A DNA stretch of 64,000 bases from Actinospineispora spinosispora DSM 44797. GTDB lineage: Bacteria > Actinomycetota > Actinomycetes > Mycobacteriales > Pseudonocardiaceae. Under the pieces are notes generated by a model, which saw only the letters and a program-made list of their open reading frames with translations, was not told where the DNA came from and searched no databases. The first letter of the stretch is position 1; every line of letters starts with the position of its first letter. Made by a program: the position numbers and the translations under genes. The stretch covers positions 434,001-498,000 of the forward strand of contig NZ_AUBB01000006.1 in the NCBI RefSeq assembly GCF_000429025.1. The letters run 5' to 3'. This document shows, piece after piece, positions 1 to 64,000 of this stretch.

Positions 1-1
1 G

Positions 2-1081
2 CTGGGGCTCGGTGAGCAGTTCGCCGCGCTTCCGAAACGTCTGGTGGACCATGTCACGATGCAGACCGACGCCGGCACGGTCGAACTCGACCTGCAGGGG
101 CTACCCGGCGCGCATCAGCACATCGCGATGGTCCCGCAGTGGGACTTCCTCGAGCTGCTCGCCACCGACGCGGCGCGGGAGCCCAGCTTCACCCTGCGCC
201 ACAACTGTGAGGTGACGGGGCTGCTCACCGAGCGTGGCCGGGTCGTCGGGGTGCGTTACCAGGAGCGAGGCGCCGAGGACGGTGCTCCCCTGGGGCCGGA
301 GCGGGAGTTGCGGGCCGAGCTGACCGTGGCGTGCGACGGGCGTGGGTCGCTGGTGCGGGAGAAGACGGGGCTGCGCAGCCGAGTGTTCGGCGCACCGATG
401 GATGTGTGGTGGTTCCGGTTGCCGCGCGAGGCCGACGATCCGGTGGGTGCGGTCGGGCGGCTGTCCACCGGGCAGTTCGCGGTCATGCTGGACCGGGGCG
501 ACTACTGGCAGTGCGCGTACCTCATCCGCAAGGGCAGCGACGCGGGCCTGCGCTCCGAGGGCGTCGAGTCGCTGCACCGCCGGTTCGCCGAGCTGCACCC
601 GTGGCTGGCCGACCGAATGGGCACGATCGGCAGCTGGGACGACGTGAAGCTGCTGGCGGTGCGCCTCGACCGGGTGCGGCGCTGGTACGCCGAAGGGGTC
701 CTGCTCATCGGCGACGCCGCGCACGCGATGTCGCCGGTCGGCGGCGTCGGCATCAATCTTGCCGTCGCCGACGGTGTCGCCGCCGCCCGTATCCTCGCGG
801 GACCGCTGCGTGCGGGCCGGGTGACGCTGGCCGACCTGCGGCGAGTCCAACGACGCCGGTGGTGGCCGACCGCGGTGATCCAGCGTGGCCAACGGCTCAT
901 CCACCGGTTCGTCATCGAACCCGAGCTGAGTGCGACGTCCGGCCGATCCTCGGGCACCCGCCCGCCCCTGGCCCTTCAGCTGCTGCGGCGGGTGCCCGTG
1001 CTGCGTTCCGTCCCGGGCTACCTGGTGGCGATCGGTCCGCTGCCCGAACACGCACCGTCCTGGGCCCGCCGCCGGGTCTGA
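2..1081 (+). CDS. FAD-dependent monooxygenase, 5' end outside window
   Basis: The reading frame is open from the first bases of the window, so the N-terminal Rossmann GxGxxG segment is missing. About 359 residues remain. Near residue 236 of the fragment it carries the LLIGDAAHAMSP motif and downstream GVGINLAVADG that bind the FAD pyrophosphate in the PHBH/aromatic-hydroxylase family, and earlier a DG motif (VACDGRGS). This supports an aromatic or polyketide hydroxylase-like flavoprotein; the substrate cannot be told. Its last 64 bases overlap the 3' end of cimA on the opposite strand, so the two genes converge with no room for a separate terminator. Confidence 0.85.
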   Translation: MGLGEQFAALPKRLVDHVTMQTDAGTVELDLQGLPGAHQHIAMVPQWDFLELLATDAAREPSFTLRHNCEVTGLLTERGRVVGVRYQERGAEDGAPLGPERELRAELTVACDGRGSLVREKTGLRSRVFGAPMDVWWFRLPREADDPVGAVGRLSTGQFAVMLDRGDYWQCAYLIRKGSDAGLRSEGVESLHRRFAELHPWLADRMGTIGSWDDVKLLAVRLDRVRRWYAEGVLLIGDAAHAMSPVGGVGINLAVADGVAAARILAGPLRAGRVTLADLRRVQRRRWWPTAVIQRGQRLIHRFVIEPELSATSGRSSGTRPPLALQLLRRVPVLRSVPGYLVAIGPLPEHAPSWARRRV

Positions 1082-2706
1082 TCCCGCTGCGCGGCGAACG
1101 TCAGCGCGTCCACCAGCGCCAGCCAGGACGCTTCCACCACATTGCCGTGCACGCCGACCGTCGTCCACGAGCCGCCGCCCTCCGCGGCGGAGTCGGTCGA
1201 CTCCACCAGGACCCTGGTGACCGCCTGAGTGCCGTGGTCGCCCTGCTTCGGGTTGAGGATCCGGACCTTGTAGTCGGACAGGTCCACGTCCCGAAGCCAC
1301 GGGCAGGAGGGCGTGAGCGCCGAGCGCAGCGCCGCGTCGAGCGCGTTGACCGGACCGTTGCCCTCCTCGGTCGCGATGACCCGGTGACCATCCACGGCCA
1401 GCTTGACCGTCGCCTCCGCGACCACCTCGCCGTCCGCTCGCCGCTCGGTGATCACCCGGTAGGACTCCAGCTCGAACGGCGCGGCCGGCGCGCCGTCCGC
1501 ATCGACCGCCGTACGCATGAGCAGCTCCAACGAGGCATCGGCCGCTTCGAACGACCAGCCCTGGGCCTCGCGCTCCTTGACCGTCGCGACGACCGCCGAC
1601 ACGGCCTGGGGGTGACCGGCCAGGTCGAGGCCGAACTCGGCGCCCTTGAGCTCGACACTCGCCCTGCCCGCCATCTCGGTGACCAGCACTCGCTGGCCGT
1701 TCCCGACGACCGTGGGGTCCATGTGGTTGTACAGCTCGGGGTCGACCTTGATCGCGCTCGCGTGCAGCCCGGCCTTGTGCGCGAACGCGGACGCCCCCAC
1801 GTAGGCCTGGTGCGTGTCCGGCGCGATGTTGGCGATCTCCGCCAGCGTGTGCGCGGTCCGGGTCAGCTCGACGAAGCTGCCCTCCGGCAGCACCGGCATG
1901 TCGAGCTTCGTCACCAGGTTGCCGATCACCGCGAACAGATCGGCGTTGCCGGCCCGTTCGCCGTAGCCGTTGGCGGTGCACTGCACGTGGGTGGCGCCGG
2001 TCTGCACTGCCGCGATGCTGTTGGCCACCGCGCACCCGGTGTCGTCCTGGCAATGGATGCCCAGCCGGAACCCGGTCCGCTTCGCCACCTCGCCGACGAT
2101 CTCGGCGACCCGCAGCGGCAGCATCCCGCCGTTCGTGTCGCACAGGACAGCCACGTCCGCTCCGGCGGTCACCCCGGCGTCGAGCACCCGCAGCGCGGTC
2201 TCCGGGTCGAACAGGTACCCGTCGAAGAAGTGCTCGGCGTCCAGGAACACCCTGCGTCCTTCCGCGCGCAGCAGGGCGACCGTGTCCGCGACCATCGCGC
2301 AGCTCTCCACGACATCGGTACGCAGCGCGCGCTCGATGTGCCTGCGATCGGACTTCGCGACCAGCGTCACGACCCGCGCTTCGGAGTCGAGCAGCGCGCG
2401 CACCTGCGGGTCCTCGTCGGCTCGGACACCCGCCTTGCGGGTGGCGCCGAACGCGACCAGCGCGGCGTGCCGCAGCTCCAGCTCACCGGCCGCCGCCCGC
2501 GCGAAGAACTCGGTGTCCTTCGGCAACGCTCCTGGCCAACCGCCCTCGATGAACCCCACACCGAGCGCATCGAGGTGGCCCGCCACGGCGAGCTTGTCGG
2601 TCACCGAGTAGCTGATGCCCTCACGCTGGGCACCGTCCCGCAGCGTCGTGTCGTAGACGTGGAAAGCATCTCCGAGTGGGGTGCCGGTGGGCGTTGTACG
2701 GGACAT
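1018..2706 (-). CDS. cimA: (R)-citramalate synthase
   Basis: A 562-residue DRE-TIM metallolyase that condenses pyruvate with acetyl-CoA to citramalate, the threonine-independent entry to isoleucine synthesis. The N-terminal signature DTTLRDGAQREG is at residues 19-30. The TIM barrel is followed by the C-terminal LeuA-type allosteric domain (about 400-540). Length and order fit the actinobacterial CimA group rather than 2-isopropylmalate synthase. At 218-220 the usual metal-binding HxH reads HCQ. An Ile-rich leader ORF and an intrinsic terminator lie directly upstream, which supports a role in isoleucine synthesis and indicates attenuation control. Homocitrate synthase-like function is the main alternative. 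Confidence 0.88.
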   Translation of the reverse strand: MSRTTPTGTPLGDAFHVYDTTLRDGAQREGISYSVTDKLAVAGHLDALGVGFIEGGWPGALPKDTEFFARAAAGELELRHAALVAFGATRKAGVRADEDPQVRALLDSEARVVTLVAKSDRRHIERALRTDVVESCAMVADTVALLRAEGRRVFLDAEHFFDGYLFDPETALRVLDAGVTAGADVAVLCDTNGGMLPLRVAEIVGEVAKRTGFRLGIHCQDDTGCAVANSIAAVQTGATHVQCTANGYGERAGNADLFAVIGNLVTKLDMPVLPEGSFVELTRTAHTLAEIANIAPDTHQAYVGASAFAHKAGLHASAIKVDPELYNHMDPTVVGNGQRVLVTEMAGRASVELKGAEFGLDLAGHPQAVSAVVATVKEREAQGWSFEAADASLELLMRTAVDADGAPAAPFELESYRVITERRADGEVVAEATVKLAVDGHRVIATEEGNGPVNALDAALRSALTPSCPWLRDVDLSDYKVRILNPKQGDHGTQAVTRVLVESTDSAAEGGGSWTTVGVHGNVVEASWLALVDALTFAAQRDQTRRRAQDGACSGSGPIATR

Positions 2707-2759
2707 CGGCTCTGCCGCTCCTGCCGGTCGAGAAGTGTGGTGGTGGATGTGGCACCAAC

Positions 2760-2789
2760 AAAAAAGACCCCTCGCGAATGCGAGAGGTC
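2760..2789 (-). terminator. Attenuator terminator upstream of cimA
   Basis: On the minus strand, a 10-bp stem GACCTCTCGC/GCGAGGGGTC (one T-G pair) with a 4-nt loop is followed at once by six T residues. It sits between the Ile-rich leader ORF and cimA, about 54 nt before the start codon. Upstream, GCGCGCCGGGT at the end of the leader can pair with ACCCGACGCGC just before the terminator (one mismatch), as expected for the pause hairpin of a ribosome-mediated attenuator. Confidence 0.85.
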
Positions 2790-2811
2790 TGCGCGTCGGG
2801 TGCTGGTGCTG

Positions 2812-2856
2812 CTACCCGGCGCGCTCCGCAATAATGATCACAGACTGAAGTGCCAC
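2812..2856 (-). CDS. Isoleucine-rich leader peptide of cimA
   Basis: A 14-codon ORF reading MALQSVIIIAERAG followed by TAG. It has three consecutive Ile codons preceded by Val. A GTG at 2841 would give the shorter MIIIAERAG. No Shine-Dalgarno sequence precedes the GTG at 2856, but a TACTGT -10 hexamer ends 7 nt upstream, so the transcript probably begins with the start codon (leaderless). Stalling on the Ile run when isoleucyl-tRNA is scarce would be expected to prevent the terminator at 2760-2789 from forming. Confidence 0.75.
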   Translation of the reverse strand: MALQSVIIIAERAG

Positions 2857-2863
2857 GTCGCCG

Positions 2864-2869
2864 ACAGTA
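2864..2869 (-). promoter_or_regulatory. Predicted -10 element for the cimA leader transcript
   Basis: TACTGT (TANNNT class) on the minus strand, 7 nt upstream of the leader GTG. The same 7-nt spacing is seen for the ilvB leader. No good -35 hexamer is visible. It lies inside the spacer just after the NTF2-like gene stop. Confidence 0.5.
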
Positions 2870-2876
2870 GCACCGA

Positions 2877-3254
2877 TCAGGAAATGCCGGTCCCCTGCGC
2901 CGACACGAGCCGCCAGCAGTGACCGCGCTCCGCGACGAACACGTGGGTGTACCTGCTCGCGGCGCTCACCTGGGTGCCGTCCGGCATGGTCAGCTCCATC
3001 GCCGTCCGCCCCACGACGACCGCGGTGTCGCCGAAGACCCGCACGACCGCGTCCGCCGGGAACGACTCGATCCTGCTGAACCGCACGGCCCCGGACACCA
3101 CGAACTCCAGGAACTCGGGTCGATGGGTGACCCCGCCGGCCTGGACGTCCACGATCAGGAACTCCGGCGCGAGGACCTGGTCGAGCGCCGCCGAGTCCGC
3201 GGCCAGCAGGGCGTCGAAGAATCGACGATCGGTGTCGAGGATCGCGTCGGTCAT
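2877..3254 (-). CDS. SnoaL/DUF4440-like NTF2-fold protein
   Basis: A 125-residue protein starting MTDAILDTDRRFFDALLAAD. The pattern of an N-terminal helix with DxxxLxxVLAPEFLIVDVQG, then RFSRIES and a C-terminal strand WRLVSAQGT is that of cone-shaped NTF2-like proteins of the DUF4440 type. These are often small isomerases or ligand-binding proteins; the ligand is unknown. The ATG overlaps the stop of the TetR gene (ATGA, 3251-3254), so translation is coupled and the two are probably co-transcribed, suggesting that the regulator and this protein respond to the same compound. Confidence 0.75.
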   Translation of the reverse strand: MTDAILDTDRRFFDALLAADSAALDQVLAPEFLIVDVQAGGVTHRPEFLEFVVSGAVRFSRIESFPADAVVRVFGDTAVVVGRTAMELTMPDGTQVSAASRYTHVFVAERGHCWRLVSAQGTGIS

Positions 3255-3925
3255 GATCGGGCCTCTCCCCCGCCGCGAACCTGGCCTTCGATGCCGGCGA
3301 GCAGGTGGTCCAGACCGGTGCGGAACCGCCGGTGCATCGCGGCCGGGTCCGTGCTCGGGTCGAAGCGGGCCAGGTTCGGATAGTCGGCCAACCGATCCGG
3401 TCCGGTCTCCGCGCGGTAACCGAGGTTGTCCTCCGCGCTCGACTCGGCGTGCACGAAGCCCAGCACGAACCACAGCACCGCCAGGTACGCGTCGGCCACC
3501 TCGTCGTCGGGCAGGCCGCTGCGCGCCACCAGGGCGAGCATGTCGTCGGCCAGCCGCATCGTGACCGGGCCCAGCCGCCAGCCCGCACCCCAGAGCACCG
3601 ACACCAGCGCCGGTCGGGGTCTCAGCACCGTGCGTACCGACTCGGCGAGTGCGGTCAGCCGCTCACGCCATGTACCGGCCTCCGGGACCACCACCTCGCG
3701 CAACGTCTCGTCGAGCACGGCGGCGAGAAGCTCGTCGCGGTCTCTGACATGCCAGTACAGGGTTGCCGGTCCGGTGCCCAGCGCCTTGGCCAGTGACCGC
3801 ATGGAGAGACCGTCGATCCCGACCTCGTCCAACAGCGTGGCGGCGGCGGTCAACACGTCCTGACGGGACATCGTCACCCGGCCCTTGGCACGGGCCGACA
3901 CAGACTCGAACGGCGCTCCAGACAC
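3251..3925 (-). CDS. TetR-family transcriptional regulator
   Basis: A 224-residue regulator. The N-terminal helix-turn-helix spans about residues 19-65 (SRQDVLTAAATLLDE, then GIDGLSMRSLAKALGTG and TLYWHVRDRDELL), with the WHVRDRDELL recognition-helix end that is typical of the TetR_C (tetracycline-repressor-like C-terminal) subgroup. The C-terminal part has the helical ligand pocket. It is coupled to the NTF2-like gene by a 4-bp overlap. ATG is the likely start; an internal ATG at residue 19 directly before the HTH (MSRQDVL) is possible. Confidence 0.85.
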   Translation of the reverse strand: MSGAPFESVSARAKGRVTMSRQDVLTAAATLLDEVGIDGLSMRSLAKALGTGPATLYWHVRDRDELLAAVLDETLREVVVPEAGTWRERLTALAESVRTVLRPRPALVSVLWGAGWRLGPVTMRLADDMLALVARSGLPDDEVADAYLAVLWFVLGFVHAESSAEDNLGYRAETGPDRLADYPNLARFDPSTDPAAMHRRFRTGLDHLLAGIEGQVRGGGEARS

Positions 3926-3969
3926 ACGAACACCGTACTAGACCTGCACGCCTCGCGCCCCCTCACCCA

Positions 3970-4020
3970 CGAGTCGGAGCTTCCGCCGCGCGAGTCGGGG
4001 TTTTCGTCAGCGCGAGTCGC
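3970..4020. repeat. CGAGTCGG array, three units
   Basis: CGAGTCGG or CGAGTCGC at 3970, 3991 and 4013, spaced 21 and 22 bp. This is the same unit as the larger 22-bp-period array at 37870-38070. Confidence 0.7.
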
Positions 4021-4059
4021 TGGATTGTGCGGGGCGGGTCCCCGCTGGCCATCCAGTGT

Positions 4060-4170
4060 CTTGGCGTGGTCGGGCGGCCTCAACCCCCGGCTTCGCCGGC
4101 CTCGCACTCGTTCCTGGTGCACGCGTTCAGGGGCGAGGTTCCAGGGTTGACCCCGCCCGACCACGCCAAG
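4060..4170. repeat. A-module long hairpin, copy 1
   Basis: Arms CTTGGCGTGGTCGGGCGG (4060-4077) and CCGCCCGACCACGCCAAG (4153-4170) pair perfectly over 18 bp. After a 2x2 internal loop, TCAACCC (4080-4086) pairs with GGGTTGA (4144-4150). Related copies lie at 56047-56159 and, inverted, at 56905-57017. Bases 11-18 of the stem differ in each copy while pairing is kept. Confidence 0.8.
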
Positions 4171-4427
4171 TGCAGGCCAGGATCGCGGGGAAAGGGGAAG
4201 GCTGCGGGCCCTGTGCGGCGGCTGCGCCGCACAGCAGGGGGCCTCGCGGGCCAGGGTTGCGCCACGTCCCTCGCCATTCCGGGGTGCCCCCGCACTGGTG
4301 GCGACCGAACAGCGGCGACACCGCGCATCTTCCGCCCACACCGCGCCAGGTGCACGGTGCGCGGCGTCGCCGTGCGGTGCGCGGCGTCGGCTCACGGTTG
4401 CCGGCGCGGGGGCCTTGCGGTGCACTT

Positions 4428-4478
4428 CGCAGAGCCCGGTGTCGCGTCGCAGATGTTGCAGCGTCTGCGACGCGACAC
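4428..4478. repeat. B palindrome, copy 1
   Basis: Begins with the CGCAGAG flank (4428-4434). Arms GTGTCGCGTCGCAGA (4439-4453) and TCTGCGACGCGACAC (4464-4478) are perfectly complementary. It lies just downstream of leuB on the minus strand and could act as its terminator, although no T tract follows. Confidence 0.75.
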
Positions 4479-4501
4479 GGGGGTCCGCGGAGTGGTCTCG
4501 A

Positions 4502-5545
4502 CTAGATCGCGTCGAAGGTTGCCGGGCGGCCCACCAGGGCTGCCAGGCGGTCGCCGATCGACTGGGTGTGGCCTGCCGCGCCGTGGTCGCGGGTCGCCAG
4601 GTCGAACGCCACCGAGGCCTCGACCTTGCGGGCCGCCTCGCGGTTGCCCACGTGGTCCAGCAGGAGCGCCACCGACAGCACAGCAGCCGTCGGGTCGGCG
4701 ATGCCCTGGCCGGCGATGTCCGGAGCGCTGCCGTGGACCGGCTCGAACATGCTCGGATTACGCCTGCTGACGTCGACGTTGCCGCTCGCCGCGAGCCCGA
4801 TGCCACCGGTGACGGCCGCAGCCAGGTCGGTGAGGATGTCACCGAACAGGTTGTCGGTCACCACGACGTCGAACCGGCCCGGGTCGTTGACCAGGTGGAT
4901 CGTCGCCGCGTCCATGTGCAGGTAGGAGACGCCGACGTCGGGGTACTCGAGCGCGACCTCCTCCATGATGCGCGACCACAGGCCGCCCGCGTGGGCGAGC
5001 ACGTTGGTCTTGTGCACCAGGGTCAGGTGCTTGCGCGGCCGGCCGGCCGCCCTGGCGAAGGCGTCGCGGACCACCCGCTCCACGCCGAACGCCGTGTTGA
5101 CGCTCACCTCGGTGGCGATCTCGTGCTCGGTGTCCTTGCGCAGGTGCCCACCGGCGCCGGCGTACGGGCCCTCGGTGCCTTCGCGGATGACCACCAGGTC
5201 GATCTCGCCGGGCTGCGCCAGCGGGCTACGCACACCCGGGTACAGCCGCGCGGGGCGAAGGTTCACGTGGTGGTCGAGCTCGAATCGCAGGCGCAGCAAC
5301 AACCCGCGCTCCAGGATGCCGCTGGGCACCGATGGGTCGCCCACCGCGCCGAGCAGAATCGCGTCGTGCTCGGCCAGCTCGGTGAGCACCGACTCGGGCA
5401 ACAACTCACCGGTCGAGTGCCACCGCGCAGCGCCAAGGTCGTACGTGGTCGTCTGCGCACCCGGAGCAACTTCCCCGAGCACCTTGAGTGCCTCGGCGAT
5501 GACTTCGGGTCCGATCCCGTCTCCGGGAATGACCGCCAGTCGCAT
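4502..5545 (-). CDS. leuB: 3-isopropylmalate dehydrogenase
   Basis: A 347-residue NAD-dependent beta-decarboxylating dehydrogenase (third step of leucine synthesis). It starts [20 protein letters not shown] with the family's nucleotide-domain opening and contains the substrate and Mg-binding segment with [11 protein letters not shown] and [13 protein letters not shown], plus [14 protein letters not shown] near residue 270. The ATG at 5545 is chosen because AGAGGCGG lies about 6 nt upstream and the family begins here; the frame stays open further upstream without a better site. It follows serA in the same orientation but with two other genes between. Confidence 0.95.
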
Positions 5546-5590
5546 GACTGCCGCCTCTCGTGCTGTCCGGCACAAGCGCCGGCTGCTGAT

Positions 5591-5607
5591 GTTCCGACGG
5601 AACGCTA
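5591..5607 (-). promoter_or_regulatory. Candidate leuB promoter and overlapping operator
   Basis: The 13-bp dyad GTTCCG-A-CGGAAC (5591-5603) overlaps a TAGCGT -10-like hexamer (minus strand, 5602-5607), 46 nt before the leuB start. A second dyad, AGCCCAA/TTGGGCT with 22 nt between, lies further upstream (about 5629-5655). The regulator is not identifiable from the sequence. Confidence 0.35.
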
Positions 5608-5766
5608 CCGGCTGCGCTGAGCCCAATTTGCCAGCGGCCACCCATTTGGGCTAACCCTTTCAGGTGAAGATCGGGCTGATCACCTAGCCGCCGGTCATTT
5701 CGGGCTGACTCGGGGCCCTCGATCCGAGCGTGCCACCGGGGGCGGAGTGATCTTAAGGTTGGATCC

Positions 5767-6741
5767 ATGTCCAGCCCTCGCCGCCCTGGTCGGCGGACCA
5801 TGGTCCTGCTTTCGGTCGTCATTCTCGTCGTGGTCGCCGGCGCGACTTCACTGGTGGTGACCCACCTTCGCCGCGGCCCGGAGCCGCTCACGGTGCGTGT
5901 GTTGGTGATCACAATGTTTCCGCTCGAGACCGCGCCCTGGCTCGCGCACGAGTCGCTGCCCATCACGCATGTCGTGCCGCACGCCCCGGAGCCGCTGCGG
6001 TGCGCGTCCAGCGGGCTGTGCGTGGCCACGATCGGCCAGGGCAAGGCGAACGCCGCGACGGCCATGAGCGCGATCCTGGACGACGACGGGCTGGACTTCC
6101 GGGACGCCTACTTCATGACCGCCGGCATCGCCGGGGTGTCACCGCGTGCCGGCACGCTCGGGTTCGCCGCGTGGGCACGGTGGGTCGTCGACTGGGACCT
6201 CGGCCACCATCTGACGCCGCGGAGCGCACCCGGCGTCCCGCACGGCTATCTCCCGCTCGACGATCAGGGCACCAACGTCTTCCACCTGGACGACAAGCTC
6301 GTCGACATGGCCTACGACCTGACGAAGACGCTGCCGCTGGCCGACAGTCCGGACGCGGTGCGCAACCGGGCGCAGTACGCGGGCCAGGCAGCGCAGAAGC
6401 CGTTCACCACGGTGTGCGACACGGTGACCGGCGACGACTACTGGTCCGGCGTCGAGCTGTCCGAGACGGCCGACTATCTGACCGGCATCTGGACGAAGAA
6501 CCAGGGCAGGTACTGCACGTCCCAGATGGAGGACAACGCCACCGCGACCGCGTTGGCCCGCCACGGCTACCTGAACCGCTACCTGGTGCTGCGCACCGCG
6601 AGCGACTTCGACCAGCCCTACCCCGGCCAGAACGCCAAGGACACGGTGACGACGTTCCCCGGAGCACAACCAGCGGTCGACAACGCCTACCTGGTCGGGT
6701 CAACGGTGGCCCACCACCTGCTCACCCGATCCCCCCGCTAA
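5767..6741 (+). CDS. NUP-family purine nucleoside permease-like protein
   Basis: A 324-residue protein with an N-terminal membrane anchor or uncleaved signal (about 13-33, VLLSVVILVVVAGATSLVV). The rest matches the NUP family: VRVLVITMFPLETAPWL, IGQGKANAATA, MTAGIAGVSP, TVCDTVTGDDYWSG, YCTSQMEDNATATAL and RTASDFDQPYPGQ. The family was named for fungal purine nucleoside uptake, but the fold resembles nucleoside phosphorylases, so an extracytoplasmic enzymatic role is possible. It stands alone, diverging from leuB. The spacer of about 120 bp carries no other recognisable feature. Confidence 0.85.
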   Translation: MSSPRRPGRRTMVLLSVVILVVVAGATSLVVTHLRRGPEPLTVRVLVITMFPLETAPWLAHESLPITHVVPHAPEPLRCASSGLCVATIGQGKANAATAMSAILDDDGLDFRDAYFMTAGIAGVSPRAGTLGFAAWARWVVDWDLGHHLTPRSAPGVPHGYLPLDDQGTNVFHLDDKLVDMAYDLTKTLPLADSPDAVRNRAQYAGQAAQKPFTTVCDTVTGDDYWSGVELSETADYLTGIWTKNQGRYCTSQMEDNATATALARHGYLNRYLVLRTASDFDQPYPGQNAKDTVTTFPGAQPAVDNAYLVGSTVAHHLLTRSPR

Positions 6742-6842
6742 CCGTCCGTCCCAACACGGCACGAAGGTGTGGGCCGTGGGACGCCGCCGGCCGGGTGCCC
6801 CTGGGGGCGCCCGGCCGGCGGTGTGTCAGGTCGGCGGCGGGG

Positions 6843-7463
6843 TCAGGCGACGCCGGTGAGGGTTGCGAAGGCCACGATGTTGTCCACGTAGCTGCGCTTG
6901 CTCTTGTCGAACGCCCCGCCGCAGGTGATCAGCCGCAGCTGAGCGTCGGGGGTGTCCCCGTAGATGTCCTGCGTCGGGAACGTGTTCTTCGGGATCTGCT
7001 GCAGCTTGGTGACGGTGAACAGCGCGGTCTTGCCGTCCGCGCGGGACACCTTGACCTGGTCACCCGGCTTCAGCTCGCTGAGGTGGGCGAAGATGCCGTC
7101 CTTACCCCCACCGTTGATGTGCCCGAGGATGATCGCCGGGCCCAGCGCCCCCGGCGTCGGCCCGAACTTGTACCAGCTCGCCTGCAGCGGCTGGCTGACC
7201 GGCGGAACCGAGATCGTCCGGTCCTTGTTCAGTCCCAGCGGGATGAGGCTGGACGTGGCGTTGATCGAGTCGATCCGCAGCTCGGTCGGGTTGGCGGTGG
7301 CCAGCGGCGGGATCGCCGTGACCGGTCCGCCCGCGACGACCGGGGCCTGCAGGACCGGACCGTTGTTCGGGCCCGGCTCGGCCGGGCCACTGCTGCACCC
7401 CGCCACGAGGGCCGCGAAGGCGGCTACCGCCGCGACCACCGGAACTACTCTGCGCAGACTCAT
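6843..7463 (-). CDS. Class F sortase, lipoprotein form
   Basis: A 206-residue sortase. A lipobox LVAGC places the acylated Cys at residue 23, after a short hydrophobic signal. The catalytic triad is visible: His115 in ILGHINGGG, Cys181 in LITCGGAFD, Arg190 in KRSYVDN. This TCGG context and lack of a C-terminal transmembrane segment are typical of class F. The start codon overlaps the stop of the upstream surface protein (ATGA, 7460-7463), which makes that protein the most likely substrate. Lipid anchoring would keep the enzyme on the outer face of the membrane. Confidence 0.88.
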   Translation of the reverse strand: MSLRRVVPVVAAVAAFAALVAGCSSGPAEPGPNNGPVLQAPVVAGGPVTAIPPLATANPTELRIDSINATSSLIPLGLNKDRTISVPPVSQPLQASWYKFGPTPGALGPAIILGHINGGGKDGIFAHLSELKPGDQVKVSRADGKTALFTVTKLQQIPKNTFPTQDIYGDTPDAQLRLITCGGAFDKSKRSYVDNIVAFATLTGVA

Positions 7464-9349
7464 CGCCGCACTCCCCGTCGAGCCGAGGCGCTGCCCACGC
7501 CAGCCGCGCCGGTCATGCCGGCCAGGCCCAGGGTGAACATCGCCGCCGAGTTGTTGATCGGGCCGCCACCGGTCTCGGGGGCACCCTGCGGGTAGACGCT
7601 CACGGTGTCGCCGCCGCCGGCCGAACCACCGTCGCCGTCACCGCCGTCACCGTCGTGGTCACCATCGCCCTGGACGAAGAAGTCCTCTTCCAGGGTGTCG
7701 TTGCCACAGCGGATCCGGATGGTGTGCTCGCCGGGCTCGGCGTCGTCACGCACGTGCGTCACACCGGAGTAGCGCCAGTCCTTGCCGTCGTGGTCGACGT
7801 CGATGTCGTCGAGAACGTCGGAGTCGAGGTCGCCGACCGACCAGTCACAGCCGACGTTGACGTCGATCGCGTCACCGCGGTGGCCGTAGCCCGGGCTCAG
7901 GCTCAGGTAGCGGTCGTGGTCGCCGCGGTCGCGCAGCACATGGAACCAGGTCGTCTCCCTGTTCCCGTCACAACTGATGGTGACCTTGCCCCAGCCCTTG
8001 TTGGCGTGACGGTTGACGTGCGTGGTCCCGGTGAGCCGGTTCATCCCATCGCCACCACCCCGACGGCCGTCCAGCGTGATGTCGTCCAGCACGTCGGACT
8101 CGAGACGGGCACGGTTGTCGTTGCACCGCACGGAGACGTCGATCGCGTCGCCCTCGTAGCCGGAACGGTCGCTCAGCCACGGGTCCCTCGGACCCCTGCC
8201 GCCGGGACCGCCACCGTCGCCCCGGATGACCCGGAAGGTGTCGGTCGCCTCCGCGCGGTCGTTGCCGTTGACACAAACCCTGGTGACACGGTGGTCGCCT
8301 TCACGGGCGTTGTCGTTGACCCAGCCGCGGTCACCGTTGAAGGAGACGTCGTCGCCGCGCAGAGGGCCGTCCTGCCTGCCGTTGATGCACTCGCCGTTGG
8401 CCCAGATCGCGTCGCCCTGACGGACCGTCCTCGGGGAGACCTTCAGGGTCGCCCTCAGCTTGCCGTCGTTGCCGCCCGCCCGGTCCACCCGGAACCGGTC
8501 GGTGGCGGTGTCGGTCTGCCTGCCGTTGCTGCAGACGAGCGTGACCGAGTGGTCGCCCTCGCCGGCGTTCTGGTCGACCCAGCCGGTGGTGCCGCTGAAG
8601 CGAACGCTGTCACCCTGCAGCGACTGGACCCGACCGCCCTGGCAGACCGCGCCGGAGTCGATGCTGTAGCCGGGACGGACCGTCTTCGGCGACAGCGCGA
8701 GGCTGGCCTTGAGCGGCTGGCTGTTGGGGTCCTTGGCCACCTGGAAGCTGTCCGTGGCACGCACGGTCTCGGGGCCGTTGGCACACACCAGCGTCACCGT
8801 GTGGTTGCCGACGGAGGTGTTGTCGTCGATCCGGGCGCTGTTGCCGTTGAAGTTCACGCCATCGCCGACCAGCGACTGCTGCTGGCTGTTCTGGCAGCTC
8901 ACGTTCGCGGTGACGGTCTCACCGGGGCGCACCGTCTTCGGGGAGAGCGACAGCGACGCCTTGGGAGCGATGATGGCGTTGGCGGGAGCGCTGGTGGTCG
9001 TGGTCGCAACCGGAGCGGGGAGCGTCGATACCGACGGTGCCGGCTGCTTCGTGGTGGTCCTGGTGGGCGTCGGCTCCGGACGGTTGGTCGTCGTCGGGGT
9101 CGGCCTCGTGGTGGGCGTGGGCTCCGGCTCACGCTCGCGGGTGGTGGTCGGCTCGGGCTGCTGGACCCTCTGCCGCTGGGCGCTGCCCTCGGCCTGTCCT
9201 CCGCCGGACTCGCCCGGCGCTGACTCGGTCGACGTGGCCGCCGCCGCACCCGGGGTGTCGCTCTCGTCTGCGGCGAGCGCGGCGGGAGCGGTCCAGAGCA
9301 GGGTGAGCAGTGCCAACGTGGTGCCGGCTAGAGCGGTACGCGCTCGCAT
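7460..9349 (-). CDS. Secreted repeat protein, probable sortase substrate
   Basis: A 629-residue protein. Signal peptide at 1-26 ending PAALA, then a Ser/Thr/Pro-rich stretch to about 135 (TTTREREPEPTPTTRP) that resembles a wall-spanning linker. Next come about five tandem beta-rich domains of 70-80 residues, each with two Cys, recognisable by LSLSPKTVRPGETV, LALSPKTVRPGYSI and LKVSPRTVRQGDAI. The C-terminal 40 residues read APETGGG, a hydrophobic segment and the basic tail ARRGVRR, a sortase-type sorting signal with APETG in place of LPXTG. Coupled translationally to the sortase. Confidence 0.82.
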   Translation of the reverse strand: MRARTALAGTTLALLTLLWTAPAALAADESDTPGAAAATSTESAPGESGGGQAEGSAQRQRVQQPEPTTTREREPEPTPTTRPTPTTTNRPEPTPTRTTTKQPAPSVSTLPAPVATTTTSAPANAIIAPKASLSLSPKTVRPGETVTANVSCQNSQQQSLVGDGVNFNGNSARIDDNTSVGNHTVTLVCANGPETVRATDSFQVAKDPNSQPLKASLALSPKTVRPGYSIDSGAVCQGGRVQSLQGDSVRFSGTTGWVDQNAGEGDHSVTLVCSNGRQTDTATDRFRVDRAGGNDGKLRATLKVSPRTVRQGDAIWANGECINGRQDGPLRGDDVSFNGDRGWVNDNAREGDHRVTRVCVNGNDRAEATDTFRVIRGDGGGPGGRGPRDPWLSDRSGYEGDAIDVSVRCNDNRARLESDVLDDITLDGRRGGGDGMNRLTGTTHVNRHANKGWGKVTISCDGNRETTWFHVLRDRGDHDRYLSLSPGYGHRGDAIDVNVGCDWSVGDLDSDVLDDIDVDHDGKDWRYSGVTHVRDDAEPGEHTIRIRCGNDTLEEDFFVQGDGDHDGDGGDGDGGSAGGGDTVSVYPQGAPETGGGPINNSAAMFTLGLAGMTGAAGVGSASARRGVRR

Positions 9350-9470
9350 CGATCAACTACCCCCTTCGTATGTGGTTGCTAGTGGGAATACCAGCACCTT
9401 TCAAAGGGGACACCGCTCGCCAGGCTGAGATTGTTTCAGCTCGTAACCGGATTGTGACCCTAAGGACAGT

Positions 9471-9510
9471 TCACTCACAGGGTGCACCGATCGGTACACC
9501 CTGCGAGTGA
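9471..9510 (-). terminator. Hairpin after serA
   Basis: Arms TCACTCACAGGGTG and CACCCTGCGAGTGA pair with one mismatch, and the loop contains the dyad ACCGATCGGT. It starts 6 nt beyond the serA stop on the minus strand. No T tract follows, as is common for actinobacterial terminators. Confidence 0.6.
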
Positions 9511-9515
9511 CGGCG

Positions 9516-11120
9516 TCAGCTGAAGCTCACCTGGGTGGCGGTACGCGCGCCGATGGCCGCACCGACCGGACTAATCACGGTGTTGTCGACCGGACGATCC
9601 ACCCGGAGCAGCATGATGGCGTCCGTACCGTCGGTCGTTTGACTGATCTGAGCGGCTTCGATGTTCACGCCGGCCTCGCCGAGCAGCGTACCGACCCGCC
9701 CCATGACGCCCGGACGGTCGGTGTACTCCAACAGGACGACGTCACCCTCGGCGCGCAGGTCGAAGTGGCGGCCGTTGACCTCGACGAGCTTCTCCACCCC
9801 GGCGCGGCCGGTCAGCGTGCCGGACACGGTCAGCTGTTCCCCGTCGGGCATGGCGGCACGCAGCTGGACCATGCTGCGGTAGTCCTCGCTCTCCGGCGAG
9901 GTCCTGACCTCGACCGCGACCCCGCGCTCCTCGGCCAGCGAGGGCACGTTGACGAAGGTGACCTGATCCTCGACCACGTCGTTGAACACCCCGCGCAGCG
10001 CCGCGAGCGGCAGCACGGACACGTCCTCCGAGGACAGCTCGCCGTACACCTCGACGGTCACCGAGCTCGGCACCCGGTTGCTCAGCGCGTACAGCAGGGT
10101 GCCCAGCTTCTGGGTCAGCGGCAGGTACGGCCGGACCTCCTCGCCGACCACACCGGTGATCTGGACGTTCACCGCGTCCGGGACGAACTCGCCGGCCAGC
10201 GCCAGCAGCACCGACTGCGCGACGTCGGTGCCCGCGCGGTCCTGCGCCTCCGCGGTGGAGGCGCCCAGGTGCGGCGTGACCACGATGTTCGGCAGCTCGA
10301 ACAGCGGGCTGGTCGTGGTCGGCTCGGTCACGTACACGTCCACGCCGGCGCCACCGACGTGACCGGACCGCACGGACTCGGCCAGCGCGTCCTCGTCGAC
10401 GAGACCACCGCGGGCGGCGTTGACGATGACGACACCCTTCTTCGTCTTCGCCAGCTGGTCCTTGCCGATCAGGCCGAGGGTCTCGGGCGTCTTCGGCAGG
10501 TGGATGGAGATGATGTCGGCCGTCTCGAGCAGCTCGTCCAGCGACAGCAGCTCGATACCGAGCTGCGCGGCACGGGCCGGTGCGATGTACGGGTCGAACG
10601 CCACGATCTTGGTACCGAACGCGAGCACCCGCTGCGCGACCAGCTGACCGATCTTGCCGAGGCCGACGACGCCGACGGTCTTGCCGTTCAGCTCGACGCC
10701 GGTGTACGCGCTGCGCTTCCACTCCCCCGCGCGCAGGCTCGCGTCGGCGGCCGGCACGTGACGCAGCGCGGACAGCAGCAGCGCGACCGCGTGCTCGGCG
10801 GCCGAGACGATGTTCGAGGTCGGGGCGTTGACCACCATGACACCGCGCGCGGTCGCGGGCGGTACGTCGACGTTGTCCAGACCGACACCGGCACGCGCGA
10901 CGACCTTCAGCTGGTGCGCCGCACCGAGCACCTCGGCATCGACCTGGGTGGCCGAGCGCACCAGCAGCGCGTCCACGTCGGCAACCGCCGCGAGCAGCGC
11001 CGGACGGTCGGTCCCGTCGACGTGCCGGATCTCGCAGGATTCGCTCAGCACGTCGATGACGGACGGTGCCAGCTTCTCGGCGAGCAGGACGACGGGGCGA
11101 CGGGCGGCGGCGGTGCTCAC
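9516..11120 (-). CDS. serA: D-3-phosphoglycerate dehydrogenase
   Basis: A 534-residue type-I PGDH, first step of serine synthesis. Substrate domain with ARAGVGLDNVD (about 76-86), NAD-binding GLGKIG (153-158), the Arg in NAARGGLVDE and the catalytic His in VTPHLGAST. The allosteric substrate-binding domain (about 320-450) and a C-terminal ACT domain (about 458-534, VLLEYTDRPGVMGRVGTLL) complete the long actinobacterial architecture. GTG at 11120 is chosen because GGGAG precedes it by 4 nt and the protein then begins MSTAAARRPVVLLAEKL like its relatives. The frame is open further upstream. Confidence 0.95.
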   Translation of the reverse strand: MSTAAARRPVVLLAEKLAPSVIDVLSESCEIRHVDGTDRPALLAAVADVDALLVRSATQVDAEVLGAAHQLKVVARAGVGLDNVDVPPATARGVMVVNAPTSNIVSAAEHAVALLLSALRHVPAADASLRAGEWKRSAYTGVELNGKTVGVVGLGKIGQLVAQRVLAFGTKIVAFDPYIAPARAAQLGIELLSLDELLETADIISIHLPKTPETLGLIGKDQLAKTKKGVVIVNAARGGLVDEDALAESVRSGHVGGAGVDVYVTEPTTTSPLFELPNIVVTPHLGASTAEAQDRAGTDVAQSVLLALAGEFVPDAVNVQITGVVGEEVRPYLPLTQKLGTLLYALSNRVPSSVTVEVYGELSSEDVSVLPLAALRGVFNDVVEDQVTFVNVPSLAEERGVAVEVRTSPESEDYRSMVQLRAAMPDGEQLTVSGTLTGRAGVEKLVEVNGRHFDLRAEGDVVLLEYTDRPGVMGRVGTLLGEAGVNIEAAQISQTTDGTDAIMLLRVDRPVDNTVISPVGAAIGARTATQVSFS

Positions 11121-11214
11121 AATGCTCCCAGTTATCGAGGTGTGGAATCGCGACCGATCGTAGTGGCGAGACACCCGACACTTTCGTGCACCGTGACCAG
11201 CGTAATAAGGATTC

Positions 11215-12045
11215 TCACGATCCCTGTTCGACGGTTTCGTCCCATTTCTCGATCGCCAGCTCGTCGCCTATCGACACGCTGCCGGTACGGGTGACCGCGA
11301 ATTTGACGCCGAATGCGACCCCGGATTTCCCGATCATGCGGTAGGCGGCGAGCGTGCGCAGCGGTTCGGGTCCGGACTTGACCCCGGTCAGCTGGTCGAC
11401 CGTCGTCACCACGCAGCGGATGGCGAGCTTGGTGAACCCGAGCTCGACGTCCCCGGCCCGCACGACCCTGGCCCGGTCCTCCAGGAACGGCTCATCCCAC
11501 CCGTCGACGACGATGTTCGGCCGGAAACGGTTCATCGGCAGCTCGACCGCGCCACGTTCGCCGAGCCGTCCGTTCAGTTCCTTCAGCGAGGCCAGCGAGG
11601 TGACCAGCACCGCCGCTCCGTCGGCGTAGCCCGCGGTGCCCGGCGTCTCGCCGTCGGTGACCCGGTCGTGGTCCGGCGGCACCCGCACCAACCTGTTCGG
11701 CGCCCCGAGGAAGTCCGACAGCCAGCGCGCAGCGTCCTCTCCCTGGTCGATGCCGCGCATCGGCTTGCCCAGCATCTCCACGTCGATCCTCGGCCCGTCC
11801 TCACGCACGTCGAACGCGAGCGGTTCGACGTCCGGTGCGTTCAGGACCAGGCGCCCCGGCTCGACCGAGGGCCGGATCCGGGCCAGTGCCGGCATGCGAC
11901 GCTGCGTCCGCCCGATGCCCTCGGGGTCCACGACCATGAAGGCGCGGTCCTGGTCCAGACCTGCCGGGGTCAGCCGCGAGTCGGCCAACGCGGTCCCGGC
12001 GCAGCCCTTGATCGGGTAACAGTGCAGTTCGGCGATTCTCACCAC
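11215..12045 (-). CDS. MOSC domain-containing protein
   Basis: About 276 residues: an N-terminal MOSC_N beta-barrel (RIAELHCYPIKGCAGTALADS and DRAFMVVDPEG) followed by the MOSC sulfur-carrier domain with the conserved Cys in AIRCVVTTVDQLTGVKS and RFRPNIVVDG. MOSC proteins relate to the molybdenum cofactor sulfurase C-terminus and mARC N-hydroxylamine reductases; the exact substrate is unknown. The two adjacent GTG codons at 12045 and 12042 are both possible starts; GGAGG lies 13 nt upstream, a little far. Confidence 0.85.
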   Translation of the reverse strand: MVRIAELHCYPIKGCAGTALADSRLTPAGLDQDRAFMVVDPEGIGRTQRRMPALARIRPSVEPGRLVLNAPDVEPLAFDVREDGPRIDVEMLGKPMRGIDQGEDAARWLSDFLGAPNRLVRVPPDHDRVTDGETPGTAGYADGAAVLVTSLASLKELNGRLGERGAVELPMNRFRPNIVVDGWDEPFLEDRARVVRAGDVELGFTKLAIRCVVTTVDQLTGVKSGPEPLRTLAAYRMIGKSGVAFGVKFAVTRTGSVSIGDELAIEKWDETVEQGS

Positions 12046-12112
12046 GAGCGGGACGCTACCTCCGCGAACACCGCCGAAGCGCGGCATTTGGCGCATCTCA
12101 TGAGAGCCGCGC

Positions 12113-13765
12113 TCAGCCGATCTCGACCGGCTCGGCGTCCTCCGTGCTGGGCGCTTTTCCGTTGCGCAGGAAGAAGGCCAGCAGGACGCCCGCGAGCGTG
12201 CAGATCCCCGCGACCAGGAACACATTGCTGTAGCTCTGCGCCTGGACGTCGAGCTGCAGCCGCTCCATCAGCGGGATGAGACCCGCCTGGCCGCCCTGGC
12301 TCTCCATCGCCTTGATCCTCGGGTCGAGCTCGGGGCCGGCGCTGGCCAGCAGCTCGGAGCGGTTGATCATGCCTTCGGCCTGCTGAGCCGTGGCCAACGC
12401 GGTCAGTGCCGCCAGCCCGAGCGCGGCCGTCACCCGCTGGGTCAACGTGTTGAACGCGCTGCCCGACCCGACGATGCTCGGCGGCAGCGACGAGATGCCG
12501 CCGGTCATGATCGGCATCATGCCGAGCCCGAGCCCCGCCGCCCTGATCATCATCCAGACGATCAGCTCCGGTCTCGTCATGTCCGCGTTGATGCCGGTCA
12601 GCAGGAGCGTGCCGCTCCCGGCGAGGGTCAGCCCGATCACGGCGGGCCAGCGCGGGCCGATCCGGTCGTAGATCCGACCCGCGAGCGGCATGCACACCGC
12701 CATGACCAGTGCCTGCGGCAGCACGGTCAGCCCGGTGTTCATCGCGGTCAGACCCTGGCCCTCCTGCAGGAACAGCGGCACGTAGAACAGCACGGCGAAC
12801 AGGCCGATCGACATGATGCTGATCAGCAGCAGCGAGTTCACGAACGGCCAGTGGGTGAACACCCGCACGTCGAGCAGCGGCTGCCTCGTCTCCAGCTCGA
12901 TGATGACGAACAGCGCCAGCAGCGAGGCCGACCCGGCGATCAGCATCAGGACCGGGTACGACGTCCAGCCCCAGTCCTGGCCCTCCGACAGGGCCAGCAG
13001 CAGCGAGAACAGGCCGGCGGCGATGCAGATGAAGCCCGGCACGTCGAAGCGCCTGCCGGCCGCGCCGGCGAACTTCGGCAGTACGACGATCGCGCCGATC
13101 GCGCCCAGCAGGCCGACCGGGACGTTGATGTAGAAGATCAGCCGCCAGTCGACGTACTCGACCAGGTAGCCGCCGAGCGTCGGGCCGACACCGGGCGCGA
13201 CGACGATGCCCAACCCGTACAGGCCCATCGCGGCGCCGAGCTTCTCCTTCGGCACCATCTTGTAGAGGATCGTCAGGCAGGTCACCGGGATCACGCCACC
13301 CGGGATGGCCTGCAGAATCCGGAAGACGATCATGCTTTCCAGATCCCAGGCCATGCCGCACAGCGCGGACGCGGCGCAGAATCCGCCCAGCGCGATCAGG
13401 TAGAGCCGCTTGAGCCCGAGCCGTTCACCGAGCCAGGCGCTGGTCGGGACGATGACACCCAGACACAGCGTGTACGCCGTGCTGATCCACTGGATGTCCT
13501 CGGTGGTGGTGCTGAACTGCTTCTGGATCGTCGGGACGGCGACGTTGACGATGCTCGTGTCCAGGATCGACATGAACATGCCGATGACGACCACGGCCAG
13601 CGGTAGACCCCAGTTGGGTGTGGTCGTGTCCGGCGCCGGTGGCTCGTGGCTCGGCGGTACCCGGCGGGGTGGCTGTTGGCCCGGTGGTTGCTGGCGAGGG
13701 GGCTCGGCGACGGTGCTCGGAGCGTCAGCCTCGGCATCGGCGCCGGTCGTAACCGAACGCGTCAT
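12113..13765 (-). CDS. DHA2-family MFS drug exporter
   Basis: A 550-residue major facilitator of the EmrB/QacA (14-helix, DHA2) group. A Pro-rich cytoplasmic N-terminus (about 1-50) precedes the first helix. Helix 1 motif LDTSIVNVAVPTIQ (motif D1), motif A-like GERLGLKRLYLIAL, and motif C GLGIVVAPGVGPTLGGYL in helix 5 are visible. Expected to export cationic or amphipathic compounds by proton antiport. No regulator gene is adjacent. A 150-bp spacer with a long inverted repeat separates it from ilvC. Confidence 0.9.
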   Translation of the reverse strand: MTRSVTTGADAEADAPSTVAEPPRQQPPGQQPPRRVPPSHEPPAPDTTTPNWGLPLAVVVIGMFMSILDTSIVNVAVPTIQKQFSTTTEDIQWISTAYTLCLGVIVPTSAWLGERLGLKRLYLIALGGFCAASALCGMAWDLESMIVFRILQAIPGGVIPVTCLTILYKMVPKEKLGAAMGLYGLGIVVAPGVGPTLGGYLVEYVDWRLIFYINVPVGLLGAIGAIVVLPKFAGAAGRRFDVPGFICIAAGLFSLLLALSEGQDWGWTSYPVLMLIAGSASLLALFVIIELETRQPLLDVRVFTHWPFVNSLLLISIMSIGLFAVLFYVPLFLQEGQGLTAMNTGLTVLPQALVMAVCMPLAGRIYDRIGPRWPAVIGLTLAGSGTLLLTGINADMTRPELIVWMMIRAAGLGLGMMPIMTGGISSLPPSIVGSGSAFNTLTQRVTAALGLAALTALATAQQAEGMINRSELLASAGPELDPRIKAMESQGGQAGLIPLMERLQLDVQAQSYSNVFLVAGICTLAGVLLAFFLRNGKAPSTEDAEPVEIG

Positions 13766-13835
13766 ACCCTCGACGATAACCGTTCGAGTGGGTAATTAGC
13801 AATGCGAAGCTCATAAGGGTCGCGCGATGCAGCCG

Positions 13836-13907
13836 TTTCATGATCACCACCGCGTGAGGGCTGTTTCGCGGCTCGAAAACTGCCGTCAGGCGGTGGTGAT
13901 CATGAAA
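13836..13907. repeat. Inverted repeat between ilvC and the MFS gene
   Basis: Perfect 18-bp arms TTTCATGATCACCACCGC (13836-13853) and GCGGTGGTGATCATGAAA (13890-13907) separated by 36 nt that can fold further. It starts 13 nt beyond the ilvC stop and may terminate the ilvBNC transcript. Confidence 0.65.
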
Positions 13908-13919
13908 ACCTGCCCCAGG

Positions 13920-17400
<3,481 letters not shown>

Positions 17401-17480
17401 CGCTTGCTCTGCCTCGTTGTCTGAATCTGGTCGGATGACTTATCGGGATCGGGCTGTCGCGGCTGGCGTGCTCGTGGCAC

Positions 17481-17519
17481 AAAAAAGCCCTCGCGGCCGC
17501 GGGTCGGCGGAGCGAGGGT
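17481..17519 (-). terminator. Attenuator terminator upstream of ilvB
   Basis: On the minus strand CCCTCGC pairs with GCGAGGG, with an inner CCGC/GCGG stem, and is followed by CTTTTTT. It lies between the leader ORF and ilvB, 81 nt before the ilvB start. Confidence 0.85.
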
Positions 17520-17539
17520 TGCGCGTCGACTGAAACCTC

Positions 17540-17587
17540 TCAGGCGTCGACGCGCCGGAGAAGTACGAGGTCGACAATGCGTGGCAT
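17540..17587 (-). CDS. Branched-chain-rich leader peptide of ilvB
   Basis: A 15-codon ORF, MPRIVDLVLLRRVDA, ending TGA; seven of 15 residues are Ile, Val or Leu. No Shine-Dalgarno sequence is present. The -10 hexamer ends 7 nt before the ATG, so the RNA is probably leaderless. GCGCGTCGAC inside the ORF is perfectly complementary to GTCGACGCGC downstream, forming the pause hairpin expected to compete with antitermination. Attenuation of ilvB by such peptides is known in other actinobacteria. Confidence 0.85.
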   Translation of the reverse strand: MPRIVDLVLLRRVDA

Positions 17588-17594
17588 GCCACTG

Positions 17595-17623
17595 ACCGTA
17601 ACCGGCCTCCCCGCGACGGTCAA
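17595..17623 (-). promoter_or_regulatory. Sigma-70-type promoter of the ilvBNC leader
   Basis: TTGACC (17618-17623) - 17 nt - TACGGT (17595-17600) on the minus strand, then 7 nt to the ATG of the leader peptide. This is a near-consensus housekeeping promoter with a predicted transcription start at the ATG. Confidence 0.8.
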
Positions 17624-17701
17624 CACAGCTGGGACGATGCTCACGCGTCTGTGTCATAACGCGCCTCCCGAGCCGCTCAGCCGACCTGGGACGATGAGCC
17701 G

Positions 17702-18148
17702 GTGAGCAGTGCCGACAACCGATACGTCTTCCGCGTCTCCCCGCTGGCGGTGCTGGCCGCGGTCACCCTCGCGGTGTGCGTCACACCGATCGCGGTGTCC
17801 GCCGTGTGGCTCCTGCCCGTCTACCTGATCCCGGTCGCGGTCATCGTCTACGTGTTGCGCAGGCGCACGACGGTCGACTCCGAGGCGATGGAAGTACGCG
17901 GCATCGTCGGCTCGACACGAGTAGCCTGGTCGGAGATCAGCGGTCTGAAACTGCGCTCCTCGCGGACACGATCCCGAGTCAGCGCCGTACTCACCAGCGG
18001 CACGGAGCTACCACTGCCGGCCGTCTACGTCCGCGATCTGCCCGTTCTCGCCGAGGCGAGCGGTGGCCGGATCCCCGATCCGTCCGCCCCGAAGCCCGAG
18101 CCCACCACACCGGCTACACCCGCGTCACCAGAGTCGCCCGAGGAGTGA
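17702..18148 (+). CDS. PH-domain membrane protein
   Basis: A 148-residue protein with two membrane segments (about 15-32 and 35-50) followed by a small bacterial PH domain (bPH6-like: [20 protein letters not shown], then [14 protein letters not shown]) and a Pro-rich acidic C-terminus. Function unknown. It starts at GTG. Its stop lies 5 nt before the ilvD start and contributes the ilvD Shine-Dalgarno (AGGAG), so the two genes are likely co-transcribed. Confidence 0.75.
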
Positions 18149-18153
18149 CCGTC

Positions 18154-19995
18154 ATGCCCGCACTTCGTTCCCGCGTCACCACACACGGCCGCAACGCCGC
18201 CGGAGCCCGCTCGCTCTGGCGCGCCACCGGCATGGGCGAGAACGACTTCGGCAAACCGATCGTGGCGATCGCCAACTCCTACACCCAGTTCGTGCCCGGT
18301 CACGTCCACCTCAAGAACCTGGGCGACATCGTCGCGGAGGCGATCACCGAGGCCGGCGGCGTCCCGCGCGAGTTCCACACGATCGCGGTCGACGACGGCA
18401 TCGCGATGGGCCACGGCGGAATGCTCTACTCGCTGCCGTCGCGCGAGGTCATCGCGGACGCGGTGGAGTACATGGTCAACGGGCACGCGGCCGACGCGCT
18501 GGTGTGCATCTCCAACTGCGACAAGATCACCCCCGGCATGCTGAACGCGGCGATGCGGCTCAACATCCCGACGGTCTTCGTGTCCGGCGGCCCGATGGAG
18601 GCCGGCAAGGCCGTGGTCGTCGGTGGTGTCGCGCAGGCCCCGACCGACCTGATCACCGCGATCTCCGCGTCAGCGTCCAGCGAGGTCGACGACGAGGGCC
18701 TCAACGCCGTCGAACGGTCGGCGTGCCCCACCTGCGGGTCCTGCTCGGGGATGTTCACCGCGAACTCGATGAACTGCCTGACCGAGGCGCTCGGGCTCGC
18801 GCTGCCCGGCAACGGCTCCACGCTGGCGACCCACTCCGCGCGTCGTTCGCTGTTCGAGCGCGCCGGCACCACGGTCATGGAGCTGTGCCGGCGCTGGTAC
18901 GAGAACGACGACGAGACCGCGCTGCCGCGTTCGATCGCGTCCCGCAAGGCCTTCGAGAACGCGATGGCGCTGGACGTCGCGATGGGCGGCTCCACCAACA
19001 CCGTGCTGCACATCCTGGCCGCCGCGCAGGAGGGCGAGATCGGGTTCGACCTCGCCGACATCGACGCCGTGTCACGCCGGGTGCCGTGCCTGAGCAAGGT
19101 CGCGCCGAACTCGAACTACCACATGGAGGACGTCCACCGCGCCGGCGGAATCCCCGCCATCCTGGGTGAGCTGTGGCGCGCCGGGCTGCTCAACACCGAC
19201 GTCCACACCGTGCACTCCCCCTCCATGGAGCAGTGGCTGTCCGAGTGGGACATCCGCTCCGGCTCGACGTCGGAGACCGCTCTGGAGCTGTTCCACGCCG
19301 CACCGGGCGGGGTCCGCACGACCGAGGCGTTCTCGACCTCGAACCGCTGGTCCTCGCTGGACACCGACGCCGAGGGCGGCTGCATCCGGGACCGGGAGCA
19401 CGCCTACACCGTCGACGGCGGCCTCGCGGTGCTGCGCGGCAACCTGTCCGAGGACGGCGCGGTGATCAAGGCCGCCGGTATCCCCGAGGAGCTGTGGCTG
19501 TTCGAGGGCCCGGCGCTGGTCGTGGAGAGCCAGGAGGAGGCCGTGTCGGTCATCCTCGGCAAGAAGATCCAGCCGGGTGACGTGCTGGTGGTCCGCTACG
19601 AGGGTCCCTCCGGCGGCCCGGGCATGCAGGAGATGCTGCACCCGACCGCGTTCCTGAAGGGCGCCGGTCTCGGCGCGAAGTGCGCGCTGATCACCGACGG
19701 GCGGTTCTCCGGCGGCTCCAGCGGTATCTCGGTCGGCCACATCTCGCCAGAGGCGGCACACGGCGGCCCGATCGGCCTGGTCCAGAACGGTGACCGCATC
19801 CGCATCGACGTGCACTCGCGGTCCCTGGAGCTGCTGGTGTCCGACGAGGTGCTCGCCGAGCGGCGCGCCAAGATGGACGCCTCCGAGCGCCCGTGGCAGC
19901 CGGTCGACCGCCAGCGTGTGGTCTCGAAGGCCCTGCGCGCCTACGCCGCGCTGGCCACCTCGGCCGCCACCGGCGCCGTCCGCGAGGTCCGCTAA
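18154..19995 (+). CDS. ilvD: Dihydroxy-acid dehydratase
   Basis: A 613-residue Fe-S dehydratase, the fourth common step of valine and isoleucine synthesis. Cluster Cys residues are in [10 protein letters not shown] (Cys122) and [17 protein letters not shown] (about 190-206); an earlier conserved site is the [11 protein letters not shown] segment. C-terminal [12 protein letters not shown] and [18 protein letters not shown] are family motifs. The ATG at 18154 is preceded by AGGAG with 8-nt spacing. It is transcribed divergently from ilvBNC. Confidence 0.97.
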
Positions 19996-20000
19996 ACCAC

Positions 20001-20044
20001 CCGTGAGTGATGTGGGCTGCCAGAGCAGCCCACATCACTCACGG
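20001..20044. terminator. Bidirectional hairpin between ilvD and the DoxX gene
   Basis: A perfect 20-bp stem, CCGTGAGTGATGTGGGCTGC and its complement, with a CAGA loop, placed between convergent genes. The right arm includes the DoxX stop codon. There are no flanking T tracts. It is a member of the family of hairpins with CGTGAGTG/CACTCACG ends. Confidence 0.8.
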
Positions 20045-20647
20045 GGTGTGCAGTAGGAGGCGGGCGGCGACGGCCGCGCCGACGCCGAGTACCAGGCAGG
20101 GGAAGCCGATCGCGGCCGAGCGGCGGAACAGCGGGAGCACCCGGTCCAGGGCGAGCCTGCCCGCGCCGGTGAGGACCACGGCCGTGGCGGCACCGGCGAG
20201 CACCAGCTCGAACTCGTAACCCCTGCCCTCGGGGGCGAGGAAGAACCCGCCGGGCAGCTTGAGCCAGATCGCATTGATCATGATCGCCAACAGGCCGGCG
20301 GCGGCGAGCGGGGTGAACGCGCCCAGCACCAGCATCGCGCCGCCACCCAGCTCGGTCACCGCGGTGAGTCCGGCGAGCAGTGAGCTCTGCTGGAAGCCGT
20401 TCGTGGCGAGGAACGCGGCCGCGCCGCTGATCCCCGGTCCACCGAACACGCCGAACATCTTCTGCGCCCCGTGCCCGATGAAGATCACACCGAGCACCAC
20501 CCGCAGGACCAGCAGGCCCAGGTCCGCGCCGGAGTGCCACCGCACCTGATGGGCCACCCGGCCGGGCTTGTCCATGGTGACGGTCGGTTCCTCGGGGTCA
20601 GCGTCGTAGGCGCTGTACCGCTGCTCTCGCCCGGACGCCCACGTCAT
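20039..20647 (-). CDS. DoxX-family membrane protein
   Basis: A 202-residue four-helix membrane protein of the DoxX family: LLVLRVVLGVIFIGHGAQKMFG opens helix 1, then GLTAVTELGGGAMLVLGAFTPLAA and ALMINAIW-type helices. Gene position beside an LppZ-like lipoprotein matches Rv3005c/Rv3006 as recalled from M. tuberculosis, where the DoxX protein acts in a membrane oxidoreductase complex with superoxide dismutase and SseA. The ATG at 20647 lies 6 nt after a TACTCT -10-like hexamer, so the mRNA may be leaderless. An upstream start at 20686 is possible. Confidence 0.82.
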   Translation of the reverse strand: MTWASGREQRYSAYDADPEEPTVTMDKPGRVAHQVRWHSGADLGLLVLRVVLGVIFIGHGAQKMFGVFGGPGISGAAAFLATNGFQQSSLLAGLTAVTELGGGAMLVLGAFTPLAAAGLLAIMINAIWLKLPGGFFLAPEGRGYEFELVLAGAATAVVLTGAGRLALDRVLPLFRRSAAIGFPCLVLGVGAAVAARLLLHTP

Positions 20648-20749
20648 CGACGCAGAGTAACCAGCGTCGAGATGATGTCGCCGCAACCGGTACGCGACGC
20701 GCCGAACTCCTCACCTGAGGTTCACGGCCCGCTGCCTAAGGTTCAGCGC

Positions 20750-21940
20750 GTGACCCGATCGCCGTCCCGCGTCTCGGCGCGCCGGCACACGGCGCTCCCC
20801 CGCCGGCCCACCCTGATCGCCGTGGTACTGGCGATCGCGGTGACGTTGCTGGCCGGTTGTGCCACGTTCCAGGACACCGGCGCCCGCCAATGGCACGACA
20901 AACCCCAGGAGGGCGGGCCGCTGGCCGCGCCACCGAGGGTCCCCGACCAGCCGCCGGAGTCCGAGCAGCCCGCACAGCCTCCCGGTTCGCCGGGCGGGCA
21001 GGCGAGCCCCAACGGTTGCGTCGACCCCGACCCCCAGGTGGTCGCGACGTGCCTCAACCCGGTGTCCGCGATCGCCGTCATGCCGGACGCCCAGAGCGCT
21101 CTGGTCGCGGAACGGGCCACCGGCCAGGTGTTCCAGGTCCAGAAGGGCAAGCCCGCCCAGCTCGTCTCGAGCATCCCGGTCGACGCCGCGAGCGGCGGCC
21201 TGATCAGCCTGGTCCTGTCCCCCAGCTACGACGAGGACCAGCTGCTCTACGCCTACATCGCCACCCCCGCCGACCACCGTGTGGTGCGGATCGCGCCGGG
21301 TGACCCGCCGGTGCCGGTACTGACCGGTATCCCGCGGTCGACCGGTAGCGACGCGGGCGCGCTGGCTGTGGGCAGGGACGGTGCGCTGCTGGTCGCCACC
21401 GGGAGCGCGGGCGGCGACAACGGCTCGCTCGCCGGCAAGCTGCTGCGCATCGACACGTTCGGGCATCCGCTCAAGGACAACCCCAACCCGGCGTCACCGA
21501 TCTACAGCTCCGGCCTGCAGACCCCCGGCGGTCTGTGCGTCTCGCCGACCGACGGCACGGTGTTCATCACCGACCACCTGTCGGACCGCGACGTGCTGTA
21601 CCAGGCGACACCGGGCCAGCTCGGCACTCCGGCCTGGAGCTGGCCGGACCGCCCCGGGGTGGCGGGCTGCACCGCGCCGCCCGGCGCCATCGCGGTGGCC
21701 GAGCGCACGTCGTCCGCGCTGTTCCTGCTGCACACGAGCCCACAGGGTGGCTTCACCGGCGTCCCGCAGACGATGCTCGCCGGCACCTACGGCCGCCTGG
21801 GCCCGGCCACCCTGGCCTCCGACGGCCTCATCTGGCTGGGCACCAACAACAAGGGCGCGGGCGGCCCGATCGTCTCGAGCGACGACCGGGTGATCCGCAT
21901 CCAGCCGCCGTCGGGCGGCAGCGGCTCAGGCCCCGACTAA
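20750..21940 (+). CDS. PQQ-type sugar dehydrogenase-like lipoprotein (LppZ-like)
   Basis: A 396-residue lipoprotein. The signal sequence ends in the lipobox LLAGC (about residue 38), then comes a Pro-rich linker and a six-bladed beta-propeller of the glucose/sorbosone dehydrogenase group (PVSAIAVMPDAQSALVAER, GLISLVLSPSYDEDQLLYAY, SSGLQTPGGLCVSPTDGTVF). The family often lacks PQQ chemistry in actinobacteria, so an enzymatic role is uncertain. The context matches M. tuberculosis lppZ next to DoxX. A TAAGGT hexamer 7 nt before the GTG suggests a leaderless start. Confidence 0.8.
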   Translation: MTRSPSRVSARRHTALPRRPTLIAVVLAIAVTLLAGCATFQDTGARQWHDKPQEGGPLAAPPRVPDQPPESEQPAQPPGSPGGQASPNGCVDPDPQVVATCLNPVSAIAVMPDAQSALVAERATGQVFQVQKGKPAQLVSSIPVDAASGGLISLVLSPSYDEDQLLYAYIATPADHRVVRIAPGDPPVPVLTGIPRSTGSDAGALAVGRDGALLVATGSAGGDNGSLAGKLLRIDTFGHPLKDNPNPASPIYSSGLQTPGGLCVSPTDGTVFITDHLSDRDVLYQATPGQLGTPAWSWPDRPGVAGCTAPPGAIAVAERTSSALFLLHTSPQGGFTGVPQTMLAGTYGRLGPATLASDGLIWLGTNNKGAGGPIVSSDDRVIRIQPPSGGSGSGPD

Positions 21941-21988
21941 CCACACAAAACCCCGACCGGCTACGCGGCCGTCGAACGCGCCGCGCGG

Positions 21989-22034
21989 CTCGTGAGTGGT
22001 ACGGGCGCCTATAGGCGCCCGTACCACTCACGAG
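21989..22034. terminator. Perfect 46-bp palindrome between convergent genes
   Basis: CTCGTGAGTGGTACGGGCGC followed by CTA, then the exact complement, with no unpaired loop bases. It lies between the LppZ-like gene and gatB. The ends CGTGAGTG/CACTCACG match the hairpin at 20001-20044 while the inner stem is unrelated. Confidence 0.8.
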
Positions 22035-22036
22035 GG

Positions 22037-23536
22037 TCAGGAGCAGCGTTCGACGATGAGCTCGCGGACCCGCTTCGCGTCGGCCTGGCCCCGGGTCGAC
22101 TTCATGACCGCGCCGACGATCGCCCCGGCCGCGGCGACCTTGCCGCCTCGGATCTTCTCCGCGACGTCCGGCTGCTCGGCGAGTGCGGCGTCGACCGCGG
22201 CGATCAGCGCCGAGTCGTCCGACACGACCTTCAGGCCACGCGCGGCGACGACCTCGTCCGGCGAACCCTCACCGGCGAGCACACCGTCGACGGCCTGCCT
22301 GGCGAGCTTGTTGTTCAGCTCACCGGAGGCGATCAGCTCGATCACCCTGGCCAGCTGAGCGGGCGTGATGGCCAGCTCGTCGAGCGCAACACCCTGGGTG
22401 TTGGCCTGCTGCGACAGGTAGGACACCCACCACGAGCGAGCCTCACCGGACGGTGCACCGGCCTCGACCGTGGCCGCGACGAGGTCGAGCGCACCGGCGT
22501 TGACCAGGTCGCGCAGTTCCTCGTCGGTCAGCGACCACTCGGTCTGCACCCGCTTGCGCCGTTCCCACGGCATCTCCGGCAAGGTCTGGCGGATCTCCTC
22601 GACCCACTCCCGGGACGCCTCGATCGGCACCAGGTCCGGCTCGGGGAAGTAGCGGTAGTCCTCCGCCGTCTCCTTGCGCCGACCGGCCGAGGTGGAGCCG
22701 CTGGACTCGTCGAAGTGCCGGGTCTCCTGCACGACCGACTCGCCCGCGTCGAGCACACCGGCCTGGCGGCACATCTCGAACCGGACAGCGCGCTCGACCG
22801 ACCGCAACGAGTTGACGTTCTTCGTCTCGCTGCGGGTACCCAGCTCGCCCGAGTCGCGCGGCGCCAGCGACAGGTTGACGTCACAGCGCATCGAGCCCTG
22901 GTCCATCCGCACGTCGGACACATCGAGCGCCTTGAGCAGGTCCCGCAGCGTCGCGACGTACGCCCGCGCCACCTCGGGCGCCCGCTCCCGCGTGCCCGGG
23001 ATCATCTTCGTGACGATCTCGATCAGCGGCACACCTGCGCGGTTGTAGTCCAGCAGCGAGTAGTCCGCGCCGTGGATACGTCCGGTCGCACCGCCCACGT
23101 GCAGCGACTTGCCGGTGTCCTCCTCCATGTGCGCGCGCTCGATCTCCACCCGCACCGTCGAACCGTCGTCCAGCACGACGTCCAGCCAGCCGTTGACCGC
23201 GATCGGCTCGTCGTACTGCGAGGTCTGGAAGTTCTTCGGCATGTCCGGGTAGAAGTAGTTCTTCCGGGCGAACCGGCAGCGCGGCACGATCTCGCAGTTC
23301 AGCGCTAGACCGATGAGGATCGCCGAGCGAACCCCGATTCCGTTGACCACCGGCAGCGAACCCGGCATGCCCAGGCACGTCGGGCAGACCTGCGTGTTGG
23401 GCTCGGCCCCGAAGGCCGTCGGGCAGCCGCAGAACATCTTGGTGTTCGTGTTCAGCTCGACGTGGACCTCGAGCCCCATCGTGGGGTCGAAACGCTCGAC
23501 GACGTCGTCGTAGTCGACAAGTTCGAGAGTCGTCAT
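22037..23536 (-). CDS. gatB: Asp-tRNA(Asn)/Glu-tRNA(Gln) amidotransferase subunit B
   Basis: A 499-residue tRNA-binding, kinase-like subunit of GatCAB. It has [33 protein letters not shown], the Zn-site Cys residues, and the C-terminal Yqey-like tail domain (last 150 residues). The ATG at 23536 is preceded by GGAGG and overlaps the gatA stop (ATGA). Makes Gln-tRNA(Gln) and/or Asn-tRNA(Asn) by amidation. Confidence 0.96.
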
Positions 23537-25053
23537 ACCGATGCCTCCAGGCCGTTCACCCGCTGGATCAGCGGACCACCGTCGGCGGCGTCGCGGGCGG
23601 CCTCCAGCGCGGCGGCCACCCGATACATCACCGCCTCCCCCAACGCGGGCGCCATGATCTGCAGACCCACCGGCAGCCCGTCCGACTCGGAGATACCGGC
23701 CGGGACGGACATCGCGGCGTTGCCCGCCATGTTGGACGGGATCGTGCACAGGTCACACAGGTACATCGCCAGCGGGTCGTCGACCTTGTCGCCGAGCCCG
23801 AACGCGGTCGTCGGCGTCGTCGGCGAGACCAGGACGTCGGCCTTGCCGAACGCACCGGCGAAGTCGTTCGAGATCAGCGTGCGGACCTTCTGCGCCTGCC
23901 CGTAGTACGCCTCGTAGTAGCCGGAGCTCAGCGCATAGGTGCCGAGCATGATGCGGCGCTTGACCTCGGGCCCGAAGCCCACCTCACGCGTCGCGGCCAT
24001 GACCTCCTCCGCCGAGGAGTACGCCTCCGGCGAGACCCGCAGGCCGTAGCGCATCGCGTCGAACCGAGCGAGGTTCGACGACACCTCGCTCGGCATGATC
24101 AGGTAGTACGCGGACATCGCGTACTCGAAGTGCGGACAGCTCACCTCGACGAGCTCGGCCCCCAGCGACTCGAGCCTGCGCAGCGAGGCCTGGAACGCGG
24201 CCTCGACCTCGGGCTGGTAGCCCTCGCCGCCGAGTTCACGGACGATGCCGACCTTCAGGCCGCGCAGGTCACCCTCGGCACCCTGACGGGCGGCCTCGAC
24301 GACAGCGGGCACCGGTGCGTCGATCGACGTGGCGTCCCTCGGGTCGTGCCCGGCGATCACCTCGTGCAGCAGCGCGGCATCCAGCACCGTGCGGGCGCAG
24401 GGCCCGGCCTGGTCCAGCGAGGACGCCGCGGCCACCAGGCCGTACCGGGACACCCCACCGTAGGTCGGCTTCACGCCGACCGTCCCGGTGAGCGCGGCCG
24501 GCTGACGGATCGAGCCGCCGGTGTCGGTCCCGATCGCCAGCGGCGCCTCGAACGCGGCCAGCGACGCCGCCGAGCCACCGCCGGAACCGCCGGGGATCCG
24601 TGAGGTGTTCCACGGGTTGTGCGTCGGACCGAACGCGGAGTGCTCGGTCGAGCTGCCCATCGCGAACTCGTCCATGTTGGTCTTGCCCAGGATCGGGATC
24701 CCGGCGGCCCGCAACCTGGCGGTGAGCGTCGCGTCGTACGGCGGCTGCCAGTTCTCCAGGATCCGCGAGCCGCACGTCGTCGGCATGTCGATCGTGGTGA
24801 ACACGTCCTTGAGCGCCAGCGGCACACCGGCGAGCGGCGAGACCGGAGCTTCGCCCCCGGCCAGCGCCGCGTCGACGCGCGCGGCCGCACCCAGCGCCGA
24901 CTCGGCACCGACGTGCAGGAACGCGTGCACCGCCGGTTCGACCGCCGCGATGCGGTCCAGGTGCGCCTGGGTGACCTCGACCGAGGACACCTCGCGGGCG
25001 TGAATCTTCGCGGCCAGTTCCGCCGCGGTCAGCCTGGTCAGTTCGGCGCTCAT
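23533..25053 (-). CDS. gatA: Amidotransferase subunit A (amidase)
   Basis: A 506-residue amidase-signature enzyme that releases ammonia from glutamine for GatB. The Ser-cisSer-Lys triad is visible as Lys82 (LALKDVF), Ser157 ([10 protein letters not shown]) and Ser181 ([11 protein letters not shown]). The start overlaps the gatC stop (25050-25053). The phosphofructokinase gene recalled between gatA and gatB in M. tuberculosis is absent here. Confidence 0.97.
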
Positions 25054-25349
25054 GCTTCCTCCCCCAGAATCCTGGGAACCTGGAACCGGCCCTGTTCGCT
25101 GGCCGGCGCGCCGGCCAGTGCCTGCTCCTGTGTCAACCCGGGACGCACCTCGTCGGCGCGGAACACATTGGTCAGCGGCACGGCGTGCGAGGTCGGCTGG
25201 ATGTCGTCGGCCGCGATCTGGCCAACCCGCGCCACCGACGTCAGAATGACGTCGAGCTGCTGGGCAAACGTGTCGAGCTCGTCCTGCGTGACGGCGAGCC
25301 GGGCCAGCCGGGCGAGGTGCGCGACCTCGTCACGGGAGATGGCAGGCAT
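25050..25349 (-). CDS. gatC: Amidotransferase subunit C
   Basis: A 99-residue belt subunit that stabilises GatA-GatB. Begins [20 protein letters not shown], the family opening. AGGAGG precedes the ATG by a few bases. First gene of gatC-gatA-gatB, each overlapping the next by 4 bp. Confidence 0.95.
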
Positions 25350-25646
25350 GTCCCTCCTGGTGTTCAACAAAGCCCTCGGGGACGAAATAGTGGTGATCAT
25401 GGTGATCGGCGCACGAGCCCCGGGAGAGGTAGACAACCAGTCTAGTGCTCCTGGTCAGGGCATTTTTACCGGCTCCCGGGCCAGTCGCTCTCACCCCACG
25501 TAGCCTCGCTATCACCCGCTGGTGCAGCAAATAGGGCCCCTCTGCCGAGCCAACCAGGACACCGGACTGACACAATTCGTCGGGTTTGCTCTTCGTTCGA
25601 CATACCCACCTGCACGTGCACGCGGTAATGAGGAGGCGGTTGGAGC

Positions 25647-26300
25647 GTGTCTTTCCTGATCCGGGTCCAGGTCCCGGACCAGCCTGGCATGCTCGGCGCG
25701 ATCGCCACCGCGCTGGGCCACGCCGGGGTGGACATACTCGGTCTCGACGTCGTGGAACGGGCCGAGGACGTCGCGATCGACGATCTCACGGTGGACCTGC
25801 CGAACGGCCGCCCACCGGACGTGCTGATCACCGCCGTGGAGTCGATCCCGGGTGTCCACGTGGAGTCGGTCCGGCCGCACACCGGAAAGCTCGACACGCA
25901 CCGCGAGCTGGAGCTGATCGAGGAGATCAGCGCGAACCCGGCCGACGGGTTGCAGACCTTCGCCGACGGAATCCCACGCATCTTCCGCGCGGGCTGGGCA
26001 CTGGTCGTCATCCAGGAGGACCGGCGCGCCTACCGGCTCGCCGAGAGCCAGGCGTCACCGGAGACGCGGGCCGGCAGCCTCCCCTGGCTTCCCCTGACCA
26101 AGCCGATCGTGCTCGACCCGTCGGTGCACTGGGCACCGGAACCGTGGTTCGAGCTGGACACCGAGCTGGCGGCCGCGCCGTTCGCCTCCAAGGACAAGGC
26201 GCTGGTGGTCGGACGGCCGGGCGGCCCGGGCTTCCGACCCTCCGAGCTGGCGCGGCTGGCTCACCTCGGCGGGATCGTGTCCACCATCCTCGGCCTCTGA
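25647..26300 (+). CDS. ACT-domain regulatory protein
   Basis: A 217-residue protein with an N-terminal ACT domain (FLIRVQVPDQPGMLGAIATALGHAGVDILG), a DxVTxVESIPGV middle, and a second half that may be a degenerate GAF-like or ACT repeat (KALVVGRPGGPGF). Position next to gatCAB and ligA matches Rv3013 as I recall it. Probably binds an amino acid; target unknown. Starts at GTG with GGAG about 5 nt upstream. The 297-bp spacer from gatC contains only divergent promoter sequence as far as I can see. Confidence 0.75.
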   Translation: MSFLIRVQVPDQPGMLGAIATALGHAGVDILGLDVVERAEDVAIDDLTVDLPNGRPPDVLITAVESIPGVHVESVRPHTGKLDTHRELELIEEISANPADGLQTFADGIPRIFRAGWALVVIQEDRRAYRLAESQASPETRAGSLPWLPLTKPIVLDPSVHWAPEPWFELDTELAAAPFASKDKALVVGRPGGPGFRPSELARLAHLGGIVSTILGL

Positions 26301-26326
26301 GCAGACCCCGACGGGTCCGCTCGGCC

Positions 26327-27055
26327 TCAGGTCATCAGGGCGTGAGCAGTCTTGATCAGGTCCTCGTTGCCGGTGGCGAGCCACTTGTCCGGGCGCACCA
26401 GCACATCTTCGAAACCCATCCGGGTGTCGATGTTCTTGACGCTCAGCGCGTAGTTGAACACCGGCCACGCGCCGTCTTCCTCGCCGTGCAGCAGCACCGA
26501 GACACCGGACTTCGGGGTGCCGAGCGCGCGCATGATCCGAGCGGCCTCGGCCACCGCGGTCTCCGGTTCGCTCACCGTCGGCTCGGCGACGATCCGCACC
26601 GTGCCCGGCGGGATGCCCAGCTGCTTGAGGGTGACCGCGTCGGCAGTCGTCCAGATGCCCAGCTCGAGACCGATACCGAGCGAGTAGGCGGCGGCGCACA
26701 CCTCGCGCCAGCCGAGATCGTGCACGTTGACCGCGACGACGTCCGGCTTACCGGTGCCCAACCTGCCCCAGGCCATGACCGCGTCGATCCGGTCCTTCGG
26801 GTCGGGCTGAACCCAGCGCGCGGCGGGCACACCGACCTCCATGCCGGGGACCTCGGCGTGGATCGCGGCGACCGCGTCGCCGACGTGCAGCGGGTCGAGC
26901 GTCTCCAGCCCGTCCGGGCTGCGGGGATGAACGTGCACCGACGTGACGCCGTAGCGGGACACCGCCCGCGCATCACGAGCCAGGTAGTAGGGCGTGACAG
27001 GCAAGGCGGGGTGCGCATCCGCCGGCCGCGCACCGTTCAGACAACCTTGCAGCAC
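26327..27055 (-). CDS. BKACE-family (DUF849) beta-keto acid cleavage enzyme
   Basis: A 242-residue TIM-barrel protein. NGAR near the N-terminus, SVHVHPRSPDG (Zn-binding His pair), and MGFEDVLVRPD near the C-terminus are BKACE motifs. Characterised relatives condense beta-keto acids such as 3-keto-5-aminohexanoate with acetyl-CoA. At 242 residues it is shorter than the usual 270-310, lacking part of the barrel's C-terminal region. Substrate not predictable. It converges on the ACT gene with a 26-bp gap. Confidence 0.75.
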   Translation of the reverse strand: MLQGCLNGARPADAHPALPVTPYYLARDARAVSRYGVTSVHVHPRSPDGLETLDPLHVGDAVAAIHAEVPGMEVGVPAARWVQPDPKDRIDAVMAWGRLGTGKPDVVAVNVHDLGWREVCAAAYSLGIGLELGIWTTADAVTLKQLGIPPGTVRIVAEPTVSEPETAVAEAARIMRALGTPKSGVSVLLHGEEDGAWPVFNYALSVKNIDTRMGFEDVLVRPDKWLATGNEDLIKTAHALMT

Positions 27056-27128
27056 AGAACTACCTCCCCGACGTACTTAAGATTAAGCCACGAACCGCCT
27101 GGATGGGCGTCTCGATCAGCGCTATTCG

Positions 27129-29742
<2,614 letters not shown>

Positions 29743-30153
29743 TCAGGCGACCGCGTAGGTCCGTGCGGTGCCGACCGGGTGGCCCATCGGGACGATCTCC
29801 TTGCCCAGCGGGAGGAGCGCGACCGGGATCAGCTTGAGGTTCGCCCAGGCGAGCGGGATGCCGATGATGGTGATCGCCAGGCAGATCGCGGTCATCAGGT
29901 GGCCCAGTGCCAGCCACCAGCCGGCGACGATCAGCCAGATCACGTTGCCGATGACCGAACCCGCGCCGGCTCCCGGGCGGTCCACCAGGGTTCGACCGAA
30001 CGGCCAGAGCGCGAAGTTGGCGTTGCGGAACGCCGCGAGGCCGAACGGGATGGTGATGATCAGAACGCAGCAGATCACCCCGGCCACGACGTACCCGACC
30101 GCCATCCAGAAGCCGCACAGCACCAGCCAGATGACGTTCAGCAGAGTCCGCAT
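29743..30153 (-). CDS. YccF-family inner membrane protein
   Basis: A 136-residue protein with the duplicated YccF pattern: MRTLLNVIWLVLCGFWMAVG and later SVIGNVIWLIVAGWWLALGH, each followed by an IIxIPFG/IIGIPLAWAN loop. Four membrane segments. Function unknown in the family. An in-frame ATG three codons upstream (30162) is an alternative start; the family begins MR(T)xLN, favouring 30153. Confidence 0.8.
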   Translation of the reverse strand: MRTLLNVIWLVLCGFWMAVGYVVAGVICCVLIITIPFGLAAFRNANFALWPFGRTLVDRPGAGAGSVIGNVIWLIVAGWWLALGHLMTAICLAITIIGIPLAWANLKLIPVALLPLGKEIVPMGHPVGTARTYAVA

Positions 30154-30232
30154 AGCTTCCATGGTGCCAGCGGATCCTGGTTCAGGTCTCGGACAAATCG
30201 GCTCGTCCCCGCTGGCCACAGCAGTCACACCT

Positions 30233-30294
30233 CGCAGAGGGTCGTGTCGTGTCGCAGATGCTGCAGCGTCTGCGACACGACGAGAGGGTCTGCG
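30233..30294. repeat. B palindrome, copy 2
   Basis: Outer flanks CGCAGAG and TCTGCG surround arms GTCGTGTCGCAGA (30246-30258) and TCTGCGACACGAC (30269-30281). Relative to copy 1 a C-G pair is replaced by T-A, keeping the stem. The first 11 bases of the A module (TCCCCGCTGGC) precede it at about 30206, suggesting a truncated A-B composite. Confidence 0.75.
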
Positions 30295-30308
30295 AGGTCG
30301 CCGGTGGG

Positions 30309-31409
30309 CTAGGTGATCAGGTCGTCCATCGCTGCCAGGAGGGTTGCCACCGAGCGGTCTCGGGCGTTGTGGCCCATCAGGCCGATGCGCCAGGCCTTGC
30401 CGGCGAACTGGCCCAGGCCGCCGCCCACCTCGATGCCGTAGCGCTTGAGCAGCTCCACCCGCAGGGGTGCTTCCTCCAGGCCGTCCGGCAGCAGGGTGGC
30501 GGTGAGCTGCGGGAGGCGGTTCGCCGCGTCGGCGACCAGGCCGAAGCCTCGCTTGCCCAGCGCGTCCTGGAGTTTCGTTCCGATCGCCAGGTGCCGGTCC
30601 CAGGTGGCTTCCAGACCCTCGTCGAGCAGACGGCCGAGCCCGGCGTGCAGCGAGTAGGCCAGCGTCGAGGAGGCGGTGTGGTGGTAGCGGTGCGAGGGCG
30701 CCAGGTAGTACTCGTGCAGCAGGCCCAGGTCCAGGTAGAACGAGCGCACCGGGGTCGTCCGGGCGCGCATCACCTCGACCGCCCTCGGCGAGAGGGTGAC
30801 CGGCGCCAGCCCGGGCGGCGCTCCCAGGCATTTCTGGCTGGCGGAGTAGCAGGCGTCGACCTTCCAGTCGTCGACCCGCAGCTCGGTGCCGCCCAGCGCC
30901 GTGACCGCGTCCACCAGCAGCAACGTGTCGGTGTCGGCGAGAGCGGACAGCGGGGCCACGTCGTTGCGCACCCCGACGGAGGTCTCGGCCGCGACCACCG
31001 CGAGCAGCCGGGCGTCGCTGTGCTCACGCTGGGCGTCGAGCAGGTCGGCGGGGTCCAGCGCGCGTCCCCACGGGGCCTCGACGCGCACGACCTCGGCACC
31101 GCCCCTGGTCGCCACCTCGCACAGCCGCTCGCCGAAGTAGCCGTTGACGCCGACGATCGCCTTCTCCCCCGGCTGCAGCAGGCTCGCCAGACACGCCTCC
31201 ATGCCGGCGGAACCGGTGCCGCTGACCGCGAGCGTCAGCTCGTTCGCGGTGCCGAACACGGCACGCAACCGGTCGCTGACCTCGGCCATCAGGGCCAGGT
31301 AGTCGGGGTCGAGGTGGCCGAGAACCGGTCGGGCCAGTGCCTCCATCGCCTCGGGGTACGGGGTCGACGGGCCGGGACCGAGCAACAGAGGATCCGCGTG
31401 GGCGCTCAC
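30309..31409 (-). CDS. Alanine-glyoxylate/serine-pyruvate type aminotransferase
   Basis: A 366-residue fold-type I PLP enzyme of the class V group: LLLGPGPSTPYPEAMEAL at the N-terminus, SGTGSAGMEA, DAVTALGGTELRVDDW, the PLP lysine in SASQKCLGAPPGL, and GLMGHNA near the end, the family's substrate-binding terminal motif. Acts on Ala/Ser with glyoxylate or pyruvate; specificity not decidable. It starts at GTG 31409. The frame is open further upstream but unconserved. Confidence 0.9.
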   Translation of the reverse strand: MSAHADPLLLGPGPSTPYPEAMEALARPVLGHLDPDYLALMAEVSDRLRAVFGTANELTLAVSGTGSAGMEACLASLLQPGEKAIVGVNGYFGERLCEVATRGGAEVVRVEAPWGRALDPADLLDAQREHSDARLLAVVAAETSVGVRNDVAPLSALADTDTLLLVDAVTALGGTELRVDDWKVDACYSASQKCLGAPPGLAPVTLSPRAVEVMRARTTPVRSFYLDLGLLHEYYLAPSHRYHHTASSTLAYSLHAGLGRLLDEGLEATWDRHLAIGTKLQDALGKRGFGLVADAANRLPQLTATLLPDGLEEAPLRVELLKRYGIEVGGGLGQFAGKAWRIGLMGHNARDRSVATLLAAMDDLIT

Positions 31410-31494
31410 GTCTGAGCACCCTACTGACGTCCCGGGGAGGTCCGCATCTCCACGCGGGTTGGCGCCGGAACCGTCGCGGGTATTGGATCGGGGA

Positions 31495-32412
31495 ATGCAG
31501 TACGCGATCTCGATCCCACAGACCGTCGGCCCGGACTTCGACCCGGCGCTGCTGCGGCACTTCGTCATCCGTGCCGAGCAGCTCGGCTTCGACAGCGCGT
31601 GGACCCAGGAACAGGTGCTCGGCACGGCGCCCCAGCTGAGCCCGCTCACCACCATGACGTTCGCGGCCGCGTGCACCGAGCGGATCCGGCTCGGCTGCTC
31701 GGTGTTCGTCACGCCGCTGCACAACCCGCTGCACCTGGCGAAGAACCTCGGGTCGCTCGACCACCTCAGCAAGGGGCGCGTCGAGGTCGGCATCGGGACC
31801 GGTGGGCGCGGACGTCCGTTCGCCGCGTTCGGGCTCGACCCGGACGCGATGGTCACCCGGTTCACCGAAGGCCTCGCCGTCATGAAAGCGCTGTGGACCG
31901 AGCCGGAGGTGACCATCGACGGTCGGTTCTGGAAACTCGACCGCGCCACGATGGAGCCCAAGCCGGTACAGAAGCCGCACCCGCCGGTGTGGTTCGGAGG
32001 CTCCGCCCCGGCCGCGCTGCGCAGGGCGGTCCGGCTCGGTGACGGCTTCTTCGGCGCCGGGTCGACCACCACGGCGAACTTCGCCGACCAGGTTCGGCTG
32101 GTGCGTGAAGCGCTCACCGAGGAGGGCCGCGACGCCGCCGGCTTCCCGATCGCCAAACGCGTCTACATCGCCGTCGACGAGGACGCCGACCGCGCGCGGG
32201 CGCGGATGACCGCCGCCCTGGACACCCTCTACGGCCGGTCGCAGCCGAACAAGCTGATCGACGTCGCGGTGTGCGGCACACCGGAGAACTGCATCCAGGG
32301 CCTGCGTGAGGTCGTGGACGCGGGCGCCGAGATGCTGCTGTTCACTCCCCTGTTCGACGAGGCCGCCCACATGGAGGTCCTCGCCGAGGAGATCATCCCC
32401 GAGATCGACTGA
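31495..32412 (+). CDS. LLM-class (luciferase-like) oxidoreductase
   Basis: A 305-residue TIM-barrel flavin or F420-dependent oxidoreductase. Features: QYAISIPQTVGPDFD, AEQLGFDSAWTQEQVLG, the LGCSVFVTPLHNPLHLAKNL strand, GIGTGGRGRPFAAFG and VWFGGSAPAALRRAVRLGDGF. In actinomycetes such proteins usually use F420, but the cofactor is not proven by sequence. Convergent with the MetE-like gene, 4 bp apart. Confidence 0.85.
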   Translation: MQYAISIPQTVGPDFDPALLRHFVIRAEQLGFDSAWTQEQVLGTAPQLSPLTTMTFAAACTERIRLGCSVFVTPLHNPLHLAKNLGSLDHLSKGRVEVGIGTGGRGRPFAAFGLDPDAMVTRFTEGLAVMKALWTEPEVTIDGRFWKLDRATMEPKPVQKPHPPVWFGGSAPAALRRAVRLGDGFFGAGSTTTANFADQVRLVREALTEEGRDAAGFPIAKRVYIAVDEDADRARARMTAALDTLYGRSQPNKLIDVAVCGTPENCIQGLREVVDAGAEMLLFTPLFDEAAHMEVLAEEIIPEID

Positions 32413-32422
32413 CGCGTCAGTC
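32407..32422. other. 16-bp palindrome containing two convergent stop codons
   Basis: GACTGACG/CGTCAGTC. The TGA of the LLM gene (32410-32412) and the TGA of the MetE-like gene (32417-32419) sit symmetrically within it. Confidence 0.6.
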
Positions 32423-33451
32423 CTGCGCGGACCAGCTGGCCGGTGGTTCCACGAACGCCTTGCCGAGATCGCGGCTCAGTGCCATGGCCCGGCGCGCCCA
32501 CTCCGGGGTCGCGCCGGCCAGCCCGCAGCTCGGGGTCGGCAGCACGAGCTCGGCGAGGCGTTCACGCGCGAATCCCACCCGGTCGGCCAGCTCCACGGCC
32601 GGACGGCCCAGCTCACGCAGCGTCCGCTCGGGCTCGTCGGTGTTGCGGCGGCTGGGCACGAGACCGAGCAGCACCGGGATCCCCGCATCCCAGGTCTCAC
32701 CGATCGCGTCCAGCGCGGCGGTGTGCGTTCCGATCATCCGCAGGTCGAGCGCGAGCGCCCGAGCACCGGCGTTGCGCAGCAGCGCGATCGGGGCCTTCGG
32801 CGCGCAGCAGTGCACGATCACCGGCTCCGGGAGCCGCTCGATCACCCCGCGCAGTACCTGTTCCGCCTCCTGCTCCTCGACGGCGGCGACGGTGCCGAAC
32901 CCGGACGGGGTGGGCAGTGCGCCCGCGAGAACCGACGGCAGGCTCGGTTCGTCGAGCTGGACGGTGACCCGCGCGCCGGTTCTCCTGGCCACCTCGTCGA
33001 CGTGTGCGACCAGCCCCTCGGCGAGGCTGTCCGCGAACTCCCGGCGAGCACCCCGGTCGGACAGCACCCGGTGCCCGTTGCGCAGCTCGACGCCGGCGCA
33101 GAGCGTCCACGGCCCGGCGACCTGCAGCTTGACCCACTCGGGGCGGGTCGTGTCGAGCGCTTCCTCCAACGCGTCGAGATCGGTGCGCAGCAGGTCGACG
33201 CCGCGCCGGTGTTCCCGTCCCGCACGAGCGGTCACTCGGTAGCCCGACGGTACGAGCTCGGTCGCCAGGTCCACCAGCAGCGCGGCAGCGCGGCCGATCA
33301 TGTCCGCGCCGACACCCCGTCCCGGCAGCTCCGGAAGGTGCGGCAGCCCCGGTAGCTCACCGGCGACGGTGCGCGCGGCTTCCAACGGGTCGGTCCCCGG
33401 CATCGATCCGATGCCGGTGGCGGTGCCGGGCGCCCAATAAGAAGTACTCAC
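32417..33451 (-). CDS. Short MetE-like cobalamin-independent methionine synthase
   Basis: A 344-residue protein matching only the C-terminal catalytic half of MetE. TGIGSMPGTDP at the start, the LDEPSLPSVL segment, and the zinc ligands His/Cys in VIVHCCAPKAP plus Cys in LPTPSCGLAG are visible. Core-MetE proteins lacking the N-terminal domain transfer methyl from donors other than the triglutamyl folate in some lineages, so the donor is uncertain. GTG start at 33451. No cobalamin riboswitch is visible upstream. Confidence 0.8.
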   Translation of the reverse strand: MSTSYWAPGTATGIGSMPGTDPLEAARTVAGELPGLPHLPELPGRGVGADMIGRAAALLVDLATELVPSGYRVTARAGREHRRGVDLLRTDLDALEEALDTTRPEWVKLQVAGPWTLCAGVELRNGHRVLSDRGARREFADSLAEGLVAHVDEVARRTGARVTVQLDEPSLPSVLAGALPTPSGFGTVAAVEEQEAEQVLRGVIERLPEPVIVHCCAPKAPIALLRNAGARALALDLRMIGTHTAALDAIGETWDAGIPVLLGLVPSRRNTDEPERTLRELGRPAVELADRVGFARERLAELVLPTPSCGLAGATPEWARRAMALSRDLGKAFVEPPASWSAQD

Positions 33452-33518
33452 AGCCCGGTGTCTACCAGTAACCCGCCGCGAGCAACCGGGCAGCTCGCAC
33501 AGAGACTCATCGTGGGCA

Positions 33519-33586
33519 CTTTGCACGTGTTCGTGCTGCGTCGCACATGTCCGGACATGTGCGACGCAGCACGTAGATGTGCAAAG
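33519..33586. repeat. B-type palindrome, copy 5
   Basis: A 42-bp perfect palindrome (33532-33573), half site CGTGCTGCGTCGCACATGTC plus C, flanked at equal distance by CTTTGCAC (33519-33526) and GTGCAAAG (33579-33586). The core CTGCGTCGCA matches other B copies but the flanks differ. Confidence 0.75.
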
Positions 33587-33626
33587 CCAGCCGGCCGCGC
33601 AGCGTGTGGTGGGTCTGTGCGAGCTG

Positions 33627-34715
33627 TCAGACGAGCGTGCCCGAGCCGATCACCACGTCGCCGGTGGGGTCGGGGCGGTACAGGGCCACGGCCTGGCCGG
33701 GGGCCACACCGCGCAGGGGTTCGCGCAGGTGCACCCGCAGGACGGTGCCGTCCAGCTCGGCCACCGCGTCGGCGAGGCCGCCGTGCGCGCGTACCTGGGC
33801 CACGCACTCGATCGGGCCGTCGGGGGCCGTGCCGGAGGCCCACACGGGACGTTCCGCGGTCAGCTCGTGGACGTCGAGCTCCTCCGAGGGGCCGACCTTG
33901 ACCGTGCCGCTCACCGGCTCGATACCCAGCACGTACCGGGGGCGGCCGTCGGCCGCCGGTCGGTCCACACCCAGGCCGCGTCGCTGGCCGACGGTGAACC
34001 CGTGCACTCCGGAGTGCTCACCGAGCACCTCGCCGCTCAGTGCGTCGACCACCGGGCCCGGCTTGCTGCCCAGACGTTCGGTCAACCAACCGGCCGTGTC
34101 ACCGCTCGGGATGAAGCAGATGTCGTGGCTGTCCGGCTTCGCCGCGACGGACAGACCGCGCCGGGCCGCCTCCGCCCTGATGTCGGCCTTCTGCGTGTCC
34201 CCCACCGGGAACATCGCGTGCGCCAGCTGCAGCTCGGTGAGGACGGACAGCACGTAGGACTGGTCCTTGCCCGCGTCGACGGCACGGCGCAGCACCCGGT
34301 CGCCCGGCGGGCCGTCCAGGCGTGCGTAGTGACCCGTGCAGACCGCGTCGAAACCGAGGGCCAGCGCCTTGTCCAGCAGCGCGGCGAACTTGATCTTCTC
34401 GTTGCACCGCAGGCAGGGGTTCGGGGTGCGGCCGGCGGCGTAGTCCTCGACGAACTGGTCGACGACCTCCTCGGCGAAGCGCCCCGCGAAGTCCCACACG
34501 TAGAACGGGATGCCCAGCACGTCCGCCGCGCGGCGGGCGTCGGCCGCATCCTCCTTCGAGCAGCAGCCCCGCGACCCGGAGCGCAACGCGTCGGGAGTCT
34601 CGGACAACGCCAGGTGGACCCCGACGACGTCGTGTCCCGCGTCGACGGCGCGCGCGGCGGCCACCGCCGAGTCGACGCCGCCGCTCATCGCGGCCAGCAC
34701 TCGCACGCCGGTCAC
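33627..34715 (-). CDS. mnmA: tRNA-specific 2-thiouridylase
   Basis: A 362-residue PP-loop ATPase that makes 2-thiouridine at wobble position 34. SGGVDS at 11-16; catalytic Cys101 in NPCLRCN and Cys200 in [11 protein letters not shown]. Its start overlaps the stop of the cysteine desulfurase gene by 4 bp, linking it to its sulfur source, as in M. tuberculosis. Confidence 0.96.
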
Positions 34716-35941
34716 CGCCCGGCTGTCCGGCCGGCGCTGACCGCCTGCCTGCTACCCGCGTGACCGGCCCGTCGCGCGCGTTCCACGACCGGCCCGATCG
34801 CCTCGACGACCGCGTCGATGTCCGCACTCGTCGAGTCGTGGCCCAGTGAGAACCGCAACGAGCCGCGCGCCGTGGCCTCGTCGGCGCCCATCGCCAACAG
34901 CACGTGGCTGGGCCGGGCGACGCCTGCGGTACAGGCCGAACCGGTGGAGCACTCGATGCCCTGCGCGTCCATCAGCATGATCAGGCTGTCGCCCTCGCAG
35001 CCGGGGAACGACAGGTGCGCGTTGCTGGGCAGCCGGGACGGCGCTCCGCCGATCACGTCACGACCGGCATCACCGTTGAGCACCGCGTCGGGCACGATCT
35101 CGATCACCCGGCGGACCAGGTCGTCCCGCAGTTCGGCCAGCTCCGGCGCACGCCGGGGTGCGTCGGCGACCGCCTCACGCACCGCGACGGCCAGCCCGAC
35201 GATGGCGGGCACGTTGAGCGTCCCGGACCGGACGTCACGTTCCTGTCCCCCGCCGTGCATCAGCGGCGTGCACGCGACGTCCCGGCGCAGCAGCAGTGCG
35301 CCCTGACCGTAGGGGCCGCCGAGCTTGTGCCCGGTCAGGGTGAGCGCGTCGGCGTTGCTGGCGGCGAAGTCGACCGGCAGCACCCCGACGGCCTGGACGG
35401 CGTCGGTGTGCAGCGGGACGTCGAACTCGTGCGCCATCGCGGCCAGCTCGGGGATCGCGTTGACCGTGCCGACCTCGTTGTTCGCCCACATGACGCTGAC
35501 CAGCGCGGTACGGTCCGGCGCCTCGGACAGTGCGGCGCGCAGCGTCTCCGGCCGCACCCGCCCCGCCGCATCGACCTCGAGCAGGTCCAGCTCGGCGCCC
35601 TCGTGCTTGACCAGCCACTCGGCGGCCTCCAGCACGGCGTGGTGCTCGGTCGTCGAGATCAGCAGCCGGGTGCGGCGCGGGTCGGCGGCGCGGCGTGCCC
35701 AGTAGATGCCCTTGACGGCGAGGTTGTCGCCCTCGGTGCCCCCGGTGGTGAACACCACCTCGGACGGCCGCGCCCCGAGCGACGCGGCGAGCGTCTCCCG
35801 GGACTCCTCGACCTCACGGCGTGCCATCCGGCCGGCGGAGTGCAGCGACGACGCGTTGCCCGTGCGCGACAGCGCCGCGCTCATCGCGGCGACCGCCGAC
35901 GGCAGCATAGGTGTGGTTGCGGCGTGATCCAGGTACGTCAT
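34712..35941 (-). CDS. Cysteine desulfurase (IscS/NifS type)
   Basis: A 409-residue PLP enzyme that moves sulfur from cysteine. [11 protein letters not shown] at the start, PLP Lys206 in [11 protein letters not shown], and active-site Cys337 in [17 protein letters not shown]. The short loop around the Cys is closer to group I IscS. With mnmA downstream it supplies tRNA thiolation; a role in Fe-S assembly is also likely. Corresponds by position to Rv3025c. Confidence 0.93.
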
Positions 35942-36021
35942 ATCGGGTCCCAGGTTAGACGCCTTCTGGCCCTCGGGTCACGTCGCATGCCCGGCCGACC
36001 GCCATCGGCGGACCCTGAGAA

Positions 36022-36996
36022 TCAGGCCGCGGCGACGACCAGCTCGGACCCGGCCGACGCCGTGCGCAGGACACGCCTGGCCTCGGGAGCCGCGACTCCG
36101 GTCGCCTCGGCGATGACCAGCTGGGCCCGACGAGCCAGCTCACGCCGGTCGACTCCGTCGGCGGGAACCAGGAGCGGCAGCACATCGATCTCGATCGTCA
36201 GTCCGGGCAGTCGCACGACGCGCAGCAGCGAGTCGAGCAACGTCTCGTCGCCCACGAAACAGCCCGCGGTGGTCACCGTTCCGTCCGGCAGGCACATCCG
36301 CTGCGCCACCGGGCGGACCGGGACACCGGCGTCCAGCGCGGCCTGGAAACCGGCCCGGTGGAACTCGCCGACGGCCGCGCCGCACCACGTCGTGCCCTCC
36401 GGGAACAGCCCGACGACCGAGCCGCCGCGCAGCGCCTCGGCCACATTGCCCACCAGGGTCGGCAGGGTGCGCAGCTCGCTCCGGTTGACGAACAGGGTGC
36501 CGATCCGGACGGCCAGCAGGCCGAGCACCGGCCAGTCGCGGGTGTCGTGACGAGCCACCATGCGCATCGGCTGGATCGCTCCCAGCGCCATGATGTCCAG
36601 CCAGGACAGGTGGTTGCCGACCATCAGCACGCCACCGGATCCCGGGCCCGCGTCGAAGCGGTCGTCACCGCGCAGGGACAGCCGGACACCGATGACCCGC
36701 AGGACGGTGCGGAAGATCGCCCGCAGGACCCTGGCCCGCCGGCGGGCACCGAGGAGCGGAAGCACCGTCGCCACCAGTGTGGCGAGCAGGATCAGTGAGA
36801 CCAGACCGACCAGACGGCTGACGACCAGCGCCGCGGGGACTCTGGGCAGCTCGTCCGGGCGCGGCAGGCAGCCGTCGGTGCACGGCGCGACGGGTTCCCA
36901 GCTGTGCCCGGGGCGTTGCACCGCCGGCGGCAGTACCGGGTGTGTCGGATTCGCCGGCGGTGACGCCAGCTGCTGCTCGGCGGTGGGGGTGCTCAT
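36022..36996 (-). CDS. PlsC-type acyltransferase (OlsA-like)
   Basis: A 324-residue membrane-associated 1-acylglycerol-3-phosphate acyltransferase-type protein. A non-conserved Pro-rich N-terminus (1-55), two hydrophobic segments (about 58-82), the catalytic NHLSWLD (NHX4D) motif near residue 129 and FPEGTT near 200 are visible. It overlaps the upstream OlsB-like gene by 4 bp. Together they could acylate ornithine first on nitrogen and then on the hydroxy fatty acid. A plain phosphatidic acid role is the alternative. Confidence 0.82.
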   Translation of the reverse strand: MSTPTAEQQLASPPANPTHPVLPPAVQRPGHSWEPVAPCTDGCLPRPDELPRVPAALVVSRLVGLVSLILLATLVATVLPLLGARRRARVLRAIFRTVLRVIGVRLSLRGDDRFDAGPGSGGVLMVGNHLSWLDIMALGAIQPMRMVARHDTRDWPVLGLLAVRIGTLFVNRSELRTLPTLVGNVAEALRGGSVVGLFPEGTTWCGAAVGEFHRAGFQAALDAGVPVRPVAQRMCLPDGTVTTAGCFVGDETLLDSLLRVVRLPGLTIEIDVLPLLVPADGVDRRELARRAQLVIAEATGVAAPEARRVLRTASAGSELVVAAA

Positions 36997-37769
36997 GCCG
37001 CCGCGCCGAGGAAGAAACGGAGATAGCGGGAGTCGATCCGGTCCAGCGACAGCAGCACGAGGAAATCCGCGACGCCGAACTCGGGATCGTGCGCGCCCGG
37101 GCCGCACACCCAGGCGCCCAGGCGCAGGTAGCCGCGCAGCAGCGGGGGGATCACGGTGCGTTCGGGGCGCGGAGCGGCATCGGAGTCCCACGGGTGCAGC
37201 GGGTCGACCCGCAGCTCCGGCGGGGACAGGTGCTTGGCCTTCGCCACGTCCCACACGCCTCTGGCCAGCGCACCACCGTCGGCGAGCGGCACGCTCGCGC
37301 AACCCGTCAGGTGGGTGTGGCCGGTGAGCAGCAGGTACCGGGCGATGCCGGCCCACACGAGGCTCACCACGGCGCCGCTGCGGTGGTCGGGGTGCACGCA
37401 GGACCGGCCTGCCTCCACCAGTGACGGGCGCAGATCGGCGAATGCGCTGAGGTCGAACTCGGTCTCCGAGTAGTAGCCACCCGCCTCGATCGCCCGTTCC
37501 GGCGGCAACATCCGGTAGGTCCCGACGATCTCGCCGGTGCTGTCGGCTCGCACGACCAGGTGGTCGCAGTACTCGTCGAAACGGTCGACGTCGCGGCCGT
37601 TGACCGGGTCGCTCAGGGTGGCGCCCAGCTCCCCGGCGAAGACGTCGTAGCGGAGCCGCTGCGCGGCGTCCACGTCGGCGTCGTTCCTGGTCAACAGCAG
37701 TGAGTAGCGGGAGTGTGAACCGGTCTGCTCAGTCGGTGGCGTGCTCACCAACAGCTGCGCCTGCGTCAT
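36993..37769 (-). CDS. OlsB-like GNAT N-acyltransferase
   Basis: A 258-residue protein with the OlsB/autoinducer-synthase-like GNAT layout: RYDVFAGELGA, DRFDEYCDHLVVRAD, GTYRMLPPERAIEAGGYYSETEFDL, VEAGRSCVHPDHRSG and a late GAWVCGPGAHDPEFGVADFLVLL. OlsB proteins attach 3-hydroxy fatty acids from ACP to ornithine. The coupled PlsC-type gene downstream strengthens the ornithine-lipid assignment. Position matches Rv3027c. Confidence 0.78.
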   Translation of the reverse strand: MTQAQLLVSTPPTEQTGSHSRYSLLLTRNDADVDAAQRLRYDVFAGELGATLSDPVNGRDVDRFDEYCDHLVVRADSTGEIVGTYRMLPPERAIEAGGYYSETEFDLSAFADLRPSLVEAGRSCVHPDHRSGAVVSLVWAGIARYLLLTGHTHLTGCASVPLADGGALARGVWDVAKAKHLSPPELRVDPLHPWDSDAAPRPERTVIPPLLRGYLRLGAWVCGPGAHDPEFGVADFLVLLSLDRIDSRYLRFFLGAAA

Positions 37770-37869
37770 ACCAGGGAGAATGAGCCCCAGATGGAACGGC
37801 CGGGCTCACCTGCGGCGGCGCTGCGGTGGCAACTGGGTGAACCCCTGGCTTTCCCACCCACCCCACCCG

Positions 37870-38070
37870 TGAGTCGGTCCTCTCAGCACCGCGAGTCGGG
37901 TCTTACGGCACCGCGAGTCGGTCACCTCAGCACACCGAGTCGGGCGCCCGAGCACACCTAGTGCGACGCCGGCCGCACCGGAGTGTGCCGTGGTGCCCGA
38001 CTCGGTGTGCTGAAACTCCCGACTCGCGGTGCCCAGGCGCCCGACTCGCGGTGCCCACGCGCCTGACTCG
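37870..38070. repeat. 22-bp-period GCGAGTCGG array, 4 forward and 4 inverted units
   Basis: The octamer (C/T)GAGTCGG begins at 37870, 37892, 37914 and 37936, exactly 22 bp apart. Its complement CCGACTCG (or CTGACTCG) begins at 37997, 38019, 38041 and 38063, again exactly 22 bp apart. Between them CAGCACACCGAGTCGGGC (37928-37945) and its perfect complement (37995-38012) form the inner stem. It occupies most of the 377-bp gap between the OlsB-like gene and etfA, where I see no gene. Confidence 0.85.
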
Positions 38071-38093
38071 CGGGCGGGTTTCCCGGACGCAGT

Positions 38094-38136
38094 GACGGGG
38101 TGGCGCCCGGCCGTTGAGGCCGGGTGCCACCCCGTC
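38094..38136 (-). terminator. Terminator hairpin of etfB-etfA
   Basis: GACGGGGTGGC-g-CCCGGCC, loop GTTGA, GGCCGGG-t-GCCACCCCGTC: an 18-bp stem with one 1x1 mismatch (g/t wobble), starting 10 nt beyond the etfA stop. Confidence 0.8.
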
Positions 38137-38146
38137 GCGGGTGGTA

Positions 38147-39103
38147 CTAGGACTTGCGCTTGGTGACAGCCTCGGTGAGCTGCGGCGCGACCTTGAACAG
38201 GTCGCCCACCACGCCGTAGTCGGCGATCTCGAAGATCGGCGCCTCGGTGTCCTTGTTGACCGCGATGATCGTCTTCGAGGTCTGCATGCCAGCGCGGTGC
38301 TGGATGGCCCCGGAGATGCCCAGCGCGATGTAGAGCTGCGGCGACACGGTCTTACCGGTCTGCCCGACCTGGAACTGGTTCGGGTAGTAACCGGAGTCGA
38401 CAGCGGCACGCGAGGCACCGACAGCGGCACCGAGCGAGTCGGCGAGCTTCTCGATGACCTCGAAGTTGTCCGCCGAACCGACACCGCGGCCGCCGGAGAC
38501 CACGATGGAGGCCTCGGTCAGCTCGGGGCGGTCGCCACCGACGATCGGCTCACGGCTGGTCACCGTGGCGTGCCGACCCTCGAGGGCGGGCACCTCCACG
38601 GACTCCTCCGCGCCGGCACCGTCGGACGGCTCCGCGTCCACCGCGCCCGGACGGACCGTGATGACCGGGTGCTCGGTGTTCGCCTTGGCGGTCACCACGA
38701 ACGCGCCACCGAAGATCGAGTGCTCGGCGGTGCCGTCGCTGCCGGCACCCACCACGTCGGTCAGCAGTGCCGAGCCGGTGCGCACCGCGAGACGACCGGC
38801 GATCTCCTTGCCGTCCGCGCTCGCCGCGATGAGGACCGCGGCCGGCGAGGCCGAGGAGACCAGCGACTCGAGCACCGCGACCTGCACGCCACCCAGGTAC
38901 TTGTCGACCTCGTCCGACTCCGCCACGTAGATCTTGGCGGCGCCGTGTGCCTTCAGACCGTCGGCGAGCTTGCCGGCGGTACCGGGAGCGCCGGTCACGA
39001 CCGCCGACGGCTCACCCAGCCCACGAGCCACCGTCAGCAGCTCGTAGGTGACCTTCTTGATCTCGCCGTCCGCATGGTCGACGAGGACCAGAACCTCACT
39101 CAT
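38147..39103 (-). CDS. etfA: Electron transfer flavoprotein alpha subunit
   Basis: A 318-residue FAD-binding subunit. N-terminal [21 protein letters not shown], and the C-terminal FAD signature with [37 protein letters not shown] broken here into motifs VSGGRGVG and [11 protein letters not shown]. Accepts electrons from acyl-CoA dehydrogenases and passes them to the quinone pool. AGGAGG precedes the ATG. Operon etfB-etfA. Confidence 0.95.
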
Positions 39104-39131
39104 GTTCGTTCTCCTCCTTCGGCTATACGGA

Positions 39132-39914
39132 TCAGATGATCTTTTGACCAACGAGGTACTCGGCGATCTTCGAACCGCCGTCGCCCTCGTCCTCGACCTT
39201 CTCGCCTGCCGACTTCGGCGGCTTCGGCGCCGACTCGGTGACCGAGCTCAGCGCGTTGGCGAGGCCCACCTCGCTCGCATCGATCCCGGCATCGGCCAGC
39301 GTGATCGTCTGCACCGGCTTCTTCTTCGCCGCCATGATGCCCTTGAACGACGGGTAACGCGGCTCGTTCAGCTTCTCACCGACGCTGACCAGCGCGGGCA
39401 GCTCGGCGGTCAGCTTCGTGATGCCGTCGTCGGTGCCCCGGGTGACGGTGACGGTGCTGCCGCTCACCTCCAGCTCCTGGGCGTGCGTCAGCGAAGGCAG
39501 ACCGAGAACGTCGGCGATCATGGCCGGCACAGCGCCGATCCGGCCGTCGCTCGCCTCGTTGCCGGCGATGACGAGGTCGTAGCCCTCGACGGTGCCGATG
39601 ACCTTGGCCAGCGCTTTGGCGGTCTGCACCGCGTCGGAGCCGTGCAGCGCCTCGTCGGACAGGTGTACTGCCTTGTCGGCGCCCATGGAGAGCGCCTTGC
39701 GGATCGCTTCGGTTGCCCGATCGGGACCCATGCAGACCACGGTGACCTCGCCGTCGTGCGCTTCTTTCAGCAGCAGCGCGGCTTCCACGGAACGCTCGTT
39801 GATCTCATCGATGACAGCCTCGGTGGCTTCCCGATCGAGCGTGTGGTCGGAATCGGCCAGTGTGCGCTCGGAGTAGGTATCCGGCACTTGCTTGACCAGC
39901 ACGACAATGTTCAT
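39132..39914 (-). CDS. etfB: Electron transfer flavoprotein beta subunit
   Basis: A 260-residue AMP-binding subunit beginning MNIVVLVKQVPDTYSERTL; contains GYDLVIAGNEASDGRIG and ALVSVGEKLNEPRYPSFKGI (the ETF-beta signature area). First gene of the etfBA pair; 28 nt to etfA. Divergent from the MGLP-type operon. Confidence 0.95.
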   Translation of the reverse strand: MNIVVLVKQVPDTYSERTLADSDHTLDREATEAVIDEINERSVEAALLLKEAHDGEVTVVCMGPDRATEAIRKALSMGADKAVHLSDEALHGSDAVQTAKALAKVIGTVEGYDLVIAGNEASDGRIGAVPAMIADVLGLPSLTHAQELEVSGSTVTVTRGTDDGITKLTAELPALVSVGEKLNEPRYPSFKGIMAAKKKPVQTITLADAGIDASEVGLANALSSVTESAPKPPKSAGEKVEDEGDGGSKIAEYLVGQKII

Positions 39915-40245
39915 CGGTCCCCTTCGACCTCCTGTCTTGAGTGAGTGGACCGGCGAGCCTCCCATGCTCACGAAACGGGAGGCTCGGTGCCCAGCGGTGT
40001 GCCGACACTACGCGGGACCGGCCCGGCAGACGCTTCTCGTCTCCCAGGACACCGTCACCACTTCGGCGTAACCCTTAGGTCATAGTTACCAAGTACCCCT
40101 GCCAGCTCATATAACCCCACCCGGTGATCCTTCTCACCTGCGCAGGTCAGAGCAGGGGTGACGCTACTCACGAGTCACTTACCCGGACGTCGGCCGCTAC
40201 TGTGCCCTGAGCCTTGTCGACGACCAGGAAGGACCGTCTGCGTCC
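39915..40245. promoter_or_regulatory. Divergent promoter region between etfB and the methyltransferase operon
   Basis: 331 bp without a supported gene, less GC-rich in its centre (about 40060-40135), which is the likely promoter zone. TACTGT at 40198-40203 is a possible plus-strand -10; AAGGA lies 11 nt before the methyltransferase ATG. No operator-like dyad stands out. Confidence 0.4.
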
Positions 40246-41016
40246 ATGAGCGCCGTACCCGACAGTCAGGCCACGCTGGCGCTCACCGGCGAGCGCACCG
40301 TCCCCGGCATCGAGCTGGAGAACTACTGGTTCCGCCGCCACGAGGTCGCCTACGAGCACCTGGCCAGGCACTGCGCCGATGCGGTCGTGCTGGAGGCCGG
40401 CTGTGGCGAGGGTTATGGCGCGGCGATGCTGGCCGAGCACGCGCGTCTGGTCATCGGACTGGACTACGACGAGCAGGCGGCGGCGCACGTCGCGGCCCGC
40501 TACCCGAGTGTGCACGTCACGCGGGGCAACCTCGTCCACCTTCCGCTACCGGACGACGCGGTCGACGTCGTGGTGAACCTGCAGGTCATCGAGCATCTGT
40601 GGGACCAGCCGGGCTTCCTCGCGGAGTGCGCTCGGGTGCTGCGCCCTGGCGGGCTGCTGCTGATCAGCACCCCCAACCGGATCACCTTCTCCCCCGGCAG
40701 GGACACCCCGCTCAACCCGTTCCACACGCGTGAGCTGGCCGCCGCCGAGCTGGACGAGTTGCTCGTGGACGCCGGGTTCGAGGTGCGGGAGATGCTGGGG
40801 CTGCACCACGGAGCGGGGTTGCGCGAGCTGGACGTACGTCACGGCGGGTCGATCATCGACGCGCAGGTCGCGGTCGCGGTCGCCGGTCTGGACTGGCCGG
40901 AGGAGCTACGCGCGGACGTCGCGTCGGTCCGCTGCGCCGACTTCGACATCCACCCCGACGAGATCGACGCCAGCCTGGACCTGATCGCCGTCGCGCAGCT
41001 GCCGGGTCTGCGGTGA
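40246..41016 (+). CDS. SAM-dependent methyltransferase, MGLP-locus type
   Basis: A 256-residue class I methyltransferase: motif I VLEAGCGEGYGAAML (about 48-62), acidic loop VIGLDYDEQA, motif near VVVNLQVIEHLWDQ and post-motif LRPGGLLLISTPNR. Position directly upstream of a GH57 and a GT4 gene and divergent from etfBA is that of Rv3030, the candidate 6-O-methyltransferase of mycobacterial methylglucose lipopolysaccharide. Its stop overlaps the next start (GTGA). Confidence 0.85.
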   Translation: MSAVPDSQATLALTGERTVPGIELENYWFRRHEVAYEHLARHCADAVVLEAGCGEGYGAAMLAEHARLVIGLDYDEQAAAHVAARYPSVHVTRGNLVHLPLPDDAVDVVVNLQVIEHLWDQPGFLAECARVLRPGGLLLISTPNRITFSPGRDTPLNPFHTRELAAAELDELLVDAGFEVREMLGLHHGAGLRELDVRHGGSIIDAQVAVAVAGLDWPEELRADVASVRCADFDIHPDEIDASLDLIAVAQLPGLR

Positions 41017-42557
41017 GCGCCCGGGAGCCGGTCGGCACCTTCTGCCTGGTGCTGCACAGTCACCTGCCCTGGCTGTCCCGGCACGGCGCGTGGCCGGTCG
41101 GCGAGGAATGGCTCTATCAGGCGTGGGCGGGTTCGTACCTGCCGGTGCTGCGCATGCTGCACCGGCTCGGCGAGGACGGTCTGCGCGACGTCCTCACCCT
41201 CGGGGTGACCCCGGTGCTGGCCGCCCAGCTGGACGACCCGTACAGCCTGCGCGGCATGCACGACTGGCTGGGCAACTGGCTGCTGCGGGCGCACGAGGCA
41301 GCGGGCAGCGGCAACGCCGCACTCGCCGGGCTGGCCGCGCAGGAGCACCGCGCCGCGACCGCCGCGCTCACCGACTTCGAGCTGAACTGGCGCCACGGCG
41401 GCTCCCCGGTGCTGCGTCCGCTCGTCGACGACGGTGTGATCGAGCTGCTCGGCGGACCGGCGGCGCACCCGTTCCAGCCGCTGCTCGAGCCGCGCGTGCG
41501 GGAGTTCGCGCTGCGCGCCGGGCTCGCCGACACCGAACGCAGGCTGGGCTCGCGGCCCGCCGGCATCTGGGCGCCGGAATGCGGTTACGCCCCCGGTATG
41601 GAACAGGGCTACACCGAGGCCGGGGTGGCACGCTTCCTTGTCGACGGACCCGCGCTGCGCGGTGACACCGCGTTCGGCCGCACGGTCGGCTCGTCCGACG
41701 TCGTGTGCTTCGGCCGGGACCTGCCGGTCACCTATCGCGTCTGGTCGCCCCGCTCCGGTTACCCGGGCCACCGCAACTACCGCGACTTCCACACCTACGA
41801 CCACCTGACCGGCCTGAAACCGTCCCGGGTGACCGGGCGCGACGTGCCGCCCGAGCAGAAGAAGCCGTACGACACCGCGCTGGCGGCGGAGACGGTGCGC
41901 CGGCACGCGGCCGAGTTCGTCGGGGTCGTGCGGGACCGGCTGACCGAGCTGCGCGCCGAGCACGGCCGTCCCGCGCTGGTCGTCTCCGCGTACGACACGG
42001 AGCTGTTCGGGCACTGGTGGTTCGAGGGCCCGCTGTGGCTGGAGGAGGTGCTGCGCGGGCTGCCCGAGGCCGGTGTCCGGGTGAGCACGCTGCGCGGCGC
42101 CGTCGACGCGGGCCTGGTGGCGGGCCCGGTCGAGCTGCCCGCGTCGTCCTGGGGTTCGGGTAAGGACTGGCGGGTGTGGGACGGCGAGCTGGTCGCGGAT
42201 CTGGTGACGCAGGGCTCGGACGTCCAGAACAGGCTGCTGAAGACCGTCGACCACGTGCCGCCGCCCCTCGGCAGGGACCCGCTGCTGGACGGGCTGGCCC
42301 GGCAGGCGACGCTCGCGCTGTCCAGCGACTGGGCGTTCATGGTGAGCAAGGACTCGGCCGCCGACTACGCGCGTGCCAGGGCGGCGCTGCACAGCGGCCG
42401 GGTCGTCGAGCTGTCCGACCTGATCAACGCCGGGCGCCGCGCCGAAGCGCTGTCCGCGGTGAACCGGTACGACCGGCAGGACACCCTGTTCGGGCAGCTG
42501 GACGCCCGTCTGTTGACCGGCGTCACGACCTTCCGTGCACAGCGGCCGGTAAGTTAG
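41013..42557 (+). CDS. GH57 alpha-glucan branching enzyme
   Basis: A 514-residue GH57 enzyme. HSHLPWLSRHG near the N-terminus, nucleophile Glu189 in IWAPECGYAPG, and acid/base Asp328 in SAYDTELFGHWWFEG. The DUF1957-type C-terminal helical domain follows (about 400-514). It would introduce alpha-1,6 branches into an alpha-1,4-glucan; in mycobacteria the orthologue by position (Rv3031) acts on MGLP. GTG start overlaps the preceding stop. Confidence 0.88.
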   Translation: MSAREPVGTFCLVLHSHLPWLSRHGAWPVGEEWLYQAWAGSYLPVLRMLHRLGEDGLRDVLTLGVTPVLAAQLDDPYSLRGMHDWLGNWLLRAHEAAGSGNAALAGLAAQEHRAATAALTDFELNWRHGGSPVLRPLVDDGVIELLGGPAAHPFQPLLEPRVREFALRAGLADTERRLGSRPAGIWAPECGYAPGMEQGYTEAGVARFLVDGPALRGDTAFGRTVGSSDVVCFGRDLPVTYRVWSPRSGYPGHRNYRDFHTYDHLTGLKPSRVTGRDVPPEQKKPYDTALAAETVRRHAAEFVGVVRDRLTELRAEHGRPALVVSAYDTELFGHWWFEGPLWLEEVLRGLPEAGVRVSTLRGAVDAGLVAGPVELPASSWGSGKDWRVWDGELVADLVTQGSDVQNRLLKTVDHVPPPLGRDPLLDGLARQATLALSSDWAFMVSKDSAADYARARAALHSGRVVELSDLINAGRRAEALSAVNRYDRQDTLFGQLDARLLTGVTTFRAQRPVS

Positions 42558-42562
42558 CCCGT

Positions 42563-43873
42563 ATGCGTGTCCTCATCGTGTCGTGGGAGTACCCGCCGGT
42601 GGTGGTGGGCGGGCTCGGCCGGCACGTCCACGCGCTGGCCTGCCGGCTGGCCGCCGCCGGTCACGACGTACGGGTGCTGTCTCGGCAGTTCGGCGGGACC
42701 GACGCCAGCACGCACCCCACGCTGGCCGAGGAGGTCGACGGGGTTCGCATCCTGCGGGTCGCCGAGGATCCCGCGCATCTGGAGTTCGAGCGCGACATGA
42801 TCGCCTGGATGCTGGCCATGTGCCACGGCATGCTGCGCGCCGCGCCCGCCTGGCTGGACGGGTGGCGGCCCGACGTGGTGCACGCGCACGACTGGCTGGT
42901 GACACACGCCGCGATCGGCATCGCCGACCAGCTCGAGGCGCCGCTCGTGGTGACACTGCACGCCACGGAAGCGGGCCGCCATGCCGGATGGCTGACCGGC
43001 GTCGTGAGCCAGCAGGTGCATTCGATGGAATGGTGGCTCGCGCAGCGCGCGGACGCACTGATCACCTGTTCCGAGGCGATGCGCGGCGAGGCGGCCGGGC
43101 TGTTCGACCGGGAGCCGGACGAGATCACCGTGCTGCACAACGGCATCGAGCCGCGTCGGTGGCGGGTCGCGCAGGCCGATGTGGACGCGGTGCGCACCCG
43201 GTACGCGCCGGACGGTGCGCCGCTGCTGCTGTACTTCGGCAGGCTGGAGTACGAGAAGGGCGTGCACGACCTGATCGCGGCGCTGCCTCGCATCCGGAAG
43301 GCCCATCCGGGCACTCGTCTGCTGGTCGCGGGCAAGGGCACCCAGCTGGACTTCCTGGTCGAGCAGGCGCGCACGCATCGGGTCCGCCGCGCGGTGCGGC
43401 TGCTCGGTCACCTGTCCGACGACGAGCTGGCCGCGACCCTCGCCGCGGTGAACGCGGTCGTGCTGCCCAGTCGGTACGAGCCGTTCGGCATGGTCGCGCT
43501 GGAGACCGCCGCGGCCGGGGCGCCACTGGTGGCGTCGACGGCGGGCGGGCTCGGTGAGGTCGTGCGTGATCGGGTGACCGGCCTGTCGTTCACGCCGGGC
43601 GACGTGGCGGGCATCGCGAGCGCCGTGCGCGAGGTGCTGGACGAGCCGAGGGAAGCGGTGGTGCGCGCCGAGGCGGCCCGCGCGAGACTGCGCTCGGAGT
43701 TCGACTGGGACCACATCACCCGTGCCACGGTCGAGGTGTACGCGTCCGCCCAGCGCCGCGAGCCCCGCGCGATCCCCCGCCCCAAGATCCCCACGGGCAA
43801 CGCTTTCATCCCCGCCGCAATCCCCAAGACCCGCGCAAACGCTAAACCCGCCCCCAAGCCGCACAACAGCTAA
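42563..43873 (+). CDS. GT4 alpha-glucan glucosyltransferase
   Basis: A 436-residue GT-B glycosyltransferase. N-domain RVLIVSWEYPPVVVGGLGRH, DVVHAHDWL and VTLHATEAGRH; C-domain LLYFGRLEYEKGVHDLI and the EX7E region in PSRYEPFGMVALETAAAG. This matches Rv3032, the alpha-1,4-glucosyltransferase of MGLP and glycogen. The last 40 residues (after VEVYASAQRR) are low-complexity and arise from a tandem repeat that crosses the stop codon. Start is 5 nt after the GH57 stop. Confidence 0.88.
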   Translation: MRVLIVSWEYPPVVVGGLGRHVHALACRLAAAGHDVRVLSRQFGGTDASTHPTLAEEVDGVRILRVAEDPAHLEFERDMIAWMLAMCHGMLRAAPAWLDGWRPDVVHAHDWLVTHAAIGIADQLEAPLVVTLHATEAGRHAGWLTGVVSQQVHSMEWWLAQRADALITCSEAMRGEAAGLFDREPDEITVLHNGIEPRRWRVAQADVDAVRTRYAPDGAPLLLYFGRLEYEKGVHDLIAALPRIRKAHPGTRLLVAGKGTQLDFLVEQARTHRVRRAVRLLGHLSDDELAATLAAVNAVVLPSRYEPFGMVALETAAAGAPLVASTAGGLGEVVRDRVTGLSFTPGDVAGIASAVREVLDEPREAVVRAEAARARLRSEFDWDHITRATVEVYASAQRREPRAIPRPKIPTGNAFIPAAIPKTRANAKPAPKPHNS

Positions 43874-43990
43874 ACCCGCCCCCAAGCGGCTCAACAGCTA
43901 AGCCGCCTCCCCAAGCCGCACAACAGCCAAACCCACCCCCCAAACCGCACAACAACCAAGGCCCCCTAAAAAACCGCACAACAGCTGAGC
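43852..43990 (+). repeat. Degenerate tandem repeat across the GT4 stop codon
   Basis: About five units of 28-30 bp with the consensus CCCAAGCCGCACAACAGC plus TAAACCCGCC. The first unit encodes the end of the glycosyltransferase, including its stop codon. Confidence 0.7.
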
Positions 43991-44193
43991 CGGCTCCGCG
44001 AGTCTCCGAAGGAGTTCCGGCGAAGGCCGGCGCAGTGAATGTCCGCACCCAGGCTCCCAAGCCGGACGGCGGCTCCCAAGGGAACAACAAGCGCGCGCTC
44101 AACCGAGGAACGAGGTTTGTTTTTCTGGGAGTACCCCCGACGGCGAAGCCGAGGGGGTGGTCACAGAAAAACTCCGCGCGAAACAGGCCCTAG
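43984..44193 (-). repeat. R repeat, copy 2 (inverted)
   Basis: Reverse complement of the element at 29388-29607 with high identity over about 210 bp, ending at the stop codon of the acyltransferase gene. It fills the gap between the convergent GT4 and acyltransferase genes together with the tandem repeat; no gene is supported in this gap (43874-44189). Confidence 0.75.
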
Positions 44194-44945
44194 GATTCCG
44201 AGAGGGACTCCTGGACCGCGTTCGCCGTCTTGCGGGCTATGTCGGCCAGGGCGGCGCGGCGGACGGCGTCGGCCTCGTAGTCGTCCTTTCGGCTGCGGAC
44301 CACCCGAGCCGGTGAGCCGACCGCGATCGAGTAGTCGGCGATCTCGCCGCGGACCACGGCGTGCGCGCCGAGTACACAGCCTCGGCCGACGCGGGTGCCG
44401 CGCAGCACCGAGACCTTCGTGCCGATCCAGCAGTCGGGGCCGATCCGGACGGGTGTCTTCACGATCCCCTGGTCCTTGATCGGCAGGTGGATGTCGGCGA
44501 TGACGTGGTCGAAGTCGCAGATGTAGACCCAATCGGCGACCAGCGTCGCGGCGCCGAGCTCGACGTCGAGGTAGCAGTTGATCGTGTTGTCCTTGCCCAT
44601 CACGACCTTGTCGCCGACCCGCAGCGATCCCTCGTGGCAGCGCAGCGAGTTGCCGTCGCCGATGTGGACCCAGCGGCCGATCTCGAGGCGTCCGTAGCCG
44701 GGGCGGGCGTGCAGTTCCACGTTCTTGCCGAGGAACACCATGCCGCGCAGCACGACGTGCGGGTTGGCCAGCCGGAACCGGAGCAGCCGGAAGTAGCGGA
44801 CCAGGTACCAGGGCGTCCACGCGCGGTTGCGGATGACCCAGCGCAGCGACGCGACGGTGAGGAACCGGGCCTGCCGGGGGTCGCTGCGGCTCACTCGCCA
44901 TGCCGTCCACCGGGTCCGCACCGGCGAACCCCACATGCTCGTCAT
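44190..44945 (-). CDS. Left-handed beta-helix acyltransferase, MGLP-locus type
   Basis: A 251-residue protein. An N-terminal helical part with RFLTVASLRWVIRNRAWTPWYL, then hexapeptide repeats (about 75-215: IGRWVHIGDGNSLRCHEGSL, VGDKVVMGKDNTINCYLDVE, VRIGPDCWIGTKVSVLRGTR) and the closing YSIAVGSPARVV typical of maltose/galactoside O-acetyltransferases. By position it corresponds to Rv3034c. It may add short acyl groups to the polysaccharide; this is inference. Confidence 0.82.
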   Translation of the reverse strand: MTSMWGSPVRTRWTAWRVSRSDPRQARFLTVASLRWVIRNRAWTPWYLVRYFRLLRFRLANPHVVLRGMVFLGKNVELHARPGYGRLEIGRWVHIGDGNSLRCHEGSLRVGDKVVMGKDNTINCYLDVELGAATLVADWVYICDFDHVIADIHLPIKDQGIVKTPVRIGPDCWIGTKVSVLRGTRVGRGCVLGAHAVVRGEIADYSIAVGSPARVVRSRKDDYEADAVRRAALADIARKTANAVQESLSES

Positions 44946-44956
44946 GGTCCGACAGC

Positions 44957-45133
44957 CTAGGACCTGGTCGCGTCCGCCATGAGCTGTGCCGCCTCGTCCG
45001 GGTAGCTCGCGGCGATGGCCTCGATCTCGTCCTCGCGGCGACCGTCCTCGACGGCGCTGTTGACCAGGAACACGTAGTGCTCGTGCAGCTCCCGCAGGCG
45101 CTGTACGACGTCGGGTCGCATGTCCGCGCGCAT
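44957..45133 (-). CDS. Small conserved-looking protein upstream of the acyltransferase
   Basis: A 58-residue ORF: MRADMRPDVVQRLRELHEHY, then VFLVNSAVEDGREDEIEAI with an extra Arg, ending LMADATRS. GAGGAAG lies 7 nt before the ATG. The sequence predicts two amphipathic helices with many charged residues. It ends 11 nt before the acyltransferase start, so the two should be co-transcribed, and codon use is strongly GC3. I do not recognise the family. Confidence 0.72.
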   Translation of the reverse strand: MRADMRPDVVQRLRELHEHYVFLVNSAVEDGRREDEIEAIAASYPDEAAQLMADATRS

Positions 45134-45170
45134 TGGTCTCTTCCTCTCGGATCCGGGTGGCTCCCCAGCG

Positions 45171-45188
45171 TATCGAATCGATTCGATA
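45171..45188. promoter_or_regulatory. Perfect 18-bp palindrome in the promoter of the small ORF-acyltransferase operon
   Basis: TATCGAATC/GATTCGATA, 38 bp upstream of the small ORF. Its edge overlaps a TACGCT -10-like hexamer on the minus strand. The AT-rich, exactly symmetric sequence in a GC-rich genome looks like an operator. Confidence 0.55.
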
Positions 45189-45230
45189 GATCGCTCGAAA
45201 TTAGCCCGACCGGTGAGCGAACCGACAGTC

Positions 45231-45881
45231 TCAGCCGTCCTCGGTGAGCCCGCGCTCGATCGCGAATCGGGTCAGCTCGACCCGGTTGTGCAGGTGCAGC
45301 TTGCGCAGCGTGTTCTGCACGTGGCTCTCGACGGTGCGCGGGGACAGCACGAGCCGCTCGGCGATGCGCCTGGACGTCATGCCCTTCGCCACGAGACGCA
45401 GTACGTCGGTCTCCCGCTCGGTCAACCGGGTCTGCGGGTCCGCCGACGCCGAACCGCCCGGCCGGAGCTCGCCGAGCACCAGACCGGCGAGCCCGGGGGT
45501 GAACACCGGTGAGCCCTCGGCGGTCCGGCGGACCGCATCCACCAGCTCGGTCACGCTCGCCGACTTGACCAGGTAGCCGTTCGCGCCTGCCTTGACCGCG
45601 TCCAGGACGTCCTGGTGCTCCCCGCTCGCGGACAGCACCAGAATCCGGGTGTCCGGGAGCTTCCCGATGATGGCCGAGATCGCGTCGACGCCGCTGGTGG
45701 CGCCGAGGTTCAGGTCCATCAACACGACCCGCGGCCTGGTGGCGATCGCGATGCGCACGGCCGAGGGACCGTCCGGTGCCGTGGCGACCACGGTGAGGCC
45801 CCGGTCCGCCAGATCGCGGGCGACGCCGTCCCGCCACATGGGATGGTCGTCGACGATCATGACGGTGACCGGCTCAGTCAT
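45231..45881 (-). CDS. NarL/LuxR response regulator (downstream copy)
   Basis: A 216-residue regulator: receiver domain with Asp56 in VVLMDLNLG and Lys in YLVKSA, followed by a LuxR HTH (LTERETDVLRLVAKGMTSRR, HLHNRVELTRFAIERGL). The ATG overlaps the kinase stop. It is a close paralogue of the regulator at 47135-47803. Confidence 0.9.
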   Translation of the reverse strand: MTEPVTVMIVDDHPMWRDGVARDLADRGLTVVATAPDGPSAVRIAIATRPRVVLMDLNLGATSGVDAISAIIGKLPDTRILVLSASGEHQDVLDAVKAGANGYLVKSASVTELVDAVRRTAEGSPVFTPGLAGLVLGELRPGGSASADPQTRLTERETDVLRLVAKGMTSRRIAERLVLSPRTVESHVQNTLRKLHLHNRVELTRFAIERGLTEDG

Positions 45882-46978
45882 CGCGCATCGACCGGAACCT
45901 CGAAGACCCACTCGCAACCCATCCCGACCTCCGACTCGCAGCGCGCCGTGCCGCCGACCGCCTCGATCCGACCCTTGATGCTCTGCCGCACACCCAGCCG
46001 TCCCTCCGCCTCGGCGGCCGCCAGCCGATCCGGGGCCATGCCGGGGCCGTCATCGCGCACGCTGACCACCACCCGCTCGCCCAGATCCTCCACGAAGACC
46101 CAGGCCGGTTCACCCGCGCCCACGTGTACCTCGACGTTGTGCAGCGCGGCCTTCACCGCCGCCACCACCTCGTGAGCGGTGTGGGCCGGCACGAGCACGG
46201 CGGTGGCGGGCATCGACGTCGTGACGTGCGGGGTGCTGAGACCGGCGATGAGCGTGGCGAGATCGACCTGACCGGCCGGTTGCTGGTCCGGCGGGCCGGT
46301 GGACATCAGCGTGCGCAACGCGACCTCCTGCTCGCCGGCCAGCTCGGCCAGCTCGGCGGCCGGTCCGCCCAGCTCGCTCCCGCGCCTGCGCACCCTGGCC
46401 AGGACCTGCAGGACACCGTCGTGGATGGACCGGGCCAGGCGTTCCCGTTCGGCCACGGCCGCGCGCAGCGCGGTCGCGCGGCTCAGCTGTTCCGCCGAAC
46501 GGCGCAGCATGACAGCGGCGTACCCGAGGGCCAGGGTCGCCGACACGGTCAGCAGCAGGTCGGTCAGCTCGGGGCTGCCGACCCTCCCCCGGACCAGAAG
46601 CACCGCACCCTGCATGACCAGCGCGGCCGCCAGACCGCTGACCGGGCCGAACGCCAGTGCGCACGCGATCGCCGAGCCCGCCGACCAGACGGTGGGCAGG
46701 ATCGGCGCACCCGCCGCGATCCGTTCCGGGCTCTCGACCAGCAGGGTGGCCGCGATCGCGGCGAGTGTGACCAGGAGGTCGAGCACCGCGAGCAGGCGAC
46801 GCCCCGGACGCAGGTAGGCGACGGTGGTGAAGGCCGTCCAACCGGCCATCAGCGCCAGGACGACCACGGCCGTCGTCGGCGCGAGATAGGCGTCGTAATT
46901 CGCCACGCCCATGGCTACGGCGTAGGCGAGAGCCAGGAGCCGGTAGCCGACCAGGCCCCGCCAGAGCGGCTCTACCAC
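45878..46978 (-). CDS. MacS/DesK-type sensor histidine kinase
   Basis: A 366-residue kinase with about five to six membrane segments in the first 160 residues and no large external domain. The phospho-acceptor His186 lies in ARSIHDGVLQVLARV (HisKA_3 class), and a degenerate HATPase follows with VRDDGPGMAP and RLGVRQSIKGRI. Lack of an external domain suggests sensing of membrane state. It is flanked by two response regulators. Confidence 0.9.
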   Translation of the reverse strand: MVEPLWRGLVGYRLLALAYAVAMGVANYDAYLAPTTAVVVLALMAGWTAFTTVAYLRPGRRLLAVLDLLVTLAAIAATLLVESPERIAAGAPILPTVWSAGSAIACALAFGPVSGLAAALVMQGAVLLVRGRVGSPELTDLLLTVSATLALGYAAVMLRRSAEQLSRATALRAAVAERERLARSIHDGVLQVLARVRRRGSELGGPAAELAELAGEQEVALRTLMSTGPPDQQPAGQVDLATLIAGLSTPHVTTSMPATAVLVPAHTAHEVVAAVKAALHNVEVHVGAGEPAWVFVEDLGERVVVSVRDDGPGMAPDRLAAAEAEGRLGVRQSIKGRIEAVGGTARCESEVGMGCEWVFEVPVDAR

Positions 46979-47008
46979 TCGCTTCTCCTTGTGGCCGGGT
47001 CTACTACC

Positions 47009-47127
47009 CGTGAGTGCGAAGTGGTCCTATAGCGCCACTTGCCACTCACGACGAAGAGCGTGTCGTGAGTGGCAAGTGGTGCTACGCCTTCGGCGCCGCT
47101 TCGCGGTAGAACCACTTCCCACTCACG
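47009..47127. repeat. Two adjacent CGTGAGTG-ended hairpins
   Basis: Hairpin 1 (47009-47050): CGTGAGTG / CACTCACG with inner AAGTGG/CCACTT. Hairpin 2 (47064-47127): CGTGAGTGG-c-AAGTGGT / ACCACTT-c-CCACTCACG with a 30-nt foldable loop. They fill the 156-bp gap between the second regulator gene and the kinase gene. Confidence 0.75.
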
Positions 47128-47134
47128 GTGGTGG

Positions 47135-47803
47135 TTACTCGGTCAGGCCCTGGGAGATTGCGTAGCGGACCAGCTCGACGCGGTTGTGCAGGTGCAGCTT
47201 GCGCAGGGTGCTCTGGATGTGGTTCTCCACGGTGCGCGGCGACAGGAACAGCTTGCCGCCGATCTGCCGGGCGGTCAGGCCCGTCGCCACCAGCTTCAGC
47301 ACCTCGGTCTCGCGCGCGGTGATCCTCGGCACGGCCTTCTCCGGCGTGGGCTCCGCCGCGAGGCGCTGGTACTCGCCGAGCACCAGGTCGGCGAGACCGG
47401 CGGTGAACACCGCGTCGCCGTCCGCCGTGCGCCGGACCGCGTCGACGAGCTCCTCGGCGGTCGCCGTCTTGACAAGGTACCCGGCGGCACCGGCCTTCAC
47501 CGCGTCCAGCACGTCGCGGTGCCCGGCACGCTCGGACAACACCAGGACCCGGGTCTCGGGCATGGTGTTGGCGATCGTCCGCACCGCCTCGACGGCGGAC
47601 AGCTCGTCCAGATCCAGGTCGATCACGACGACGCGGGGCTGCGTCGCGGCGGCGATCCGAGCGGTGAACGACGAGTCCGCCACGGTCGCCACCACGACGA
47701 ACCCGTTGGCAGCGAGATCCCTCGCCACACCTTCGCGCCAGATCGGGTGATCATCAACGACGACGACCGTCACCGCACCCGGATCGTCGTAGGTCGCGCT
47801 CAT
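47135..47803 (-). CDS. NarL/LuxR response regulator (upstream copy)
   Basis: A 222-residue regulator with Asp62 in VVVIDLDLDEL, Lys in YLVKTA and a C-terminal LuxR HTH (ITARETEVLKLVATGLTARQ, then HLHNRVELVRYAISQGLTE). It shares about two thirds of its residues with the downstream regulator by eye. It is separated from the kinase by two hairpins, so it may be transcribed alone. Confidence 0.9.
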   Translation of the reverse strand: MSATYDDPGAVTVVVVDDHPIWREGVARDLAANGFVVVATVADSSFTARIAAATQPRVVVIDLDLDELSAVEAVRTIANTMPETRVLVLSERAGHRDVLDAVKAGAAGYLVKTATAEELVDAVRRTADGDAVFTAGLADLVLGEYQRLAAEPTPEKAVPRITARETEVLKLVATGLTARQIGGKLFLSPRTVENHIQSTLRKLHLHNRVELVRYAISQGLTE

Positions 47804-47969
47804 CAGAGTGGCCCTTTCCGAAGACCCATATCACCCACATGCACACGGAGGAGTCGCACGCGTCACCGCGCGAGAAATCCTCCGGTGGGTCAATGTAACC
47901 GACCACCAGCCGACCGGCGCTGTCAGAACCGGGCTGTGTCGTCAGGTCGGCAGTACTTGGCGAGTCCTG

Positions 47970-47984
47970 TCACACTTGGTGTGA
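47970..47984. promoter_or_regulatory. 15-bp dyad upstream of the response regulator
   Basis: TCACAC-TTG-GTGTGA, in the 211-bp gap 47804-48014, 30 nt past the methyltransferase stop. It is too short for a convincing terminator. Nothing else is visible in this gap. Confidence 0.3.
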
Positions 47985-48014
47985 TAACGCTCACTCCAGT
48001 GCCGCGCCGACAGG

Positions 48015-48971
48015 TCAGCTGGGCTTCGTGCCGGTGATCAGGGCGTTGTAGAAGAACCGCTTGGGCACCACCCGACGCAGCACCTCGGCGTCGAGCACGG
48101 ACAGCTTCTCCCAGGTACGCCAGGCGAACATCGCCCAGCGCATCCCCAGCTTCCCGGGCGGAACGGCGGCTTCGAAGGTCCGGACCGGCCAGCCGAACAG
48201 CGCGGCCGACAGCTCCTCCGTGACGACCCGCACATCCTGACCACCCGCCGCGCGCGCCTGCGCCTCCAGCTCGTCCGGGTCGAACGTGTGGATGTCGACG
48301 ACTGCCTCCAGGGCGGCGGCCCGTGACGATTCGTCGAGCTCTTCCTGCGGGCGACGCCAGTCGCGCAGCGGGCCCAGCCTGGTCACCCGGGTCGCGGCCC
48401 ACCAGGTCGCCTGGCTCACCTTGCGCGCGTACCGGTCACCGAGCTTGGTCGGCTCGCCGGCGAAGACGAACCGGCCGCCCGGCTTGAGCACCCGCAGCAC
48501 CTCGCTCATCGCCGCCGGTACGTCCGGGATGTGGTGCAGCACCGCGTGCCCGACGACCAGGTCGAAGGTGTTGTCCTCGTACGGGATGCGCTCGGCGTCG
48601 GCGACCCGACCCTCGACGTCCAGCCCCAGCCCCTTCGCGTTGCGCAGCGCGACCTGCACCATGCCCGGCGAGAGGTCGGTCACGGCGCCCTGGGTGGCCA
48701 CGCCACCCTGCATCAGGTTGAGCAGGAAGAACCCGGTGCCGCTGCCCAGCTCGAGCGCCCGGCCGTACGGCCAGCCGTAGGAGCCCGCGACCAGACGGAA
48801 CCGTTCGGTGGCGTAGTTCACACAGCGCTCGTCGTAGGAGATCGACCATTTCTCGTCGTACGAGCCGGCTTCCCAGTCGTGGTACAGCACGTTGGCCAGC
48901 TTGGGATCGCGACGGGCGGCTTCCACCTGCTCGGCTGTCGCGTGCGGGTTGGGCGCGGGATCGGGGCTCAT
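48015..48971 (-). CDS. SAM-dependent methyltransferase
   Basis: A 318-residue class I methyltransferase: ALELGSGTGFFLLNLMQGG (motif I), GAVTDLSPGMVQVALRNAK, FDLVVGHAVLHHIPD and LRVLKPGGRFVFAGEP. The C-terminal half has an additional helical region with RTFEAAVPPGKLG. Position near an EchA and an ABC ATPase matches Rv3037c. ATG at 48971; a TACTCT hexamer 6 nt upstream suggests a leaderless transcript. Substrate unknown. Confidence 0.85.
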   Translation of the reverse strand: MSPDPAPNPHATAEQVEAARRDPKLANVLYHDWEAGSYDEKWSISYDERCVNYATERFRLVAGSYGWPYGRALELGSGTGFFLLNLMQGGVATQGAVTDLSPGMVQVALRNAKGLGLDVEGRVADAERIPYEDNTFDLVVGHAVLHHIPDVPAAMSEVLRVLKPGGRFVFAGEPTKLGDRYARKVSQATWWAATRVTRLGPLRDWRRPQEELDESSRAAALEAVVDIHTFDPDELEAQARAAGGQDVRVVTEELSAALFGWPVRTFEAAVPPGKLGMRWAMFAWRTWEKLSVLDAEVLRRVVPKRFFYNALITGTKPS

Positions 48972-49014
48972 TACCTCAGAGTAGGTCAACGATTTGAACG
49001 CTGATCAATGTGGC

Positions 49015-49794
49015 TCATCGACCGGTGAACTTCGCCTTGCCCGGCCCGTCCGCCAGGAACGACTCCATGCCCGAGGTCCGGTCCTCGGTGGCGAACAGCG
49101 CCGCGAACAGCTCGCTCTCCAGGTTCAGACCCGTGTGCAGCTCGCCGTCCAGTCCGCCGTCGATCGCCTTCTTCGCGGCGGCGAGCGCCTGCGCGGCGCC
49201 ACCGGTGAACTTTCCGGCCCAGGCCAGCGCGGCCGAGTACACGTCATCGGGCGCCACGACCTGGTCGACCATGCCGAGCGTCAGCGCCTCGTCCGCCTCA
49301 ACAAACCGACCGGTGTAGATCACGTCCTTGGCCTTCGCCGGTCCGATCAGCCGAGACAGTCGCTGCGTCCCGCCCGCGCCGGGAATGATCCCGAGCAGGA
49401 TCTCCGGCTGCCCCACCTTCACGTTGTCGCCGATGACGCGTCGGTCACAGCACAGCGCCAGCTCGTAGCCGCCGCCGAGTGCATAACCGGTGATCGCCGC
49501 GACCGTGGGCTTCGGGATGTCCGCGACCGCGGTCAGCGACGACGACAGTGCCCGGGCCCGGGCCGTCATGTCCGCGTGGGACATCGCGGCCATCTCCTTG
49601 ATGTCCGCGCCCGCCGCGAACACCTTCTCCCCGCCGTAGACGATCACCGCGCGGATGTCGGCACGTTCGGAGGCCTCCGTGGCGCAGGCCCGGATCTCCT
49701 CCTGCATCTGCTTGTTCAGCGCGTTCATCGGCGGCCGGGCCAGCCGAATGGTGCCGATCGCGCCGTCGACCTCGAGCCGGACGAACTCGGCCAC
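49015..49794 (-). CDS. Enoyl-CoA hydratase/isomerase family protein
   Basis: A 259-residue crotonase: oxyanion-hole segments AAGADIKEMAAMS and YALGGGYELALCCD, and acidic residues in PEILLGIIPGAGGTQRL matching both catalytic Glu positions of true hydratases. Corresponds by position to echA17. GTG at 49794 is chosen for AGGA at 7 nt; an ATG-less start five codons upstream is possible. Confidence 0.9.
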   Translation of the reverse strand: MAEFVRLEVDGAIGTIRLARPPMNALNKQMQEEIRACATEASERADIRAVIVYGGEKVFAAGADIKEMAAMSHADMTARARALSSSLTAVADIPKPTVAAITGYALGGGYELALCCDRRVIGDNVKVGQPEILLGIIPGAGGTQRLSRLIGPAKAKDVIYTGRFVEADEALTLGMVDQVVAPDDVYSAALAWAGKFTGGAAQALAAAKKAIDGGLDGELHTGLNLESELFAALFATEDRTSGMESFLADGPGKAKFTGR

Positions 49795-49805
49795 GGTGGT
49801 TCCTC

Positions 49806-50636
49806 TCACGCACGGCGCGCGCTGTAGCGGCCGGCCTCGTAGTGGACCTTCAGCGGCAGGCCGAAGGTGCGGGACAGGTTCTGCTCGGTGATGACGTCGC
49901 TCAGCAGCCCCTGCGCGACGACGCCGCCGTTGCGCAACAGCATCGCGTGCGAATAGCCGGGCGGGATCTCCTCGACGTGGTGGGTCACCAGAACGCTCGC
50001 CGGCGCATCGGCGTCCTCCGCGAGCGTGGACAACCGCGCGACCAGGTCCTCCCGACCGCCGAGGTCCAGACCGGCGGCCGGTTCGTCGAGCAGCAGCAGC
50101 TCGGGATCCGCCATCAGGGCCCGCGCGATCAGGACGCGTTTGCGCTCGCCCTCGGACAGCGTGCCGAACGGCCGCTCAGCGAAACGCCACATCCCGATCG
50201 TGTCCAGCAGCCGGTCCGCGCGCGCCAGGTCGGACCGGTCGTACTCCTCGCGCCAGCGCCCGACCAGGCCGTATCCGGCGCTGACCACGACGTCCCTGAC
50301 GATCTCGGCACCCGGCACCCGCGCGGCGAGCGCCGCCGAGCAGAACCCGATCCGGGGTCGCAGCTCGAACAGGTCGGTGCGGCCGAGCCGCTCCCCCAGC
50401 AGCGCCACCGTCCCGGTCGTCGGGTGCAGCTCGGCCGCCGCCAGTCGCAGCAGCGTCGTCTTGCCCGCGCCGTTGGGCCCGAGGATCACCCAGCGCTCGT
50501 CCAGCTCCACGGACCAGCTCACGCCGTGCAGCAATGTCGTCGGGCCCCGGCGTACCGAGACCTCGTCCATACGAATGACCAGGTCGGCCTGATCGGGGTC
50601 AGGCTCCAGTGCTGTTCGCTCGCCGTACTCGCTCAC
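49806..50636 (-). CDS. ABC transporter ATP-binding protein
   Basis: A 276-residue ATPase with Walker A GPNGAGKTT, signature LSEGERKRV, Walker B LLLLDEPAAGLD and switch His in VTHHVEEI. No permease gene is adjacent. It resembles the ModF/Rv3041c-type orphan ATPases. The GTG start at 50636 is 17 bp from the divergent glgX start. Confidence 0.9.
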   Translation of the reverse strand: MSEYGERTALEPDPDQADLVIRMDEVSVRRGPTTLLHGVSWSVELDERWVILGPNGAGKTTLLRLAAAELHPTTGTVALLGERLGRTDLFELRPRIGFCSAALAARVPGAEIVRDVVVSAGYGLVGRWREEYDRSDLARADRLLDTIGMWRFAERPFGTLSEGERKRVLIARALMADPELLLLDEPAAGLDLGGREDLVARLSTLAEDADAPASVLVTHHVEEIPPGYSHAMLLRNGGVVAQGLLSDVITEQNLSRTFGLPLKVHYEAGRYSARRA

Positions 50637-50653
50637 GGCCCCTATCCTTGCCG

Positions 50654-52702
50654 ATGATGCCGTCCGACGATCGCCCCGCCGCGCCGCCGGCCGACACAGT
50701 CTTTCCACTAGGTGCTCACCTGACCGAAGGTGGTGCCCGGTTCGCGGTCGCGTCCAGCAGTGCCGAAGCGGTCGAGCTGTGCCTGATCGAGCCCGGTCGG
50801 GACGGTGAGCCACCCACCGAGCGACGCGTCGAGCTGGTCGAGCGGACGTTCGGGATCTGGCACGGGCAGGTGCCGGGGATCCGCGCGGGCCAGCGGTACG
50901 GCTATCGCGTCCACGGCCGCTACGACCCCGCCGTCGGGCTGAGGTCGAACCCGGCCAAGCTGCTCGTGGACCCGTACGCGCGCCGGATCACGGGTGAGCT
51001 GACCGATCTGGACGCGGCACTCGGCTATCTCGAGGATCCGGTGCACGGGCCGGTGAGCACCGCGGACTCGCTCGGCTACGTCCCGTTGTCGGTACTCACC
51101 GAACCCTTGACGACCACGACGGCACCCCGTCCGGACGTGCCGTGGGCCGACTCGGTCGTCTACGAACTGCACGTCCGGGGTTTCACCAGGTGCCACCCGG
51201 AGGTCCCCGAGCACAAGCGCGGCACCTACCTGGGGCTGGCGCACCCGTCGGCCATCGAGTACCTGCTCCGGCTCGGGGTCACCGCTGTCGAGCTCCTGCC
51301 CGTCCACTCGTTCCTCGACGAACCGTCGCTCGTCCGCAGGGGCGCACGCAACTACTGGGGTTACTCGACGCTGGGCTTCTTCGCGCCGCACGCCGGCTAC
51401 GCGTCGGTGCCGGGCAACGAGGTCGCCGAGTTCGCCACGATGGTGTCCGCGATGCACCGGGCCGGCATCGAGGTGATCCTCGACGTCGTCTACAACCACA
51501 CGTGCGAAGGGGACGTCGCCGGTCCCACGGTGAGCTTCCGGGGTCTGGATGCACCCGCCTACTACGCGCACGACCACACCGGGACGCAGATCGACATCAC
51601 CGGCTGCGGGAACACCGTCGACCCGGCGTCGCCGACGGTCGCGCGGCTGGTGTGTGACTCGCTGCGCTACTGGGCAGAGCTGGGCGTGGACGGTTTCCGG
51701 TTCGACCTGGCCAGCGTCCTGGGACGACCGGGTGCCGGCCCGTTCGACCCGCGTGCCGGGCTGCTCACGATGATCGCGGCCGATCCGGTGCTGGCCACCC
51801 GCAAGCTGATCGCCGAGCCGTGGGACGCGACCGGTGAGGGCTACCGGGTCGGTGGGTTCGGCGTCCAGTGGGCGGAATGGAACGGGCAGTACCGGGACGT
51901 GGTCAGGGACTTCTGGCGCGGCGCCGGCGGCATCGACGACCTCGCCCGCCGCCTCAGTGGCTCCGAGGACCTCTACGCACCCTCCGGCCGGCGCCCGTGG
52001 GCCTCGGTGAACTTCGTCACTGCGCACGACGGCTTCACACTGCGCGATCTGGTCTCCTACCAGGACAAACACAACAAGGCCAACGGGGAGGACAATCGCG
52101 ACGGCACCGACGACAACCGGTCGCGCAACTTCGGCGTCGAGGGCGAGACGACCGATCCGGAGATTCGTGCCGCGCGGCACGGTGCCGCGCGGGCCATGCT
52201 CACCACGCTGCTGCTGTCCGCCGGTACGCCGATGCTGACCGCCGGCGACGAACGGTGGCGCACCCAGCAGGGCAACAACAACGCCTACTGCCAGGACAAT
52301 CCAGTCTCCTGGCTCGACTGGGAACCCGGCGAGGACGCCTCGGCGCTCACCGCGTTCACCGCGCGCCTGCTGAAGCTGCGCCGAGACGAGCTGGCGCCGA
52401 AACGCGACCGGTTCTACCGGCCGGAGGACGTCACCTGGTGGCGTGCCGACGGCGAGCAGATCACCGACGACGACTGGCACGACCCCGAGCTGCGCACGGT
52501 GGGCATGCTGTCCGGCAAGGAATGGCTCGTCCTGCTGCACAGCGACACCGAGCCGATCGACTTCCGGCTGCCGGACACCGTCCTGGTTCCGGTGCTGGAC
52601 ACCAGCAGGCCGGACGGCGAACCCACCGATCCCGAGCCGCTCGCCGTGGGCTCGTCGATCCGGGTGCCGCCGTCGACCGTTCTGGTCCTCACCGCGCCCT
52701 GA
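50654..52702 (+). CDS. glgX: Glycogen debranching enzyme
   Basis: A 682-residue GH13 isoamylase/GlgX-type enzyme. N-terminal CBM48 (PLGAHLTEGGARFAVASSSA), GH13 barrel with the nucleophile Asp in GFRFDLASVLGR, the acid Glu in LIAEPWDATGEG and the HD pair in FVTAHDGFTLRDLVSY, then a beta-sandwich. It hydrolyses alpha-1,6 branches, so it could act with the GH57/GT4 glucan genes upstream. Two ATG codons are adjacent (50654, 50657). Confidence 0.93.
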   Translation: MMPSDDRPAAPPADTVFPLGAHLTEGGARFAVASSSAEAVELCLIEPGRDGEPPTERRVELVERTFGIWHGQVPGIRAGQRYGYRVHGRYDPAVGLRSNPAKLLVDPYARRITGELTDLDAALGYLEDPVHGPVSTADSLGYVPLSVLTEPLTTTTAPRPDVPWADSVVYELHVRGFTRCHPEVPEHKRGTYLGLAHPSAIEYLLRLGVTAVELLPVHSFLDEPSLVRRGARNYWGYSTLGFFAPHAGYASVPGNEVAEFATMVSAMHRAGIEVILDVVYNHTCEGDVAGPTVSFRGLDAPAYYAHDHTGTQIDITGCGNTVDPASPTVARLVCDSLRYWAELGVDGFRFDLASVLGRPGAGPFDPRAGLLTMIAADPVLATRKLIAEPWDATGEGYRVGGFGVQWAEWNGQYRDVVRDFWRGAGGIDDLARRLSGSEDLYAPSGRRPWASVNFVTAHDGFTLRDLVSYQDKHNKANGEDNRDGTDDNRSRNFGVEGETTDPEIRAARHGAARAMLTTLLLSAGTPMLTAGDERWRTQQGNNNAYCQDNPVSWLDWEPGEDASALTAFTARLLKLRRDELAPKRDRFYRPEDVTWWRADGEQITDDDWHDPELRTVGMLSGKEWLVLLHSDTEPIDFRLPDTVLVPVLDTSRPDGEPTDPEPLAVGSSIRVPPSTVLVLTAP

Positions 52703-52730
52703 ACGCGAAACTGTAGTGTGATATCGGTCC

Positions 52731-52760
52731 TTGGTTAAGTTAGGCAACCCAACTTAGGCT
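52731..52760 (+). promoter_or_regulatory. Promoter with DtxR/IdeR-like iron box
   Basis: TTGGTT (52731-52736) - 18 nt - TAGGCT (52755-52760), then 5 nt to the GTG. Within the spacer TTAAGTTAGGCAACCCAAC (52735-52753) matches the DtxR/IdeR consensus TTAGGTTAGSCTAACCTAA at 14 of 19 positions by my count. Binding here would block RNA polymerase. Confidence 0.55.
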
Positions 52761-52765
52761 GCGGC

Positions 52766-53995
52766 GTGCTCACCGGTGGACCGACGCGCCTACGTCGCAT
52801 GGCGGCCAAGCTGCACCGCTGGATAGCGATCGTCGGTGGCGTCGTGCTGGTGGTCTTCGTCACGACCGGTGCCCTGCTGGTGTTCCGTGTGGACATTCAG
52901 CGAGCCATGAACCCGGCCGCCACCGCCATCGAACGGCTGCCCGGTGACCGGCCGGTCTCGCTGGCCGGTGCGCGGGAGGCCGTCGAGAATGCCCACCCGG
53001 AGTTCCAGACCGGTCGAATCTGGTTCGAGGGCAGCGTGCTGCGCGTCTACAACACGACCCGCACCCATTGGTGGAGCGTCGACCCGGGTAGCGGGCGGGT
53101 GCTCGGCCACGACGGCACCGCGCTCGATGGCGCCTGGGGTCTGCTGGCGAACCTGCACATGTGCGCGATGTCCTGCCCCCAGTACCCGGGCTATCTCGCC
53201 TGGATGGCGAACCCGCTGTTCGGTACCGGCGTCACGCCGGAGATGGTGTTCTACACCGGCCTGCTGCTCACCGTGCTGACGCTTGTCACCACCGGTCTGT
53301 GGCTGAGCCTGGGTTCGCTGCGGACGGCGCTGCGCGTTCGCTGGTCCCGGCGCGGCAGCTTCGCCCGCAACAGCGACCTGCACCGGGTCGTCGGCCTGGT
53401 CATGGCTCCGTTCCTGCTCGTGTGGGCGTTCACCGGCGCCGGTTTCGTGGTTCCGGCGGTCGAGGACCTGTGGTTCGCGCTGACCCCGGGTGAGCACCGG
53501 GTGGTCGAGGACCCGGTGCCGCCCGCGCAGCACGGTCCGGACATCGGGCTCGAAGCCGCATTGCAGAGTGGCCAGAAGCTGGTAGGGCCCGGTCACCCGG
53601 CTGTTCACGCGCTGCTGCCCAAGGGCAAGGATCCCAGCTACCAGTTCCGTTTCGAGACCGCGCCGACGACCTACGGCGACGTCACCGACGGCTTCCGGGT
53701 GCGGGTCGATCGCTACACGGGTGCCGCGACGTATCTGAAGAACCCGCCGGGCAGCCCCACCGCGACCGTGCTGTGGGAGAACTGGGCGTTCCCGCTGCAC
53801 TCGGGGATCCTGGTGCCAGGCTGGTGGCGCGCACCCTGGCTGTTGATCGCACTGACACCCTTGGCGCTCGGCCTCACCGGGCTGAGCGCCCACCTGTTCC
53901 GCCGTTCCGTCCGACGCCGGATCCGTGACCAGCGCTCACGGCGAGCCGCTCCCCCGGCCGGCAGTGCGGTGGAGACTCCCGCCGGGAGACGGTGA
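52766..53995 (+). CDS. PepSY-domain transmembrane protein
   Basis: A 409-residue PepSY_TM protein: helix 1 (about 17-40, IAIVGGVVLVVFVTTGALLV) after the KLHRWIA motif, external PepSY segment, NLHMCAMSCPQYPGYLAWM loop, middle helices and the second HRVVGLVMAPFLLVWAFTGA unit, then a last helix near 355-375. Such proteins accompany siderophore uptake and may reduce ferric iron or bind haem through paired His. The iron box upstream supports this. GTG start, probably leaderless. Confidence 0.82.
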   Translation: MLTGGPTRLRRMAAKLHRWIAIVGGVVLVVFVTTGALLVFRVDIQRAMNPAATAIERLPGDRPVSLAGAREAVENAHPEFQTGRIWFEGSVLRVYNTTRTHWWSVDPGSGRVLGHDGTALDGAWGLLANLHMCAMSCPQYPGYLAWMANPLFGTGVTPEMVFYTGLLLTVLTLVTTGLWLSLGSLRTALRVRWSRRGSFARNSDLHRVVGLVMAPFLLVWAFTGAGFVVPAVEDLWFALTPGEHRVVEDPVPPAQHGPDIGLEAALQSGQKLVGPGHPAVHALLPKGKDPSYQFRFETAPTTYGDVTDGFRVRVDRYTGAATYLKNPPGSPTATVLWENWAFPLHSGILVPGWWRAPWLLIALTPLALGLTGLSAHLFRRSVRRRIRDQRSRRAAPPAGSAVETPAGRR

Positions 53996-54522
53996 GCGTT
54001 GGTCGTCCTGGCAGAGTGGGCCGGGTGGATGTGTCGCGCTCAGCTCCGCCGTTGCGCCCGCCCGAGCACCGGGTGGACCCGAGGGCGCTGCGCTGGTGGA
54101 CGCTGCGCGCGGTGCTGATCGTGGCCGCCGTGCTCGCCGTCGAAACAGCCGCGCTGACCGTCCTCGGCAGCGGGTGGCTCGTGGCGGCGCTGGTCGTGAC
54201 CGTGCCGGTGGGCGCCGGATACGTGGTGGTCATGCCACGCTGGCGGTACCGGGTCCACCGCTGGGAGTCCGACGACTACGCGGTGTACACCCTCTCGGGC
54301 TGGTTGAGCCTTGAGTGGCGGGTGGCGCCGATCTCCCGGATTCAGACGATCGACACGGAGCACTCGCCGTTGCAGCGGCTGTTCGGCCTGGCCAGCGTGA
54401 CGGTGACCACAGCGTCCTCGGCGGGGCCCGTCCGCATCGAGGGGCTGGACGCCCACGAGGCGGCCGCGCTCGTGCGGGAGCTCACCGAGATCACCCAGCA
54501 CGAGCAGGACGACGCCACGTGA
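53992..54522 (+). CDS. YdbS-like PH-domain membrane protein
   Basis: A 176-residue protein with two membrane segments (about 38-80) followed by one bPH2 domain (YRVHRWESDDYAVYTLSGWL, RVAPISRIQTIDTEHSPLQR, LFGLASVTVTTAS). The GTG start overlaps the PepSY gene stop. Pairs with the next gene as YdbS/YdbT do in firmicutes, where the pair protects against some antimicrobial peptides. Confidence 0.85.
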   Translation: MSVGRPGRVGRVDVSRSAPPLRPPEHRVDPRALRWWTLRAVLIVAAVLAVETAALTVLGSGWLVAALVVTVPVGAGYVVVMPRWRYRVHRWESDDYAVYTLSGWLSLEWRVAPISRIQTIDTEHSPLQRLFGLASVTVTTASSAGPVRIEGLDAHEAAALVRELTEITQHEQDDAT

Positions 54523-56021
54523 GCGGGTTCGCACACAGTGCCCAGCTCGACGAGCTGGTGGCCGACGACGACACCCCGTGGCGTCGCCTGGATCCTCGGA
54601 TGCTCGCGGTCTTCCCGCTCAAGCAGGCGGTCGCGCTGGTCCCGCTGGCCGTAGTGATCATCTCCGGGAGCACCGACGAGGGCGGCTGGCGCCTGTTCGG
54701 TGCGCTCGCACCACCCGCGATCGTGGTGCTGATCGGCGCGGCCCGCTGGTTCACCGTGCGCTACCGGGTAGGTGCCGATCGAGTGGAGCTGCGCAGCGGC
54801 CTGCTCCAGCGTCAGCAACGGTCGGTACGCCGCGACCGCATCCGCACCGTCGACCTGCACGCCAGCCCGCTGCACCGGCTGTTCGGGCTCACCGTCGCCG
54901 AGATCGGCACCGGATCGGGTGCCGCGAAGGAGGGCAGGCTCAGCCTGGACGGTGTGACGACGTCCGAGGGTGAGCTGCTGCGCCACGAGCTGCTCGACCG
55001 CTCACCGGACGCCGCCGTGCCCGTCCGTCCGGCCGCGCCAGCACGCGACGCCGCCTCGGGCCACACGGTGGCGGAGCTTCGGTTGTCCTGGCTTCGCTAC
55101 GCCCCGTTGACGACCTCCGGCCTGGTCGCCGTCGCGGCGATCGTCGGGACGGCGTTCAAGATCTCGAACGACCTCGGAGTGAACCTGATCACCACGAGCA
55201 CCGTCCACCAGGCCAGCGACCAGCTCACCGCGGTGCCCTTCTGGACTGTCGCCGTGGTGCTCGTCGTAGTGGTCCTGCTGGTGTCCGCGGTCGGTTCACT
55301 GGCCATCACGGTCGAGGGCTGGTGGCACTACCGGTTGAGTCGTGAAGCGGACCGGACACTGCGGCTGCGCCGGGGCCTGCTGACCACCCGTTCGCTGTCG
55401 ATCGAGCAGAGCAGGCTGCGCGGCGCGGAGGTGACCGCCCCGCTGCTGCTGCGTCTGGTCGGCGCCGCGCGATGTGCAGCGGTCACCACCGGCCTGGACG
55501 ACAGGACGAGCAGCGGCGGAACGCTCCTGCCGCCCGCTCCGACCGCCGAGGCACACCGGGTCGCGGCGGCCGCGCTGTGTCTGCACGACCCGGCCGAGGG
55601 CACCGCCGCGACGCTGACCCGCCATCCCCCGGCGGCGCTGCGCCGCCGGATCACTCGCGCGGCGCTTCCCGCGGTCGTGGTCGTGGCCGTCCTGTCGTGG
55701 CTGGTTCCGATCTGGCCCGTCTCGGTGCTGGTGATCCCGCTCGCCGTATTGCTCGGCGCGGATCGCTACCGGAATCTCGGCCATTCGCTGCGCCGCGAGT
55801 ACCTGGTGATCGGGTACGGCTCGCTCGTCGCCCGCCGGGTCGCATTGCAGCGGCGGGGCATCATCGGCTGGCGGATTCGGCAGAGCCCACTTCAGCGGTG
55901 GGCCGGGGTGGTGACCCTGGACGCGATCACGGCTGCCGGGCGTGGGCGGTACTCGGTTGTGGACATCGCTCCTGAGCGGGCTGTTTCCTTGATCGAGCGG
56001 GTCAGTCCTGGGTTGTTGTGA
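54519..56021 (+). CDS. YdbT-like triple PH-domain membrane protein
   Basis: A 500-residue protein with three bPH2 domains, each containing the R(I/T)xxVxLxxSPLxR-type motif (RIRTVDLHASPLHRLFGLTV; RSLSIEQSRLRGAEVTAPLL; RRGIIGWRIRQSPLQRWAG), separated by pairs of membrane helices. GTG start overlaps the preceding stop. The three-gene set PepSY-YdbS-YdbT is probably one transcript. Confidence 0.85.
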   Translation: MSGFAHSAQLDELVADDDTPWRRLDPRMLAVFPLKQAVALVPLAVVIISGSTDEGGWRLFGALAPPAIVVLIGAARWFTVRYRVGADRVELRSGLLQRQQRSVRRDRIRTVDLHASPLHRLFGLTVAEIGTGSGAAKEGRLSLDGVTTSEGELLRHELLDRSPDAAVPVRPAAPARDAASGHTVAELRLSWLRYAPLTTSGLVAVAAIVGTAFKISNDLGVNLITTSTVHQASDQLTAVPFWTVAVVLVVVVLLVSAVGSLAITVEGWWHYRLSREADRTLRLRRGLLTTRSLSIEQSRLRGAEVTAPLLLRLVGAARCAAVTTGLDDRTSSGGTLLPPAPTAEAHRVAAAALCLHDPAEGTAATLTRHPPAALRRRITRAALPAVVVVAVLSWLVPIWPVSVLVIPLAVLLGADRYRNLGHSLRREYLVIGYGSLVARRVALQRRGIIGWRIRQSPLQRWAGVVTLDAITAAGRGRYSVVDIAPERAVSLIERVSPGLL

Positions 56022-56046
56022 GTCATCCCCGCTGGCTTTCAGTGTG

Positions 56047-56159
56047 CTTGGCGTGGCCGCCCGCTCTCAACCCCCGGCTGGCGCCGGCCTCGCGCAGATT
56101 CCTGGTTGCGCGGGTTCGGGGGCGAGGTTTCAGGGTTGACAGCGGGCGGCCACGCCAAG
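56047..56159. repeat. A-module long hairpin, copy 2
   Basis: Arms CTTGGCGTGGCCGCCCGC (56047-56064) and GCGGGCGGCCACGCCAAG (56142-56159), 18 perfect pairs, then a 2x2 loop and TCAACCC/GGGTTGA. Same layout as copy 1 with a different 8-bp core. Confidence 0.8.
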
Positions 56160-56305
56160 TGCTGAGCCAGGATCGCGGGGAAGGGGGTGGTGTGCGTGCA
56201 TGCCGTGCTTGGTGGCGTGCCGATGGCGCTGTCTTTGCGCATTGGGCTGCGCCCTCGCGCGATCACGTAGCCCCAGGAGTCTCTGTGGTCGCTTTTGTCA
56301 CGCCT

Positions 56306-56367
56306 CGCAGAGCTACGTGTTGCGTCGCAGATGTTGGAACATGTGCGACGCAACCTGAGCCTCTGCG
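56306..56367. repeat. B palindrome, copy 3
   Basis: Flanks CGCAGAG (56306-56312) and CTCTGCG (56361-56367); arms GTTGCGTCGCAGATGTT (56319-56335) and AACATGTGCGACGCAAC (56338-56354) with one mismatch. Confidence 0.75.
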
Positions 56368-56678
56368 AAGTCGCCCCGAGCGTTACGCGTGTGACAGATG
56401 GGGCGATCTTGGATACCCCGAGCACGTGCACTCAACGAGCGCGGTGCACCCGGAGACCGCGAGGGGCGCGGCGCAGCCGTGACCAACACAAGCGCCGCGC
56501 AGCTCCCCCATCCCCCGAACTGACCGACACTTGGCGTGTCCAAGATCGCGGGGAAGGGGCAGGCGTGCGTGCACGCCGCGCCTGGTGGCGGACCGATGGC
56601 ACTGTTGTTGCGCATCGGGCTGCGCCCTCGCGCGATCACGTAGTCCCAGGAGTCTCCGTGGTCACTTTTGTCACGCCT

Positions 56679-56740
56679 CGCAGAGCTACGTGTTGCGTCG
56701 CAGATGTTCCAACATCTGCGACGCGACATGAGCCTCTGCG
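56679..56740. repeat. B palindrome, copy 4
   Basis: Copy in the second duplication unit. Arms GTTGCGTCGCAGATGTT and AACATCTGCGACGCGAC. The mismatch of copy 3 is restored to a pair, and one A-T pair has become a G-T wobble. Confidence 0.75.
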
Positions 56741-56904
56741 AAGTCGCCCCGAGCGTTACGCGTGTGACAGATGGGGTGATCTTGGATACCCCGGGCACGT
56801 GCACACAACGAGCACAGTGCACCCGGAGACCGCGAGGGGCGCGGCGCAGCCGTGACCAACAACAGCGCCGCACAGCTCCCCCATCCCCGCGATACTGGCC
56901 GGCA

Positions 56905-57017
56905 CTTGGCGTGGCGGGCCGGGGTCAACCCTGAAACCTCGCCCCCGAGCCCGTGCAACCAGGAACCCGCGCGAGGCCGGCGCCAGCCGGGGGTTGAGGC
57001 CGGCCCGCCACGCCAAG
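56905..57017. repeat. A-module long hairpin, copy 3 (inverted)
   Basis: Arms CTTGGCGTGGCGGGCCGG (56905-56922) and CCGGCCCGCCACGCCAAG (57000-57017), 18 perfect pairs, then TCAACCC/GGGTTGA. The loop sequence is the reverse complement of that in copies 1 and 2, showing inversion. Confidence 0.8.
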
Positions 57018-57096
57018 CACACTGACGAGCCAGCGGGGATAGCGACTGCACCCCGACCCCGAGCCACACTGAAAGTGCCAGCGGGGATGCGAAACC

Positions 57097-58623
<1,527 letters not shown>

Positions 58624-58769
58624 GCTCGCCTCCGAGTACGCACAATCGACACACGGGTCCATACAACTGTTGCGCGGAACACTAGTACCGCGTCGGCGCC
58701 GCGCCGCCCGGACTTGCGGTGTGTTGCGTTCGCCGAACATCAACGAGCCATCGACACTAGGCTAGGAGG

Positions 58770-59390
58770 GTGAACGACCGCTTGGTGTGGATTGACTGCG
58801 AGATGACAGGCCTGGACATCGGCTCCGATGCCTTGATCGAGATCGCCGCTCTGGTGACGGACAGTGAGCTGAACGTTCTCGGTGAAGGGATCGACGTGGT
58901 GATCCACGCCGACGACCACAAGCTCGACGGCATGGTGGATGTCGTGCGCGACATGCACGAGCGCTCCGGGCTGACCGAAGCGGTGCGGGTGTCCACCGTC
59001 ACGGTCGCCGAAGCCGAGCAGACCGTCCTGGACTACATCCGTGAGTACATCCCCGATCCGGGTTCCGCGCCGCTGGCCGGCAACTCGATCGCGACCGACC
59101 GCACGTTCCTCGCCAGGGACATGCCGGAGCTGGACAAACACCTGCACTACCGGATGGTCGACGTCAGCTCGATCAAGGAGCTGTGCCGCCGCTGGTACCC
59201 GAGGGTGTACTACGCGAAGCCGGAGAAGGGCCTGGCGCACCGCGCGCTCGCCGACATCGAGGAGTCGCTGCGGGAGCTGCGCTACTACCGGGGCACCGCG
59301 TTCGTCCCGCAGCCCGGTCCGAGCACCGATCAGGCCAGGTCAGTGGCAGCCGAAGTCCTGGCACAACCGGTCCGGACCACGCCGAGCTGA
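58770..59390 (+). CDS. orn: Oligoribonuclease
   Basis: A 206-residue DEDDh 3'-5' exonuclease that degrades 2-5 nt RNAs and pGpG. Acidic residues in [30 protein letters not shown] and [17 protein letters not shown]. It starts at GTG; TAGGCT lies 6 nt upstream while AGGAGG abuts the codon, too close for a Shine-Dalgarno, favouring a leaderless start. The C-terminal 30 residues are a non-conserved tail. Confidence 0.96.
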
Positions 59391-59466
59391 ACCGGTTGCC
59401 GGGCGTGGAAACCGACACGCTAAACTATGTGCACTGCCGCGAGAGAACGTTTCTCCGGCGTACATG

Positions 59467-59542
59467 GTGGGTGTAGCTCAGCTGGTAGAGCACTGGGTTG
59501 TGATCCCAGGTGTCGCGGGTTCAAGCCCCGTCACTCACCCCA
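59467..59542 (+). tRNA. tRNA-His (GTG anticodon), CCA encoded
   Basis: Acceptor GTGGGTG pairs with CACTCAC; T8-A9 present; anticodon stem CTGGG/CCCAG with loop TTGTGAT gives GTG. The base before (G at 59466) can serve as the extra G-1 paired with the C discriminator, the histidine identity element. CCA is encoded. TAAACT at 59421-59426 is a likely -10. Confidence 0.97.
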
Positions 59543-59547
59543 GACAT

Positions 59548-59581
59548 GACAGGGCCCGTGTCCTCGGACACGGGCCCTGTC
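59548..59581 (+). terminator. Terminator after tRNA-His
   Basis: GACAGGGCCCGTGTCC and its exact complement with a two-base centre, followed by TTGTTGTGT. It also lies 15 nt past the stop of the convergent lipoprotein gene and can serve both. Confidence 0.8.
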
Positions 59582-59596
59582 TTGTTGTGTCCTGTC

Positions 59597-60706
59597 TCAG
59601 CGCAGCAGGCCGCCGGTGGCGCTCCTCGGCTCGTCCCTCTCGTCGGACGAGTCGGAATCCGAGTCCGAGTTGGACCGCCGGGCGGGCTTACTGGTCCGGG
59701 TCGTCGTCGAGTCCGATTCGGCGCTCGACGGCGCACGCGAGGCCTTCGTCGACCGGGCGGCCGGAGCACTCGGCTTCGGCGTGGCAGCGGGCTTCGGCGT
59801 CGGGTTCGCCGCCTGGGCACCGAGAGGCGCGACGGGCGCACCGGGCCTCGGCGCCGCGTGCGGAGCGCCGGTCGGCCGGGCGGCCGGGTCCGTGAGGTCG
59901 TCGCGCGCCGCGACCGCGAGGTCCCGATCGGCATTCCGATCGGCGTCGCCCCGGCCCGCGACCCGGAAGACCGACCGCTCATCGGCCGCGCCGAACAGGT
60001 TCGGGCCGACAGCCCGGCCGTAGAAGTCGAGGCTCGCCGTCACCTCGCTGCCCTCGGGCCACGCCCCGTCCGGCTGCCACACCAGCTGACGGTCGCCCTG
60101 CCAGCGACTGCGGCCACTCACCGTCGGGTTCGAACTCACGCGCAGCGCCTGCTCGACGGCACGATGGTTGGCGATCGGCTTGTCGAAATCGATCACCACC
60201 GGTTTGTCGGTGCCCACCGAGGTCCCGTTGGCCGGCGTGATCTTTCCCCTGACCTGCTGCCCGGGCGACTGCGTGCTGAACCGCGCGGTACTGGTGGCCT
60301 GCTCCCCGGTGACCGACCGGGTCACCGTGGTCAGCGTGTACGAGGTGTCGGGTCTGAGCGGCGTGCTCGAGGTCCACCGCTCGCCGTCGGGTGACAGCAC
60401 CCCATCGAGCTTTCCGCCGTCGGCGGACCGCAGGTCGACCTGTGCGAGCTGCCCACTGGCGACCACCGCGGTCACCCGTTCACTGGGCGCGACGCCCACG
60501 GCGCCGTCCTGGGGATTCATCGTGAGAGCCGGCTGAACCGCGTCCGGCGCGGCGCGATGCGCCACGTCCTCGATCGAGCCGATCGCCCCCGAAGCTCCGC
60601 CGATCTCGGAACACCCGGACACCACGGCACCCACGAGAGCAATGCTCGCCGTGAGGTAGCCGAACCTCAGCCACCGCTGACGACTCACTCGTCCCAACAA
60701 GCTCAT
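59597..60706 (-). CDS. Lipoprotein with Ldt-type Ig-like domains, no catalytic domain
   Basis: About 369 residues. Lipobox VVSGC near residue 32 follows a hydrophobic signal. Two Ig-like domains resemble the N-terminal BIg A/B domains of L,D-transpeptidases (LTMNPQDGAVGVAPSERVTA; VRGKITPANGTSVGTDKPVV; RWQGDRQLVWQPDGAWPEGS). Instead of the YkuD catalytic domain, with its HGT and SHGC motifs, the C-terminal 120 residues are Ala/Pro-rich and end in an SDSDSDSSDERDEP stretch. It may bind peptidoglycan without crosslinking it. GTG at 60736 is an alternative start. Confidence 0.72.
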   Translation of the reverse strand: MSLLGRVSRQRWLRFGYLTASIALVGAVVSGCSEIGGASGAIGSIEDVAHRAAPDAVQPALTMNPQDGAVGVAPSERVTAVVASGQLAQVDLRSADGGKLDGVLSPDGERWTSSTPLRPDTSYTLTTVTRSVTGEQATSTARFSTQSPGQQVRGKITPANGTSVGTDKPVVIDFDKPIANHRAVEQALRVSSNPTVSGRSRWQGDRQLVWQPDGAWPEGSEVTASLDFYGRAVGPNLFGAADERSVFRVAGRGDADRNADRDLAVAARDDLTDPAARPTGAPHAAPRPGAPVAPLGAQAANPTPKPAATPKPSAPAARSTKASRAPSSAESDSTTTRTSKPARRSNSDSDSDSSDERDEPRSATGGLLR

Positions 60707-60776
60707 CCACCCCGACACGACTAGTGACAGCGCCACCTACTGGAGTGCTCAACGAGCCGAACATCGGCGAGTTACT

Positions 60777-60805
60777 TGACCTTGTATTAAGACTTCGATA
60801 TAGGC
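60777..60805 (+). promoter_or_regulatory. Predicted strong promoter upstream of tRNA-Lys
   Basis: TTGACC (60777-60782) - 17 nt - TATAGG (60800-60805) within an AT-rich segment, 124 bp before the tRNA. The distance implies a leader that is processed away. Nothing else lies between. Confidence 0.6.
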
Positions 60806-60928
60806 CCCATTCGGAGCAGCGGCTCACCCGACAGGGCAACGAGACCCCCGGAAAACCGTCTGTTCGAGCCATGCTAGTCTTTCTCCAACGCGCTCGACGG
60901 GGCGCGCAGAAAAAAGCGAATACGCAAT

Positions 60929-61004
<76 letters not shown>

Positions 61005-61071
61005 GCACATTTCCCTCTCTGACCAGTGTCTTCTCTAGATCAGCCTGGTCACGGTCGTCCAGTACCGATCA

Positions 61072-61287
61072 TGTGTGGACGCGACGTGAGCGCAATGTGG
61101 TCGCGGCATTTCTTGCTCCTTTCGATCCATTCCGCTTGGCGCATCGTCGACCGATTCTCGGCCTCGCCCGCGCTGATCGTGACGTGCTCGTGGCCGCCGC
61201 CAGCACCAGCCTCGCGGTGGCTTCGGCGGCGTCATGCGCCGGGCATGGCAACACGCTGGTGTAGGTATCCGCGGTGACCACGATGCA
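61072..61287 (-). pseudogene. Tyrosine-recombinase (integrase) C-terminal remnant
   Basis: About 30 residues beginning CIVVTADTYTSVLP and continuing HDAAEATARLVLAAA match the C-terminal box II end of phage/ICE tyrosine integrases, including the catalytic Tyr in ADTYTS. The upstream LGHSS-type His motif is not in frame: the preceding frame has VVDQALG followed by unrelated residues. There is no start or N-terminal domain. It lies 67 bp beyond the 3' end of tRNA-Lys, a standard integration target. The rest of the 330-bp gap 61005-61334 shows nothing else. Confidence 0.55.
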
Positions 61288-61334
61288 TCGGAGCCAGCCA
61301 GGTCCCGAGGGCCTGATCCACCACCGCGGCGGTA

Positions 61335-62207
61335 TCAGCTGAGAAAGTCCGTCAGCGCGACGATGACCGCCTCCGGCGACTCCTCCGGGAGGAAATGGCC
61401 GCCGGGCACAGCGGCTCCACGCACATCGTCGGCCCATTCCCTCCAGACTTCGAGCGGCTCGTACCAGCTGTCCACAGGCCCACCCTCGCTCCACAACGCG
61501 AGCACCGGGCAACGCAGCCGATGACGACCTCGATCGGCCTCGTCATGGGCCACGTCGAGGGTCGCGGCCGCGCGGTACTGCTCACAGATCGCATGGACGG
61601 CCACCGGGTCGGAGAACGTCTCGATGTACCGCTCCCGCACCTCAGGAGGAAACGACGCCGACGACGCCGACCACGAGTCGAGCATGTGATCCACCAGCGT
61701 GGCCGGTGCGCCCGCGATGAGCTGTTCCGGAACCGGATACGGCGCGGCGAGGAAGGACCACACCCAGTAACCCAGGCAGAAGTCCCGGTCCGCCCGACGG
61801 AACACCTCCGCGGTCGGCACGATGTCGAGCACGGCCAACGCGGTGACCACCTCGGGGTGGTCGATCGCCATGCGATAGCCACAACGAGCACCCCGGTCGT
61901 GGCCGACCACGGCAAACCTCGGATGCCCCAACGCAGCCATGACCCGCACCTGATCCGCTGCCACCGCACGCATCGCGTACGGCGAATGGTCGGCCGTGCT
62001 GGACGGGCTGCCGCTGTCGCCGTAACCGCGCAGGTCAGTGACAACCACCGAGAACCTCTCGGCCAGAGCCGGGGCGACCCGATGCCACATCAGATGAGTT
62101 TCCGGGATGCCGTGCAACAACAACAGCGGCGGCCCGGACCCGCCGCGCCGACCGTGAACCGAGACACCGGACACCACGATGTCGAACTCCACGAAACCGT
62201 CGAACAC
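61335..62207 (-). CDS. Alpha/beta hydrolase of the haloacetate dehalogenase group
   Basis: A 290-residue hydrolase: LLLLHGIPETHLMWHRVAP (oxyanion loop), VVTDLRGYGDS, nucleophile Asp104 in VGHDRGARCGYRMAIDHPE and His271 in GGHFLPEE. The GHDRGAR box with carboxylate-binding Arg residues is that of fluoro/haloacetate dehalogenases. In the halide pocket, where FAcD enzymes have YHWSFLA, this protein reads WVWSFLA, so the halide-binding His is Val149. The substrate may therefore be a larger haloacid or an epoxide or ester. Confidence 0.8.
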   Translation of the reverse strand: MFDGFVEFDIVVSGVSVHGRRGGSGPPLLLLHGIPETHLMWHRVAPALAERFSVVVTDLRGYGDSGSPSSTADHSPYAMRAVAADQVRVMAALGHPRFAVVGHDRGARCGYRMAIDHPEVVTALAVLDIVPTAEVFRRADRDFCLGYWVWSFLAAPYPVPEQLIAGAPATLVDHMLDSWSASSASFPPEVRERYIETFSDPVAVHAICEQYRAAATLDVAHDEADRGRHRLRCPVLALWSEGGPVDSWYEPLEVWREWADDVRGAAVPGGHFLPEESPEAVIVALTDFLS

Positions 62208-62243
62208 ACGCCCTCCTCACGGGGGACGAATCCGTTCGAGGGT

Positions 62244-62414
62244 TCACCGGCGGGCCGCGGCGTCCAGCACGCCCCACTCGACAAACCCCCCGACGAACCC
62301 CGCTATTCCAGACGGGCCAACTGTGGCCTGGGCGAAGTGGCCACTGCGCTCGAGGGCCAGCAGCGTCGCGTCGGGAAGGCCTGACATCAGTTGCTCCCGC
62401 CCATAACGGCCCAC
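62244..62414 (-). pseudogene. Alpha/beta hydrolase C-terminal fragment
   Basis: The frame reads GRYGREQLMSGLPDATLLAL, then ERSGHFAQ and GFVGGFVEWGV before a stop. LPDATLLALERSGHFAQ is the strand-and-loop that carries the catalytic His in alpha/beta hydrolases. An in-frame TGA precedes it within 60 bp and no nucleophile elbow is present, so this is a remnant of a second hydrolase gene upstream of the dehalogenase-like gene. Confidence 0.5.
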
Positions 62415-62686
62415 TCATGACCTCGACAGACCGGTGACGACAAGCGAGGACCCGGGGAATGCCCGACCGCTGGTCCTCCGCTTGCCTGTCTCCCGCTACC
62501 CCGCGACGACGGCCGCCTCGACACCCTCACCGCCGCAACCCGCGAGGCGCCCAGCGCTCCGCTGGTGGTCCGGGCTACGTCCCGATTCCGGTCATTGTCG
62601 GAAGCGGATCCCTTGGCCGCGGTGAAGGTGTCAGACCAGGACCGTGTCGAACGAGCTCGACTTCGATTCGTTCGTGTCGCCCGGGC

Positions 62687-62890
62687 TCACCCAGCCGTCG
62701 GCCCACGATCCTCATCCGTTCCCTCGCTATCGGCCGACCTCGCTTCGGACCGTCGTCTGGCCAGGTTCACCGCGGCCCGGCGAAGGCGGTACTGCCGCAG
62801 GTCGACGGGCTCACGCGGCACCACCCCGCACCGGCAGCCGACGCCGTCGACCGCGACGTCGCCGCAACGATCACAAATCAGGACGCTCAT
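62687..62890 (-). CDS. Possible small zinc-ribbon protein
   Basis: A 67-residue ORF beginning MSVLICDRCGDVAVDGVGCR with CxxC and CxC pairs, followed by a basic helix (DLRQYRLRRAAVNLARRR) and an acidic end. GGGGTGAG lies 6 nt upstream of the ATG. No family recognised; it may be chance in a decayed region. Confidence 0.35.
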   Translation of the reverse strand: MSVLICDRCGDVAVDGVGCRCGVVPREPVDLRQYRLRRAAVNLARRRSEARSADSEGTDEDRGPTAG

Positions 62891-63250
62891 GGACATCTCA
62901 CCCCGCGCAGATAGTCGATCCGGAATCGCCGGGGGCACGAGCGAGAACCCAGCATGACACATCCGCGATCTCCTTGCATACGCAACAAGATCTCCCTCAG
63001 TCATCGCCGCAACGGTTGCGCAACGCTCCGGGTGGTCGTAGCGTCGTAGAAGTTGCCCCTGCCCCCGGCGACAGTCACTCACTGTCGCAGCGGAGGCGTC
63101 TCGATCTTGTCGACCAAAAGTTTTCGTCCGCGGTCCTGGGAGCCACACATCGTCGGTCTCGACCGTGCTGGCGACCGCGATGTCACAGCGGAGCGGGCGA
63201 TTCGTGGAGTCGCCGATCGCGAGCAGCTGGCGGCACCCCGTTCGGCGGGG

Positions 63251-63730
63251 GTGAACCGGCGCTTCCCCCTTGTTCCGGTTCCCGGCTTCGGCTCGGCGGA
63301 CGACGGACCATCGGTCATGGGGGTGCTCGAGGTACGACTGCCCGCGCTCGCGGTGCTGCTGCCTACCGTCCTGGCGATCGCGGCGGATCTGGCCCACCGG
63401 GCCGATCTCGATGTCTCAGAGGTGGACGAGTTCCAGATGGCGGTCGAGGAAGCATGCCGGCCGCTCATTCCGATGGCCATTCCCGGATCGGTGCTCAGTT
63501 GCGATTTCGTGTCGCATGAGAACGGCCTGGAACTGACCGCCAGTGTCGCGGTGGGACCGTCGCACACCCCAGGCGCGGGGCTGGACACCGCGAGCGTGCA
63601 GTGGCACATCCTGTGCACGCTCACCGACGAACTCAGTGTGCTCACCCCGGGTGGCGGCCGAGGTGCTCGCGCCGGGGTCCGCCTTGCCAAACATCGATGC
63701 AACGGCGACGGACGCGAGCCGGGGCCATGA
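63251..63730 (+). CDS. RsbW-like anti-sigma factor
   Basis: A protein of 137-159 residues. It opens LEVRLPALAVLLPTVLAIAA, with DEFQMAVEEACRPLI as the N-box-like helix, and ends WHILCTLTDELSVLT, the layout of actinobacterial RsbW/UsfX HATPase_c_2 anti-sigma factors. The glycine-rich ATP lid is poorly conserved. It overlaps the sigma gene by ATGA, as is usual for this pair. GTG at 63251 gives a typical length; ATG at 63317 is the alternative. Confidence 0.72.
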   Translation: MNRRFPLVPVPGFGSADDGPSVMGVLEVRLPALAVLLPTVLAIAADLAHRADLDVSEVDEFQMAVEEACRPLIPMAIPGSVLSCDFVSHENGLELTASVAVGPSHTPGAGLDTASVQWHILCTLTDELSVLTPGGGRGARAGVRLAKHRCNGDGREPGP

Positions 63731-64000
63731 CTGCCGTTGCCTCGGTCGACCAGCGCGGTGACGAGGAGTACGCGCACCTACTGCCGTTGCTCGATGCCTA
63801 CTCCGCGATGCGCCCTGGCGACTCCTGTCGCGAGCAGTCGCGCGAACGGTTGATCGCCGGGTTCCTCCCGGTCGCGCAACACATCGCGCAGCGCTACGCC
63901 CACCGAGGCGAACCGGTGGAGGACCTGACCCAGGTGGCCACCATCGGGCTGATCAACGCGATCGACCGCTATCGCCCGGGGCAAGGCCACCACTTTCTCG
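63727..64000 (+). CDS. SigF/SigB-type RNA polymerase sigma factor, truncated by window edge
   Basis: The first 91 residues are present. PVAQHIAQRYAHRGEPVEDL and TQVATIGLINAIDRYRPGQG are sigma region 2.1-2.2 of the SigB/F/G class, which lack region 1. ATG overlaps the anti-sigma stop. Partner switching through the upstream anti-sigma factor is expected. The gene continues beyond the window. Confidence 0.88.
   Translation, partial: MTAVASVDQRGDEEYAHLLPLLDAYSAMRPGDSCREQSRERLIAGFLPVAQHIAQRYAHRGEPVEDLTQVATIGLINAIDRYRPGQGHHFL

What the first reader, a model, noticed from the sequence alone, without database searches (positions are those of the whole stretch)
2760..2869. Ile-rich leaderless leader peptide and attenuator controlling cimA
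Seen: a TANNNT -10, a 14-codon ORF with Val-Ile-Ile-Ile, a pairing segment and a strong terminator with a T tract, all in 110 bp upstream of cimA. Attenuation of ilvB-type operons by such peptides is known in actinobacteria. I do not recall it described for citramalate synthase. It would tie the threonine-independent isoleucine route to charged tRNA-Ile and gives independent evidence that this gene makes isoleucine precursors.
Basis: partly seen in the sequence, partly recalled or inferred. Interest (0 to 1): 0.75.

Follow-up and report, generated by a model that had tools for sequence, protein, structure and literature searches.

The report
Isoleucine-codon attenuator before citramalate synthase
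Upstream of a gene that matches citramalate synthase lies a tiny reading frame with three isoleucine codons followed by two RNA hairpins, a layout conserved in most of the related actinobacteria examined; it is predicted to let the cell raise this route to isoleucine when charged isoleucine tRNA runs short.

Summary
On the minus strand, 2869-2760, lie TACTGT 7 nt before GTG, a 14-codon ORF (MALQSVIIIAERAG*), hairpin P1 and an 11-bp terminator with six T, 53 nt before cimA (TIGR00977, above cut-off). A covariance model built from 55 cimA leaders (52 picked by a hairpin pattern alone) matches 76 of 90 cimA loci drawn class-wide, 72 of 86 without four repeats. Both helices covary (90 double-change cells, 19.5 shuffled; again in 73 model-found leaders). 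Of 130 leaders all have an Ile codon and 122 two or more; 95 have a -10 hexamer 6-7 nt before an in-frame start (2.5% shuffled). The same scaffold precedes ilvB with Val/Leu codons (0 of 36 with two Ile) and leuS with Leu codons: codons follow the gene. Best reading: a leaderless, tRNA-Ile-sensing transcription attenuator, sister to known actinobacterial ilvB leaders; I found no report for cimA. Stalling, read-through and response to isoleucine are inferred. No conserved antiterminator was found: with the first five P1 bases removed, the terminator still forms in 124 of 127 folds. Some orthologues lack the element, including all 8 loci seen in one family. A new member of a known kind.

The parts
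2864..2869 (-). -10 hexamer TACTGT (TANNNT), 7 nt before the leader start codon
   Evidence: sequence; YANNNT 6-7 nt before an in-frame start in 95 of 130 leaders against 2.5% in shuffles
2812..2856 (-). leader ORF, GTG start, MALQSVIIIAERAG*; probably leaderless
   Evidence: frame open further upstream; Ile codons conserved in cimA leaders
2830..2838 (-). three Ile codons ATC ATT ATT
   Evidence: two or more Ile codons in 122 of 130 leaders
2815..2824 (-). P1 hairpin, 5' arm GCGCGCCGGG
   Evidence: fold; covariation in the upper part, lower GCGC nearly invariant
2791..2800 (-). P1 hairpin, 3' arm CCCGACGCGC
2765..2790 (-). terminator hairpin AGACCTCTCGC / ATTC / GCGAGGGGTCT
   Evidence: fold; covariation; -19.3 kcal/mol
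2760..2765 (-). T tract of the intrinsic terminator
   Evidence: sequence
1018..2706 (-). cimA, citramalate synthase (the predicted target)
   Evidence: TIGR00977 577.5 bits, cut-off 450

Best explanation
The segment 2869-2760 (minus strand) is a conserved leader in front of cimA that likely works as a leaderless, ribosome-mediated transcription attenuator sensing charged tRNA-Ile. Shown: mini-ORF with Ile codons, a -10 spacing that fits a start codon at the 5' end, two covarying hairpins of which the second has the form of an intrinsic terminator, and conserved position before cimA. Inferred: with isoleucine plentiful the ribosome runs through the Ile codons and leaves, P1 closes and the terminator ends most transcripts before cimA. 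With isoleucine short the ribosome would stall at ATC ATT ATT; the Ile run ends 5 nt before P1, so by a typical footprint (recalled) it would sit on the near-invariant GCGCG arm, keep P1 open and favour read-through. How an open P1 would defeat the terminator is not established.
For: R1 matches 76 of 90 cimA loci from a class-wide draw; four of the 76 repeat the window or A1 rows (L111, L118, L194, L232), leaving 72 of 86. In all 76 the cimA motif lies downstream on the same strand, 99-296 nt from P1. By genome, 240 of 296 have cimA (E <= 1e-100), 213 an R1 match anywhere, 203 both. Covariation: 55 leaders (54 distinct), 96.3% of cells paired, 12 pairs with changes on both sides, 90 such cells (shuffled 19.5, 0 of 500), slid versions 4-14; 73 leaders found with the model, 95.1%, 187 cells (shuffled 39.1). 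Ile: two or more in 122 of 130 against 13% of shuffles (345 of 2600) and 4 of 130 windows 50 nt upstream; in the 52 leaders picked by hairpin pattern alone, 48 have two or more and 52 have one; all 55 of A1 in one frame relative to P1. In the last two Ile codons of A1 (columns 34-39) third positions change C/T far more than positions 1-2. Codons follow the gene: two or more Ile in 112 of 130 cimA leaders (frame chosen by I+L+V), 0 of 36 ilvB, 0 of 4 leuS. -10 spacing 95 of 130. Precedent: S. lividans ilvL (MRTRILVLGKRVG) is reported leaderless with a Rho-independent-like terminator (PMC8079986, passages); disrupting the M. tuberculosis ilvB1 leader terminator eased the mutant phenotype (PMC13236596, passages).
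Against: No antiterminator found: duplexes of the P1 loop/3' arm or the leader with either terminator arm are no better than shuffles (mean z +0.17 to +0.77); among the 45 top column pairs of a pairing scan 5 are known pairs and the others form no run (a weak test, since 16 of 21 known pairs are not among them either); the terminator persists in 124 of 127 folds with the P1 5' GCGCG removed. The opposite strand also gives two or more Ile codons in 60 of 130 windows (three or more in 3, against 59 on the sense strand), because ATCATTAT reads ATAATGAT there. P1 has a C-A mismatch in the window. All 8 fetched loci of family f30 lack the element, and 37 of 240 cimA genomes have no match under filters that lose weak ones. 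Substituting regulatory codons of the S. coelicolor ilvB leader is reported to have had no effect (cited in PMC1262725). I have no expression data for cimA.
Confidence: 0.82

Rival explanations
1. The hairpin is only the terminator of the upstream gene (DUF4440/SnoaL-like, ending at 2877), and the mini-ORF is incidental.
For: The upstream ORF lies on the same strand and ends 7 nt before the -10 hexamer.
Against: In relatives the element keeps its place before cimA (76 of 76 with cimA downstream), with conserved Ile codons and -10 spacing, which a plain terminator would not need. I did not annotate the upstream neighbours of the relatives.
Confidence: 0.04
2. The RNA is a ligand- or protein-binding leader (riboswitch-like); the reading frame is not translated for sensing.
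For: Lower P1 GCGC is nearly invariant without covariation, as a binding site would be; no antiterminator found.
Against: No Rfam match at gathering score; coding signature in the Ile codons and a codon identity that follows the downstream gene on one scaffold.
Confidence: 0.08
3. The leader ribosome acts on cimA translation or mRNA stability rather than on transcription termination.
For: Translational attenuation of cysteine genes in M. smegmatis is mentioned in PMC13236596 (passages).
Against: A strong hairpin with T tract is conserved and covaries; in the window it ends 53 nt before the cimA start.
Confidence: 0.06

Closest known systems
Actinobacterial ilvB leaders (Seliverstov 2005, PMC1262725; S. 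lividans ilvL, PMC8079986)
   Same: Short leader ORF with branched-chain codons, leaderless start (reported for S. lividans), hairpin plus U-tract terminator; the cimA-trained model matches 29 of 30 ilvB loci at E <= 0.5 and 27 at E <= 0.01, and the window's own ilvB leader at 17473-17592.
   Different: Target is cimA; codons are Ile runs, where 35 of 36 ilvB leaders have both Leu and Val and none has two Ile.
ilvB-II motif / C. glutamicum ilvBNC attenuator (PMC10272879, PMC11109978, PMC11857589)
   Same: P1 plus terminator and a leader ORF with branched-chain codons; proposed antiterminator between the P1 region and the terminator 3' arm.
   Different: Described only from Corynebacterium and before ilvB (passages read); such a pairing is no better than shuffles here.
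leuS attenuators of Streptomyces (PMC1262725, PMC8079986)
   Same: Leucine-codon leaders match the cimA-trained model in 4 loci; in 3 of the 3 tested the next gene is leuS above cut-off (the fourth, L267, is cut short and named by eye).
   Different: Leu codons, aminoacyl-tRNA synthetase target; reading frame shifted relative to P1 in all 4.

Membership tests
Ribosome-mediated transcription attenuator | short leader ORF with codons of the end product | tested here: met
   Ile codons in 130 of 130 leaders, two or more in 122
Ribosome-mediated transcription attenuator | intrinsic terminator between leader ORF and gene | tested here: met
   covarying stem plus T tract, by sequence; termination itself not measured
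Ribosome-mediated transcription attenuator | mutually exclusive antiterminator | tested here: inconclusive
   no conserved alternative helix; terminator kept in 124 of 127 masked folds; single duplexes with the terminator 3' arm of median -12.5 kcal/mol exist but shuffles do as well
Ribosome-mediated transcription attenuator | leader is translated and read-through responds to the amino acid | not testable with these tools
   needs expression data
Actinobacterial ilvB-type leaders | leaderless start | tested here: met
   by -10 spacing only, 95 of 130 against 2.5%; no mapped 5' end
Actinobacterial ilvB-type leaders | shared P1-terminator scaffold | tested here: met
   R1 matches 27 of 30 ilvB loci at E <= 0.01
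T-box or other Rfam leader family | match to the covariance model | tested here: not met
LEU element (leuA pseudoknot) | pseudoknot closed by Leu codons and Shine-Dalgarno box | not tested
   not compared

The most novel reading that the evidence does not exclude
One ancestral two-hairpin RNA scaffold with exchangeable codon cassettes runs the branched-chain pathway of Actinomycetota: Ile cassettes before cimA (and before leuB upstream of cimA in Acidimicrobiaceae and similar genomes), Val/Leu cassettes before ilvB, Leu cassettes before leuS, and it switches transcription without a classical antiterminator, through opening of the P1 hairpin itself.
Probability: 0.35. Interest if true: 0.7.

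Novelty: new member of a known kind. Interest (0 to 1): 0.55.

Why it matters
It is a widespread control element that Rfam does not hold and that I did not find described: before cimA in 72 of 86 non-repeated class-wide loci. The Ile-only codons give evidence, independent of protein homology, that these cimA genes serve isoleucine, although the genome here also has IlvA. The sister leaders on one scaffold make codon-to-gene matching directly testable by swapping cassettes, and the missing antiterminator poses a clear mechanistic question that also concerns the disputed ilvB leaders.

Tried and rejected
Classical antiterminator: duplex scans of P1 loop/3' arm and of the leader against both terminator arms with shuffles, a pairing scan over columns of A1, of which I saw the top 45, and masked folds gave nothing conserved. 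In one search the forced 'no terminator' fold left both arms wholly unpaired in every case shown; I distrust that constraint and use only its terminator energies. A pairing of the P1 3' arm with the terminator 3' arm seen by eye in the window is not general.

Own-genome hit G000:C3:230004 (26.5 bits, E 5.7e-4), next to ABC-transporter-like ORFs (by eye), was set aside as likely chance. L072 and L109 matched the first pattern but not the architecture and were dropped before A1; L004, L014, L015 were added by hand after I had seen their Ile codons. L077 shows an Ile run but no R1 match. The pattern fixed part of the P1 3' arm and the terminator, so invariance of those columns in A1 is partly built in; A3 was fitted to the model, and R1 includes the Ile columns, so the 75 later leaders are not blind to Ile; the 52 pattern-picked ones are. 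Among 131 elements 127 are distinct; two A3 rows (L194, L232) equal A1 rows L043 and L047. Before two repeats (L249, L268) were dropped.

ilvA: TIGR01127 gave no hit above cut-off, but the best ORF is IlvA by NF006390 and TIGR02079, above cut-off; no R1 match lies there at E <= 10.

Full report
What is there. On the minus strand, between an upstream DUF4440/SnoaL-like gene that ends at 2877 and cimA that starts at 2706, the sequence shows TACTGT, seven bases, a GTG-started 14-codon ORF MALQSVIIIAERAG*, a hairpin P1 overlapping its end, and a terminator-like hairpin with six T. The frame is open further upstream, so the start codon is assigned by the -10 spacing. The leader folds better than all 200 shuffles (z -4.84). 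cimA is above the TIGR00977 cut-off. No Rfam family reaches its gathering score. The best cimA match in genome contigs is Pseudonocardia kujensis at 82% identity, so the genome is probably a Pseudonocardia (inference; records very near the window may be left out there).

Conservation. I took the upstream regions of 108 cimA loci (L001-L110 and the window; three loci gave no motif). A pattern for the P1 3' arm and terminator, written after reading the sequences but without any Ile term, gave 54 matches; two were dropped and three added by hand, leaving 55 for alignment A1. Of the 52 pattern-picked leaders 52 have an Ile codon in the seven codons before P1 in the best of three frames and 48 have two or more; the three added by hand all have two or more. 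In all 55 the frame relative to P1 is the same. In columns 34-39 third positions vary between C and T (11 and 18 of 55 off the commonest letter) more than positions 1-2 (0 to 7). ATT makes up 171 of 316 leader Ile codons against 488 of 2515 in cimA coding regions of 136 loci of all sources and 4 of 88 in four window genes.

Covariance model R1 was applied to 90 cimA loci drawn class-wide: 76 have a full-length match, all with the cimA motif 99-296 nt downstream of P1 on the same strand; four repeat the window or A1 rows, leaving 72 of 86. The 14 misses include all 8 fetched loci of family f30 and, by eye, loci where another reading frame runs close up to cimA (L123, L182). By genome, 240 of 296 carry cimA at E <= 1e-100, 213 carry an R1 match anywhere at E <= 0.01 (stricter filters), 203 both, 37 cimA only, 10 R1 only; an R1 match can be a sister leader. 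The 20 genomes listed without cimA, of 56, and the 20 listed without R1, of 83, are all family f8; one f8 genome has a weak R1 match.

Covariation. In A1, 21 pairs give 96.3% paired cells, 12 pairs with changes on both sides and 90 such cells; shuffles reach 19.5 on average and none of 500 the observed value; sliding the partner by 1-3 columns drops pairing to 38-57%. In 73 leaders found with R1 the figures are 95.1%, 15 pairs and 187 cells against 39.1. The lowest P1 pairs, GCGC with GCGC, hardly vary.

Ile codons against controls. In 130 leaders (window counted once), best of three frames: two or more Ile in 122; mono-shuffles 345 of 2600; the stretch 50 nt further up 4 of 130; the opposite strand 60 of 130, though three or more in only 3 against 59 on the sense strand.

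Promoter. An in-frame start with YANNNT 6-7 nt upstream occurs in 95 of 130 leaders, 2.5% in shuffles, with a sharp peak at those spacings. This is the leaderless pattern; I saw no mapped 5' end for these genes.

Codon identity follows the gene. R1 also finds weaker relatives. In the window's genome these precede ilvB (window 17473-17592, MPRIVDLVLLRRVDA*) and a 92-aa ORF with a leader MLPREIIGPRTG*. Elsewhere, next genes tested are ilvB (5 of 5 above cut-off), leuS (3 of 3) and second cimA copies (2 of 2). In 30 ilvB loci R1 matches 29 at E <= 0.5 and 27 at E <= 0.01. Counting codons before P1, with the frame chosen by I+L+V together, two or more Ile occur in 112 of 130 cimA leaders, 0 of 36 ilvB leaders and 0 of 4 leuS leaders; 35 of 36 ilvB leaders have both Leu and Val. 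Two f31 leaders read MRTRILVLG, the start of the published S. lividans ilvL (PMC8079986, passages). In records named Acidimicrobiaceae, Ilumatobacteraceae or only actinobacterial, the scaffold lies before cimA (L088 MKSLSASEIIIIC*, L100 MHAPTSIGIT*) or 1.1-2.3 kb before it, in front of a leuB above cut-off in 7 of 7 tested. Of those seven leaders, four have a run of three Ile; L082 is Val-rich with one Ile, L084 has one Ile and L090 alternates Val and Ile.

Mechanism. The Ile run ends five bases before P1 in the window, so a ribosome stalled there would by a typical footprint cover GCGCG (recalled geometry). Closed P1 would then go with termination and open P1 with read-through. What an open P1 does is unresolved: no alternative helix is better than chance or shows up as a run of co-varying columns, and the terminator survives masking in 124 of 127 folds. 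The ilvB-II model puts the antiterminator between the P1 loop and the terminator 3' arm (PMC10272879, passages); that pairing is possible here (median -12.5 kcal/mol) but shuffles do as well. Codon substitutions in S. coelicolor ilvB are reported without effect (PMC1262725, parts 1-2 of 3), a warning for the whole group; in C. glutamicum terminator mutations raise ilvBNC expression (PMC11857589, sections 12 and 14) and in M. tuberculosis disrupting the ilvB1 terminator eases a phenotype (PMC13236596, passages).

Physiology. The genome also encodes IlvA above cut-off, without an R1 match there. So the predicted control falls on the citramalate branch and not, by this element, on threonine deamination.

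Literature. Searches combining citramalate synthase, citramalate or cimA with leader peptide, attenuation, uORF, leaderless or isoleucine, and SCO5529 and isoleucine codons gave no title or abstract that describes it; lists were capped (20 of 32, 20 of 38, 20 of 379, 15 of 143, 15 of 18). The one paper holding citramalate synthase, attenuation and leader peptide (PMC13158618, passages) is about Methanothermobacter; it cites work in which cimA deletion leads to isoleucine auxotrophy. PMC1262725 (parts 1-2) and the passages found in PMC8079986, PMC11109978 and PMC8632094 show no cimA leader. Subscription papers and supplements were not seen.

Noticed in passing
window 17473-17600 (-): Second attenuator in the window, before ilvB (15481-17400 -): TACGGT, 7 nt, ATG leader MPRIVDLVLLRRVDA*, GCGCG/CGCGC hairpin and terminator; 37.3 bits to R1.
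   Followed up: partly
L178:310-757 (G000:C3:654609-654712): Same scaffold with leader MLPREIIGPRTG* before a 92-aa ORF; only sub-threshold similarity to acetolactate synthase small subunit (16.1 bits, cut-off 119) and no Pfam match.
   Followed up: partly
L259, L260 (G218, G143): Second cimA-like genes (TIGR00977 above cut-off) with their own Ile-rich leader of the same scaffold.
   Followed up: partly
L076, L082, L084, L086, L090, L098, L101: The scaffold lies 1.1-2.3 kb before cimA, in front of leuB (7 of 7 above cut-off), suggesting a leuB-cimA operon under one leader; four of the seven leaders have a run of three Ile.
   Followed up: partly
family f30 loci L198, L202, L212, L219, L222, L228, L235, L236: cimA present but no such leader found; possible loss or replacement of the control.
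   Followed up: no
window 2830-2838 and relatives: ATT is over-used among leader Ile codons (171 of 316) compared with cimA coding regions (488 of 2515), although ATC and ATT are read by the same tRNA (recalled).
   Followed up: partly
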